Shown: in pieces, positions 1 through 64,000 of the stretch
Numbering within the stretch: position 1 is the stretch's first letter
Layout: each line of letters starts with the position of its first letter
From: an uncultured Actinomycetes bacterium
GTDB taxonomy: Bacteria; Actinomycetota; Actinomycetes; Mycobacteriales; Mycobacteriaceae
DNA length: 64,000 bases
Reading direction: 5' to 3'
Assembly (NCBI GenBank): GCA_903884065.1
Contig: CAISDL010000120.1
Coordinates: forward strand, 1 to 64,000
Made by a program: the position numbers and the translations under genes
The notes under the pieces: generated by a model
What the model was told of the DNA's origin: nothing
The model's database searches: none
What the model saw: only the letters and a program-made list of their open reading frames with translations

Positions 1-2053
1 CGAACACGAAGCTGCCCTTACCGCCGTTGCCGCCCGCGCCGCCGCTGGCGCCGCTCCCGCCGTCACCGCCTGACTGACCCGGCAGACTGCCGTTGGCGCC
101 ATCGGCGCCGTTGGCGCCGTTACCGCCGCCGGCGCCACCGTTGCCGCCGCTGCCGGCCAGCGAGAAGACACCGGCGTTACCGCCGTTGCCGCCGACACCG
201 GCGGCGCCGCTGATCAGGGCCGACCCGGCGTCCCCGCCGGTGCCGCCGTTACCGAAGAACGCACCCGCCGTGCCGCCCTTGCCGCCGGCGCCGCCGCCGG
301 TGGCGCCGGCGCCGCCCGCGCCGCCGTCGCCGCCCTTGCCGACCGGACCGAACCCGGTGTCCGGGTCGAGATCGACGAACGACACCCCGCCGCCGTCACC
401 GCCGTTACCGCCCACACCGCTGAGTGACCCGCCTTTACCGCCCGCGCCGCCGTTGCCGGCGCCGCCGATCTGGGTCAAGAAGCCCGAATCGCCGCCGGCG
501 CCGCCCGCCCCGCCGTCACCGTTGGCACCGGTCACCGAGCCGCCGGCGCCGCCGTTGCCGCCGTAGCCGAAGAATTGCCCGCCGGCGCCGCCCTTGCCAC
601 CGGCACCGCCGCCGGTGAGACCGCTGCCGCCGGCGCCGCCGTCACCACCGCGGCCAGCCACCGAGATGACGCCGCGCTTTGCGGCGTTGCCGCCGGCACC
701 GCCGGCCGCACCGACACCGGTCAGTGACGACGCACCTGCGCCACCGTCACCGCCGTTACCCCACACCACGCCGCCGGCACCGCCGCTACCGCCGACACCG
801 CCGTTGACCCCGGCCAGGCCGGCGCCGCCGGCACCGCCGCCGCCGAACAGGCCCGCCGCACCGCCTTGGCCGCCGGCGTACCCGCCGCCGCCGTTGCCGA
901 ACAGCAAGCCGGCCTTGCCACCGTTGCACGCGCCCGTGGTGCAGGCACCTTCGTAGGTGGTGTAAGTGAAGCCGTTACCGCCCAGCAGACCCGCGTTCGG
1001 GTTCTCTGCGGTGCCGTTTCCGAACAGCCGGAACTGAGTCGCCGTCAACCCACCCGTCGCCGATGCACTCGGAGGGTTCAGCGACAGCCCGCCCGGCAGG
1101 CCCGGCCCCGAGGTCATCGTGGCCGCGGCGGCATTCACCGTCGTCTTCGCGCCGCCCAACTCACGCCGACTGAACGCGACCGCCGTCCACGCCAATGGCG
1201 CCGCCGCCGGAGCGTTCCCACCGTCACCGCCGGCCAACCACGACAGCAATCCCCGGCCCATCCCCGAGACCGACCCGGTCGGTACGGCAGCGGCCGCCTG
1301 AGGGGCCGCCTTCATCACCGGCGCCGCGGCTGCGGCTGCCGGGCGTGCGACGCTCGCGACGGACGGGGCAGCGGACCCGGCAGAGGCGCCGCGTCCGGTG
1401 GTGAGCGGCGCCGCGACTGCGAGTGCGCCAGGCGCGATTTCCGCGCGAGAGGCGTTCAACTCGACGGGTGAACTCGCTTCGACCGCAACGGTTTCAGGAG
1501 TAGCCATACTGCTGGGAATATCAGCGCTCACCCGCGGAGCGGCGGGCTCAGCTGCCGCCGACCGACTCTCGGAGCCCTGCCTGCCGTCGCGCAGGGAGCC
1601 GCGGTTGTCGACCTCTACGGCAGAGGGCGTGGAATCAGGGATCGATGGCGTGCCGGTGGCCGTCGGACCATCAGCCGGCCCCGACGAAGTACCTCGGCGC
1701 GGCGAGCCTGGCGGAGCGACGTTACCCCCGGCCGATGCGCCGGAGTCCGCCCGTGGAGCGCGATTGGGCCGCGGGGCCCTGTTGGGCGAGGAATTCGAGG
1801 ACTTCGACGTCTCGGTCGAGCCACTCGCGCCGCTTGAACCGGTGTTGTCGGCATAGGCAACCGGTACCGACGCGACGGCGGCGCCGACGCCCAACGCGAG
1901 AGCGAGGGCACCCACCCGGCCCACGTGACGCGAGTATCCCGACGCCGTCTGCTGCTTGCGGCCTAGTCCGATTGACCGGATCGAGGTCGATGTCTGACGA
2001 CCGCCGACCTCGGGCATTGCCTTGGACTTCTTACCAGCAGCTGTTTCGCGCAT
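1..2053 (-). CDS. PGRS-repeat secreted protein without PE domain (C-terminus truncated at window edge)
   Basis: Reverse strand from ATG at 2053 reads MRETAAGKKSKAMPEVGGRQTSTSIRSIGLGRKQQTASGYSRHVGRVGALALALGVGAAVASVPVAYADNT..., then Gly/Ala/Asn-rich repeats (GGNGGAGG...) to position 1 with no in-frame stop in the segments I checked. The + strand Pro/Ala ORFs at 93-956 are its antisense. Confidence 0.85.
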   Translation of the reverse strand, partial: MRETAAGKKSKAMPEVGGRQTSTSIRSIGLGRKQQTASGYSRHVGRVGALALALGVGAAVASVPVAYADNTGSSGASGSTETSKSSNSSPNRAPRPNRAPRADSGASAGGNVAPPGSPRRGTSSGPADGPTATGTPSIPDSTPSAVEVDNRGSLRDGRQGSESRSAAAEPAAPRVSADIPSSMATPETVAVEASSPVELNASRAEIAPGALAVAAPLTTGRGASAGSAAPSVASVARPAAAAAAPVMKAAPQAAAAVPTGSVSGMGRGLLSWLAGGDGGNAPAAAPLAWTAVAFSRRELGGAKTTVNAAAATMTSGPGLPGGLSLNPPSASATGGLTATQFRLFGNGTAENPNAGLLGGNGFTYTTYEGACTTGACNGGKAGLLFGNGGGGYAGGQGGAAGLFGGGGAGGAGLAGVNGGVGGSGGAGGVVWGNGGDGGAGASSLTGVGAAGGAGGNAAKRGVISVAGRGGDGGAGGSGLTGGGAGGKGGAGGQFFGYGGNGGAGGSVTGANGDGGAGGAGGDSGFLTQIGGAGNGGAGGKGGSLSGVGGNGGDGGGVSFVDLDPDTGFGPVGKGGDGGAGGAGATGGGAGGKGGTAGAFFGNGGTGGDAGSALISGAAGVGGNGGNAGVFSLAGSGGNGGAGGGNGANGADGANGSLPGQSGGDGGSGASGGAGGNGGKGSFVF

Positions 2054-2199
2054 TGTCCGACCATCCCCGATCCGGTAACTCTTCGCAGGCATCCCGCGAA
2101 GTGGCGGCACCCGATCTTGCTGGGAAGACGATAGTTGCGCGACTCGCGTGAGCCGCTTCTTAGGGGCAGCGATGGAAACTTCGACGCGATGAATGGAAG

Positions 2200-2841
2200 G
2201 TGGTGACAGGGTCGAACCGGCAGGATCGAAACGTGGGTGTTGAGGAACGGCCGTCGGGGGTCTCATCCCGTGTCCATCGCGTTCGCGGACCGCGTAAGAC
2301 GTGGACGACGACCGAGGGAGTGCCGGTCGAACTACCCCTCGTCGTCGACTGGGTCAGAGTCGAACCGGGCACCGGTGACGAGGCGATGCGTGTCGAAGCC
2401 CGAATAGATCTGGTCGACGGTGAGCCCGCCATCGTCGAGATGGTCCTCAGGGCGAAGGAAGGCCTCAATGTGGTGGTGCTCCAGAACGAATTCCGCTGGG
2501 CCTCGCCACTGGAGGTCGTGACGGCGATCCTTCCCCGGTTGATCGCTGCGGGAGAGGACCCGTGCTCCGCCGACCTGCCCGTCACCGCTTTCCCTGCCGC
2601 CGCGATCCAACCCATCCCTCGTCGAGGCACCCTCACTGACGAGTTCCTGACGACTATCGCCCGGGAATATCTCGCGCGCGGCCGCGGCTACGCGACGAGC
2701 CTGGCCGCGGAGTACTTCGTCACCCCCCGAGCGGTGGTGAGTTGGATTGAGAAAGCCCGCGCCCGCGGACTTCTCAGTCCACCACCCGCCCGTGGGGCCG
2801 TTGGTGGCCGACTGATCGACAAGGCGGCCCCCGAGGAGTAG
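2200..2841 (+). CDS. conserved hypothetical protein, actinobacterial, C-terminal HTH-like segment
   Basis: 213-aa ORF; C-terminus EYLARGRGYATSLAAEYFVTPRAVVSWIEKARARGLL resembles a DNA-binding HTH. Confidence 0.6.
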   Translation: MVTGSNRQDRNVGVEERPSGVSSRVHRVRGPRKTWTTTEGVPVELPLVVDWVRVEPGTGDEAMRVEARIDLVDGEPAIVEMVLRAKEGLNVVVLQNEFRWASPLEVVTAILPRLIAAGEDPCSADLPVTAFPAAAIQPIPRRGTLTDEFLTTIAREYLARGRGYATSLAAEYFVTPRAVVSWIEKARARGLLSPPPARGAVGGRLIDKAAPEE

Positions 2842-2917
2842 ACCGACCGACGTCTCAGATGACGTCCGGAGATCAACCGTTGAGGGCGGCTGGAATGCCG
2901 GTGCCTAGAGTATGGGC

Positions 2918-5602
2918 GTGAGCGATAAGCCGACATTGATGTTGCTGGACGGCAATTCGCTGGCGTTCCGCGCCTTCTATGCGCTGCCCGCGGAGAATTT
3001 CAAGACCAAGAACGGCCTGACCACCAACGCGGTCTACGGCTTCACCGCGATGCTGATCAATCTGCTGCGCGACGAGGCGCCCACCCACATCGCCGCCGCG
3101 TTCGACGTGTCCCGGCAGACCTTCCGCTCGGAGCGCTACCCCGAGTACAAGGCGGGCCGGGCATCGACTCCGGACGAGTTCCGCGGCCAGATCGACATCA
3201 CCAAGGAAGTCCTCAACGCCCTCGGAATCACCGTGCTCGCCGAGGCCGGTTTCGAGGCCGACGACATCATCGCCACGCTGGCGACCCAGGCCGACGAGGC
3301 CGGCTACCGCGTGCTGGTGGTCACCGGGGACCGGGACGCGCTGCAACTGGTCAACTCCGACATCACCGTCCTCTACCCGATCAAGGGCGTCAGCACCCTG
3401 ACGCGCTACACCCCGGACGCCGTCGTGGAGAAGTACGGCCTGACGCCCGAGCAGTACCCGGATTTCGCGGCGCTGCGCGGCGATCCCAGCGACAACCTGC
3501 CCGGCATCCCGGGTGTGGGGGAGAAGACCGCCGCCAAGTGGATCGTGGAGTACGGATCACTGCAGAGTCTGGTGGACAACGTCGACGCGGTACGGGGCAA
3601 GGTCGGAGATTCGTTGCGCGCCAACCTCTCCAGTGTCGTCCTCAACCGGGAACTCACCCATCTGGTGCGTGACGTTCCGCTGGCCCAGACGCCCGACACA
3701 CTTCGTCTGCTGCCCTGGGACCGTGACCAGATCCACCGCCTGTTCGACGACCTCGAGTTCCGGGTGCTGCGCGACCGGCTGTTCGACACTCTGGCCGCGG
3801 TGGAGCCGGAGGTCGACGAGGGGTTCGACGTCCGGGGCGGCGCGCTGGAACCCGGCGCGGTGGGGGACTGGCTGGCCGCGCACGCGACCGACGGCCGGCG
3901 TTGCGGCCTGGCGGTGGTCGGCACGCATGCGGTCTACGACGGCGACGCCGCCGCACTGGCCATCGCGACCGCCGACGGCGAGGGCGCCTACATCGACACC
4001 ACCGCGATGTCGGCCGCCGACGAGGCCGCGCTGGGAACCTGGCTGGCCGACCCGGCCGCACCCAAGGCGCTGCACGAGGCGAAAGCGGCGATCCACGATC
4101 TGGCCGGCCGGGGCTGGCAGCTGGCCGGTGTCACCTCGGACACCGCACTGGCGGCCTACCTCGTGCGCCCCGGTCAGCGCAGCTTCGCTCTCGACGACCT
4201 GTCACTGCGTTACCTGCGTCGCGAACTGCGGGCGGAAACCCCCGAGCAACAACAACTTTCGCTGCTCGACGACACCGAGGGCGTCGACGACCAGGCCGTC
4301 CAGACGTTGATCCTGCGGGCGCGCGCGGTCGCCGACCTGGCCGACGCCCTCGACGTGGAGTTGGAGCGGATCGACTCCGCCGCGCTGCTGGGCGGGATGG
4401 AACTGCCCGTGCAGTCGGCACTGGCCGGCATGGAGAACGTGGGCATCGCCGTCGACACCGACAAGCTCGAGACATTGCAGAGCGAGTTCGGCGCGGCGAT
4501 CCGCGACGCGGCCGAAGCCGCGTATGCGGTGATCGGCAAACAGATCAACCTGGGTTCGCCCAAGCAGTTGCAGGTGGTGCTCTTCGACGAATTGGGCATG
4601 CCCAAGACCAAGAAGACCAAGACCGGCTACACCACCGATGCCGACGCCCTGCAGTCGCTGTTCGACAAGACCGGTCATCCGTTCCTGGAACACATGCTCA
4701 CCCACCGCGACGCCACCCGACTCAAGGTCACCGTTGACGGCCTGCTGAAGTCCGTCGCCGCCGACGGACGCATTCACACCACGTTCAACCAGACGATCGC
4801 AGCGACGGGCCGGCTCTCCTCCACCGAGCCCAACCTGCAGAACATCCCCATCCGCACCGAAGCCGGGCGCCGGATCCGGGATGCCTTCTGCGTGGGTGAC
4901 GGGTACGCCGAGTTGATGACCGCGGACTACAGCCAGATCGAGATGCGCATCATGGCTCACCTGTCTCGCGACGAGGGACTCATCGAAGCCTTCAACACCG
5001 GCGAGGACCTGCACTCCTTCGTGGGGTCTCGGGCGTTCGGGGTGCCGATCGACGAGGTCACCGCGGAGTTGCGCCGACGGGTCAAGGCGATGTCCTACGG
5101 CCTGGCCTACGGGTTGAGTGCCTACGGCCTGTCCGCGCAACTGAAGATCTCCACCGAGGAGGCCAAGGAGCAGATGGACGCCTACTTCGCCCGGTTCGGC
5201 GGAGTGCGCGACTACCTGGAGGGTGTCGTCGACCAGGCCCGCAAGGACGGATACACCTCCACGGTGCTCGGGCGGCGGCGCTACCTGCCCGAACTGGACA
5301 GCAGCAACCGCCAGCTTCGCGAAGCGGCTGAGCGGGCCGCGCTGAACGCCCCGATCCAGGGCAGCGCCGCCGACATCATCAAAGTGGCGATGATCGGGGT
5401 GGACGCCGCGCTGCGCGGGGCCGGGCTCTCATCCCGGCTGCTGTTGCAGGTGCACGACGAGTTGCTGCTCGAGGTGGCGCCGGGGGAGCGGGACGCCGTC
5501 GAGCTACTGGTGCGCGACCGGATGGGCGGCGCCTACCCGCTCGATGTGCCGCTGGAGGTGTCGGTGGGATACGGCCCCAGCTGGGACGCCGCAGCGCACT
5601 AG
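2918..5602 (+). CDS. polA: DNA polymerase I
   Basis: VSDKPTLMLLDGNSLAFRAFYALP (5'-3' exo) and TADYSQIEMRIMAH, LQVHDELLLEV polymerase motifs. GTG 2918 preferred over ATG 2912 because of the promoter geometry (TAGAGT-N6-GTG). Confidence 0.97.
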   Translation: MSDKPTLMLLDGNSLAFRAFYALPAENFKTKNGLTTNAVYGFTAMLINLLRDEAPTHIAAAFDVSRQTFRSERYPEYKAGRASTPDEFRGQIDITKEVLNALGITVLAEAGFEADDIIATLATQADEAGYRVLVVTGDRDALQLVNSDITVLYPIKGVSTLTRYTPDAVVEKYGLTPEQYPDFAALRGDPSDNLPGIPGVGEKTAAKWIVEYGSLQSLVDNVDAVRGKVGDSLRANLSSVVLNRELTHLVRDVPLAQTPDTLRLLPWDRDQIHRLFDDLEFRVLRDRLFDTLAAVEPEVDEGFDVRGGALEPGAVGDWLAAHATDGRRCGLAVVGTHAVYDGDAAALAIATADGEGAYIDTTAMSAADEAALGTWLADPAAPKALHEAKAAIHDLAGRGWQLAGVTSDTALAAYLVRPGQRSFALDDLSLRYLRRELRAETPEQQQLSLLDDTEGVDDQAVQTLILRARAVADLADALDVELERIDSAALLGGMELPVQSALAGMENVGIAVDTDKLETLQSEFGAAIRDAAEAAYAVIGKQINLGSPKQLQVVLFDELGMPKTKKTKTGYTTDADALQSLFDKTGHPFLEHMLTHRDATRLKVTVDGLLKSVAADGRIHTTFNQTIAATGRLSSTEPNLQNIPIRTEAGRRIRDAFCVGDGYAELMTADYSQIEMRIMAHLSRDEGLIEAFNTGEDLHSFVGSRAFGVPIDEVTAELRRRVKAMSYGLAYGLSAYGLSAQLKISTEEAKEQMDAYFARFGGVRDYLEGVVDQARKDGYTSTVLGRRRYLPELDSSNRQLREAAERAALNAPIQGSAADIIKVAMIGVDAALRGAGLSSRLLLQVHDELLLEVAPGERDAVELLVRDRMGGAYPLDVPLEVSVGYGPSWDAAAH

Positions 5603-6759
5603 TGGAGCGGGGCGGTCCAGGCAGAAGCCTGGGCGTACCCGTGCAGCCGGTGCAGCGCCGGGGCGGCCGCGGCCCGCGCGGCCATCACCCCGTGCCACTC
5701 CTCGTTCTGCAGAGCGAACACCCGCTCGTCGCCGAAGCCCCGGTCGATCCGGTCGCGCACGTACGCCAGTTCCACCACCTGGGTCACGAACCGCTTCACC
5801 GACGACGCGGCCGGGCGCCCGCCGAACTGCCGGGCGTTGCGGACGGCCGCTTTCCGGGCGCGAAGCGAACCCACCCACGAGGCCTCCACGGGGGTCAGCA
5901 GACCGGTGGAGATCATCGCCGGCAGTTTCCCGGCGATGATCTGGCCCTCGCGGCGACGGCTCATCACGGCCAGGGTGATCGCCAGGGCGAACACCGGCAT
6001 CATCCACATGACGTAGACCCCGAGATAGGTCCTGGAGCCCATCAGCGCAGATCCGTTCCAGAGGGCATGGATGAGCACCGCAGCCAGGTAGCCGAGCAGG
6101 ATCGCCCCGGCCTTGGCGCCCGCACTGCGCTGCTTCAGCGCGAAATACACCCCGATGGCGGTCATGGTGGTGAACAGCGGGTGGGCGAACGGGCCGATCA
6201 CCAGGCGCATGGCGGCGGTGGCCAGGGACGTGGGCAGGTCTTCCCCGCTGGCGATGTAGAAGATGTTCTCCAGCCAGGCGAAGCCGACGGCGGTGAAGCC
6301 CGCATAGACCAGGCAGTCGGTCAGGGTGTTCAGTTCGCGGCGCCGCCGGCCGGTCATCATCAGCACCAGGAACAGGCCCTTGGCGGCCTCCTCGACCACC
6401 GGCGCGACGATCGCCATCGTGGTGAATCCCGGCTTCTCGTCGGGGCCGGCGATGGCCACGTGGACCACGTGCTCGAAGACCACCGAGAGCAGCACGGCGA
6501 CCGAGGCTCCCCAGAGGAAGGCCATGACCAGCAGCCGCGGCGGCTCCGGCTCCCAGCGGTCCAGCCACAGATAGCACAGCAGGACGCACGCCATCGCCAC
6601 CGTGGACAGACAGAATCCGAGGATCGCGCCGCCGGGACTCACGACGGTCACCAGGATCAGGATCAGTCCGGCGATCGTTCCCATCCCGACGATGGCCGCC
6701 AGTGGCGCCCCGACTTTGCGGACCGGACGCGGCAGAGGCGGGACTGTGGCGTAGTACAC
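5599..6759 (-). CDS. PrsW family intramembrane metalloprotease
   Basis: Multi-TM protein with VVEEAAKG motif typical of PrsW; GTG start. Confidence 0.85.
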   Translation of the reverse strand: MYYATVPPLPRPVRKVGAPLAAIVGMGTIAGLILILVTVVSPGGAILGFCLSTVAMACVLLCYLWLDRWEPEPPRLLVMAFLWGASVAVLLSVVFEHVVHVAIAGPDEKPGFTTMAIVAPVVEEAAKGLFLVLMMTGRRRRELNTLTDCLVYAGFTAVGFAWLENIFYIASGEDLPTSLATAAMRLVIGPFAHPLFTTMTAIGVYFALKQRSAGAKAGAILLGYLAAVLIHALWNGSALMGSRTYLGVYVMWMMPVFALAITLAVMSRRREGQIIAGKLPAMISTGLLTPVEASWVGSLRARKAAVRNARQFGGRPAASSVKRFVTQVVELAYVRDRIDRGFGDERVFALQNEEWHGVMAARAAAAPALHRLHGYAQASAWTAPLH

Positions 6760-6915
6760 GAGGTGAGGGTAGCTGCGCTGGCATCTGGTTTGGTCGGGTT
6801 GTCGTGTGTCGAGTACGCTCTCTCGGTACCCGTGTGCACAACTGCGGGCTACAGCGTGTGCAAAAACACCAAGAAACCGTCCCTTCGATCAACCCTGTCC
6901 GGAGCAACCCAACAT

Positions 6916-8364
6916 ATGCCCAGTCCCACCGTCACCTCGCCGCAAGTAGCCATCAACGACATTGGCACTGCCGAGGACTTCCTCGCCGCTATCGACAAGA
7001 CCATCAAGTACTTCAACGATGGCGACATCGTCGAGGGGACCATCGTCAAGGTGGACCGGGACGAGGTCCTGCTCGACATCGGTTACAAGACCGAAGGCGT
7101 CATCCCTTCCCGCGAGTTGTCCATCAAGCACGACGTCGACCCCAATGAAGTGGTGTCCGTCGGCGACGCGATCGAAGCCCTCGTCCTCACCAAGGAGGAC
7201 AAGGAAGGCCGCCTGATCCTGTCCAAGAAGCGCGCGCAGTACGAGCGCGCCTGGGGCACCATCGAGGCCCTCAAGGAGAAGGACGAGGCCGTCAAGGGCA
7301 CCGTCATCGAGGTCGTCAAGGGCGGCCTGATCCTCGACATCGGCCTGCGTGGGTTCCTGCCCGCCTCGCTGGTCGAGATGCGCCGGGTCCGCGATCTGCA
7401 GCCGTACATCGGTAAGGAGATCGAGGCCAAGATCATCGAACTGGACAAGAACCGCAACAACGTCGTTCTGTCCCGTCGCGCCTGGCTGGAGCAGACCCAG
7501 TCCGAGGTGCGCAGCGAGTTCCTCAACCAACTCGTCAAGGGTGCGGTCCGCAAGGGCGTGGTGTCCTCGATCGTCAACTTCGGCGCGTTCGTCGACCTCG
7601 GCGGGGTCGACGGCCTGGTGCACGTCTCCGAGCTGTCCTGGAAGCACATCGACCATCCGTCCGAGGTCGTGCAGGTCGGCGACGAGGTCACCGTCGAGGT
7701 GCTCGACGTCGATATGGACCGCGAGCGGGTTTCGTTGTCGCTCAAGGCCACTCAGGAAGACCCGTGGCGGCACTTCGCCCGCACGCACGCCATCGGCCAG
7801 ATCGTGCCGGGCAAGGTCACCAAGCTGGTGCCGTTCGGCGCGTTCGTCCGCGTCGAGGAGGGCATCGAGGGCCTGGTGCACATCTCCGAGCTCTCCGAGC
7901 GCCACGTCGAGGTTCCCGACCAGGTCGTCAATGTCGGCGACGACGCCATGGTCAAGGTCATCGACATCGACCTGGAGCGCCGCCGCATCTCGCTGAGCCT
8001 CAAGCAGGCCAACGAGGACTACACCGAGGAGTTCGACCCGTCGAAGTACGGCATGGCCGACAGCTACGACGACGCGGGCAACTACATCTTCCCGGAGGGC
8101 TTCGACGCCGAGACCAACGAATGGCTCGACGGCTTCGACAAGCAGCGCACGGAGTGGGAGGCCCGGTACGCCGAGGCCGAGCGTCGGCACAAGATGCACA
8201 CCACCCAGATGGAGAAGTTCGCCGCGGCCGACGCCGCTGCGGCCGAGGAGCGCCCGTCGGGCACCACCACGACCAGCACGCCCGGTGCCGAGGAGTCCGG
8301 CGGCTCGCTGGCCAGTGACGCCCAACTGGCGGCGCTGCGCGAGAAGTTGGCCGGTAACGCCTGA
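6916..8364 (+). CDS. rpsA: 30S ribosomal protein S1
   Basis: MPSPTVTSPQVAINDIGTAEDFLAAIDKTIKYFNDGDIVEGTIVKVD..., four S1 repeats; the ORF track over-extends the start to 5602. Confidence 0.97.
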   Translation: MPSPTVTSPQVAINDIGTAEDFLAAIDKTIKYFNDGDIVEGTIVKVDRDEVLLDIGYKTEGVIPSRELSIKHDVDPNEVVSVGDAIEALVLTKEDKEGRLILSKKRAQYERAWGTIEALKEKDEAVKGTVIEVVKGGLILDIGLRGFLPASLVEMRRVRDLQPYIGKEIEAKIIELDKNRNNVVLSRRAWLEQTQSEVRSEFLNQLVKGAVRKGVVSSIVNFGAFVDLGGVDGLVHVSELSWKHIDHPSEVVQVGDEVTVEVLDVDMDRERVSLSLKATQEDPWRHFARTHAIGQIVPGKVTKLVPFGAFVRVEEGIEGLVHISELSERHVEVPDQVVNVGDDAMVKVIDIDLERRRISLSLKQANEDYTEEFDPSKYGMADSYDDAGNYIFPEGFDAETNEWLDGFDKQRTEWEARYAEAERRHKMHTTQMEKFAAADAAAAEERPSGTTTTSTPGAEESGGSLASDAQLAALREKLAGNA

Positions 8365-8380
8365 CCTTTTCCTTCGACGT

Positions 8381-8423
8381 GACGCCACGCACCGGGATCT
8401 CGATGAGCCCGGTGCGTGGTGTC
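8381..8423 (+). terminator. long stem-loop between rpsA and coaE (16-bp stem with one G-U pair)
   Basis: GACGCCACGCACCGGG (8381-8396) / CCCGGTGCGTGGTGTC (8408-8423), 11-nt loop, no U-tract. Confidence 0.6.
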
Positions 8424-8437
8424 GTTATGGGGCTGCC

Positions 8438-9598
8438 ATGCTGCGTATCGGCCTGACCGGCGGGATCGGCGCCGGAAAGTCCACGGTCTCAAGGGCTTTC
8501 GCCGAGTGCGGAGGCGTCGTCGTCGATGGCGACGTCATCTCCCGTGAGGTGGTTCAACCCGGGACCCGAGGCCTGGCCGCGCTGGTGGGGCATTTCGGCG
8601 ACGCCATCCTGCTTCCCGACGGTGCGCTCAACCGGCCGGCGTTGGCGGCGATCGCGTTCGGCGACGAGGACCAGCGGCGCACGCTCAACGGCATCGTGCA
8701 CCCCCTGGTGGCCCACCGTCGTTCGGAGTTGATCGCCGCTGCCGCCGAGGACGCGGTGATCGTCGAGGACATCCCCCTGCTGGTCGAATCCCAGATGGCG
8801 CCGCTGTTTCCGTTGGTGGTCGTCGTGCACGCCGACCCCGAGGTCCGGGTGGGTCGACTCATCGAGTACCGGGGTTTCAGCGAGGATGACGCGAAAGCGC
8901 GAATCGCCGCCCAGGCAGGAGACGAGCAACGGCGACGGGTCGCCGACGTCTGGCTCGACAACGCCGGAAGCGAGGGCGATCTCACCGAACGCGCCCGCGG
9001 ACTCTGGTACCAGCGGATCCTGCCGTTCGCCCATAACGTCGCCACCGGCACTCCGGCGAGTGACCCCGCCGCGCTGGTCCCCGCCGACGCGACCTGGCCG
9101 GCGCAGGCCGGACGCGCGATCGCCCGGCTCAACACGGCCTGCGGACACCGGGCCACCCGCATCGATCACATCGGGTCCACCGCGGTCGCGGGGTTGGACG
9201 CCCGCGACATCATCGACATCCAGGTGACCGTCGCGTCTCTGGAGGTCGCCGACGAACTCTCGGCGGACCTGCGGAATGCCGGCTACCCGCGGGTCGGCAC
9301 GATCAGCGCGGATCACCGGTTGGACGGCTCAACGGGGCTGTGGCCCAAGCGCTTTCACGCCTCAGGTGATCCCGGACGGCCGACGCACGTGCACCTCAGA
9401 GTCGACGGGGAGCCCAACCAGCGCTTCGCGCTGCTGTTCGTCGACTGGCTCGACGCGAACGCCGCGGCCCGTGGCGACTATGCCGCGGTGAAGCGAACCG
9501 GCGACCTTGACGCGATCGGCCACTGGTTCTCCGAGGCCCACCCGCGGGCGTGGTCGTGGGCCGACGCCACCGGTTGGTCGCCGACGCCCGTCAGGTGA
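8438..9598 (+). CDS. coaE: dephospho-CoA kinase fused to C-terminal GrpB/UPF0157 domain
   Basis: MLRIGLTGGIGAGKSTVSRAF (P-loop) followed by a GrpB-like domain RIDHIGSTAVAGLDARDIIDIQVTV. Confidence 0.95.
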   Translation: MLRIGLTGGIGAGKSTVSRAFAECGGVVVDGDVISREVVQPGTRGLAALVGHFGDAILLPDGALNRPALAAIAFGDEDQRRTLNGIVHPLVAHRRSELIAAAAEDAVIVEDIPLLVESQMAPLFPLVVVVHADPEVRVGRLIEYRGFSEDDAKARIAAQAGDEQRRRVADVWLDNAGSEGDLTERARGLWYQRILPFAHNVATGTPASDPAALVPADATWPAQAGRAIARLNTACGHRATRIDHIGSTAVAGLDARDIIDIQVTVASLEVADELSADLRNAGYPRVGTISADHRLDGSTGLWPKRFHASGDPGRPTHVHLRVDGEPNQRFALLFVDWLDANAAARGDYAAVKRTGDLDAIGHWFSEAHPRAWSWADATGWSPTPVR

Positions 9599-10238
9599 CC
9601 GGGGCGCCGAAGCCGGCCGGCGGTGTCTCGGCCGGCGGCGGGACAGCGAGCGGAAGTGGTTCAAGCGGCGGCGCCTCGCCGGGCGCCAATGGGTCCGGCG
9701 GCGGCGCCTCGCCGGGCGCCAATGGGTCCGGCGGCGGCGCATCCGGGGGCGGACCGGCTGCCGGGTCGCCCGGGAGCGGTCCCGGGGGGTTGGCCGGGGC
9801 CGGTGCGCCAAGCGCATTGCTCAGCGGGGCGCCGCAGATGATCGCGCCGTAGTCAGGATCATCCTTGGCCGGGGTCAACCGCGGGCCGATGAACTGGCTG
9901 GCCTGGACGACCAGTTGGTCGTCCACCAGGATCTCGCAGTTCAGATTGGCCGAGTACGGCCACTGGATCGAGATCCGCATGCCCGCTTCTTTGGGATCGG
10001 TGAGCACCCCGGTCGTCTCGAACGTTCGGCCCGGCAGCATGGTGGGGTCGGCGCTGTTGACCTGTGTGTCGCTGATCCGGTAGGTGATCAGCGCCCCCCG
10101 GGCGACGCCGTCCACCCGCGCCCGGTACGTCACGTTGTGCTGCTGGGGCACCGGGTCGTCGGCGGTGGCGACAGCGGGCGTCTGCAGCGCCAGCATCACA
10201 GCGGCGCCTACCGTCAGCGAACGTCCCACGCGTCCCAC
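9591..10238 (-). CDS. secreted proline-rich protein
   Basis: Signal peptide VGRVGRSLTVGAAVMLALQTPAVATADD, globular domain, Pro/Ala-rich C-terminus; start chosen at GTG 10238 inside ORF 9591-10658. Confidence 0.7.
   Translation of the reverse strand: MGRVGRSLTVGAAVMLALQTPAVATADDPVPQQHNVTYRARVDGVARGALITYRISDTQVNSADPTMLPGRTFETTGVLTDPKEAGMRISIQWPYSANLNCEILVDDQLVVQASQFIGPRLTPAKDDPDYGAIICGAPLSNALGAPAPANPPGPLPGDPAAGPPPDAPPPDPLAPGEAPPPDPLAPGEAPPLEPLPLAVPPPAETPPAGFGAPVT
9665..9730. repeat. two tandem 33-bp copies encoding PPPDPLAPGEA
   Basis: gcggcggcgcctcgccgggcgccaatgggtcc repeated with 33-bp period. Confidence 0.8.
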
Positions 10239-10255
10239 GGGGGAGCAGGTTACGC

Positions 10256-10768
10256 CTATCGCCAGCTCAATTCCACGCCGGTGCTGGCCAGCCAGGCGTT
10301 CAGATCGTGGCCGTGAGCGGCCAGACCCTCGACTGCCCCGACGGCGGTGCGCACCGCCCGCTCGGTCGCTTCGGTCGACAACAGCCCGCGGTGATGAGCC
10401 TCCAGCAGTTCGTCGAGGTCGACCAGTTCGGTACCGCGCCCGGTCCGCACCACGAGGTCCAGGTAGTGGTCCTCGGTCTCCCACCGGTCGGGGCCGACGG
10501 TGATGGTTCCGACGTCGAGGTAGTGGTCCTGCTCGCGCTCGTAGCCGGGGTTGAAGTGGAAGACGTTGGCGCGCAGGCCCAGAGCGGGCAGCAGCCAGGA
10601 CTCGAGGTAGTGGAACTGGACCCGGCCCGGCGTCGGCCTGGCCATGTAGAGACCCCATGGACTCAGCCGGTATTGGTCCACTGCCCGGACGAACCCCTTC
10701 GGATCGGTGTTCGTGCGAGCGACGAGGTCGAAGGTCTCATGTTTGGGCGGGTGCATGGTCATCGTCAC
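10256..10768 (-). CDS. DUF402 domain protein (Rv1632c-like)
   Basis: PKHETFDLVARTNTDPKGFVRAVDQYRLSPWGLYMARP...HYLESWLLP; position matches Rv1632c. Confidence 0.8.
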   Translation of the reverse strand: MTMTMHPPKHETFDLVARTNTDPKGFVRAVDQYRLSPWGLYMARPTPGRVQFHYLESWLLPALGLRANVFHFNPGYEREQDHYLDVGTITVGPDRWETEDHYLDLVVRTGRGTELVDLDELLEAHHRGLLSTEATERAVRTAVGAVEGLAAHGHDLNAWLASTGVELSWR

Positions 10769-12482
10769 CCCTCTCGCCGACCGCCTGCCGGTTCACCGCC
10801 AGATTAGGGTAGGCCGCGATCGCCAGCGGGATCGTGTCGAAGAATCGCGAGCGGCCCAGCAGTTCGGAGAACCCGCCGATCTGGAAGGCGCGCTGGGTCC
10901 TGCCGTGCTGCACGACCACCAGGAAGGGCACATCGCGCAGCGCGGCGACCTCGGCCACGTCCGACAGCGCTTCCGCGCCGGTGAAGTCAATGTCGTCGAT
11001 GCGCCGGGCATCGATGACCAGTAGGTCCGGCTGATCCTCGCTTTCGGCATCGTTCTCGTCCGGCAGCGCGCCGATCAACTGCATCCGGAACCAGTTGGCG
11101 TTACCGAACCACAGCGGTCCGTTCAAGGAGAACGCGGCGATCCCGGGTACCGGCGCCGCCCGTTCGTCGTCGAGCGGCAGCCATGTCCCTTCGGCGGAAC
11201 GGCCCATCCGCAGCAACTCCGGACGTGCGGTCCGCGACGCCTGGTAGACGAAGGAGACGATCACCGCGAACAGCACGCCGACGACGATGCCGATCAGTAC
11301 CGTGCCCAGCAGGGCGATCAGCATGAGGGCGAAGGCTTTCCAGGAGTACTGCCTGGTGGCCCGCATCTGGTCCACGCGGAAGATTTTGATCGCGATGTAG
11401 ATCAGCACGGCCGACAGCGTCGCCATCGGCAGGTCTTCGATGATCTGGCTGAAGATCAGCACCACCACGGCCATCGCCGAGGCGACGAGTGAGGCCAACT
11501 GACTCCTGGCACGGGACTCGGCGATGATCGTGGTCGACGGCGGACTGGCGTTGATGGTGAAGGACCCGAACAGGCTGGACAGGATGTTGGCGGCTCCCAG
11601 TGCCCGGAAGTCGGCGTTGACGTCGGTCTCGAAACCGCCGAGGTTGGCCGCGGACCGGGTGGTGGCCGCCGTCTGCGCCAGGCACAGCGTGGCGATGATC
11701 AGGACAGTCGTCGCGACTGCCTCGATGGACCCGTAGGAGAACGGCGGCAGGTGGAACGACGGCAACCCGTGGTCGAGCGGCCCCAGCACCGCGACACCGT
11801 CGTCATGGAGCTTGAACACGTACATGGCCAGCGTCGACAGGGTCAACACGATCAGGGCGCCGGGGATTCGCCGGTTGATCCTGGCGATGCCCAACAACAG
11901 GACCAGCGAGATCGTGCCGAGGATCAGCGTCGGGATGTTGACGTCCTTCACCTGCTCGGACAGTTGCACGAGGCGGGCGACGGTGCGACCGTGGCCCTCC
12001 GGCACCCCGAGTAGGCCCGGAAGTTGGTGAATGACGATGATCACCGCGATCCCGCCGAAGAAGCCGATCATGACCGGACGCGAGAGGAAGTCGCCGACCC
12101 AGCCCATCCTGCCCACGCCGATGACCAGCGTGAGGATGCCCACCAGGAAGGAGGTGACGAGCGCCAACCCGATGTAGTGCTCGGTCTCGGCCACCGCGCC
12201 GAGGCTGACCAGACCGGCGGCCAGGATCGGTGCAACCGTGCTGTCCACGCCGAGGGCGAGGTGGCGGTTGGTGGACAGCGCGGCGCCGACGATGGTTGCG
12301 ACCAGGAACCCGTACAGTCCGGTGATCGGCGGCATCCCCGCCAAGTGGGCCGTCGCCAGCTGTCCCGGCATGGTGACGGCGCCGAACGTCACCCCGGACA
12401 CCAGATCCCGGCCGAGCCACTGCCGGCGGTACCCCCGGAGGGTCGGGAAGAGTCGTAACTCGTCCTTCCAGTCGGTCGCCAC
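10737..12482 (-). CDS. SulP family inorganic anion transporter with C-terminal STAS domain
   Basis: LVSGVTFGAVTMPGQLATAHLAGMPPITGLYGFLVATIVGA; STAS-like DLLVIDARRIDDIDFTGAEAL. Confidence 0.92.
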   Translation of the reverse strand: MATDWKDELRLFPTLRGYRRQWLGRDLVSGVTFGAVTMPGQLATAHLAGMPPITGLYGFLVATIVGAALSTNRHLALGVDSTVAPILAAGLVSLGAVAETEHYIGLALVTSFLVGILTLVIGVGRMGWVGDFLSRPVMIGFFGGIAVIIVIHQLPGLLGVPEGHGRTVARLVQLSEQVKDVNIPTLILGTISLVLLLGIARINRRIPGALIVLTLSTLAMYVFKLHDDGVAVLGPLDHGLPSFHLPPFSYGSIEAVATTVLIIATLCLAQTAATTRSAANLGGFETDVNADFRALGAANILSSLFGSFTINASPPSTTIIAESRARSQLASLVASAMAVVVLIFSQIIEDLPMATLSAVLIYIAIKIFRVDQMRATRQYSWKAFALMLIALLGTVLIGIVVGVLFAVIVSFVYQASRTARPELLRMGRSAEGTWLPLDDERAAPVPGIAAFSLNGPLWFGNANWFRMQLIGALPDENDAESEDQPDLLVIDARRIDDIDFTGAEALSDVAEVAALRDVPFLVVVQHGRTQRAFQIGGFSELLGRSRFFDTIPLAIAAYPNLAVNRQAVGERGDDDHAPAQT

Positions 12483-12545
12483 GGTCCGAGCCTATGAACC
12501 CCGGAGCGGCCGTGGGCGCCGATCGGAGGGATCCCGTCAATCCGA

Positions 12546-12600
12546 CGGCCACCTGGCGGCCACCTGGCCGTAACCCGGCGTACACCTGACGGCCACTGGG
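12546..12600. promoter_or_regulatory. five direct 11-bp repeats between sulP and uvrB
   Basis: cggccacctgg|cggccacctgg|ccgtaacccgg|cgtacacctga|cggccactggg; AC dinucleotides at 12551, 12562, 12573, 12584, 12595. Confidence 0.55.
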
Positions 12601-12622
12601 TGCGGTCGCCGTCCCCGGTGGA

Positions 12623-12644
12623 TGTCACCCGGCACCTCTAGGGT
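12623..12644 (+). promoter_or_regulatory. uvrB promoter, PafBC/RecA-NDp-like motif
   Basis: TGTCACCC-N8-TAGGGT, 6 nt before uvrB ATG; weak match to TGTCRGTG with exact 8-nt spacing to TANNNT. Confidence 0.45.
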
Positions 12645-12650
12645 GGACCC

Positions 12651-14804
12651 ATGGCTTTTGCGACCGAGAAGCCGGTCATCGCGCATTCGGAATACCGGGC
12701 TGTCGAGGACGTCGTGCGCACCGGCGCCCGGTTCGAGGTGGTCAGTGATCACCAGCCGGCCGGTGACCAGCCCGCCGCGATCGGGGAACTCGAACGCCGC
12801 ATCCGGGCAGGGGAGCGCGATGTCGTCCTGCTCGGTGCCACCGGCACCGGAAAGTCGGCCACCACGGCCTGGCTGATCGAGCGGCTGCAGCGGCCCACCC
12901 TGGTGATGGCCCCCAATAAGACGCTTGCCGCGCAGCTGGCCAACGAACTTCGGGAGATGTTGCCGCACAACGCTGTCGAGTACTTCGTCTCCTACTACGA
13001 CTACTACCAGCCCGAGGCCTACATCGCGCAGACCGACACCTACATCGAGAAGGACAGCTCGATCAACGACGACGTCGAGCGGCTGCGGCACTCGGCCACC
13101 TCGGCCCTGCTGTCGCGGCGCGACGTGGTGGTGGTCGCCTCGGTGTCCTGCATCTACGGCCTGGGCACCCCGCAGTCGTATCTGGACCGGTCGGTGGAAC
13201 TGCAGGTCGGCAGCGAGGTGCCCAGAGATGGGTTGCTCAGGCTGTTGGTTGATGTCCAGTACGACCGCAACGACGTGTCGTTCACCCGCGGCACCTTCCG
13301 GGTGCGCGGCGACACCGTCGAGATCATCCCGTCCTACGAGGAACTCGCCATCCGCATCGAGTACTTCGGCGACGAGATCGAGGCGCTGTACTACCTGCAC
13401 CCGCTGACCGGCGACGTGGTTCGCAAGGTCGACTCGCTGCGGATCTTCCCGGCGACCCACTACGTCGCCGGGCCGGAACGGATGGCGCAGGCAATCTCCA
13501 CCATCGAGGACGAACTCGCTGCGCGGCTGGCCGAGCTCGAACGGCAGGGCAAGCTGCTGGAGGCGCAGCGGCTTCGGATGCGCACCAACTACGACATCGA
13601 GATGATGCGGCAGGTCGGATTCTGCTCGGGCATCGAGAACTACTCCCGGCACATCGACGGACGCGAGGCAGGCTCGTCGCCGGCGACTCTGCTGGACTAC
13701 TTCCCGGAGGACTTCCTGCTCGTCATCGACGAGTCCCACGTCACGGTTCCGCAGATCGGCGGCATGTACGAGGGCGACATGTCCCGCAAGCGCAATCTGG
13801 TGGAGTTCGGCTTCCGGCTGCCCTCGGCCGTCGACAACCGGCCGCTGACCTGGGAGGAATTCGCCGCCCGGGTGGGCCAGACGGTGTATCTGTCCGCCAC
13901 GCCGGGCCCGTACGAGCTGGCGGCGGCCGGTGGCGAGTTCGTCGAGCAGGTGATCCGCCCGACCGGGCTGGTCGATCCGAAGGTCGTGGTCAAACCCACC
14001 AAGGGGCAGATCGACGACCTCATCGGTGAGATTCGCGCCCGGACCGAACGGGACGAACGCGTGCTGGTGACCACGCTGACCAAGAAGATGGCCGAGGATC
14101 TCACCGACTATCTGCTGGAGATGGGCATCCGGGTGCGCTACCTGCACTCCGAGGTCGACACCCTGCGCCGGGTGGAACTGCTGCGCCAGTTGCGGCTGGG
14201 CGAGTACGACGTCCTCATCGGTATCAACCTGCTGCGCGAGGGACTGGACCTGCCGGAGGTGTCGCTGGTGTCCATCCTCGACGCCGACAAGGAAGGCTTC
14301 CTGCGGTCCGCCCGCAGCCTGATCCAGACCATCGGGCGTGCCGCTCGCAACGTCTCCGGCGAAGTGCACATGTACGCCGACAAGATGACCGACTCGATGA
14401 AACAGGCCATCGACGAGACCGATCGCCGGCGCGCCAAGCAGGTGGCCTACAACACCGAGCGCGGTATCGACCCACAGCCGTTGCGCAAGAAGATCAACGA
14501 CATCCTCGACCAGGTCTACAGCGAGGCCGACGACACCGACGCGACCGTCGAGGTCGGCGGGCGCAACGCCTCCAGGGGTCGTCGGGCGCAGGGCGAGGCG
14601 GGCCGCTCGATGGGTGCGGGCATCGAGGGCCGCGACGTGGCCTCGATGCCGCGGGCCGAGCTGGCCGACCTGATCAAGGACCTGACCAACCAGATGATGT
14701 CGGCGGCCCGCGATCTTCAGTTCGAGCTGGCGGCGCGTCTTCGCGACGAGATCGCCGACCTCAAGAAGGAACTGCGTGGCATGGACGCCGCGGGTTTGAA
14801 GTGA
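12651..14804 (+). CDS. uvrB: excinuclease ABC subunit B
   Basis: [66 protein letters not shown]. Confidence 0.98.
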
Positions 14805-14979
14805 CCCCGGCGCCGGTGCACACGACGTTGCCGCCGATCTGAAACGGTTCGCGCGCCGACGGTGTAACCGTGACGCTTCCGCTTGGCCACGGTTCGGTAA
14901 CCGCTCGATTCGCCTCCCTGCCCGGTGTCTTACAGGTCTGTAGTTTCGCCACAGACCTCAACACGGAATGGGAAAAGCC

Positions 14980-15630
14980 ATGACAAGGACCAGCACTCGG
15001 TTCAACCTCAAAGTCGTTGTCAGCGTTGGGTTGTGTGGAGCTGCAATGGCGCTGAGCCCGGATGCCGGCGCCAGCCCGCTGAAGACGGGCGGTTATGCCT
15101 GCGTCCAGGATTCGGCCGGCGCCGTAGCCGCAGCGCCCGCCGTCGCCGATGGTCCGCTGGCCGGTGCCGCGGGTTGCGTCGGGGCTCCCGTTGCGGACCT
15201 GGCCGGTGTCCCGATGGCGCTGCCCGGCCCGGTGCCGGTGGCCGGCGCGCTGCCGATCGGCCCCATCGCATCGGTCGCGTCCGTGCCGGTGGGTGTGACT
15301 CCCGTTCCCCTCGGCGTTCCGCCCGTTCCTCTCGGCGTTCCGCCGGTGCCCGTTGGTGTGCCGCCGGTGCCCGTCGGCGTTCCGCCGGTGCCCGTTGGTG
15401 TGCCGCCCGTTCCGGTGGGCGTTCCGCCCGTTCCGGTGGGCGCGCCCGTGGTGGGTGCTCCGATTCCGGTTGGGGCCGCCGCGGTGGGCGCTCCGGTAGT
15501 CGGCGTGGTGCCGGGCGCCCCGATCGTTGACATGGCCGGCGTCGGAGGCAAGGGCGTTCCGACCGGCCCGCCGCCGGCCGGTGAGCCGGTCTCCGGTCAG
15601 CCGATCATTCCCGGTCCGGCCGCCGGCTGA
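14980..15630 (+). CDS. secreted Val/Pro-rich repeat protein
   Basis: MTRTSTRFNLKVVVSVGLCGAAMALSPDAGASPLKTGGY...; SD-like gggaaa before ATG 14980 (ORF opens at 14968). Confidence 0.65.
   Translation: MTRTSTRFNLKVVVSVGLCGAAMALSPDAGASPLKTGGYACVQDSAGAVAAAPAVADGPLAGAAGCVGAPVADLAGVPMALPGPVPVAGALPIGPIASVASVPVGVTPVPLGVPPVPLGVPPVPVGVPPVPVGVPPVPVGVPPVPVGVPPVPVGAPVVGAPIPVGAAAVGAPVVGVVPGAPIVDMAGVGGKGVPTGPPPAGEPVSGQPIIPGPAAG
15292..15438 (+). repeat. seven 21-bp repeats encoding G-V-(P/T)-P-V-P-(V/L)
   Basis: GVTPVPL GVPPVPL then GVPPVPV x5, counted codon by codon. Confidence 0.9.
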
Positions 15631-15664
15631 CTCTGATCCAGCGACAGCGACGGGAGTAGCAGCG

Positions 15665-16516
15665 ATGCGGGCGGTTGTTCGGTGTGTCCTGGCGATGATC
15701 GCGATCGCGGCGAGCGTGATCGCGGGGCCGGCCGGCGAAAGCGTGGCGGCTGCGAGCCGGGCGAACCCGTTCGGCATCGCATCGGTGCAGCCGCAGGCCG
15801 GCGCGGTCGTGGGTGTGGCGCACCCGGTGGTGGTGACGTTCGCGACGCCGATCGCCAACCGGCCGGCGGCCGAGCGCGCGATCGGCATCACCTCTGCTCC
15901 CGCGATGACGGGAAAGTTCGAGTGGCTCGGCAACAATGTCGTCCAGTGGGTTCCTGACGAATTCTGGCCGGCGCACAGCACGATCGCGCTCTCGGTCGGC
16001 GGGCGTCCCACGACGTTCACGACCGGTCCCAGAGTCGTCGGCGTCGCCAGCGTCGCCGATCACACCTTCACCGTCACCATCGACGGCGTCGAAGCGGGAC
16101 CACCGTCGTCGCTACCTTCGCCGCACCACCGTCCGCACTGGGGACAGCCGGGTGTCTTCCCGGCCTCCATGGGCAGGCCGCAGTATCCGACGCCCGTCGG
16201 CATCTACACCGTCCTGGCCAAGGAACGCGGGGTGGTGATGGATTCGAGCACGGTCGGAATCCCCGTCGGCAGCCCCGACGGCTACCACCTCACGGTGGAT
16301 TACGCCGTCCGGTTCACCAGCCGCGGGCTCTTCGTTCACTCGGCTCCGTGGGCTGTCAATTCACTCGGGAACGCCAATGTCAGCCACGGCTGCATCAGCC
16401 TGAGCCTCGAGGACGCCGAGTGGTACTTCGACACGGTCAACATCGGTGACCCCGTGATCGTGCGGGAGAACAGCCTCGAAGTTCCCTCGCAGCCGAAGAC
16501 GACCATCGCGTACTGA
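15665..16516 (+). CDS. L,D-transpeptidase (YkuD) with N-terminal Ig-like domain
   Basis: Signal peptide, Ig-like IASVQPQAGAVVGVAHPVVVTFATPIANR, catalytic region VHSAPWAVNSLGNANVSHGCISLS. Confidence 0.9.
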   Translation: MRAVVRCVLAMIAIAASVIAGPAGESVAAASRANPFGIASVQPQAGAVVGVAHPVVVTFATPIANRPAAERAIGITSAPAMTGKFEWLGNNVVQWVPDEFWPAHSTIALSVGGRPTTFTTGPRVVGVASVADHTFTVTIDGVEAGPPSSLPSPHHRPHWGQPGVFPASMGRPQYPTPVGIYTVLAKERGVVMDSSTVGIPVGSPDGYHLTVDYAVRFTSRGLFVHSAPWAVNSLGNANVSHGCISLSLEDAEWYFDTVNIGDPVIVRENSLEVPSQPKTTIAY

Positions 16517-16517
16517 A

Positions 16518-18056
16518 CTACCTGATCGATTTGGTGACCTGAGCAAAGCTGAACTGCCAGCGTTCCACGACGTGGAATCCGAACCGGCTGGGAACCTGGT
16601 AGGCCATCGTGCGGCCAAGGCGCCGCCCCGGCGGAAGAGCAGGCCCCCGCTCGTGGTCGGGCTGCGTGAGGTCGCGCTCGGTGACGGTCCACAAGGCCGG
16701 GCAGTCCGGCATCTTGTCCGCCCATGCCCACACCGCAATATGGGCGTCCCACAACCTGTTTCGCTGCGACGCGGTTCGCCCGCGACCGGGATCGCGCAGT
16801 TTCTGGTAGACCGCGGGGCGCGCGGCGGTCAGGGGCCTGATGGGACCCGGCGCCCACGTCGTCGAATTGTCCAGGATCAGGCAGTCGCCCGGGGCCGCGT
16901 AGCGGCCGATCACATCGGCGACCGCGCTGTAATCCATGTAGGCCTTGGCATAGGGGCCGCGCTGGAACAGGTAGGTCGGCACTCCGGCTGCGGCCAGCAC
17001 CACCAGCAATGCCGCGATGCCGGCCCTGGACCGGCCCACCGTGACGATGCACATGCCCAGCAGCAGAGCGAATGCCGGCACGGTGAACGACAGATAGCGC
17101 GGGTAGTAGATCGGATGCCGGACAACGGAATAGAGCAGAAGGGCGACGGTGGGAGCGATCATCCAGGTGAGAGTCAGCGCGATCAGGCGGCCCGGTCGGC
17201 CCGCTCCGAACAGCGGGCCGCAGATCATGGCGGCCACCAGGATCACACCGGCGACCACGGCGGCGGCCACCGACTGATCGAAGTACTGCTCGTGCAGGAT
17301 CCCGGTGACGGTCGCCGAACCGAGTCCAGATATCCACTGCACCTGGAACAACTGCGTCTGGGTGAAGATCAGGAACGGAATGACCACCAGCGCGGCGGCC
17401 GCTGTCGCAGCCGCCCAATAGCCGAACGATCGCGGTCGCCGGGCGTAGGCCAGCACCGCGACTGCATGGGCCGGAATGATCAGAATCAGAAAGACATTGA
17501 GCACCGCAGCACTGATCAGCAGGACGGTGTAGACCAACCACCACCATGGGCGACCGCGGCGGGCGGCCCGAACACAGAACACCGTCAGCCACACCGCCGC
17601 CGCCATCGACAGCGCATAGGACCGGGTCTCCATACCGGCCCAGGTCACCCGCGGCAGAACGGCGAACACGAGGCCCGCGGTCACCGCGACGGTCCGGCTG
17701 GAGATGAGCTTGCCGAGAACCACCACACCGGCGGCCGCGATGCCGGCGGCGATCGCACTGGACAGTCGTGAGGTGAACTCGGTGGCCGGGAACACCACGT
17801 ACCAGCCATGCATCAGCAGGTAGTAGAGGCCGTGCACGGCATCGATGTTGTGCAGCATCTGCCACAGTTGCGGTATCGAACGGGTCGCTGCCGACATGGT
17901 GGCGGCCTCGTCGAACCACAGTGAGGGACGCGCGGATCCCGACGCGCTGAGAGTCGCGGTCAGCAGCGCCACGGCGATCGCGTCCCACCGCCGGACCGAG
18001 CGGACCGGCCGCTCGACCACGGCGGCCGTGGGGCGCTGGAGTACAGAGATGCTCAC
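16518..18056 (-). CDS. polytopic GT-C glycosyltransferase, Rv1635c (CapA)-like mannosyltransferase
   Basis: ARPSLWFDEAATMSAATRSIPQLWQMLHNIDAVHGLYYLLMHGWY, many TM helices; position matches Rv1635c between uvrB and the USP gene. Confidence 0.75.
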   Translation of the reverse strand: MSISVLQRPTAAVVERPVRSVRRWDAIAVALLTATLSASGSARPSLWFDEAATMSAATRSIPQLWQMLHNIDAVHGLYYLLMHGWYVVFPATEFTSRLSSAIAAGIAAAGVVVLGKLISSRTVAVTAGLVFAVLPRVTWAGMETRSYALSMAAAVWLTVFCVRAARRGRPWWWLVYTVLLISAAVLNVFLILIIPAHAVAVLAYARRPRSFGYWAAATAAAALVVIPFLIFTQTQLFQVQWISGLGSATVTGILHEQYFDQSVAAAVVAGVILVAAMICGPLFGAGRPGRLIALTLTWMIAPTVALLLYSVVRHPIYYPRYLSFTVPAFALLLGMCIVTVGRSRAGIAALLVVLAAAGVPTYLFQRGPYAKAYMDYSAVADVIGRYAAPGDCLILDNSTTWAPGPIRPLTAARPAVYQKLRDPGRGRTASQRNRLWDAHIAVWAWADKMPDCPALWTVTERDLTQPDHERGPALPPGRRLGRTMAYQVPSRFGFHVVERWQFSFAQVTKSIR

Positions 18057-18293
18057 GCTGACTGCTCAATCCGTTCCGGGGTTGGCCAAACCGTAACGTC
18101 ATTAGCCGGATCGCGGTCGGCCGCGGCTGGTGTTGTGAAGGTCACGGCGCGTCTGCGACAGGCCTGTTTCCGCTCGTTAAGGCACATCCGAAGCTGGTTC
18201 GACCGTGCCCCGTGTCGCCAAATCCCACCCTGCCGACGTGCCGAGGCACTACTGTTCCCGTTGGCGCTGCAACGGAAGCACTGGAGGGTACGA

Positions 18294-18740
18294 ATGGTCG
18301 GTTACACCACCGTGGTCGTCGGGACCGACGGCTCGGATTCATCGCTTCGTGCGGTTGACCGGGCCGGGCAGCTGGCATTCGGACCGGACGCGAAGGTGAT
18401 CGTCGCGACCGCGTATCTGGAAAGCCCGGAGGACACCCGCGCCGCCGACATGCTCAAGGACGAGGGGTACAAGGTCACCGGAGCCGCCCCGATCTACGAC
18501 ATCCTTCGCGATGCCGCTGATCGGGCCAGGGCCGCCGGTGCCGCCAACGTCGAGGAGCGGGCGGTCAAGGGCGCCCCGGTCGACGCTCTGGTCGACCTCG
18601 CCAACGAGGTCGGAGCCGACCTGCTGGTGGTCGGCAACGTCGGCCTGAACACCATCGCCGGTCGCCTGCTGGGCTCGGTTCCCGCGAACGTCGCGCGCAA
18701 GTCGAAGACCGACGTTCTGATCGTCCACACCACCAACTAG
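18294..18740 (+). CDS. universal stress protein (Rv1636/TB15.3-like)
   Basis: MVGYTTVVVGTDGSDSSLRAVDRAGQLA...VGNVGLNTIAGRLLGSVPANVARKSKTDVLIVHTTN; SD ggaggg. Confidence 0.93.
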   Translation: MVGYTTVVVGTDGSDSSLRAVDRAGQLAFGPDAKVIVATAYLESPEDTRAADMLKDEGYKVTGAAPIYDILRDAADRARAAGAANVEERAVKGAPVDALVDLANEVGADLLVVGNVGLNTIAGRLLGSVPANVARKSKTDVLIVHTTN

Positions 18741-18759
18741 GACCACGCGGTTCGCTGAC

Positions 18760-19797
18760 GTGACGACCAGTGGCGCCCATTCGGACGCCTCGGTCGTCCG
18801 CACCAGACTGTGGTCCGGCGGTGACCTGGCGGCCGAGAACTTCCCGCTCGCCGACGTTTCTGAGCACCTGCATGCCGCCGGCGCGCTGGTGTGGGTCGAT
18901 CTGTTGAATCCGGGCTCGGCCCTGATCGATGAGCTGGCCGACGAACTCGGGTTCGACCGGCGTGCGGTCGAGGACGTCGTCGAGCACAGCGCGCGCACCA
19001 AGGCCATTCGTTACGCCAGCCACACGTTCCTCAACGTCTACGCCACCGCGTTGGCGCCTCAGGTGCCCGGCGCGATCGCGTCCCGGTTGCTGACCGCGCG
19101 GGTGTCGATCTTCGTGCTTCCGACCGGAGTGGTCACCGTCCGCTACGAACAGGATCCGGCCCATCCGGTCCTCGACATCGACGACGTGGTCCGCCGCTGG
19201 GATGACAACGCCGACCTGTTGCGAAAAGGCAGCCCGGCGTTGTTGCACGCGATACTCGACGTGGTGGTGGACGGCCAGTTCGACACGATCCAGCAACTTG
19301 ACGACGCCATCGAGTCTCTCGAGGACGCATTGTTCGACGATCGTTCCCAGAGCCGCCAGTTGCAGCGCGACACCTACCGTCTGCGCAAGGAACTCGTCGA
19401 GCTGCGCCGCATCGTGCTGCCGATGCGCGAAGTGGTCAACACCATCATGCGGCGCGGTTCGCCCGGGAGTGATCCGGGCGGACTCGATGGTTGGTACACC
19501 GACCTCTACGACCATGTGATCCGCGCCGCGGAGTGGACGGAGTCGTTGCGGGACATGGTCACAACGGTGTTCGAGACCAATCTCTCGCTGCAGGACGCGC
19601 GACTGAACACCATCATGAAGAAGCTCACCGGATGGGCGGCGATCATCGCGGTGCCCACCCTGGTCACGGGCTGGTACGGCCAGAACGTGCCCTATCCGGG
19701 ATACGGCAACGCCGCGGGAGTCTGGACCAGTGCCGTGCTGACGGTGCTCACCTCGGTGGCCCTCTACGTCGTATTCAAACGGCGGGACTGGCTCTAG
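18760..19797 (+). CDS. CorA family divalent cation transporter (GQN variant signature)
   Basis: Two C-terminal TM helices flanking VTGWYGQNVPYPGYG. Confidence 0.85.
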   Translation: MTTSGAHSDASVVRTRLWSGGDLAAENFPLADVSEHLHAAGALVWVDLLNPGSALIDELADELGFDRRAVEDVVEHSARTKAIRYASHTFLNVYATALAPQVPGAIASRLLTARVSIFVLPTGVVTVRYEQDPAHPVLDIDDVVRRWDDNADLLRKGSPALLHAILDVVVDGQFDTIQQLDDAIESLEDALFDDRSQSRQLQRDTYRLRKELVELRRIVLPMREVVNTIMRRGSPGSDPGGLDGWYTDLYDHVIRAAEWTESLRDMVTTVFETNLSLQDARLNTIMKKLTGWAAIIAVPTLVTGWYGQNVPYPGYGNAAGVWTSAVLTVLTSVALYVVFKRRDWL

Positions 19798-19809
19798 CCC
19801 GCCTGGCGC

Positions 19810-20028
19810 TCAGGCGTCGCTGTCGTCCTTGCCGGTGAAGACCTCTTTGGCCTTGTCGATGGCGTGGGTGGCGATGTCCATGGAGTCCTGAACGATGGCA
19901 CTCGCGCCGCCGGCGATGTCGCCCTTCACGATGTGGCCGGCGTCCTCGACGATGTCGGCGGCCTTCTCGACGGCGTGGGTCGCGATGTCCTTGGCCGCGT
20001 TGATCGCATTCTTGGGGTCAAAGCCCAT
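19810..20028 (-). CDS. 72-aa amphipathic small protein with internal duplication
   Basis: MGFDPKNAINAAKDIATHAVEKAADIVEDAGHIVKGDIAGGASAIVQDSMDIATHAIDKAKEVFTGKDDSDA; strong SD caggaggctccATG. Confidence 0.7.
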   Translation of the reverse strand: MGFDPKNAINAAKDIATHAVEKAADIVEDAGHIVKGDIAGGASAIVQDSMDIATHAIDKAKEVFTGKDDSDA

Positions 20029-20179
20029 CGGAGCCTCCTGGTGTCTGTGGATTTCTCTCGACAGTAGACCTGATGAGCAGGTGGTGATGGGGCCATCGTC
20101 GGACGAATAGACGGACCGCCCGTTCTCGGGCTGCACATGCCAGAATTCTCGATGTGATGTGGTCCACGGGTCGGCCGTT

Positions 20180-21742
20180 ATGACGAGCGACCTCGGCGGA
20201 CCGTCCGCAGCCGACGCCCGCTTCCGCAAGCTGATCGAGAACTCCGCCATCGCAACGAATCTGGTGGGCCTCGACGGCCGATTCCGGGTCGTCAATCAGG
20301 CGATGTGCGACTTGGTCGGCTATGACGCCGACACACTGCTGGGGATGACGTGGCGCGATGTGCGGGTGCCGGGTGACCCCGACGACGACGCACAGGTGAT
20401 CGTGGACATTTTGGCGGGCCGGCGAGAATCCCACCGGAGCACCCATCAATATGTCCACGCCGACGGGCATCGGATGTGGGGCGATCTGACGATCAGTTGC
20501 ATCCGGGACGCCAACGGCGTCGTCGAGAACATGATCGGCCAGATCATCGACATCACCGAGCAGGTCGAGCTACGCGCCAAGCAGCTCGAAGCGGATGCCC
20601 GGTTCCGCAGGCTGATGGAGACCTCCAACGTCGCGATGGCCCTCGTCACCCCCGGCGGCCGGATCGACGTGGCCAACCAGGCGCTGTGCACGCTGCTGGG
20701 CTACGACGAAGAGACGTTGAAGACCAGGACGTGGGAGGAGCTGACTCCCGCGAGCTATCTGGAAGCCGACCTGAAAAATACGGCGGAACTTCTCGCCGGA
20801 CGGCTGGACACCTACCGCGTCAACAAGCAGTTCATCCATGCCGACGGCCACCTGGTCTGGGTTGACCTCTCGACGAGCTGTCTGCGCGACAGCGCCGGAG
20901 CCGTGCAGTACATCGCCGCCCAGGGCGTGAACATCAACGATGAGGTGGAGGCGTTGGAGCTGCTGGCCCTGCGCGGTCGGGAGAACAAGATTCTGGCCAG
21001 CCGTCTGCAGGCCGAACTGCGCAATGCCGCTGAATACGTCGAGTCCATCCTGCCCGGCGATCTGCACGGTCCTGTCGAGGTGTCATCCTGCTATCTGCCC
21101 GCGATGGACCTCGGCGGCGATTGCTTCCAATACCGATGGCTCGACGACGACCACCTCAAGGTGTATCTGATCGACGTGTCGGGACACGGAATCAGGCCGG
21201 CTCTGCTGTCGATGTCGGTGCACAACCTCATCCGATCCGGCTCCTTGCCCGACACCACCCTGCTGAATCCCGATCGCGTCCTCGACAAGCTCAACACGCT
21301 CTTCCAGATGGAGGATCACGGCGACAGCTACTTCACCGTCTGGTACGGCGTCTACCAGCGGTCCGCCCGAATCCTGCGGTACGCCAGCGCAGGCCATCCG
21401 CCCGCCCTCGCGCTCAATCGGGACGGCGACGGCATCACGGCTGCGGGCCTGGCGACCCCGGCCAGCCCGATCGGCATGTTCCCCGACACCGTCTACACCT
21501 GCGAGTCCTACCCGGTGCCGCTGGGCGGGCAACTCCTGCTCTACAGCGACGGGGCGTTCGAGCTGCCCTTCGAGAGCGTGGGGGGCACACCGTGGTCTCA
21601 ACACGACTTCGTGAACCTGTGCACCGAGTTGGCCGCTCGACCTGACTGGTCCCTGGATCAACTCGTCGACCGGCTGCGGGCGCTCAGCCCGAGCGGGGAT
21701 TTCGAGGACGACTGCGCCCTCGTCCTGCTGACGTTCCCCTGA
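20180..21742 (+). CDS. PAS-PAS-SpoIIE/PP2C family protein phosphatase
   Basis: Two PAS repeats and CYLPAMDLGGDCFQYRWLDDDHLKVYLIDVSGHGIRPALLSMSVHNLI. Confidence 0.88.
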   Translation: MTSDLGGPSAADARFRKLIENSAIATNLVGLDGRFRVVNQAMCDLVGYDADTLLGMTWRDVRVPGDPDDDAQVIVDILAGRRESHRSTHQYVHADGHRMWGDLTISCIRDANGVVENMIGQIIDITEQVELRAKQLEADARFRRLMETSNVAMALVTPGGRIDVANQALCTLLGYDEETLKTRTWEELTPASYLEADLKNTAELLAGRLDTYRVNKQFIHADGHLVWVDLSTSCLRDSAGAVQYIAAQGVNINDEVEALELLALRGRENKILASRLQAELRNAAEYVESILPGDLHGPVEVSSCYLPAMDLGGDCFQYRWLDDDHLKVYLIDVSGHGIRPALLSMSVHNLIRSGSLPDTTLLNPDRVLDKLNTLFQMEDHGDSYFTVWYGVYQRSARILRYASAGHPPALALNRDGDGITAAGLATPASPIGMFPDTVYTCESYPVPLGGQLLLYSDGAFELPFESVGGTPWSQHDFVNLCTELAARPDWSLDQLVDRLRALSPSGDFEDDCALVLLTFP

Positions 21743-21939
21743 ACCGCGGTGCCGGTCGCCTGAGGCGGCAGAGCTCTCCCGGCCGGTGATCTGCCGGGCG
21801 CGGCCCACCCCCCGGCCGGGCAACGATTAATCGCCCCTCCTCTGGGCCCAGCTGCAGAGATTCCCCTGGTTGCGCCGTGTTCGGCGCAGGAATTCAGGCA
21901 TTTCGTCGAATTCGGCCCCGGTAGGCGCTGCCAGCGCGT

Positions 21940-22000
21940 ATTCATAGGTGAATCGATAGATCTAGATCCTCGGTGAATCTCACGGTTCAGATCCGTGAGA
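21940..22000. promoter_or_regulatory. cluster of inverted repeats upstream of GH16 gene
   Basis: ATTCA-TAGG-TGAAT (21940-21953) and TCTCACGG-N7-CCGTGAGA (21978-22000), all perfect arms. Confidence 0.45.
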
Positions 22001-22044
22001 GGATTCCGCCGGGGCAGGTCGTCGACGGAAGTGGGGGGTTCAAC

Positions 22045-23934
22045 ATGAATGGCGGCTATCCCTCCGGCGCTTGCCGGACACCCGCGGGCAGGATCGGCGC
22101 CCTCGCGCTCACCCTGGGAATCGGCACGGCGCTCGCCGCCGGACTCGGCATGCCGAACGCGCATGCCGACAGCACCGACGGTTCGAGCTCGTCGGCGACG
22201 CGATCGGCGAATGACCGCGCTTCGCGGTCCACGCCGGGAACGAATGCTCAGCAGAATCGCAGAGCGTCGCGAACCGCAGCCGTCACCGCACCCGGGGATA
22301 CCGCGGATGCTCCGTCGGCACCGGCAACGAAGTCCCCGCCGGCAAGCGCCGCGAGCCGGCGCGCCGCGGGGGACGGACCGACTGCGGCCACCACGGCTGA
22401 GTACCCGTCGGTGCCCGACATCGCGACGGCGTTCCAACCGGCAATCGCGATGTCGCCGGCGGACGTCCTCACTTCGGCGCCAGGCCTGCCCGATTCGCCG
22501 ATGCGGATTCCCGATCTGCCGAACGCGGACGTCGCAGAGGCCGCAATCGTTCCGCTGGGGGACCAAACCGTCACTGGCGCAGCCCAACTCGTTTCACCCC
22601 GCCCTGCTGCGGCGGTCAGCGCCGTGATTGCGTCGCCGGCGCCCGCCGCACGGGTGGTGTCCCCGCCGATTGCGAGCATGCCGCTGGCAATCTCGGTCGG
22701 CAGTTTCCTGACCTCGTTGGCCCACGCCCTCGGTGGCAGCACACCGACGGTTCCGGCGGACGCCGCGGCGGCGGTCATGCTCGGTGTTGCCCGACGTCAG
22801 ACGGCACCGAAGACGGTGCCGGCACCGCCGACAGTGCCGGTGCCGGTTGCGACGGCGACGGCGGCGGGCACGATGACGCCGGCTGTCGAGGCGGAGAAGA
22901 TGACGCGGTCGTCGGCCAGTTCGGTGCGCGTTGTCTCCGACCGCAACGCCTCCGGGCAGTCAGCGCTGACCATCGTCAGTGGCGGTAAGGCGTCAGCGAC
23001 GCTCACCATTCCCACCTCGACCGCCCTGACCATCCGGGCCAGGGCCAGTGCGGGGTCGCCGAACATGACGGTCTCGATCGACGGGGTCCCGGTGACCACC
23101 GTGGTGGTCGGTTCGACGTCGTATCAGGACTACACCTTCGCCGGCACGATCGCGGCGGGTAAGCACGTGATCAGCGTCTCGTCGTCGAACTCCACCTCGA
23201 AGGCCACCCTCTACCTCGACAAGGTCTCGACGACCACCGGCGCGATCGGGGATCAGTTCACCGGCAGCAAGGGGTCCGCGCCCACTGGCACGACCTGGTC
23301 GACGACTCTCGGGACCGGGTGGGATCCCGGTATCCAGAACTACACCAACGGCGGCGCGGTTCTCGACGGGCAGGGCCATCTGGTGCTCCAGGCCACCCGA
23401 GGCAGCAACGGGTCATGGACGTCGGGTCGGATCGAGAGCGCCAACAAGCTCAGCTATGGCTATGGGACCATCACCGCACGGATCAAGGTTCCCCAGGGTC
23501 AGGGGCTGTGGCCGGCGTTCTGGCTCACCGGGGCGGACGCGGCGACCAACGGGTGGCCGGCGACCGGTGAGATCGACGTGATGGAACTGCCGAGCACCAC
23601 CACCACCATGTACTCGACACTGCACGGACCCATCTCGGGGACCACCGCGACCCAGCAGGCGCAGATCATCTCGACCCTGCCGGATCTGTCCACCGACTAC
23701 CACAATTACTGGGTCAAGCACCTGCCCAACCAGATCACCTTCGGCCTGGACGGCCAGACACTGGGCACCCTGACCCCGGCGGATCTGGCACCGGGCGAGA
23801 CATGGGTCTACAACCGGCCGATGTACGTCCTCCTCAACCTCGCGGTCGGCGGCTCCTGGGCCGGCGCACCCGACAGCACCACCCCGTCCACCGCGGAGAT
23901 GCTCGTCGACTCAGTGACATTCGTCCCCGCCTGA
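22045..23934 (+). CDS. secreted GH16 glucanase with N-terminal linker and CBM-like domain
   Basis: Signal module GRIGALALTLGIGTALAAGLGMPNAHAD; beta-sandwich LTIRARASAGSPNMTVSIDGVPV; GH16 motif GEIDVMELPS. Confidence 0.85.
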   Translation: MNGGYPSGACRTPAGRIGALALTLGIGTALAAGLGMPNAHADSTDGSSSSATRSANDRASRSTPGTNAQQNRRASRTAAVTAPGDTADAPSAPATKSPPASAASRRAAGDGPTAATTAEYPSVPDIATAFQPAIAMSPADVLTSAPGLPDSPMRIPDLPNADVAEAAIVPLGDQTVTGAAQLVSPRPAAAVSAVIASPAPAARVVSPPIASMPLAISVGSFLTSLAHALGGSTPTVPADAAAAVMLGVARRQTAPKTVPAPPTVPVPVATATAAGTMTPAVEAEKMTRSSASSVRVVSDRNASGQSALTIVSGGKASATLTIPTSTALTIRARASAGSPNMTVSIDGVPVTTVVVGSTSYQDYTFAGTIAAGKHVISVSSSNSTSKATLYLDKVSTTTGAIGDQFTGSKGSAPTGTTWSTTLGTGWDPGIQNYTNGGAVLDGQGHLVLQATRGSNGSWTSGRIESANKLSYGYGTITARIKVPQGQGLWPAFWLTGADAATNGWPATGEIDVMELPSTTTTMYSTLHGPISGTTATQQAQIISTLPDLSTDYHNYWVKHLPNQITFGLDGQTLGTLTPADLAPGETWVYNRPMYVLLNLAVGGSWAGAPDSTTPSTAEMLVDSVTFVPA

Positions 23935-23936
23935 CC

Positions 23937-24926
23937 ATGCCCGTCCGTCCGGCACCCCCGTTGCCCGCGACGGTCCTGATCACCGGGGCCAACGGTTTCA
24001 TCGCCCGAGCCCTCGCCGCCCGACTGCGTGAACTCGGAACCGCGGTGCGCGGCGTCGACCTTGTCGCCTGTCCGGCTGCCTACATCGTCGCCGGCGACAC
24101 CGTGCACCCCGAGTCCTGGGCGGATCTGCTTGCCGGTGTGGATGTCGTGGTCCACACCGCCGCGCTGGTGTCCAACGCCGCCCCGCTGGACAAGGCCTGG
24201 GAGGTCAATGTTCTTGGCACTCAACGGGTGTTGTGCGCTGCGGCGGCCGCCGGCGTTTCGCGGTTCGTCCACCTCTCATCGATCGCCGCTTACGGCTTCG
24301 ACTTTCCCGACGGCGTTACCGAGAGCGACCCGGTCCGGGTCAGTGGATACAGCTATGTGGACACCAAGGTGAACTCCGAGCATGTCGTTCTGGCCGCTCA
24401 CGCCGCCGGAGAGATCGCGGCCACGATCATCCGCCCCGGCGACGTCTGGGGGCCGGGTTCCAGACCGTGGACGATCATTCCCCTGGAGATGATCGCCAAG
24501 GGGCAGTTGATTCTCCCGGCCAACGGCACCGGCATCTTCAGCCCGGTCTACATCGACAACCTGGTCGACGGCCTGATCCTCGCGATCGCCTCCAACGATG
24601 CTGTGGGACAGATCTTCACCCTGACCGACGGCTATGGGATCACCTGCGCGGACTACTTCGGCAGGCTGGCGGCTATGGCCGGCGGCAAGGTCCGCACGTT
24701 GCCCACACCGGCCGCACTGGTGCTGACAACCGCGATGGGCGCGATCCAACGCCGGCTGGGCATGGCCAGCGAATTGACCGCAGCCACGGTCGAAATGCTC
24801 GACCGCACCGGGACGTATTCCATCGCGAAGGCGCGCGGGGTGCTGGGATTCGAGCCGCTGGTCTCCCTCGATGACGGCATGGCGCGGGTGGAGCGCTGGG
24901 CCCGGACCGAGGGCCTCATCCATTGA
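23937..24926 (+). CDS. NAD(P)-dependent epimerase/3-beta-HSD family oxidoreductase
   Basis: TVLITGANGFIARALAARL Rossmann motif, SGYSYVDTKVNSE (YxxxK). Confidence 0.88.
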   Translation: MPVRPAPPLPATVLITGANGFIARALAARLRELGTAVRGVDLVACPAAYIVAGDTVHPESWADLLAGVDVVVHTAALVSNAAPLDKAWEVNVLGTQRVLCAAAAAGVSRFVHLSSIAAYGFDFPDGVTESDPVRVSGYSYVDTKVNSEHVVLAAHAAGEIAATIIRPGDVWGPGSRPWTIIPLEMIAKGQLILPANGTGIFSPVYIDNLVDGLILAIASNDAVGQIFTLTDGYGITCADYFGRLAAMAGGKVRTLPTPAALVLTTAMGAIQRRLGMASELTAATVEMLDRTGTYSIAKARGVLGFEPLVSLDDGMARVERWARTEGLIH

Positions 24927-25122
24927 CCCGCCTGGTGGGGGTTCAGTAACTGCATGGCTGCCCAACGGGGATCACGTCCGTGTCGAAGGACCCGGACAGC
25001 CTGCGCTGGAACTCGAACCCGCGTTGATCATCTCGACCCATGGTCATCCGATTCGGGGCGTGGACCGCTGGTTGCCAGGTGTTGATGCTGTTGCCCGCTG
25101 ATTCACTGGCGGGGGAGCAAGC

Positions 25123-26148
25123 TCAGGAGTCGCTGCGCGAAGGGTAGGCGTGGATGAGTGCGGTAGAGAGTTTCGGCACCGCGTGGGTGAGGGTGTGCTC
25201 CGCCTCGTGCGCGATTCGGTGTGCGTCTGCGAGGGTCACGGTGGCGTCGATGTCGAGCTCGGCCTCGGCGTGAAGCCGGTGACCGATCCACCGCAACTTC
25301 ACGTTTCGCACGCGGGTCACCCCCGGTTCCGCTGCGAGTGCCGCCTCAGCGGAGTCCACCAAGGCGGGGTCCACGCCGTCCATGAGGCGGCGGAACACAT
25401 CGCGAGCGGCGGTCCGAAGGACCGCGAGGATCGCCACGGTGATGATCAGCCCGATGATCGGGTCTGCCAGCGGGAAGCCCAGAGCGACGCCGCCTGCGCC
25501 CAGCAGCACCGCTAGCGACGTGAACCCGTCGGTGCGGGCGTGCAGCCCGTCTGCGACGAGGGCGGCCGAGCCAATGCGGCGTCCGACCCGGATGCGGTAC
25601 ACGGCGACAAGCTCATTGCCGATGAAGCCGACGAGTCCGGCGGCGGCGACCCAGCCGATGTAGTTGATCGGGACGGGATTGGCCAGGCGCCGTATTGATT
25701 CCACACCGGCGACGATCGCGGACAGCGCGATCATCGCGACCACGAAGAGTCCTGCGATGTCCTCGGCGCGACCGAAGCCGTAGGTGTAGCGGCGGGTCGC
25801 GGGCCTGGTGCCCAACGCGAACGCGACCCACAGCGGGATCGCAGTGAGCGCGTCGGCGAAGTTGTGGATGGTGTCGGCGAGCAGTGCCATCGATCCCGAG
25901 ATGATCACGATCACCACCTGGGCGATCGAGGTCGCCATCAACGCCAGGAAGCTGATCTTCACCGCGCGGATTCCGGCGGCACTTGACTCGAGTGCACCGT
26001 CGATGCTGTCGGCGGCGTCGTGGGTGTGCGGGACGAAAACCTCGCGGACTGCCGCGCCAAGCCGCCCTAACGGTACGTCGAGATCATGCCCGTGGTGATG
26101 CTCGTGACCGTGCCGGTAATCGTCCCCGTGGCCGTTTTCGTGTGTCAT
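25123..26148 (-). CDS. cation diffusion facilitator (CDF) family metal exporter, His-rich N-terminus
   Basis: MTHENGHGDDYRHGHEHHHGHDL..., ADTIHNFADALTAIPLWVAFALG. Confidence 0.92.
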   Translation of the reverse strand: MTHENGHGDDYRHGHEHHHGHDLDVPLGRLGAAVREVFVPHTHDAADSIDGALESSAAGIRAVKISFLALMATSIAQVVIVIISGSMALLADTIHNFADALTAIPLWVAFALGTRPATRRYTYGFGRAEDIAGLFVVAMIALSAIVAGVESIRRLANPVPINYIGWVAAAGLVGFIGNELVAVYRIRVGRRIGSAALVADGLHARTDGFTSLAVLLGAGGVALGFPLADPIIGLIITVAILAVLRTAARDVFRRLMDGVDPALVDSAEAALAAEPGVTRVRNVKLRWIGHRLHAEAELDIDATVTLADAHRIAHEAEHTLTHAVPKLSTALIHAYPSRSDS

Positions 26149-26564
26149 GCCCGACGTCCCTTCCGCTGCGAATTGTTCGCGGGAGGGGTCTCCATGTGCA
26201 TCAACGTGAGGTCGGCTGCATCACGATGATGGCCGGGCACACCCGATCCGGCGTGTTCAGCGTTGAACACGGCGTCGGTCACGAGTTGCTTGATGTGGTC
26301 ATTGTCGACGCTGTAATAGATGGTGGTGCCCTCGCGGCGCGTGCGGACAAGCCGTGCCATCCGGAGCTTCGCCAGGTGTTGGGACACGCTCGGGGCTGGC
26401 TTGCCGACATGGTCTGCCAAGTCGCGGACCGACATCTCCTGGCGTACGAGTGCCCAGAGGATCTGAACGCGGGTGGCATCCGCGAGCATCCGGAAGACCT
26501 CAACCACTAAGTCCACCTGGTCAGCAGGGAGTCGGCGACCGCAAGTACCTATATCTGCGTTCAT
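26145..26564 (-). CDS. ArsR/SmtB family metal-sensing repressor, KmtR-like
   Basis: VFRMLADATRVQILWALVRQEMSVRDLADHVGKPAPSVSQHLAKLRMARLVRTRREGTTIYYSV...VFNAEHAGSGVPGHHR, very close to remembered M. tuberculosis KmtR (Rv0827c); ATGA overlap with the CDF gene. Confidence 0.88.
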   Translation of the reverse strand: MNADIGTCGRRLPADQVDLVVEVFRMLADATRVQILWALVRQEMSVRDLADHVGKPAPSVSQHLAKLRMARLVRTRREGTTIYYSVDNDHIKQLVTDAVFNAEHAGSGVPGHHRDAADLTLMHMETPPANNSQRKGRRA

Positions 26565-26576
26565 ATGCAGATAATA
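26552..26576 (-). promoter_or_regulatory. candidate KmtR operator overlapping promoter and start codon
   Basis: TATCTGC-N8-GCAGATA inverted repeat (26552-26573); on minus strand TATTAT-N6-ATG. Confidence 0.55.
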
Positions 26577-26769
26577 GCCGAAAAGGTGTACGGCAGGCCG
26601 TTGGCGGCGGCGACAGCCTGCTCGACGATCCTGGTCGTCGCCTCGTCCTCGACGATGACGGCCGCGGCCGGCACGACGGCGTCGGTCTCTACGACGACGT
26701 ACGGGACGGCACGGGCGACGGGGGCGAGCCCTGCGAGCAGCCGGGTCGGGTCGCGTTCGGCCACGAGGG

Positions 26770-26882
26770 GTCACCACCCGCGTAGGGGCTGAGCGGTCGG
26801 CTGCGGACATCGTCAAGCAACTGCTCGAAACCGCCTGCCTCCCAGCTCTTTCCGACCCCGCCTGGGAACCGGAGGTCGCTGG
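26770..26882 (-). pseudogene. C-terminal remnant of an MBL-fold hydrolase (paralogous to 30293-30973)
   Basis: Reverse strand SDLRFPGGVGKSWEAGGFEQLLDDVRSRPLSPYAGGDPSW vs SGDCLFPGGVGKTWEPGGFEELLGDVTSRIFDVYGDD; no catalytic N-terminal half. Confidence 0.6.
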
Positions 26883-26894
26883 TGGCCGGCGTCC

Positions 26895-27935
26895 CTACGG
26901 CCATTGCGAGATCGTCACTTTGCCCTGGCCACCCTGTTCGGCCAGGGTGTGGGCGTGACGCAGGGTGTCGGCATTGATGGGGCTGAGCCGATGGTTGGAG
27001 AGGTCGGCGAGGCGACCTTCGTCGATGAGATGCGAAATCCGGGTGAGGATCGCACCGTGCTTCTCGATTTGCGGCCCCATCGAACGCAGGCCCATGAACT
27101 CCATTCCGAAGCTGGCCGAGCGCACGCGCAGACCACCGAAAGGCACCGGATCGAGATCGGCCATGACCGCACAGATGTGGCCGAACGGCGCGATGAGTTG
27201 TGCCATGGTGTCGAGGTACGTCGCTGCCGACGAACAGCAGACGATGAAGTCGAAGGTGCTGTCCGGCAATTGGTCTATGAGCGGCTTGCGGTGATCCACG
27301 ACTGCGTCGGCGCCCAGGCTTGAGCACCACGCTCTGCCGGACTCGGACCCCGCCGTTGCGGTCACGGTAACGCCGGCCAGTGTCTTGGCCAATTGGACTG
27401 CCGCCGAACCGGTTCCGCCGGTGGCTCCGATGACCAGCAGGGAAGCCTCGCTGTCGGTTCCGTCCGTCCTGATCCGCAGGACGTCGAATAGCGACTCCCA
27501 CGCGGTGATTCCGACCATCGGCCATGCCACCGCCCGGTCTGGGCTCAGGGCCTTCGGTAGGGGCGCGAGGAGGCGGGCGTCGACGACGATGTACTCACTC
27601 GATGCCCCCGTCGCGGCCATCGCCGAGGCCGAGCCGAAAACCTCATCACCGACCGACCAGCCACGGACTTCGATGCCGACGAATTCGATGACTCCGGCGA
27701 AGTCGGCACCCACAACTCGCAGCGATCCCGCAGATGGAATCTGCTTAGGCAGCGACTGCGCGATTTCCTCCCACGGGGTCGACCGGAAGTAGATGTCCGC
27801 CGGATTCACCCCGAGTGCAGTGGTTCGCACCACCACCTCGCTCGGCCCCGGCGCGCCCACCTCGACGGTGCCGTTCACGAGGCAGTCCGCATTCCCGTGC
27901 TGGTGGACACCAATGGCTCGAGATTCCCTGATCAC
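26895..27935 (-). CDS. zinc-type alcohol dehydrogenase/quinone oxidoreductase-like protein
   Basis: MDR family: VVGADFAGVIEFVG, LLVIGATGGTGSAAVQLAKTLAG; GTG start with TAGGAT-N6. Confidence 0.88.
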   Translation of the reverse strand: MIRESRAIGVHQHGNADCLVNGTVEVGAPGPSEVVVRTTALGVNPADIYFRSTPWEEIAQSLPKQIPSAGSLRVVGADFAGVIEFVGIEVRGWSVGDEVFGSASAMAATGASSEYIVVDARLLAPLPKALSPDRAVAWPMVGITAWESLFDVLRIRTDGTDSEASLLVIGATGGTGSAAVQLAKTLAGVTVTATAGSESGRAWCSSLGADAVVDHRKPLIDQLPDSTFDFIVCCSSAATYLDTMAQLIAPFGHICAVMADLDPVPFGGLRVRSASFGMEFMGLRSMGPQIEKHGAILTRISHLIDEGRLADLSNHRLSPINADTLRHAHTLAEQGGQGKVTISQWP

Positions 27936-28063
27936 GCGAGAATCCTACGCAGAGAGGCCAACCGGGGGCTGAACTGAGCGCAGCACTCAGCGACGGTGAC
28001 CTGACAGCAGTGCTCATGATCCTCGGCGCCGCGGCGATGATGCTGCGCCGGATGCGCGGACAA

Positions 28064-29284
28064 TCACTGATGTGCCGGTTTAAACGTGCGCCCGCTCAGG
28101 GAAACGATCAGCGCCATGCTGGCCAGAATCACCACCCCCGTTCCGGCGGCCACTCCAGGTGTGAACCACTGGCTCAACGCGCCTCCGAGCGTCTGCCCGG
28201 CGGCGTTGCCGACAGTGACCGCGGTGGTCAGCCAGCCGAAGGTCGCGCCGACTCTTTCCGGAGCACAGATTTCCTCAAGGATGGTGGACTGCAGGATCAG
28301 CTGTGGAGCAAAGCTGAAACCCGCGACGATGCAGCACACGATGATTTCGGTCATGCTTGCGCCGGTGAGAAAGGTGGGTATCAGCAGTGCGACGGCGCAG
28401 ACCGCGATCAACGCGGCCAGCTGGAGATGTCGCGGCAGTGATGGTTCGTGGTGACTGAACCAGAAACCGGCGGCCACCGAGGAGATCGTCATCAACGAGA
28501 ACGGCAGCCCGACTATCTCGGGGTTTCCCAGACTCTTCGCGATCGCCGTCACGGTGATAACCACGAATCCGACGCCCGCACCGAACGCCAGTGCGGCGAT
28601 CGTCAGCGTCGCCAAACCGCCGCCGCTGCTGCGACGGGCCGCTTGCGCCGGACTCGTGGGCGACCTCGGGACTTGGGCGCGCACGATCGGGGATGCCGCA
28701 TAGGCAGCGCTGGTGACGGCGAGCGACACCGCCGCCACGTAGAAGGGCACCTCGGCGGTGCGATCACCGAGGGTGAGGACTCCGACGATGGCCGGCGCCA
28801 TGGCGTAACAGACTTCGAAGCTGATGGTCCAGTAGCGAATCAACGCGTCCCGGAGAGGACCATCGGGGGCCGCAAACGGCAACACCGATCTCGAAGCCAC
28901 ACCCATCATGGGAGCGACCAGGCTCTGGACCAAGATCACCGACAGCAGTACCCAGGCCTCTGCATGACTTCTCAGCAGCACGATCAGCAGAACGGTCACC
29001 GGTACGTACAACGCAATCGAACTCAGCAGGGTCCTACTCACGCCGAAGCGATCGAACCAGCGGCCCTGAAGCGACGCGCTGATCGCGGAACCGAGCAGGC
29101 TCGTTCCCGCGGCCGCGCCGCCGATGCTTAATTCACCGGTTGTCTCAGTCACGTAGAGCAGAAGGCTGAGGTTGGTCATCGCGAAGGCCAATCGGCCCAA
29201 CAGCGACGAGATCGCGAGATTCTTCATCCCGGGTCTGAGCAGGAGGGCCCGGTAGTTGCTCTCCCGCCAGCGAATGTCGATCAT
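28064..29284 (-). CDS. MFS transporter
   Basis: 406 aa, about 12 TM segments; overlaps upstream GT gene by ATGA. Confidence 0.8.
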   Translation of the reverse strand: MIDIRWRESNYRALLLRPGMKNLAISSLLGRLAFAMTNLSLLLYVTETTGELSIGGAAAGTSLLGSAISASLQGRWFDRFGVSRTLLSSIALYVPVTVLLIVLLRSHAEAWVLLSVILVQSLVAPMMGVASRSVLPFAAPDGPLRDALIRYWTISFEVCYAMAPAIVGVLTLGDRTAEVPFYVAAVSLAVTSAAYAASPIVRAQVPRSPTSPAQAARRSSGGGLATLTIAALAFGAGVGFVVITVTAIAKSLGNPEIVGLPFSLMTISSVAAGFWFSHHEPSLPRHLQLAALIAVCAVALLIPTFLTGASMTEIIVCCIVAGFSFAPQLILQSTILEEICAPERVGATFGWLTTAVTVGNAAGQTLGGALSQWFTPGVAAGTGVVILASMALIVSLSGRTFKPAHQ

Positions 29285-30198
29285 GGCCAGCAGTTCTCCA
29301 GTAGGTGGCCGAGGCCCTCGCCCCGGATTGTCTCCGCCAATCGGGTGCGGAACTGTTCACGCAGATCGGTGATCTCCGATTCCGTGACAGTGCCGCGGGC
29401 GAGCGCCAAGGCGCATGCCTTGTCAAAGCCGTCGCTGTCACCGCGCAGTTTTGCCGCGTAGTACTCCTCGCGCCCCCAGCGCGACCGGTCCGACGAGCCC
29501 GAGGTCCGGTCTACGCGGTACTGGGCGGGGATATCGGCCTGATAGGACAACAGCGCGCCGCCGGCGGCCATCCGGAGGAACGCGTGGAAGTCCTCCGAGC
29601 CCCGCTCCTCGGGGAACGGATGACCCACAGCCAGTTCGGTGCGAACGGCCACCGTCGATGTCAGGGTCAGGTAACCAGTCCGCGTGGCGATCGGGATCCA
29701 GCATTCCCGGCCCTCGACCCGGTTGTGCTCGATTTCCTCGAGGATTTCGGCGATCGATGGGGTGAGCTCAGAGGTGGTGAAACGGTTGCCGGATTCATCG
29801 ATAACGCTGAACCCCGAGTACACGAAGTTGGCATCCGTCGTGCGAAAGACCTCCCGGGTGACCTCGAGGCGGCGGGGGTGCGCGAGGTCGTCGGCGTCGA
29901 GAAACAGCACTATCGGCGAGTGATGCCGATGTGCGAGCTCAATTCCGATATTGCGGCAGACGCCCTGGCCGCGGTTCTCGTCGTTGCGGAGGCCGACTAT
30001 GCGGCCGGGCGCTAGAGCGGCGAATTCGGCCAAGTAGCCGTCGCTGTGCTCTGGTGGTACCGGCGAGCAGTCATCAACGATGATCAATCGCCAATCTGGA
30101 TCGCTCTGGGCGAGGACGCTTTCTATTGCCGCCCTGGCGTGTTCGAGCGACCGCGGCCGATCGTTGAAGAGCGGCATGACGAATGTTGCTGCAGTCAT
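29281..30198 (-). CDS. glycosyltransferase family 2
   Basis: MTAATFVMPLFNDRPRSLEHARAAIESVLAQSDPDWRLIIVDDCSP...VLFLDADDLAHPRRL. Confidence 0.88.
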   Translation of the reverse strand: MTAATFVMPLFNDRPRSLEHARAAIESVLAQSDPDWRLIIVDDCSPVPPEHSDGYLAEFAALAPGRIVGLRNDENRGQGVCRNIGIELAHRHHSPIVLFLDADDLAHPRRLEVTREVFRTTDANFVYSGFSVIDESGNRFTTSELTPSIAEILEEIEHNRVEGRECWIPIATRTGYLTLTSTVAVRTELAVGHPFPEERGSEDFHAFLRMAAGGALLSYQADIPAQYRVDRTSGSSDRSRWGREEYYAAKLRGDSDGFDKACALALARGTVTESEITDLREQFRTRLAETIRGEGLGHLLENCWP

Positions 30199-30292
30199 CA
30201 GGTGAACCTTCGCGGTTAGGTCGACAGGGGAGCGCATGAATTTCCTGTCCCGCGGAAGTTCTCCGGGTGGCAGTCCTGCGGCGACTGGCTGA

Positions 30293-30973
30293 TCACCAGC
30301 CTCGCTCGCGCCACTGCGCCAGATGCGGCCGCTCCGCCCCGAGCATGGTGTCGTCACCGTGCCCGGGATAGACGACGGTGTCGTCGCCGTAGACGTCGAA
30401 GATCCGGCTTGTCACATCGCCGAGTAGTTCCTCGAAACCGCCCGGCTCCCAGGTTTTTCCGACCCCGCCGGGAAACAGGCAGTCCCCGCTGAACAACTGC
30501 ACGGCGGTCCGCTCACCGTCGGGCCGCAGCGCCAGCGCCACCGAGCCGGGTGTGTGCCCGCGCAGGTGGATCACGTCGAAGGTGAGATCACCGACGGACA
30601 GGGTGTCCCCGCCGGCCAGGAATCGGCTCGGAGTGACCGGCAGGGGCTCGGCGTCGAGTTCGTGGGCCGCGGTGGGCGCGCCGCTGGCCTCGGCCACCGC
30701 CTCCAGGGCCTGCCAGTGGTCGAAGTGCTGATGGGTGGTGACGATCAGCGCCAGTTTGGGGGCGTGTTCTTCGACGAGTTCCACCAGCAGTTCCGGATCG
30801 TTGGCGGCGTCGATGAGCAGAGATTCCCCGGTCTTCGCGCAGGTCACCAGGTAGGCGTTGTTGTCCATCGGACCCACCGACATCTTGACGATGCCGACTC
30901 CCGGAAGCGTGCACCGGGCAGCGGTCTGCGACTCGACGTGGCCGGTATAGGTCTGGGCCAAAGAGATCGTCAT
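30293..30973 (-). CDS. MBL-fold metallo-hydrolase (Rv1637c-like)
   Basis: LIVTTHQHFDHW, SGDCLFPGGVGKTWEPGGFEELL, VVYPGHGDDT; start ATG 30973 chosen. Confidence 0.88.
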   Translation of the reverse strand: MTISLAQTYTGHVESQTAARCTLPGVGIVKMSVGPMDNNAYLVTCAKTGESLLIDAANDPELLVELVEEHAPKLALIVTTHQHFDHWQALEAVAEASGAPTAAHELDAEPLPVTPSRFLAGGDTLSVGDLTFDVIHLRGHTPGSVALALRPDGERTAVQLFSGDCLFPGGVGKTWEPGGFEELLGDVTSRIFDVYGDDTVVYPGHGDDTMLGAERPHLAQWRERGW

Positions 30974-30990
30974 GAGGCCACGGTACTGCC

Positions 30991-31011
30991 GTCGGTGTGG
31001 GCACATAGCAT
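30991..31011 (+). promoter_or_regulatory. uvrA promoter, PafBC/RecA-NDp-like motif
   Basis: GTCGGTG-N8-TAGCAT then 6 nt to GTG start; near-consensus to tTGTCRgtg-N8-TAnnnT. Confidence 0.65.
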
Positions 31012-31017
31012 GGGCGC

Positions 31018-33918
<2,901 letters not shown>

Positions 33919-34031
33919 CCCGTGCGTGCCCTGGCTTGAGCCGGGGACCGGCGAGGCCGCGATAAGCTCGCACTGAGAACGCGCGTACTCAGATTCAGTC
34001 GCCAGCGGACGGCACCGACGAAAGGCATCGG

Positions 34032-35030
34032 GTGAGCCAGGACACGACCGTCACCGAAACGCCGGCAGCCCGCGGAGCGGAGGCCGGCTGTCCGGTCGGT
34101 GGCGCCGGATACGACGCCGCACCGCTGGGTCCGGACTCGCTCACCTGGAAGCTGTTCGGCGACTGGCGGGGTCTGCTGCAGGGTCCGTGGGCCGGCTCCA
34201 TGCAGAACATGCACCCGCAGCTCGGAGCCGCGGTCAAGGACCATTCGATCTTCTTCACCGAACGACTTCCGCGGCTGTTCCGGTCGCTGTACCCGATCGG
34301 CGGCGTCGTCTTCGACGGTGGCCGGGCACCGGAGACCGGTGCGGAGGTTCGCGACTATCACGTCGGGATCAAAGGCGTCGACGAGCAGGGGCGACGCTAC
34401 AGCGCGCTGAACCCCGACGTCTTCTACTGGGCCCACGCCACCTTCTTCATGGGCACGATCCTGACCGCCGATCACTTCGGAGACGGCCTCACCGAGGATC
34501 AGAAGCGGCAACTGTTCGACGAGCACGTCACCTGGTACCGCATGTACGGCATGAGCATGCGGCCGGTGCCCGAGACGTGGGAGGACTTCTGCGTCTACTG
34601 GGATCGCATGTGCGGGGAAGTGCTGGAGAACACCTGGGCGGCCCGAGCTGTGCTGGACCTGTCCAGCATGCCGAAACACCCTTCCCTGCAGTGGATGCCG
34701 GATTGGCTGTGGGCGCGACACCTCAAACTGCTGGAGCCCTTCGTGGTGTGGCTGACCGTCGGCCTCTACGACGAGTCGGTCCGTGAGCTCATGGACTACT
34801 CCTGGTCGGAGCACGATGAGCGGTTGCACTGGCTGTTCGGCCGGGCGGTCAACGTGGCGTTCAAGTTCGTTCCCCGGCGGATGAAGATGCATCCCCGTGC
34901 GCGGGCCGGATGGGACCGCGCCGAGGGGCGTGCCCCCGCCGACGCGCCCCTGGTGCAGACCCCGGCGCGCAATCTGCCTCCGGTGGAGGAGCGGGGCAAG
35001 AGCATGCACTACTCGCCGCCGGTGGGATAG
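34032..35030 (+). CDS. oxygenase MpaB family protein (DUF2236)
   Basis: LFGDWRGLLQGPWAGSMQNMHPQLGAAVKDHS...NPDVFYWAHATFFMGTI; GTG start with upstream gaaagg. Confidence 0.82.
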   Translation: MSQDTTVTETPAARGAEAGCPVGGAGYDAAPLGPDSLTWKLFGDWRGLLQGPWAGSMQNMHPQLGAAVKDHSIFFTERLPRLFRSLYPIGGVVFDGGRAPETGAEVRDYHVGIKGVDEQGRRYSALNPDVFYWAHATFFMGTILTADHFGDGLTEDQKRQLFDEHVTWYRMYGMSMRPVPETWEDFCVYWDRMCGEVLENTWAARAVLDLSSMPKHPSLQWMPDWLWARHLKLLEPFVVWLTVGLYDESVRELMDYSWSEHDERLHWLFGRAVNVAFKFVPRRMKMHPRARAGWDRAEGRAPADAPLVQTPARNLPPVEERGKSMHYSPPVG

Positions 35031-35045
35031 CGGGCCCGAGCGGTC

Positions 35046-35408
35046 TCAGTCGGGCTTGTGCATCGAGGCGCGGATCTCCTCGAGCCTGTCCGCGGCCGCC
35101 TTCTGGCGGGCGTCGAACTGCTGGGCGGCGGTGCGGCCCTCGGGCGTTTCCTCGGCCAATTCGGTTGCGCCCAACGCTGTTCCGTACCTGGTTTCGATCT
35201 TGTCGCGAACGCCGTCCAGTGTCGGGACACCGCCGGGGGTGTAGCCGGCATCGGGTAGCGGAACCGCAACCGGTGGCAGGGCCGAGGCGACCGGTGCCCC
35301 GGTTGTTGCTGCCTTGTCCGGCTCCGGTGCATGCTCCGCGGTTGCCGGAGCGGGTGCTGCCGGGGCATCCGGCGACATCGATGGTTGTGTGGTCGGGTCC
35401 TCGGCCAT
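35046..35408 (-). CDS. hypothetical Ala/Pro-rich protein
   Basis: MAEDPTTQPSMSPDAPAAPAP...VRDKIETRYGTALGATELAEETPEGRTAAQQFDARQKAAADRLEEIRASMHKPD. Confidence 0.6.
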   Translation of the reverse strand: MAEDPTTQPSMSPDAPAAPAPATAEHAPEPDKAATTGAPVASALPPVAVPLPDAGYTPGGVPTLDGVRDKIETRYGTALGATELAEETPEGRTAAQQFDARQKAAADRLEEIRASMHKPD

Positions 35409-35413
35409 GGGGC

Positions 35414-36910
35414 TCACCGTACGCCGGCGGGCTTGTGGGCCGGTAGGGCGCCGGGTTGCGCTTCCGCGGCGATCGTCACCCCGTCGGGCTGGGACGACGT
35501 ACCCGGCAACGCCACCTCGAGGACCTCTGGTGTGTCGATCTGCCACGCCAGCCAGGGCAGCGCCGCGGCGAAGGCCTTCGCCCCGAACGGCCAGTCGTGC
35601 TTACCGGTCTGCGGCACCACGGCGCACTCGATTCCGTACTGGCTGGCATGGCGGCACAGGGTGCGTGCCGCGGCGGTGGGATTGCTCTCGGGGGCGCGTT
35701 CGGCGGGCTCGTCCTGCAGTGCCACACCGGAGATCGCCGCGGCGTTGGCCGCCTCGGACACCGCGAACCAGCCCGCGGTGCCTTCGTAGTCACCGTGGCG
35801 TTCGATCACCGCAATCGGATCCCAGTCGTCGTACGCGGCGGCATTCCCGCCGAACAACCGCTCGATGGTCTGGGCTTTCGTGCCGGCGTTCGGGGCAATG
35901 TCGCCATCGATGTCGACGAAGGTGCTGAACAGTTCGGGGTACTTCACCGTCAGGTTGAGGGCGCAGGTGCCGCCCGTGGACCAGCCGACGGCACCCCAGT
36001 TCGCCGGGTCGTCGCTGACGCCGAAGTGCTCGACCATGTACGGCACCACGTCCTGGGTGAGGTGATCGGCTGCGTTGCCTCGCACCCCGTTGACGCACCC
36101 GGTGTCGTTGTTGAAGGCCCCACCGGAGTCGGCGAAGACGAACACCGGAGCGTTGCCGCCGTTGCGTGCCGCGAAATCGTCGATAGTGCCGACCGCATTG
36201 GCCGCGCGGATCCAGTCCGCCGCGGTGTTGAACTGGCCGCCGATCATCATGACCGTCGGCAGCGCGGGCGGCGGGTCGCTGGCGAAATATGCGGGCGGCA
36301 GGTAGACCAACTCACCGCGGTGCTTGAACTTCGAGGGGCCGGTGATGTTCACCGGCACGACCTTGCCCTTCGCCGGGACCGCCTTGGCCGCAAGCATTTT
36401 CGCGATGGTGGCCGAGTCGGTCTGGCCGGGAAGCGGGCCACCGGTCAATTGACCCCAGGCGGTCTGGACGGTGGGAAAGTAGCCGACCCAGAGGTTCAGC
36501 ATCAGCCCGGCGCTCAGCGCCGTCATCGGCACGGCCAGAAGCGATACGGTGCGCCGCCACCGGTCGGCCGAACGCCAGCCCAGCACGGCCACGCCGGCTG
36601 CGAATCCCGTCAACGTCACCCAGATCCACAGGGGTTGTGGCGCAGGTTCGCCCGACAGACCGTTGGCGAAGATGGACCAGTACGTCACAGCTGTCAGAGC
36701 CAGGCCCACGGCCGCCGCGATCGGCAGCGACACCGTGCGCCAACGGCGGTTACGCCATCCGATCGCCAGTATGAGGAGAGCCGCCGCGAGTGCCTGGGCG
36801 GCGATCGGAAGCCAGCCGTGCATCAGCGAGACGTGATCGCGGAAGAGCCCGAAGGGTGCCGCCAGCGTCGTGGCGTCGGCCATCGTCGTTGATGGTGTCA
36901 CGCCTACCAT
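35414..36910 (-). CDS. membrane-anchored alpha/beta-hydrolase esterase (Rv1639c-like)
   Basis: Four predicted N-terminal TM helices, VGWSTGGTCALNL nucleophile elbow; paralogue of the C-terminal half of 43103-45760. Confidence 0.82.
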   Translation of the reverse strand: MVGVTPSTTMADATTLAAPFGLFRDHVSLMHGWLPIAAQALAAALLILAIGWRNRRWRTVSLPIAAAVGLALTAVTYWSIFANGLSGEPAPQPLWIWVTLTGFAAGVAVLGWRSADRWRRTVSLLAVPMTALSAGLMLNLWVGYFPTVQTAWGQLTGGPLPGQTDSATIAKMLAAKAVPAKGKVVPVNITGPSKFKHRGELVYLPPAYFASDPPPALPTVMMIGGQFNTAADWIRAANAVGTIDDFAARNGGNAPVFVFADSGGAFNNDTGCVNGVRGNAADHLTQDVVPYMVEHFGVSDDPANWGAVGWSTGGTCALNLTVKYPELFSTFVDIDGDIAPNAGTKAQTIERLFGGNAAAYDDWDPIAVIERHGDYEGTAGWFAVSEAANAAAISGVALQDEPAERAPESNPTAAARTLCRHASQYGIECAVVPQTGKHDWPFGAKAFAAALPWLAWQIDTPEVLEVALPGTSSQPDGVTIAAEAQPGALPAHKPAGVR

Positions 36911-36980
36911 CGTGACCTAGCTTTCTTGACGTCTGCTGAAAATGACTGTTCGCGGCGCACTTGAGCGCCCTACGTCAAGA

Positions 36981-39900
36981 TTAGCGCGGCTTGGCTAGCG
37001 GGAACGGCAAGGTCTCCCGAATGCTGCGTCCGGTGATGAGCATGACCACCCGGTCCACGCCCACACCCAGGCCTCCGGTCGGCGGCATGGCGTACTCCAT
37101 CGCCTGCAGGAAGTCCTCGTCGAGTTCCATGGCCTCCGGATCGCCGCCGGCGGCCAACAGCGACTGCTGCTGCAGGCGGTGGCGCTGTTCGACGGGATCG
37201 GTCAGTTCGCTGTAGGCGGTGCCCAGTTCGACACCCCAGGCCACCAGATCCCAGCGTTCGGCGACGCCCTGCCGACTACGGTGTGGCCTGGTCAACGGCG
37301 ACACCGAGGTGGGGAAATCGATGTAGAAGGTGGGGTCCTCGGTGCTTTCCTCCACCAGGCGTTCGTACAGTTCGAGCACCACCGCACCGGCATCCCAGTG
37401 GGTCAGATACGGGATTCGGGCGCGATCACACAGGCGGCGCAGCGTCCCCAGATCGGTCTCGGGATCGACCGGCTCGCCGAGGGCTTCCGACACCGCGTCG
37501 TGCACCGTCTTCACTCTCCACCGGCCGGAGATGTCCACCGCCGCCAACCCGTCTCCGTCCTGGCTGGGGCGCATCACCACGGGCGCGCCGTTGGCCGCCG
37601 TCGCGGCGTTCTGGATGATCTCGCGGCAGCCGTCGATCCAGGCCAGGTAGTCGGCGTGCGCCTGGTAGGCCTCCAGGAGGGTGAACTCCGGGTTGTGGCT
37701 GAAGTCCACCCCCTCGTTGCGGAACGCCCGGCCGAGTTCGAAAACCCGCTCCACCCCGCCGACGCACAGCCGCTTGAGATACAACTCCGGGGCGATGCGC
37801 AGGTACAGGTCCAGGTCGTAGGCATTGATGTGGGTCTGGAACGGCCGGGCGTTGGCTCCGCCGTGGATCTGCTGCAGGATCGGCGTCTCGACCTCGAGGA
37901 AGCCCTTGGCGAACAGGGTGTCGCGGATCGAGCGCAGGATGTCGCTGCGGGCCCGGATGAGGTCGCGGGCGACCGGGTTGATGGCCAGGTCGACGTAGCG
38001 GGCCCGGACCCGGGCCTCGGGATCGGTCAGACCCTTCCATTTGTCGGGGAGCGGCCGTAGACACTTGCCCAACAGGCGCCACCGACCGACCAGCACCGAG
38101 CGCGTGCGGTTCTTGCTGTAGCCCATCTGACCGGTGACCTCGACGAGGTCGCCGAGGTCGACGCCGGCGAAGTCGTCGACGTCGCCGTCCAGCGCGGACT
38201 TGTCGAGCAGCAGTTGCACATCGCCGGACCAGTCGCGCAGCGTCGCGAACGTCACCCCGCCGTAGTCGCGGGTGCGCAGGACGCGCCCGGACACCGTGAC
38301 GTCGGTGCCGTCGGCGGCGGCCAGTGCGGCGGCGACGGTGTGAGTCGGCGGGCTCCCCACCGGATAGGGGTCGACGCCCCGCTGCTGCAGCTCCTTGAGC
38401 TTGGCCATCCGCACCCGGACCTGCTCCGGTAGCCGCAGGTGGTCGGCGTCTGACGATTCGCCATCGTCCGCGGCGATGTCCGCGGCGGACAGGCCTGTGG
38501 CGACATCCGGCACCGCCGGGTGGTGACCGGTGTGCTGCTTGTTCCGCCGGGAGAACGGCAGGACGAGGAATCCCTCGGCGATCACCGACGCCACCCCGAC
38601 CCGGGGGACCAGTCGGGCGTCGTCGTAGCAGGCGTAGCGCGGCACCCAGTGCGGCTGGTACTTCATGTTGGACCGGTACAGCGTCTCCAACTGCCACCAC
38701 CGCGAGAAGAACACCAGCAGTGCCCGCCACAACCGGGCGACGGGGCCGGCGCCGAGGCGGGCGCCCTCCTCGAATGCCGACCGGAACATGGCGAAGTTCA
38801 GCGAAACCCGGTTGACGCCGATGGTGTCCGCCTGCTGCATGAGGTCGCTGACCATCAACTCGACGGTCCCGTTGGGCGACTGCGGCGAGCGTCGCATCAG
38901 GTCCAGCGACAATCCGCCCGCACCCCACGGCACGAACGAGAGCATCCCGGTGACCGTCGCCGCGTCGCCCTCGCCCTCGATGGCCTCCACGAGCAGGCAG
39001 TCCCCGTCGGCGCGGTCGCCCAAACGGCCCAGAGCCATCGAGAAGCCGCGCTCGGTCTCGGTGTCGCGCCAGGCATCGGCGCGTTCGATCACCGTCGCCA
39101 TCTCCTCGGCGCTCAAGTCCCGATGTCGCCGCATCCGGACCGTCAGCCCGGCCCGGCGGGCGCGGGTCACGGCCTGGCGAACGCCCCGCATGTCGGCACC
39201 GGAAAGCCGGAACTTGTCGGGATAGAGGATCGCCTCGTCGCCCAGTTGCAGCGCGCCGAGGCCGGCTTCCCGATATGCCTGCGCCCCGGTCGAACTCGCG
39301 CCCATGACCCCCGGCGTCCACCCGTACTCACTGCACCGCTGCAGCCATGCGGCGATGGCCGCGGGCCAGGAGCGCGGATCGCCGATCGGGTCCCCGCTGG
39401 CCAGGCACACGCCGATTTCGACCCGATAGGTCAGGGCGGCACGACCGTTCGGGGTGAAGATCACCGACTTGTCCCGGCGGGTGGCGAAATAGCCCAGTGA
39501 ATCGTTCTTGCCCCATACGTCCAGCAGGCCGCGAATCGCGGACTCGTCCTCGGCTGTCAGGGCGTTCTCCGCGCGCTGGGACTGGAACAGAACCACTGCG
39601 GCGGCCATCAGGGCCAGTGCGCCGAACAGGCCGAACAAGGCGTTGAGCAGGACATTGGGCTTGCCGACGAAATAGTCCGGTGTCGCGACGGCGAAGCCGC
39701 TGACCCGGTTGATGGCATATGTGAGCCGGTCGCCGGGTTGCAGCGAGCCCGGGAAAAAATGCAGCAGGCCCCAGGCCAGCCCGATGCCGATCACGTTGCC
39801 GGCGACGAGTACGGCTGCGGCTTTGAAGACCGCACCGCGGCGGACTTTCGCCCAGAACTCGTCGTAGGCCAGAACCAACAGCAGGATCGCGGCGATGTGG

Positions 39901-40265
39901 AAGGCGAGACCGAGGAACTCGCCGATGTCCTCCCAGCGGCTGCCGTCCCGTTCGGTCAGCGCCGAGATGTCGATGATGATCGCCAGAACCAGGTTCGCGA
40001 TCAGCACCCACCACGCGATGCGTTTGCGCGCCGCCAGTGCGCCGGCCATCACCGCGAGGGCGAAAGCCCACGCGAAGCTGGTGTCGGGGAAGTTGAACAG
40101 ATAGCGGTCGATGAATTCGCGCGGCACCCTGGTGAGGTGTCGGACCGTCGTCGAGACGCTCGACAACAACGCAGCGGTCGCGATGATGCCGAAGAACCAG
40201 CCGGCGGCGGCCGGCACCCAGTGCAACCGCGTCCGGGCCCGGGTCCGCGCATTGGTGACCGTCAT
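36981..40265 (-). CDS. lysX: bifunctional lysylphosphatidylglycerol synthetase/lysyl-tRNA synthetase
   Basis: MprF-like TM plus DUF2156 domain followed by LysRS ([51 protein letters not shown]). Confidence 0.95.
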
Positions 40266-40322
40266 AGGCCGCCAGAATATTCCGCGGACGGCCGAAATGG
40301 GCGGTGCGGCGGTCGGCCCGTC

Positions 40323-40706
40323 TTAACGGATCGGGCCGGTGTACTTCTCGCCCGGGCCGGACCCGGGTTCGTCAGGCACCACGCCCGCTTCGTGGAAGGC
40401 CAGTTGCAGGCTGCGCAGGCCGTCCCGCATCGGCGCGGCATGTGGCCCCAGGTACTGCGCGGAGCCGTCCAGCAGACCGGCCAGAGCGGTAATCAGTCTG
40501 CGCGCCTCGTCGAGGTCGCGGTGTTCGCCGTCGTCGGGATCGTCGGAGGCCAGTCCGAGCTTCTCGGCCGCGGCGCTCATCAGCATCACGACCGCGCGGC
40601 TGATCACCTCGGTGGCGGGGACGTCGGCCAGATCGCGATGCGGCGCATCAGTACTGCGGAGATGCTTCGCATCCAGCCGGCCTTCGTTGTCAGGGATCTC
40701 CGTCAT
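40323..40706 (-). CDS. DUF1844 family protein
   Basis: MTEIPDNEGRLDAKHLRSTDAPHRDLADVPATEVISRAVVMLMSAAAEKLGL...; divergent from infC. Confidence 0.75.
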   Translation of the reverse strand: MTEIPDNEGRLDAKHLRSTDAPHRDLADVPATEVISRAVVMLMSAAAEKLGLASDDPDDGEHRDLDEARRLITALAGLLDGSAQYLGPHAAPMRDGLRSLQLAFHEAGVVPDEPGSGPGEKYTGPIR

Positions 40707-40709
40707 GGC

Positions 40710-40999
40710 TGCTAGACTCCCATGCACGACCGTCCCGGCGAACGCCAGGACAGCAAGTGGAGTCCCACTCCCACCGTTGGCCAGATGTGGCTCAGCGGTC
40801 CGGTCACAGATGCCGACGGTATCTGTTCTGCGGTCAGACGCAGGCGGCGCGAGCCGTGATCGGTCGGCTTGGGCCCTGCTATATGCAGGGCCCTTCTGTT
40901 CGAGTGAACAGAAGTGCTGGTGGTGTGGCATTCCCCGATGCGGTCCGCGATGTTCGGCGGGAACGGTGCGAGTAATAAACGCCGACCAGGGGAGGCCCC
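40710..40999 (+). ncRNA. structured infC 5' leader (promoter plus two adjacent hairpins)
   Basis: Extended -10 TGC-TAGACT (40710-40718), hairpins GGGCCCTGC-TATAT-GCAGGGCCC (40871-40893) and TTCTGTTC-GAGT-GAACAGAA (40894-40913), SD ggggagg before ATC. Confidence 0.55.
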
Positions 41000-41614
<615 letters not shown>

Positions 41615-41620
41615 GGAAAA

Positions 41621-41815
41621 ATGCCCAAGGCGAAGACCCACAGCGGGGCCAGCAAGCGCTTCCGCAAGACCGGGACGGGAAAGGTCGTGCGGCAGAAGGC
41701 CGGCCGCCGCCACCTTCTCGAGCACAAGGCTTCCAAGCGGACCCGGCGGCTCGACGGCCGCACCGTGGTGGCAGCCAACGACACCAAGCGTGTCAAGAAA
41801 CTGCTCAAGGGCTGA
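41621..41815 (+). CDS. rpmI: 50S ribosomal protein L35
   Basis: [44 protein letters not shown]. Confidence 0.98.
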
Positions 41816-41919
41816 CGCCGCTGTAACGCCGAGTGGCCCACCGCGCTCGGTATGAATGCCGCCCGGCTCAGGCCGCTCGGCGCTGAACTTTTACGAACCC
41901 GAACGAGAAGAGGAACACC

Positions 41920-42309
41920 ATGGCCCGCGTGAAACGCGCACTCAATGCCCAGAAGAAGCGCCGCACGATTCTCAAGGCGTCGAAGGGCTATCGCGGCCAG
42001 CGGTCCCGCCTATACCGCAAAGCCAAAGAGCAGCAACTGCATTCGCTGACCTACGCCTACCGCGACCGCCGCGCCCGCAAGGGCGATTTCCGCAAGCTGT
42101 GGATCACCAGGATCAACGCGGCGGCCCGTGCCAACGACATCACCTACAACCGGCTGATCCAGGGACTCAAGGCCGCCGGTGTGGAGGTCGACCGCAAGAA
42201 CCTCGCGGAGATCGCCGTCAGCGACCCGGCCGCCTTCACCGCACTGGTCGAGGCCGCCCGCGCGGCACTGCCGGAGGATGTGAACGCTCCGTCCGGTGAG
42301 GCTGCGTGA
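41920..42309 (+). CDS. rplT: 50S ribosomal protein L20
   Basis: [38 protein letters not shown]. Confidence 0.98.
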
Positions 42310-43094
42310 CGGCTCCGCTCACTGAGCGGTCTTCCACAGTCTCCGAGGCGGCCAAGCTGCAACGCCGCTCCGGGCGGACGGCCACCGGCCGGTTCCTGGC
42401 CGAAGGGCCCAACCTGGTCGAGGCGGCATCCCGGTACGGCGCGATCGAGCGTGTCTTCGCCACTGAGGCGGCGGCGCAGCGATTCCGCGACATCCTGCAC
42501 GGACATGCCGTCACCGCCGTCACCGACCGGGCGATGAAGGCCCTGTCGGAGACCGTCACGCCGGCCGGTGTGGTCGCCGTCTGCCGTCTGCCCGATCCCC
42601 ATCTCGAGGACGTTCTGGCCGGCGGCCCGTCGCTGATCGTCGTGGCGGCCGATATCGCCGATCCGGGCAACGCCGGCACGTTGATCCGACTGGCCGACGC
42701 GATGGGCGCCGCCGCGGTGATCTTCGCCGGCGACGCGGTGGATCCCTTCAACGGCAAGTGCGTTCGGTCCTCGGCGGGCAGCATCTTCGCCGTCCCCATC
42801 CTGGGCGAGGCCGACACAGTCGGCCTGATCGACCGTCTACGCGCGGCCGGCCTGCAGGTGCTGGCGACCACCCTGGACGGCGACGTCACCCTCGACGATG
42901 CCCAGTCGATGCTGGCGGCACCCACCGCGTGGGTCTTCGGGCCCGAGGCCCACGGGCTCTCCGAGGCGGTCGCGGCCCGCGCCGATCACCGCATCGTCAT
43001 CCCGATGGCCGGCGGTGTGGAAAGCCTGAACGTTGCGGCCGCTGCGGCGATCTGCCTCTATCAGAGCGCGCGGGCGCAGCGCAGTCGGGCTTAG
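42306..43094 (+). CDS. tsnR: TrmH/SpoU family rRNA methyltransferase
   Basis: [53 protein letters not shown] overlap with rplT. Confidence 0.88.
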
Positions 43095-43102
43095 GCCCGA
43101 GT

Positions 43103-45760
43103 TCAGGCCCCGGGCAGGGGTATCGGCGGGACGCCGGGAGTGTCAAGACGACCGGCGAGCCACGGAAGCGCCGCCCGGAAACCGTTTGCGGCGGAGGGGA
43201 AGTCGTGTCCGCCCGCATATCCCACGACCGAGCACTCGACGCCGTACGCGCTGAGCAGTTCGCACAACTGGTCGGCAGTCTTGCCGTGGTCCTCGGAGAA
43301 GGTGTTCCAATCGTTCAGCGAATCCGATTGTGCCGAACCCGCACCGGCCGCGCGATGCACGGCGGGAACCTCGTCCGAGACCCCGACCCAGGCAGCCATG
43401 TCGTCGTAGTGCCCGCGTGCCTCGACCACGGTCCTGGGATCGAAGGCCGCCCAGGCGTCGGCGTCGCCGCCGAACAGGCGGGCGATCGTCTGCCTCTTCG
43501 TTCCGGCATTCGGGCCGAGTTGACCGTCCAGATCGACGAACGCGCTGAACATCTCGGGGTGCAGTGCGGCGAGCATGAGCGAGCAGGTGCCCCCTGACGA
43601 CCACCCCGCCAGCCCCCAGTTGGTGGCATCGTCGCTGACCCCGAAACTGGAGATCATGTAGGGCACAACCTCTTTGATGAGATGGTCGGCGGCGGCACCG
43701 CGGACACCGTTGACGCACTCGGTGTCGTTGGTGAACGAGCCGCTGGTATCGGGAAAGACCACGACCGGTGTGACACCGCGATGCGCAAGCGCGAAGTCGT
43801 CGAGGATGGTCAAGGCGTGGCCGGCCTGCAGCCAGTCGGAGGGGGCGCTGAGTTCCGCGCCGATCATCATCACCGCCGGTAGGCGGGGCGGCGGGTTCGA
43901 GGCGAACCATGCCGGAGGCAGGTACACCAACTCCTCGCGGTGGGAGAACCCGGAGACGTCGCCCGGGGTCGTGATCCGCACGACCGTGCCGCGGGTCGGT
44001 CGGACGCCGTCGCGGCGCATCGCGGCAAGCTCCGTGCGGTCGATCCACTGCGGCGGCAACTGCCCGGTCGCCCGCTGCCACGCGGTGCTGACCGTCGGCA
44101 GATAGCCCAGCGACACGTTGAGCACCGTCGCCGCCGACACGACAGACAGCGGTACCGCCAGCACACTGACCGCGCGCCGCCACCACGTCGACCCGCGCCA
44201 CCCCAGGACCAGCACCACCGCGGCCAGGCCCGTCAATCCGGTCCAGACCCACATTCCCCACGGGTAGACCGAACCCAGGCCCTCGCTGTGAACGAACCAC
44301 CAGAGCGCCGCGATCAACGCCACGCCCGCTGCGGCTGCGATCGGAAGCCCCCGCCGCCACCATTGGCGCGAACGCCAACCGACTGCCGCGATCAACGCGC
44401 ACGCCGTCAGCACCTGAATCGTCACCGGCAGCCAGCCGTTGATCAGCGAGACCTCGAGGGCCTGGGGCGCGTTCCCGGCCGAGACCGCCGCATCCGCGGG
44501 CGTAGTCGTGACCGGGGAGACAGCCCGGCGTCCGGCTGCCTGCGATGTCGGCGGCGCCGGGTGCGCAGCGAGGAAGGAAGCGCAGTCGTCGGCCACCGGT
44601 TGTTCCCGCAGGGCGGTGGCGATCCAGGCCAGGGCCGCGGTGTCCAGGGTCGGCGCGGCCTGCTGCCGAATGGTGATCTGATCGTTCATCGCACAGGCGC
44701 GCGACAGGGCCCGCTGGGTCCACGCCGGCGGGGTCAGCGGGTCCTGGTCGCCGAAGATCACCAGCATCGGCTGCTGGGCCGGGCCCTGCGGAAGGGTGGT
44801 CTTCTGCAGGTAGGTGTGTAGCGCAGCCAGTGCCTCCGGTGTTGCCGGGCGGAGGTCGTCGGGCTTGATCTGGGCACGGGCCGTTGCGCGCGCGGCGTCA
44901 TCGCCGTATGCGCAACCGAGCAGGAGGTCCCAGTTCTGCTTGGCCGACCCGCGCCGGTAATCGTCGATGCGGAACCGGCCGGGGTATTCGCTCGAGAGCG
45001 CCGACAGGTACGACATGTAGAGGTGCTGCTGTTCGGGGGTGAGCGTGCCCCCGGCCGCGGCATCGGCCAGTCCGGTGAGGTCGGCGGTCGGCGCAATGCT
45101 GACCGTTCCGCGAAGACTCTGGAACCCGTAGTTATCGGCGAGTTCATTGAGGGCCCACGCAGCCTGGCCGTCCTGCGCGTCGCCCACCGCCACCCAGATC
45201 GGCGATGTATCGGCCACCAGGTTCTTGGCCGCACGAACCGCGTCGATCAGGTTGTAGCCGGCGGTCCCCGAGTCCTGGGACGGGTGGTAGAGGCGCTGCT
45301 CCTCGGGCAGGTTGCCCAGGCCCTGGTAGTCCGGGACCGCGACGACGTAGCCCGCTTTCAGCAACGCACCGACCGCGGCCGAGGACCTCGCCTTCGCCTC
45401 CGGCGAGAGCGCACATTCCGGCGTCGATCCGCTGACCGCCTGCCCGTAGGCCACGACATGCCGGCCGCCCTGCGGCGGGGGACCGGCGGGCAGGTAGACC
45501 GATCCGGTCACCTGGGTGGTGGAATCGTCGACGGCCGATCTCGACATGTAGGTGATCCGCCGCACAGACTCCGCCCCTTCGGGCACTGCGGGGTCGGACC
45601 CGGACACCGTCTGCTCACTGACGATCGCGCCCGACTCGTAGGACTGTTGTTCGCCCGGGTCCGCCCCCGGTTGTTGGGCCGGCGGCGCTGAACCGCCACA
45701 GCCGACCAGGACGGCCGTGAGCACGATCGTGAGCAGTGCCAGTGCCCGATTGTGTCGCAC
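43103..45760 (-). CDS. lipoprotein: LIP-type secretory lipase-like domain fused to TM esterase domain (885 aa)
   Basis: Lipobox LTAVLVGCGG; N-terminal LIP-like domain (VAVGDAQDGQAAW, FGDQDPLTPP); C-terminal half paralogous to 35414-36910 (LAGWSSGGTCSLML). Confidence 0.82.
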   Translation of the reverse strand: MRHNRALALLTIVLTAVLVGCGGSAPPAQQPGADPGEQQSYESGAIVSEQTVSGSDPAVPEGAESVRRITYMSRSAVDDSTTQVTGSVYLPAGPPPQGGRHVVAYGQAVSGSTPECALSPEAKARSSAAVGALLKAGYVVAVPDYQGLGNLPEEQRLYHPSQDSGTAGYNLIDAVRAAKNLVADTSPIWVAVGDAQDGQAAWALNELADNYGFQSLRGTVSIAPTADLTGLADAAAGGTLTPEQQHLYMSYLSALSSEYPGRFRIDDYRRGSAKQNWDLLLGCAYGDDAARATARAQIKPDDLRPATPEALAALHTYLQKTTLPQGPAQQPMLVIFGDQDPLTPPAWTQRALSRACAMNDQITIRQQAAPTLDTAALAWIATALREQPVADDCASFLAAHPAPPTSQAAGRRAVSPVTTTPADAAVSAGNAPQALEVSLINGWLPVTIQVLTACALIAAVGWRSRQWWRRGLPIAAAAGVALIAALWWFVHSEGLGSVYPWGMWVWTGLTGLAAVVLVLGWRGSTWWRRAVSVLAVPLSVVSAATVLNVSLGYLPTVSTAWQRATGQLPPQWIDRTELAAMRRDGVRPTRGTVVRITTPGDVSGFSHREELVYLPPAWFASNPPPRLPAVMMIGAELSAPSDWLQAGHALTILDDFALAHRGVTPVVVFPDTSGSFTNDTECVNGVRGAAADHLIKEVVPYMISSFGVSDDATNWGLAGWSSGGTCSLMLAALHPEMFSAFVDLDGQLGPNAGTKRQTIARLFGGDADAWAAFDPRTVVEARGHYDDMAAWVGVSDEVPAVHRAAGAGSAQSDSLNDWNTFSEDHGKTADQLCELLSAYGVECSVVGYAGGHDFPSAANGFRAALPWLAGRLDTPGVPPIPLPGA

Positions 45761-45869
45761 GTCTCGTCTCCCGGGGTTCGCCGAGCGTCAACGGTATTTC
45801 ATCCAGCGATCCGTCGCTGGGCAGTCCGTTGTCATTGGTCCGAACCCGACATGGGCTGCGCGGACCACC

Positions 45870-45875
45870 TAGGCT
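45870..45875 (+). promoter_or_regulatory. predicted -10 element of leaderless adenylate cyclase gene
   Basis: TAGGCT-N6-GTG. Confidence 0.45.
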
Positions 45876-45881
45876 GGCCGC

Positions 45882-46766
45882 GTGGTGGACGTCGAACCGG
45901 TCAAGGGGCCGGAGACAGGTCCCAGCGGCCCCGCGTCCGGAATCTCGGGTTGGCTGCGGGCCACCAACAGCAATCCCGACATCATCCGGCTCATCCGTCG
46001 GGCCCGTCGCGCGCTGCCGGGCGACCCGGAGTTCGGTGATCCGCTGTCGTCGGCCGGGGAGGGCAGCGCACAGGCCGCCGCCCGCGCCGCCGACCGGCTA
46101 CTGCAGCGCGAAGCGGCGACCCGGGAGGTGAGTCTTGCCACCCTGCAGTTGTGGCAGGCGCTCAGCGAACGGGTGTCGGGCCGGCCGGCCAGCACTGAGG
46201 TGACAATCGTGTTCACCGATCTGGTGGGCTTCTCGGACTGGTCGCTGCAGGCCGGTGATGACGCGACCCTGCGCCTGCTGCGCCGGGTGGCTCAGGTCGC
46301 CGAAGCCCCGCTTCTGGATGCGGGCGGTCACATCGTCAAACGCATGGGCGACGGGATGATGGTGGTTTTTCGCAATGCCGTCACCGCATTGGCGGCCACG
46401 ATTGCGGCTCGCGAAGCCGTGAAAACCGTTGAGGTCGATGGATATACGCCACGGATGCGCGCCGGCATCCACACCGGCCACCCGCAGCAAATCGGTGGGG
46501 ACTGGCTGGGTGTGGACGTCAATATCGCCGCCCGGGTCATGGATCGGGCGGTTCGGGGCGGGTTGATCATCTCCGAGACCACGCTCGAGGAGATCTCCCC
46601 CGAGGAACTGGACGCGCTCGGGGTGACGATCAAGCGGGTGCGGCGGCAGGTGTTCGCACCCCGGCAGGCCGGCGTCCCGCCCGAACTGGTGATGTACCGG
46701 GTCAAGAGCCGGCGGGAGGCGCCCGGCGAGGACGAGGCCGAGGATCCCGACCCCCATTCCACTTAG
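45882..46766 (+). CDS. class III adenylate/guanylate cyclase (Rv1647-like)
   Basis: VTIVFTDLVGFSDWSLQAGDDATLRLL...KRMGDGMMVVFRN...AGIHTG...DVNIAARV. Confidence 0.93.
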   Translation: MVDVEPVKGPETGPSGPASGISGWLRATNSNPDIIRLIRRARRALPGDPEFGDPLSSAGEGSAQAAARAADRLLQREAATREVSLATLQLWQALSERVSGRPASTEVTIVFTDLVGFSDWSLQAGDDATLRLLRRVAQVAEAPLLDAGGHIVKRMGDGMMVVFRNAVTALAATIAAREAVKTVEVDGYTPRMRAGIHTGHPQQIGGDWLGVDVNIAARVMDRAVRGGLIISETTLEEISPEELDALGVTIKRVRRQVFAPRQAGVPPELVMYRVKSRREAPGEDEAEDPDPHST

Positions 46767-46800
46767 GCCCGGATGGGCCTCTTCGGGCATAGTGGACGCA

Positions 46801-47652
46801 ATGCTTTCCGTCTTTCCCGCAGTTCTGGCCCGGTTGGGCCGGGTGCGGGTGACTCTGCTGTACGCCGCCGCGCTGGCCGCGGTGGCGGTCGGCGTCGCGC
46901 ACCTGCGCCCCCAGGTCCAGCAGAGCCTGATGCGGCACGTCAGCACCAACCTGCACAACCTCGGTGAGGGCAGGGTCGGAACGCTCATCGGCAGCGCATT
47001 CGTCAACGAGTCCGGTCCGGTCTACCTCTGGTTGCCCGGGCTGGTGGCCCTGCTGGCGCTCGGGGAGCTGTTGTGGGAGAGCCGCCGATTGGTCGTGGCC
47101 TTCGTCATCGGTCATGTCGGCGCAACGCTGCTCGTCGCGGCCGGCATCGCGGCGGCGTTGACCGCCGGGTGGGTGTCCTCCTCGATCGTTGACGCGACCG
47201 ACGTCGGCATGAGCTACGGCGCCGTGGCCGTGATGGGCAGCTTCACCGCGGCGATTCCGCGCCGCTGGCGAGCCGGCTGGGCCGGCTGCTGGCTGGCCGT
47301 TGCCTTCGGTTCGGTTGTTCTCAGCGGGGGAGAGTTCACCAACGTGGGCCACGCCGTGGCGCTCGTCCTCGGCATGGCGGTCGGCGCCCGGTTCGGTACG
47401 CCGCAACAGTGGACATTACCCAGGTACGCGCTGCTCGTCGTGGCTGCCGGATTCAGCTATCTGATGATGGCCTACGGCGACCTGACGATCACCGCCACCG
47501 CAGGCCTGGGATTACTGGGAGCCATTGTGGCCCAAGCTTTTTCGGTCGTGCTGTCGGCTCACACGAACTCCTCGGCGCTGGCCTCGATCCAGTCCGACAG
47601 CCAGGTCTCGGGCGGGCTTTCCAGCAGTTCGCCGGGCATCAGCCACTCGTAG
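46801..47652 (+). CDS. rhomboid-like membrane protein (Rv1648-like)
   Basis: Six-TM-like protein with GMSYGAVAVMG and TNVGHAVALVLG resembling rhomboid Ser/His segments; ATG 46801 favoured (GTG 46792 possible). Confidence 0.7.
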   Translation: MLSVFPAVLARLGRVRVTLLYAAALAAVAVGVAHLRPQVQQSLMRHVSTNLHNLGEGRVGTLIGSAFVNESGPVYLWLPGLVALLALGELLWESRRLVVAFVIGHVGATLLVAAGIAAALTAGWVSSSIVDATDVGMSYGAVAVMGSFTAAIPRRWRAGWAGCWLAVAFGSVVLSGGEFTNVGHAVALVLGMAVGARFGTPQQWTLPRYALLVVAAGFSYLMMAYGDLTITATAGLGLLGAIVAQAFSVVLSAHTNSSALASIQSDSQVSGGLSSSSPGISHS

Positions 47653-49139
47653 ATCTCGGCGTAGGTGCGGCTGTGTGAGCAGTCGATGCGGCGGTTGAGC
47701 ATCGACGGGGTCAACTCGTCGAAGCTCTCCAGGCCCATCGAGGCCACCATCTGTGCGGCACTGGCGACCACCGCCTGCTGAAAGCTGGCCACCCGGTCGA
47801 TCTTGTCCGGCACGTCCAACGCCCTGGCCAATCCCGGGTCCTGGGTGGCCACCCCGGTGGGGCACCGGTTGGTGTGGCACTTCATCGCCTGGATGCAGCC
47901 GACCGCGAACATCATCGCCCGCGCCGCGAGGGTGAAGTCGGCGCCCTGGATGATGCGCTGGACCACATCGAATCCGTTCGTGACCTTTCCGGACGCGCCG
48001 ATCTTGATGTGCTCGCGCAGTCCGGTTCCGACCAGGCAGTTCTGCACCATCATCAGGCCCTCGGTGAGCGGCATACCGACATGGTCGACGAACTCCTGGG
48101 GTGCCGCCCCGGTACCGCCCTCAGAGCCGTCGACGATGATGAAGTCCGGAGTGATGCCGGTCTGCAGCATCGCCTTGCAGATCGACAGGAACTCGGTGCG
48201 GGCGCCGATGCAGAGCTTGAACCCGACCGGCTTCCCACCCGAGAGACTGCGCAGAGTGGCGATGAAGTGCACCAGTTCCAGCGGAGTGTGGAAAGCGGTG
48301 TGTGCCGGGGGAGAGACGACCGTCTGGCCCACCGGCACTCCCCGGGTCTCGGCGATCTCGGGGGTGACCTTGGCGCCGGGCAGCACACCGCCCAGGCCGG
48401 GTTTGGCGCCCTGGGACAGTTTGATCGAGATGGCCTTCACCGAGGGCAGGGCGGCCTTATCCCGGAACTTCTCGGCGTCGAAGTGGCCGTCGGCGGTGCG
48501 GCAGCCGAAATATCCGGAACCTATTTCCCAGATCAGATCGCCACCGTGTTTGAGGTGGTAGGGGCTGATCGCACCCTCGCCGCTGTCGTGGGCGAACCCG
48601 CCCTTGGCGGCGCCACCGTTGAGTGCCTCGATCGCGTTGCCCGACAGCGCGCCGAAGCTCATTGCCGAGACATTGAGCAGCGCGATGTCGTAGGGCTGGG
48701 GGCAGTCCGGGCCGCCGAGACGAACCCGGGGACCGAGGTCGGTGGCGATCTTCGCCCGCAGAGAATGCCGGAGGAACTCGTAGCCGACCTCATTGACGTT
48801 GCGTTCGGTACCGAAGGGCTCATCGCCCTTGATGCCCTTGGACCGCCGGTACACCGCGTCGCGGGTCTCCCGGTCGAACGGTGCGCCGTCGGTGTTGGAC
48901 TCGACGAAGTACTGATAGATCTCCGGGCGGATTCGTTCAGCGATCCACCGGGCGTGGCCGAGTACCGGGTAAGCCCGCAGGATCGAGTGACCCTTCTGCA
49001 GCAGGTCCCAGGTGCCCAGAGCGGCCAGTGCGGCGAGTACCCCGGCCCCGGCCAGCCATCCCAGCCCGACTTTCAACGCCAGTACGGCCACCGCGACCGC
49101 AGCCGCCCACATCGCTGCCACCAGGAGCGCTCTGATCAT
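47559..49139 (-). CDS. FMN-binding glutamate synthase family protein
   Basis: MSFGALSGNAIEALNGGAAKGGFAHDSGEGAISPYH...IIVDGSEGGTGAAPQEF; N-terminal TM; start uncertain (49139 or 49202). Confidence 0.88.
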   Translation of the reverse strand: MIRALLVAAMWAAAVAVAVLALKVGLGWLAGAGVLAALAALGTWDLLQKGHSILRAYPVLGHARWIAERIRPEIYQYFVESNTDGAPFDRETRDAVYRRSKGIKGDEPFGTERNVNEVGYEFLRHSLRAKIATDLGPRVRLGGPDCPQPYDIALLNVSAMSFGALSGNAIEALNGGAAKGGFAHDSGEGAISPYHLKHGGDLIWEIGSGYFGCRTADGHFDAEKFRDKAALPSVKAISIKLSQGAKPGLGGVLPGAKVTPEIAETRGVPVGQTVVSPPAHTAFHTPLELVHFIATLRSLSGGKPVGFKLCIGARTEFLSICKAMLQTGITPDFIIVDGSEGGTGAAPQEFVDHVGMPLTEGLMMVQNCLVGTGLREHIKIGASGKVTNGFDVVQRIIQGADFTLAARAMMFAVGCIQAMKCHTNRCPTGVATQDPGLARALDVPDKIDRVASFQQAVVASAAQMVASMGLESFDELTPSMLNRRIDCSHSRTYAEIYEWLMPGELLESPPETWLSDWIEASAEEFV

Positions 49140-49276
49140 CTGCCATCCTCTGCTGGGCAGGCCGGGTTCCGGCCTGCGGGCGAATTGCCCGCGAGGCGTC
49201 ATTCTGGCATCACCTATGATCTTCGGGTCGGCACTTCGGTAGGACTTCCTGTGCTGAGAAATCCCAGGCCAGCTAA

Positions 49277-50335
<1,059 letters not shown>

Positions 50336-52840
50336 ATGCGGCTCCCATACAGCTGGCTGCGCGAAGTGGTACAGGCCGGAGCGCCGGGCTGGGATGTCGA
50401 CCCGCACGATCTCGAGAAGGCGCTGATCCGGGTCGGCCATGAAGTCGAGGACGTCATCACCCTCGGCCCCGTCAGCGGGCCACTGCGCATCGGGCGGGTC
50501 ACCGGCATCGAGGAACTCACCGAGTTCAAGAAGCCGATCCGGGCCTGCACGGTTGACGTCGGCGAGGGCCCCAGTGGTGTTGCGGATCGCGACATCGTCT
50601 GTGGCGCAACGAACTTCGCGGTCGGTGACCTGGTGGTCGTGGCGCTTCCGGGTGCCACGCTGCCCGGCGACTTCCATATCGCGACCCGCAAGACCTACGG
50701 CCGCACCTCCGACGGAATGATCTGCTCGGCGGCCGAACTCGGTCTGGGGACCGATCATTCCGGGATTCTGGTGCTGCCCGCCGGCACCGCCGAACCGGGT
50801 GCCGACGGCCACGCGGTCCTGGGGCTTGACGACGTGGTGTTCGACCTCGCCGTGACCCCCGACCGCGGCTACGGCTTGTCGGTGCGTGGCATCGCCCGCG
50901 AGATCGCCTGCGCCTACGACCTCGATTTCGTCGACCCCGCCGACGTGCCGGCCCTGCCGGTACAGGGCCCCGCACTACCGGTGACCATCGCACCCGGAAC
51001 CGGCGTGAGCCGCTTCGCGCTGCGCCCGGTCACCGGCATCGACCCGAAGGCGTCCTCGCCGTGGTGGTTACGCCGGCGACTGCTGCTCTCGGGCATCCGG
51101 CCGATCTCGCCTGCCGTCGACGCGACCAACTACGTCATGCTCGAAATCGGCCATCCGATGCACGCCCACGACGGCAGCCGGATCCATGGGGAATTCGCCG
51201 TGCGGTTCGCCAACCCGGGGGAGACCGTCGTCACCCTCGACGACGTGGAACGACGACTGGATCCGGGCGACGTTCTGATCGTCGACGATGTCGCCGTCGC
51301 CGCCATCGGCGGGGTGATGGGTGCGGGCACCACCGAGATCGACGAGAACACCACCGACGTGCTGCTGGAGGCGGCGGTGTGGGATCCCGCCGCGGTGTCC
51401 CGCACGATCCGTCGGCTGCATCTGGTCAGCGAGGCCGGTCGCCGCTACGAGCGGTCGGTGGACCCGGCGATTTCGGTGGCGGCCGTCGATCGATGCGCAG
51501 CCCTGCTCGCCGAGATCGCCGGGGGCACAGTGCAACCCGTCCTCACTGACTGGCGCGGCGATCCGCCTCGCGACGATTTCTCACCGCCGCCGGTGCGGAT
51601 GGCTCTCGACCTGCCCGACCGGATGGCCGGGGTCGTCTACCCCGACGGTGCATGCGTCGCTCGGCTGACCCAGATCGGCGCGCGGGTTGCCGCCGACGCC
51701 GATCCCGCCTATCTGATCGTCACCCCGCCCAGTTGGCGGCCCGACCTCGTGCAGCCCGCCGACCTCGTCGAAGAGGTGCTGCGACTGGAGAGCCTCGACG
51801 TCATCCCCTCGGTGTTGCCGCCGGCCCCCGCCGGACGCGGGCTCAGCGCTCTGCAGCAGCGCCGCCGGGCGATCGGCAGGGCACTGGCCCTGGCCGGGTT
51901 CGTGGAGGTGTTGCCCACCCCCTTCCTGCCGGCCGGGGTCTTCGACCAGTGGGGCCTGGCCGGTGACGACCCGCGCCGGAATACCACCGCGGTGCTCAAC
52001 CCGCTCGAGGCGGACCGTCCGGAGTTGGCCACCACACTGCTTCCTCCATTGCTGGAGGCCCTGTCCCGCAACGTGTCCCGCGGATTCGGGGATGTCGCTC
52101 TGTTCTCCATCGCCCAGGTGGTGGTGCCGACGGCACAGACCCGGGCCGTCGGGCTGATTCCCACCGACCGCCGGCCGACCGAGGATGAGATCGCGAACCT
52201 CGACGCCTCGCTGCCGCTGCAGCCCGTACACGTCGGAGCGGTGCTAGCCGGCCTGCGTGAGCCGCGCGGTCCGTGGGGGCCCGGCCGGCCGGTGGAGGCC
52301 GCCGATGCGTTCGAGGCCGTCCGGGTGATCGCCCGGGCCTGCGGGCTGGAGGCCACCTTGCGTCCGGCCCAGTTGCTGCCCTGGCATCCGGGGCGCTGCG
52401 CCGAGGTGGTGGTCGACGGTCGGGTCGTCGGCCATGCCGGTCAACTGCACCCGGCGGTGGTGGAACGCTCCGGGCTGCCCAAGGGCACCTGCGCGATGGA
52501 ACTCGACCTCGATGCCGTGCCGATCGTCGCGTCGCTGCCCGCGCCGCGGGTCTCGCCGTTCCCGGCGGTGTTCCAGGACCTCAGTCTGGTCGTCGCCGCC
52601 GACGTGGCCGCGCAGGCCGTCGTCGACGCGGTGCGCGACGGTGCCGGTGATCTGCTTGAGGACGTGGTGCTGTTCGACGTCTACACCGGGCCGCAGATCG
52701 GGGAGGGAAGCAAGTCGCTGACGCTCGCGCTGCGGTTCCGGGCCGCCGACCGGACTCTCACCGAGGACGAGGCCAGCGCTGCGCGCGATGCGGGGGTGGC
52801 CCGGGCGGGCGAACTGTTGGGTGCACAGCTGCGCGGATAG
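50336..52840 (+). CDS. pheT: phenylalanyl-tRNA synthetase beta subunit
   Basis: [13 protein letters not shown]..., 834 aa, B3/B4/B5 and FDX-ACB-like domains; directly after pheS. Confidence 0.97.
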
Positions 52841-52859
52841 CGCGCGCTGCGCCCATCGG

Positions 52860-54254
52860 CTACCCCGGGTCGTCTTCATCGGGACGGAGCACCTTCTCCG
52901 GGTGGTGATAGAGGTTGACCCGGCTCTGCCCCCGGTCGAGATGCCGCGGTGGAATCCATTCGGTTCGATTGTCGCTCTTCCGTTTTCGGGTGGTCCACCC
53001 CGTCGGCGAGTCGTCGACCAGGCGGTTGTCGCACCCGCAGGCCAGGGTGAGTTCGTCGATATCGGTGTTGCCGCCGTGCTGCCAGTCGCGCTCGGCATGG
53101 TGGACTTGGCACCGGTTGGCGGGGACGGTGCAATCGGGCTTCGTGCATCCCCGGTCGAGGGCATGCAGGACGAGGCGCTGCCCGGGGCCGGCGGTGCGCC
53201 GGGTGCGCCCGTAGTAGAGCTGGATCTCGCGTGGAGTGTGGAACAGCGCCAGGTAGGGATGGGCTTCGGCGGCCATCCGGATGAGTGTCGGAATCGGCAG
53301 TTGCGTTCCTCCGCCGGTGTGGGCAAATCCGGCGGCTGCGGACAGGTCGGCCAGCGTTGCGGTCGCCACCACCGTGACCGGCAGTCCGTTGTGCCGGCCC
53401 AGCTTCCCGGAGGCCAGCATCGCCCGGCAGACGGTCGTCAACCCGTCGTGGGTGCGCTGTGCGGCGGTCCGGGTATCGCCGGTGATCTGGGCTTGTGACG
53501 GGGTGCCGTCGATGCAGGGATCGTCATCGCCGGGGTTGCAGTATCCGGGCGCGGCGAGTTTGGCGAAGATCGCGTCAAGGGTCGCGCGCAGTTCGGGATC
53601 GATCCACCCCGAAATCCGGCTCATGCCGTCGAGTCCCTGGTTGCCCAGCGTGATGCCGCGCTTGCGGGCGTGCTCACGGTCGTCATCGAGGGTGCCGTCC
53701 TGGTCGAGGTAGCCCATCAGCTGCCGGGCGACCTTGCGCAGTCCCTCCGGGGTCAGTCCGCCGGCCAGCTGAGCGAGTTGGACCTCGGCCTCCGCCCGGG
53801 TGCCAAGATCGACAGCCGTCGGCAGCTGGGCCATGAAATCCAGGATCACCGTCACATGCTCAGTTCCGATCTCGCCACGTGCCTGCGCCGCAGCGGTGGT
53901 CGCCAGTTGCGGCCCCAGCGGTTCGCCGGTGACGGCGCGACGCGCCCCGAGCGCAGCGGCCTCCGCGATTCGGCGGCCGGCGTCGGAACCGCTGATCCCC
54001 AGCCGGTTCGACAACACCGCCCGCCAGGATTTCGCGCCCATCTCCGTCGCAGTGGCCTGGGACTGCGCGTGTGTGGTCAGCGTGTGCTCGAAAGCGGGCT
54101 GGCGCCGCCGATGGGTTTCCAGCCGGCTCAGTGCCGCCAGGGCCTGCGGAGCACTGAGGGTCCCGACAGGTGACGAGGCCAGCTTGTCCCAGGCGGCGTC
54201 GAGTTCGTCCAGTGCGGCCATCACCGCCTCGGCTTCGGAAGTGGGCGACTCCAT
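52860..54254 (-). CDS. 13E12 repeat family HNH endonuclease (DUF222)
   Basis: DUF222 body plus HNH-type C-terminus HALDRGCTKPDCTVPANRCQVHHAERDWQHGGNTDIDELTLACGCDNRLV. Confidence 0.9.
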   Translation of the reverse strand: MESPTSEAEAVMAALDELDAAWDKLASSPVGTLSAPQALAALSRLETHRRRQPAFEHTLTTHAQSQATATEMGAKSWRAVLSNRLGISGSDAGRRIAEAAALGARRAVTGEPLGPQLATTAAAQARGEIGTEHVTVILDFMAQLPTAVDLGTRAEAEVQLAQLAGGLTPEGLRKVARQLMGYLDQDGTLDDDREHARKRGITLGNQGLDGMSRISGWIDPELRATLDAIFAKLAAPGYCNPGDDDPCIDGTPSQAQITGDTRTAAQRTHDGLTTVCRAMLASGKLGRHNGLPVTVVATATLADLSAAAGFAHTGGGTQLPIPTLIRMAAEAHPYLALFHTPREIQLYYGRTRRTAGPGQRLVLHALDRGCTKPDCTVPANRCQVHHAERDWQHGGNTDIDELTLACGCDNRLVDDSPTGWTTRKRKSDNRTEWIPPRHLDRGQSRVNLYHHPEKVLRPDEDDPG

Positions 54255-54257
54255 GTA

Positions 54258-54273
54258 TCGAACACTAGTTCGA
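54258..54273. promoter_or_regulatory. LexA (SOS) box controlling the 13E12 HNH gene
   Basis: Perfect palindrome TCGAAC-ACTA-GTTCGA 3 bp upstream of ATG; minus strand TAGTGT (-10) lies inside it. Confidence 0.85.
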
Positions 54274-54281
54274 CAGACTGA

Positions 54282-56616
<2,335 letters not shown>

Positions 56617-56620
<4 letters not shown>

Positions 56621-57452
56621 CGGACACCTTCGATACCGGCGGGCTGCGCGGCAAGATCGTCGTGGTCAAGTACGGCGGCAACGCCATGACCGACAAGGCG
56701 CTGCAGAGTGCCTTCGCCGACGACATGGTCTTTCTCCTCAAGGCGGGGGTTCACCCGGTCGTCGTTCACGGCGGTGGCCCGCAGATCAGCGCCATGCTGA
56801 AGAAGCTCGGTATCCCAGGGGAATTCAAGGGCGGCTTCCGGGTCACCACACCGGAGGTTCTCGACGTCGCCCGCATGGTGCTGTTCGGTCAGGTCGGCCG
56901 CGAACTGGTCAACCTCATCAACGTCCACGGGCCGTACGCGGTGGGGCTCACCGGTGAGGACGCCCGCCTGTTCACCGCGGTGCGGCGCAGCGTGCTGGTT
57001 GACGGGGTGGACACCGACATCGGCCTGGTCGGCGACGTCGACCACGTCAACACCGACGTGCTGCGCGATCTGATTGCCGCGGGCCGCATTCCGGTCGTGT
57101 CGACCGTCGCCCCGGACGCGGCCGGAGTGGTGCACAACATCAACGCCGACACCGCTGCCGCTGCGGTGGCCGAGGCACTCGACGCCGAGACGTTGCTGAT
57201 GCTCACCGACGTCGAGGGGCTTTACACCCGCTGGCCCGACCGCGACTCGCTGGTCAGCGAGATCGACACCGCGACGCTGGCCGGCCTGCTTCCCGGCCTC
57301 GAGGAGGGCATGGTGCCCAAGATCGAGGCCTGCCTGCGCGCGGTGAACGCCGGGGTGCCCAGCGCCCACGTGATCGACGGAAGGGTCGAACACAGTGTGC
57401 TGGCGGGACTTTTCACCGACGGGGTCACCGGAACCAAGGTGGTGTCGGGCTC

Positions 57453-57456
<4 letters not shown>
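56617..57456 (+). CDS. argB: acetylglutamate kinase
   Basis: [46 protein letters not shown]. Confidence 0.97.
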
Positions 57457-60045
<2,589 letters not shown>

Positions 60046-60090
60046 ACCGCAACGCACCAACAAGCGCACGAAACAACCAGGGAGCATCCG

Positions 60091-61290
60091 ATGTCTGAGC
60101 GCGTCATCCTTGCCTATTCCGGCGGACTGGACACCTCGGTGGCCATCAGCTGGATCGGCAAGGAGACCGGCCGCGAGGTGGTGGCAGTGGCCATCGACCT
60201 CGGTCAGGGCGGCGAGGATATGGAGATGGTGCGCCAGCGCGCGCTGGACTGCGGCGCGGCCGAAGCCGTGGTGGTCGACGCCCGCGACGAGTTCGCCGAG
60301 GAATACTGCCTTCCGGCCATCCAGTCCAATGCGCTCTACATGGATCGCTATCCGCTGGTGTCGGCGCTGAGCCGGCCGCTGATCGTCAAGCACCTGGTGG
60401 AGGCCGCACGCAAGTACGGCGGCGGGGTCGTCGCGCACGGCTGCACCGGCAAGGGTAACGATCAGGTTCGCTTCGAGGTCGGATTCGCCTCTCTGGCACC
60501 GGATCTCGAAGTGCTGGCACCCGTCCGCGACTATGCCTGGACCAGGGAGAAGGCCATCGCCTTCGCCCAGGACAACGACATCCCGATCAACGTCAGCAAG
60601 CGGTCGCCGTTCTCCATCGACCAGAACGTGTGGGGCCGCGCGGTGGAAACCGGCTTCCTGGAGCACCTCTGGAACGCTCCGACCAAGGACGTCTACGACT
60701 ACACCGAAGACCCGACCCTGAACTGGAACACTCCTGACGAGGTCATCGTCGGATTCGAGCGCGGCGTCCCGGTGTCCATCGACGGCAACCCGGTCTCCGT
60801 GCTCGAGGCCATCGAGGAACTCAATCGCCGCGCCGGCGCCCAGGGCGTGGGCCGCCTCGACGTCGTCGAGGACCGACTGGTGGGCATCAAGAGCCGGGAG
60901 ATCTACGAAGCCCCCGGCGCGATGGTGCTCGTCACCGCGCACACCGAACTCGAGCACGTCACCCTCGAGCGTGAGCTGGGCCGGTTCAAGCGCGGAACCG
61001 ATCAGAAGTGGGGCGAACTGGTCTATGACGGACTGTGGTTCTCCCCGCTGAAGCGCGCACTGGAGTCCTTTGTCGCCAACACCCAGGAGCATGTCACCGG
61101 TGAGGTCCGGCTGGTGTTGCACGGCGGGCACATCGCCGTCAACGGCCGCCGCAGCCCGGAGTCGCTCTACGACTTCAACCTGGCCACCTACGACGAGGGC
61201 GACACCTTCGACCAGTCGGCGTCCAAGGGCTTCGTCCATGTGCACGGGCTGTCCTCCAAGATCGCAGCCCGCAGGGACCTGCGCCAGTGA
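60091..61290 (+). CDS. argG: argininosuccinate synthase
   Basis: [47 protein letters not shown]. Confidence 0.98.
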
Positions 61291-61312
61291 CGCCCAAACC
61301 GACGTTTGGGCG
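61291..61312 (+). terminator. stem-loop directly after argG stop codon
   Basis: CGCCCAAAC-CGAC-GTTTGGGCG, 9-bp perfect stem followed by CCCTTGTT. Confidence 0.65.
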
Positions 61313-61327
61313 CCCTTGTTCGAGTGA

Positions 61328-62785
<1,458 letters not shown>

Positions 62786-62793
62786 CCCCGGGC

Positions 62794-64000
62794 TCAGCCG
62801 CCTGACTCCACCAATTCCGAGAGCTCCATCCAGCGGGTCTCCTTGTCGATCAGTTCGTGCTCGAACGCCCGCAATTCGGCGGTGAGCGCAGCGATTCCCA
62901 CATGATCGGACTGGTCGTGCTCGGCGATTTCGACGTGCTTGGCATTGATCCGATCCGACAGCTTCGCCAGCGCACGGTCCAGCGCGGCGATCTCCTTCTG
63001 CACGGTGCGCAGTTCGGCACCCGACAGCGTCTCGGTGGAGCCGGTGGCGGGGGAGTGCCGGGCTGTATCGGTCTGATCCGCGCGGCGCTGCGCGGACATC
63101 CGCAGGTATTCGTCCACGCCGCCGGGCAGGTGGCGCAGGTGGCCGTTGACCACGGCGTACTGCTGATCGGTGATCCGCTCCAGCAGATACCGGTCATGGG
63201 AGACGACGATCAGCGTTCCGGGCCAGGAGTCGAGCAGATCCTCGGTGGCCGAGAGCATGTCGATGTCGACGTCGTTGGTCGGCTCGTCGAGCACCAGGAC
63301 GTTCGGCTCCTCGAGCAGGATGAGCATCAGCTGGAGTCGCCGGCGCTGGCCCCCGGAGAGAGCGCCCACTCGGGCGGACAACTGGTCGCGGCGAAATCCC
63401 AAGCGCTCCAACAACTGTGTGGGAGTGAGTTCCTTGCCGTCGACCAGATAGCCGGCCTTGAGGCGGCCGACGACCTCGCGAACCAGATCGCCCTCGATTC
63501 CGGCCAGCTGACTGTCCTGCTGGTCCAGCATCGCCAGTCGAACCGTCTTCCCGCGCTTGACCCGGCCGCTGCTCGGTGCGATGGTCCCGGCGATGACCCC
63601 GAGCAGGGTGGACTTGCCCGCCCCGTTGGCGCCGACGATCCCGGTGCGCTCGCCGGGGGCGATGCGCCACTCCACCTCGCGGAGAACGGGTTTGCCGTCG
63701 AACGACACCGAGACGTCGAGAAGGTCGATGACGTCCTTGCCCAGTCGGGTGGTCGCCAGTTTGGCCAACTCGACGGTGTTCCTGATCGGGGGGACGTCGG
63801 CGATCAGCTGGTTGGCCGCATCGATGCGGAACTTCGGTTTGGCGGTGCGCGCCGGTGCGCCCCGGCGCAGCCAGGCCAGCTCCTTGCGCATCAGGTTCTG
63901 CCGCTTGGCTTCGGCGACCGCCGCGATGCGGTCCCGCTCAACCTTCTGGAGCACGTAGGCGGCGTAACCGCCGTCGAAGGGCTCGACGACGCCGCCCTGG
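62794..64000 (-). CDS. ABC-F family ATP-binding protein (Uup/EttA-like), N-terminus beyond window
   Basis: GIVGANGAGKSTLLGVIAGTI...LSGGQRRRLQLMLILLEEPNVLVLDEPTNDVDIDML; reading frame stays open past 63954 to the window edge (QGGVVEPFDGGYAAYVLQKVER). Confidence 0.9.
   Translation of the reverse strand, partial: QGGVVEPFDGGYAAYVLQKVERDRIAAVAEAKRQNLMRKELAWLRRGAPARTAKPKFRIDAANQLIADVPPIRNTVELAKLATTRLGKDVIDLLDVSVSFDGKPVLREVEWRIAPGERTGIVGANGAGKSTLLGVIAGTIAPSSGRVKRGKTVRLAMLDQQDSQLAGIEGDLVREVVGRLKAGYLVDGKELTPTQLLERLGFRRDQLSARVGALSGGQRRRLQLMLILLEEPNVLVLDEPTNDVDIDMLSATEDLLDSWPGTLIVVSHDRYLLERITDQQYAVVNGHLRHLPGGVDEYLRMSAQRRADQTDTARHSPATGSTETLSGAELRTVQKEIAALDRALAKLSDRINAKHVEIAEHDQSDHVGIAALTAELRAFEHELIDKETRWMELSELVESGG

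Follow-up and report, generated by a model that had tools for sequence, protein, structure and literature searches.

A compact promoter predicted to couple LexA repression with PafBC activation at the start of a chromosomal DUF222/13E12 gene

A chromosomal gene of the DUF222/13E12 family, found in a 64 kb stretch of actinomycete DNA (the window, meaning this whole stretch), begins with a very compact promoter, in which a perfect mycobacterial LexA box and a PafBC-type upstream element share one and the same -10 hexamer next to the start codon. We observe here how the sequence is arranged, that the arrangement is conserved and that it goes with DUF222 genes, and on this basis we consider it quite probable that the promoter is repressed by LexA, activated by PafBC and needs both damage alarms for the protein to be made. 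The 13E12/DUF222 proteins are an abundant, unexplained mycobacterial family which is spread across Actinomycetes. A composite damage promoter would tell when they are made and which two regulators have to be removed, so that the question of repair, suicide or mobility becomes directly testable.

Results

The window promoter

On the minus strand the start of the gene reads CTGTCAGTC-TG-TCGAAC-TAGTGT-TCGA-TAC-ATG (Table 1). The promoter carries the LexA regulon pattern TCGAACN4GTTCGA as a perfect box that covers the -10, and this is the sole zero-mismatch match in the window, where 0.0016 would be expected from base composition. In the 4.09 Mb genome five such boxes are observed against 0.11 expected and none for the reversed control pattern; four of the five coincide with DUF222 gene starts, and the remaining one precedes an imuA'-like gene. 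A chance origin of the box was rejected from the observed and expected counts, the control pattern and the family survey. The gene of LexA itself is present in the genome. As the -10 ends 7 nt before the ATG, the distance is that of leaderless genes (6-7 nt). The initial annotation had described an SOS palindrome 3 bp from the ATG, a TAGTGT -10 inside it and a 13E12 HNH gene downstream, and all three were found again. LexA control and a leaderless start are strongly supported by family-wide conservation of the arrangement; the reading given in that annotation is incomplete, having missed the PafBC half. The window gene is likely to be made only after DNA damage.

Table 1. Features of the locus, with positions in the window
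Feature	Position	Strand	Basis
pheT, left neighbour, convergent	50336..52840	+	ORF, flank comparison
DUF222/13E12-type gene, 464 aa	52860..54254	-	ORF; PF02720 E=8e-85; start position fits relatives
Variant HNH core, residues 370-415	53010..53147	-	C370-C375-H385-H386-E401-C406-N410; alignment of 70 relatives
DUF222 domain	53154..54137	-	PF02720 match; AF2 model, mean pLDDT 87.9
Start codon ATG	54254-54252	-	7 nt after -10, predicted leaderless; TAC between box and ATG
-10 element TAGTGT within LexA box	54262..54267	-	Sequence; same -10/box registers in relatives
Perfect LexA box TCGAACTAGTGTTCGA	54258..54273	.	Matches mycobacterial TCGAACN4GTTCGA, zero mismatches, 16-bp palindrome
PafBC (RecA_NDp) upstream element CTGTCAGTC	54276..54284	-	Core TGTCAG 54278-54283, 10 nt from -10
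Operator-like palindrome of argC, TTTGCA-N6-TGCATAANNATGCA	54330..54359	+	Conserved; right-hand limit of the putatively inserted gene
argC, right neighbour, divergent	54369..55400	+	ORF, flank comparison

TGTCAG stands exactly 10 nt upstream of TAGTGT, and the resulting TGTCAG-N10-TAGTGT is the published motif of PafBC, the regulator of the RecA-independent damage response. In M. tuberculosis such motifs begin with one of TGTCGG, TGTCAG and TGTCAC, and N10 separates this hexamer from TANNNT (PMC8151990); an older form of the motif is tTGTCRgtg-N8-TAnnnT (PMC5656591). To this longer consensus the window element conforms at seven of nine positions, both mismatches being outside the core. TGTCRG has a frequency of 0.0007 per position, and TGTCRG-N10-TANNNT was met once in the window on either strand, at the promoter of this gene; uniqueness in the window, the family survey and the cross-species and genus composite scans together led us to reject a chance origin. 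No -35 is recognisable at the promoter. PafBC is activated by single-stranded DNA and acts on the sigma-A polymerase by sigma adaptation, inserting between promoter DNA and sigma domain 4, which normally contacts the -35 (PMC11804915). A pafA-pafB-pafC-like cluster, in which a pafA-like ORF is followed by WYL genes in tandem, is found on contig C61 of the same genome. TGTCAG-N10-TAGTGT together with a LexA box over the -10 most likely constitutes a single leaderless promoter, activated by PafBC and blocked at its -10 by LexA.

The promoter across the family

We surveyed 134 DUF222 genes with readable starts from genomes of the same genus. A LexA box (up to two mismatches) was present at 98 of the 134 starts and the PafBC motif TTGTCRGTG-N8-TANNNT (up to two mismatches) at 104, with zero matches in in-gene control windows for either. 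The PafBC spacing is fixed: at no more than one mismatch, 82/134 genes have the motif with N8, and none of the other spacings between 4 and 12 reaches more than six. The distance from the -10 to the ATG is 6-7 nt in nearly all these relatives. Measured against the -10, the LexA box occurs in just four registers (offsets -7, -6, +6 and +7). Class I genes have the -10 directly adjoining the box and the start codon within it (TANNNT-TCGAAC-ATG-NNTTCGA), so that many DUF222 genes of the genus start within their operator; class II genes, among them the window gene, have the -10 within the box and the ATG beyond it; and in class IIb the box is moved by one base and the -10 moved along, so that N8 is retained. 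The four promoter states require at least 12 changes on a quick protein tree, in which L052, a row near a contig start that lacks LexA, did not count as a loss, and this suggests that LexA boxes were repeatedly shifted or lost over a constant PafBC frame.

A good LexA box is missing in 36 of the 134 genes, which argues that LexA is not essential family-wide, and 32 of these 36 keep the PafBC motif (up to one mismatch). Outside the genus, among 49 actinomycete loci, the LexA box (up to one mismatch) was found in 13 and the PafBC motif (up to two) in 22, with empty controls at those thresholds, and starts with PafBC only or LexA only are common. LexA as the ancestral control of the family is not favoured, given that box-less members keep PafBC and single-element starts are common outside the genus. 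By its sequence distribution, the composite LexA/PafBC promoter appears to be a signature of the DUF222 family.

The composite was also searched blind to what follows it. The exact class II form, TGTCRGTG-N2-TCGAACTANTGTTCGA, was scanned in the genomes of 84,980 species and occurs in at least 118 stretches; 80 loci fetched from these contain 81 sites, and a DUF222 reading frame directly follows at least 70 of them. The other 11 include a DUF222 gene in another frame (L241), a cut locus (L244), a second cut one repeating the DUF222 start of L215 (L242) and two short or unclear downstream ORFs (L257, L269). Within 149 genomes of the genus the reversed control of both composite classes gave zero matches. 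With 30 loci fetched per class, the composite directly precedes DUF222 in 25/30 and 28/30, the seven exceptions being four DUF222 genes out of frame, one interrupted by an ORF after the ATG, one cut and one unclear.

Several of the loci deserve separate mention. In five Amycolatopsis loci (L217, L226, L243, L254, L255) the exact composite stands before an ORF of about 267 aa that is not DUF222 (MTIAPFRPGVGAPPVQTLPPGRWHGRIW...), and in a Promicromonosporaceae MAG (L252, minus strand ~3561-4030) before a different small HNH-type ORF (MRTCLSCGGVMTRPS...LDHVDGNADNNHRDNLRLVCPNC), which suggests that the switch may be also used for other HNH nucleases. Locus L378 (~1500-2900) has a composite with its ATG beside a LexA half-site, then a long transposase-like ORF and a faint DUF222 remnant beyond, as if an insertion sequence had landed in the start of a DUF222 gene. 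Three contigs filed as Bifidobacterium breve or Acidobacteria MAGs (L203, L212, L247) bear a mycobacterial-type DUF222 gene with the composite promoter and are probably mis-binned. A second DUF222 subfamily is represented in the window's own genome by L009 (G000:C73:6576-6591), where a perfect LexA box (TCGAACACATGTTCGA) encloses the ATG and a large Lhr-like helicase ORF runs divergently, so that the one box may serve both genes.

The protein and its locus

The PF02720 score of the window protein is 285 bits, the curated cut-off being 24.4, and 12 PF02720 matches in this genome (G000) mark a multi-copy family. In its C-terminal HNH-type core C370, H386 and C406 are invariant in the alignment of 70 relatives and H385-H386 form a conserved pair. 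The N and the last H of the classical HNH core are replaced by E401 and N410, by which we would class the protein as a variant HNH; with these two classical residues absent, nuclease activity is not assured from the sequence. The AF2 model found no fold match in the PDB better than E=0.16, with weak hints of Cas9-HNH and McrA, and the structure was set aside as a clue to function, the model being confident and the PDB match not. A known defence system was likewise rejected, as PADLOC profiles gave no match to the protein.

A DUF222 gene lies between pheT and argC in two of 30 argC loci, in G000 and in a related genome (G003), and in 20 of the 22 other loci with a visible pheT the gap between both genes is 47-193 nt. 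The prevalence of short empty gaps implies that the gene arrived upstream of the conserved argC operator, and it seems to have entered this lineage as little more than a promoter and an ORF. The palindrome motif, presumably an Arg box, stands upstream of argC also in empty-site genomes. The G003 orthologue (L016, ~1570), the only one in the same place, keeps TGTCGG-N10-TAATGT, the LexA box and the ATG, while the spacer and neighbouring bases differ. It has a frameshift near codon 178, either an assembly error, the assembly being 72% complete, or a fresh pseudogene. Between G000 and G003 dN/dS is 0.18 and 0.12 (C-terminal) for two parts of the DUF222 gene and 0.16 for argC, values that point to purifying selection on the window gene. 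Family members are absent from 50,697 phage records and occur in five of 72,556 plasmids and in one viral-contig fragment, with no PHROG match; on this near absence a phage-borne origin was rejected.

Discussion

We propose that in an undamaged cell LexA would sit on its box, over both the -10 and the site of transcription start, and RNA polymerase, facing this block at a promoter with no recognisable -35, would be unable to start. DNA damage would expose single-stranded DNA, RecA filaments would form on it and LexA would cleave itself, and the same single-stranded DNA would activate PafBC. PafBC would then bridge the sigma-A polymerase to TGTCAG, which precedes the -10 by 10 nt, transcription would begin at or beside the ATG and give a leaderless mRNA, and the protein would be present only when both alarms agree. 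Since the promoter core is of PafBC type, we expect the gene to require the RecA-independent alarm in addition to the SOS one. Binding of both regulators, their joint action as an AND gate, the place where transcription starts and the nuclease activity are in this scheme predictions from the DNA. As the job of the protein we would name, at slightly less than even confidence, that of a host-encoded endonuclease of severely damaged cells, which cuts DNA to process damage or to finish the cell. It is our first choice because the gene is under purifying selection, a link to phages is lacking and the promoter lock looks tight. A wider suggestion is made very tentatively, and we would rather bet against it: that the DUF222/13E12 proteins as a whole serve the damage response of actinobacteria as its specialised last-stage effectors, defined by the AND-gate promoter, in which the operator often includes the start codon, and made under both alarms alone to cut DNA in cells past ordinary repair.

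It could be argued that this is a plain SOS gene, where LexA alone matters and TGTCAG occurs upstream by chance. The perfect box, the RecA dependence of HNH genes in M. tuberculosis and the match of the element to just 7/9 long-consensus positions would agree with such a reading, and yet a hexamer so rare sits at the exact spacing, is conserved as an element in the G003 orthologue and belongs to a motif shared by most relatives, including nearly all those without a good LexA box, which makes it improbable. Still less probable, in our opinion, is a repeat protein that has lost its catalysis and whose promoter is a relic: the core letters H-E-N instead of H-N-H and the frameshifts seen in several relatives as well as in G003 are set against the invariance of H386, C370 and C406 among the 70 aligned relatives and the dN/dS of 0.12 over the C-terminal part.

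Two further readings concern the purpose of the gene. The damage switch of a homing-like selfish gene would time the cutting of an empty site to active recombination, when repair copies the gene. The occupation of pheT-argC in 2/30 loci next to so many empty gaps, the high and variable copy number of DUF222 genes and the 13E12 repeats being gene-conversion hotspots in M. tuberculosis (PMC13061034) make homing-like mobility our second choice. At the locus, however, we find neither an intron nor an intein, no transposase and no clear target duplication, and purifying selection with argC-like synonymous divergence suggests vertical descent since the G000/G003 split, so that we hold it unlikely. 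A damage-triggered nuclease of abortive or programmed death, acting on the host chromosome and possibly directed against phages, is a little easier to accept and still doubtful. A doubly locked leaderless promoter would suit a dangerous product, and MSMEG_1275, an HNH nuclease of M. smegmatis, fragments DNA and is lethal on over-production (PMC9416677); but its bearing on DUF222 is conjectural, four other HNH genes over-expressed in the same work did not greatly inhibit growth, and PADLOC gave no match.

MSMEG_1275 resembles the window protein in being HNH-type and damage-linked, and it cuts chromosomal DNA with H-N-N active residues, but is described as ArsR-regulated (PMC9416677). We liken it as an HNH nuclease, not as a member of DUF222, and for that reason took it for a lead only and not for proof of function. 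Parallels in both family and mycobacterial LexA box are the M. tuberculosis 13E12 genes, of which Rv0515, Rv1702c, Rv3074 and Rv3776 are reported as members of the LexA regulon with SOS boxes in the part of Davis 2002 relayed by PMC5005354, in agreement with what the initial annotation had said of this family. In M. tuberculosis RNA-seq, five putative HNH endonucleases were induced by mitomycin C only with RecA (PMC8151990), which fits the LexA half of the proposed switch. In the literature searched on these genes we found no description of a PafBC element sharing the promoter, nor of fixed registers between -10 and box or a start codon inside the box.

Mycobacterial recA, like the window gene, has both LexA and PafBC on one gene (PMC5656591, PMC11804915); it differs in separate promoters, P1 for PafBC and P2 for LexA, either alarm being sufficient. 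In the window gene both elements lie over one -10, and both alarms are predicted to be necessary. SOS boxes on 13E12 genes, dual PafBC/LexA control as in recA and a leaderless SOS gene, lexA, are already known. A composite LexA/PafBC start-codon switch as signature of a nuclease family was not found in the published literature searched, and neither was, in main texts, a statement of PafBC control of DUF222/13E12. A promoter of the window type would provide a compact AND gate of natural origin that responds to DNA damage, and in the family one sees how LexA operators evolve around start codons and across them.

The lexA gene of M. tuberculosis corresponds to our prediction for the window gene in being a leaderless SOS gene whose start codon is the transcription start (PMC2897130), and differs from it in reportedly having an SOS box alone, without PafBC (PMC8151990). 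In the genome studied here, a PafBC-like motif is located close to lexA on the other strand (G000:C65:11624-11646), which resembles the situation in M. tuberculosis, where the motif reportedly serves the neighbouring operon.
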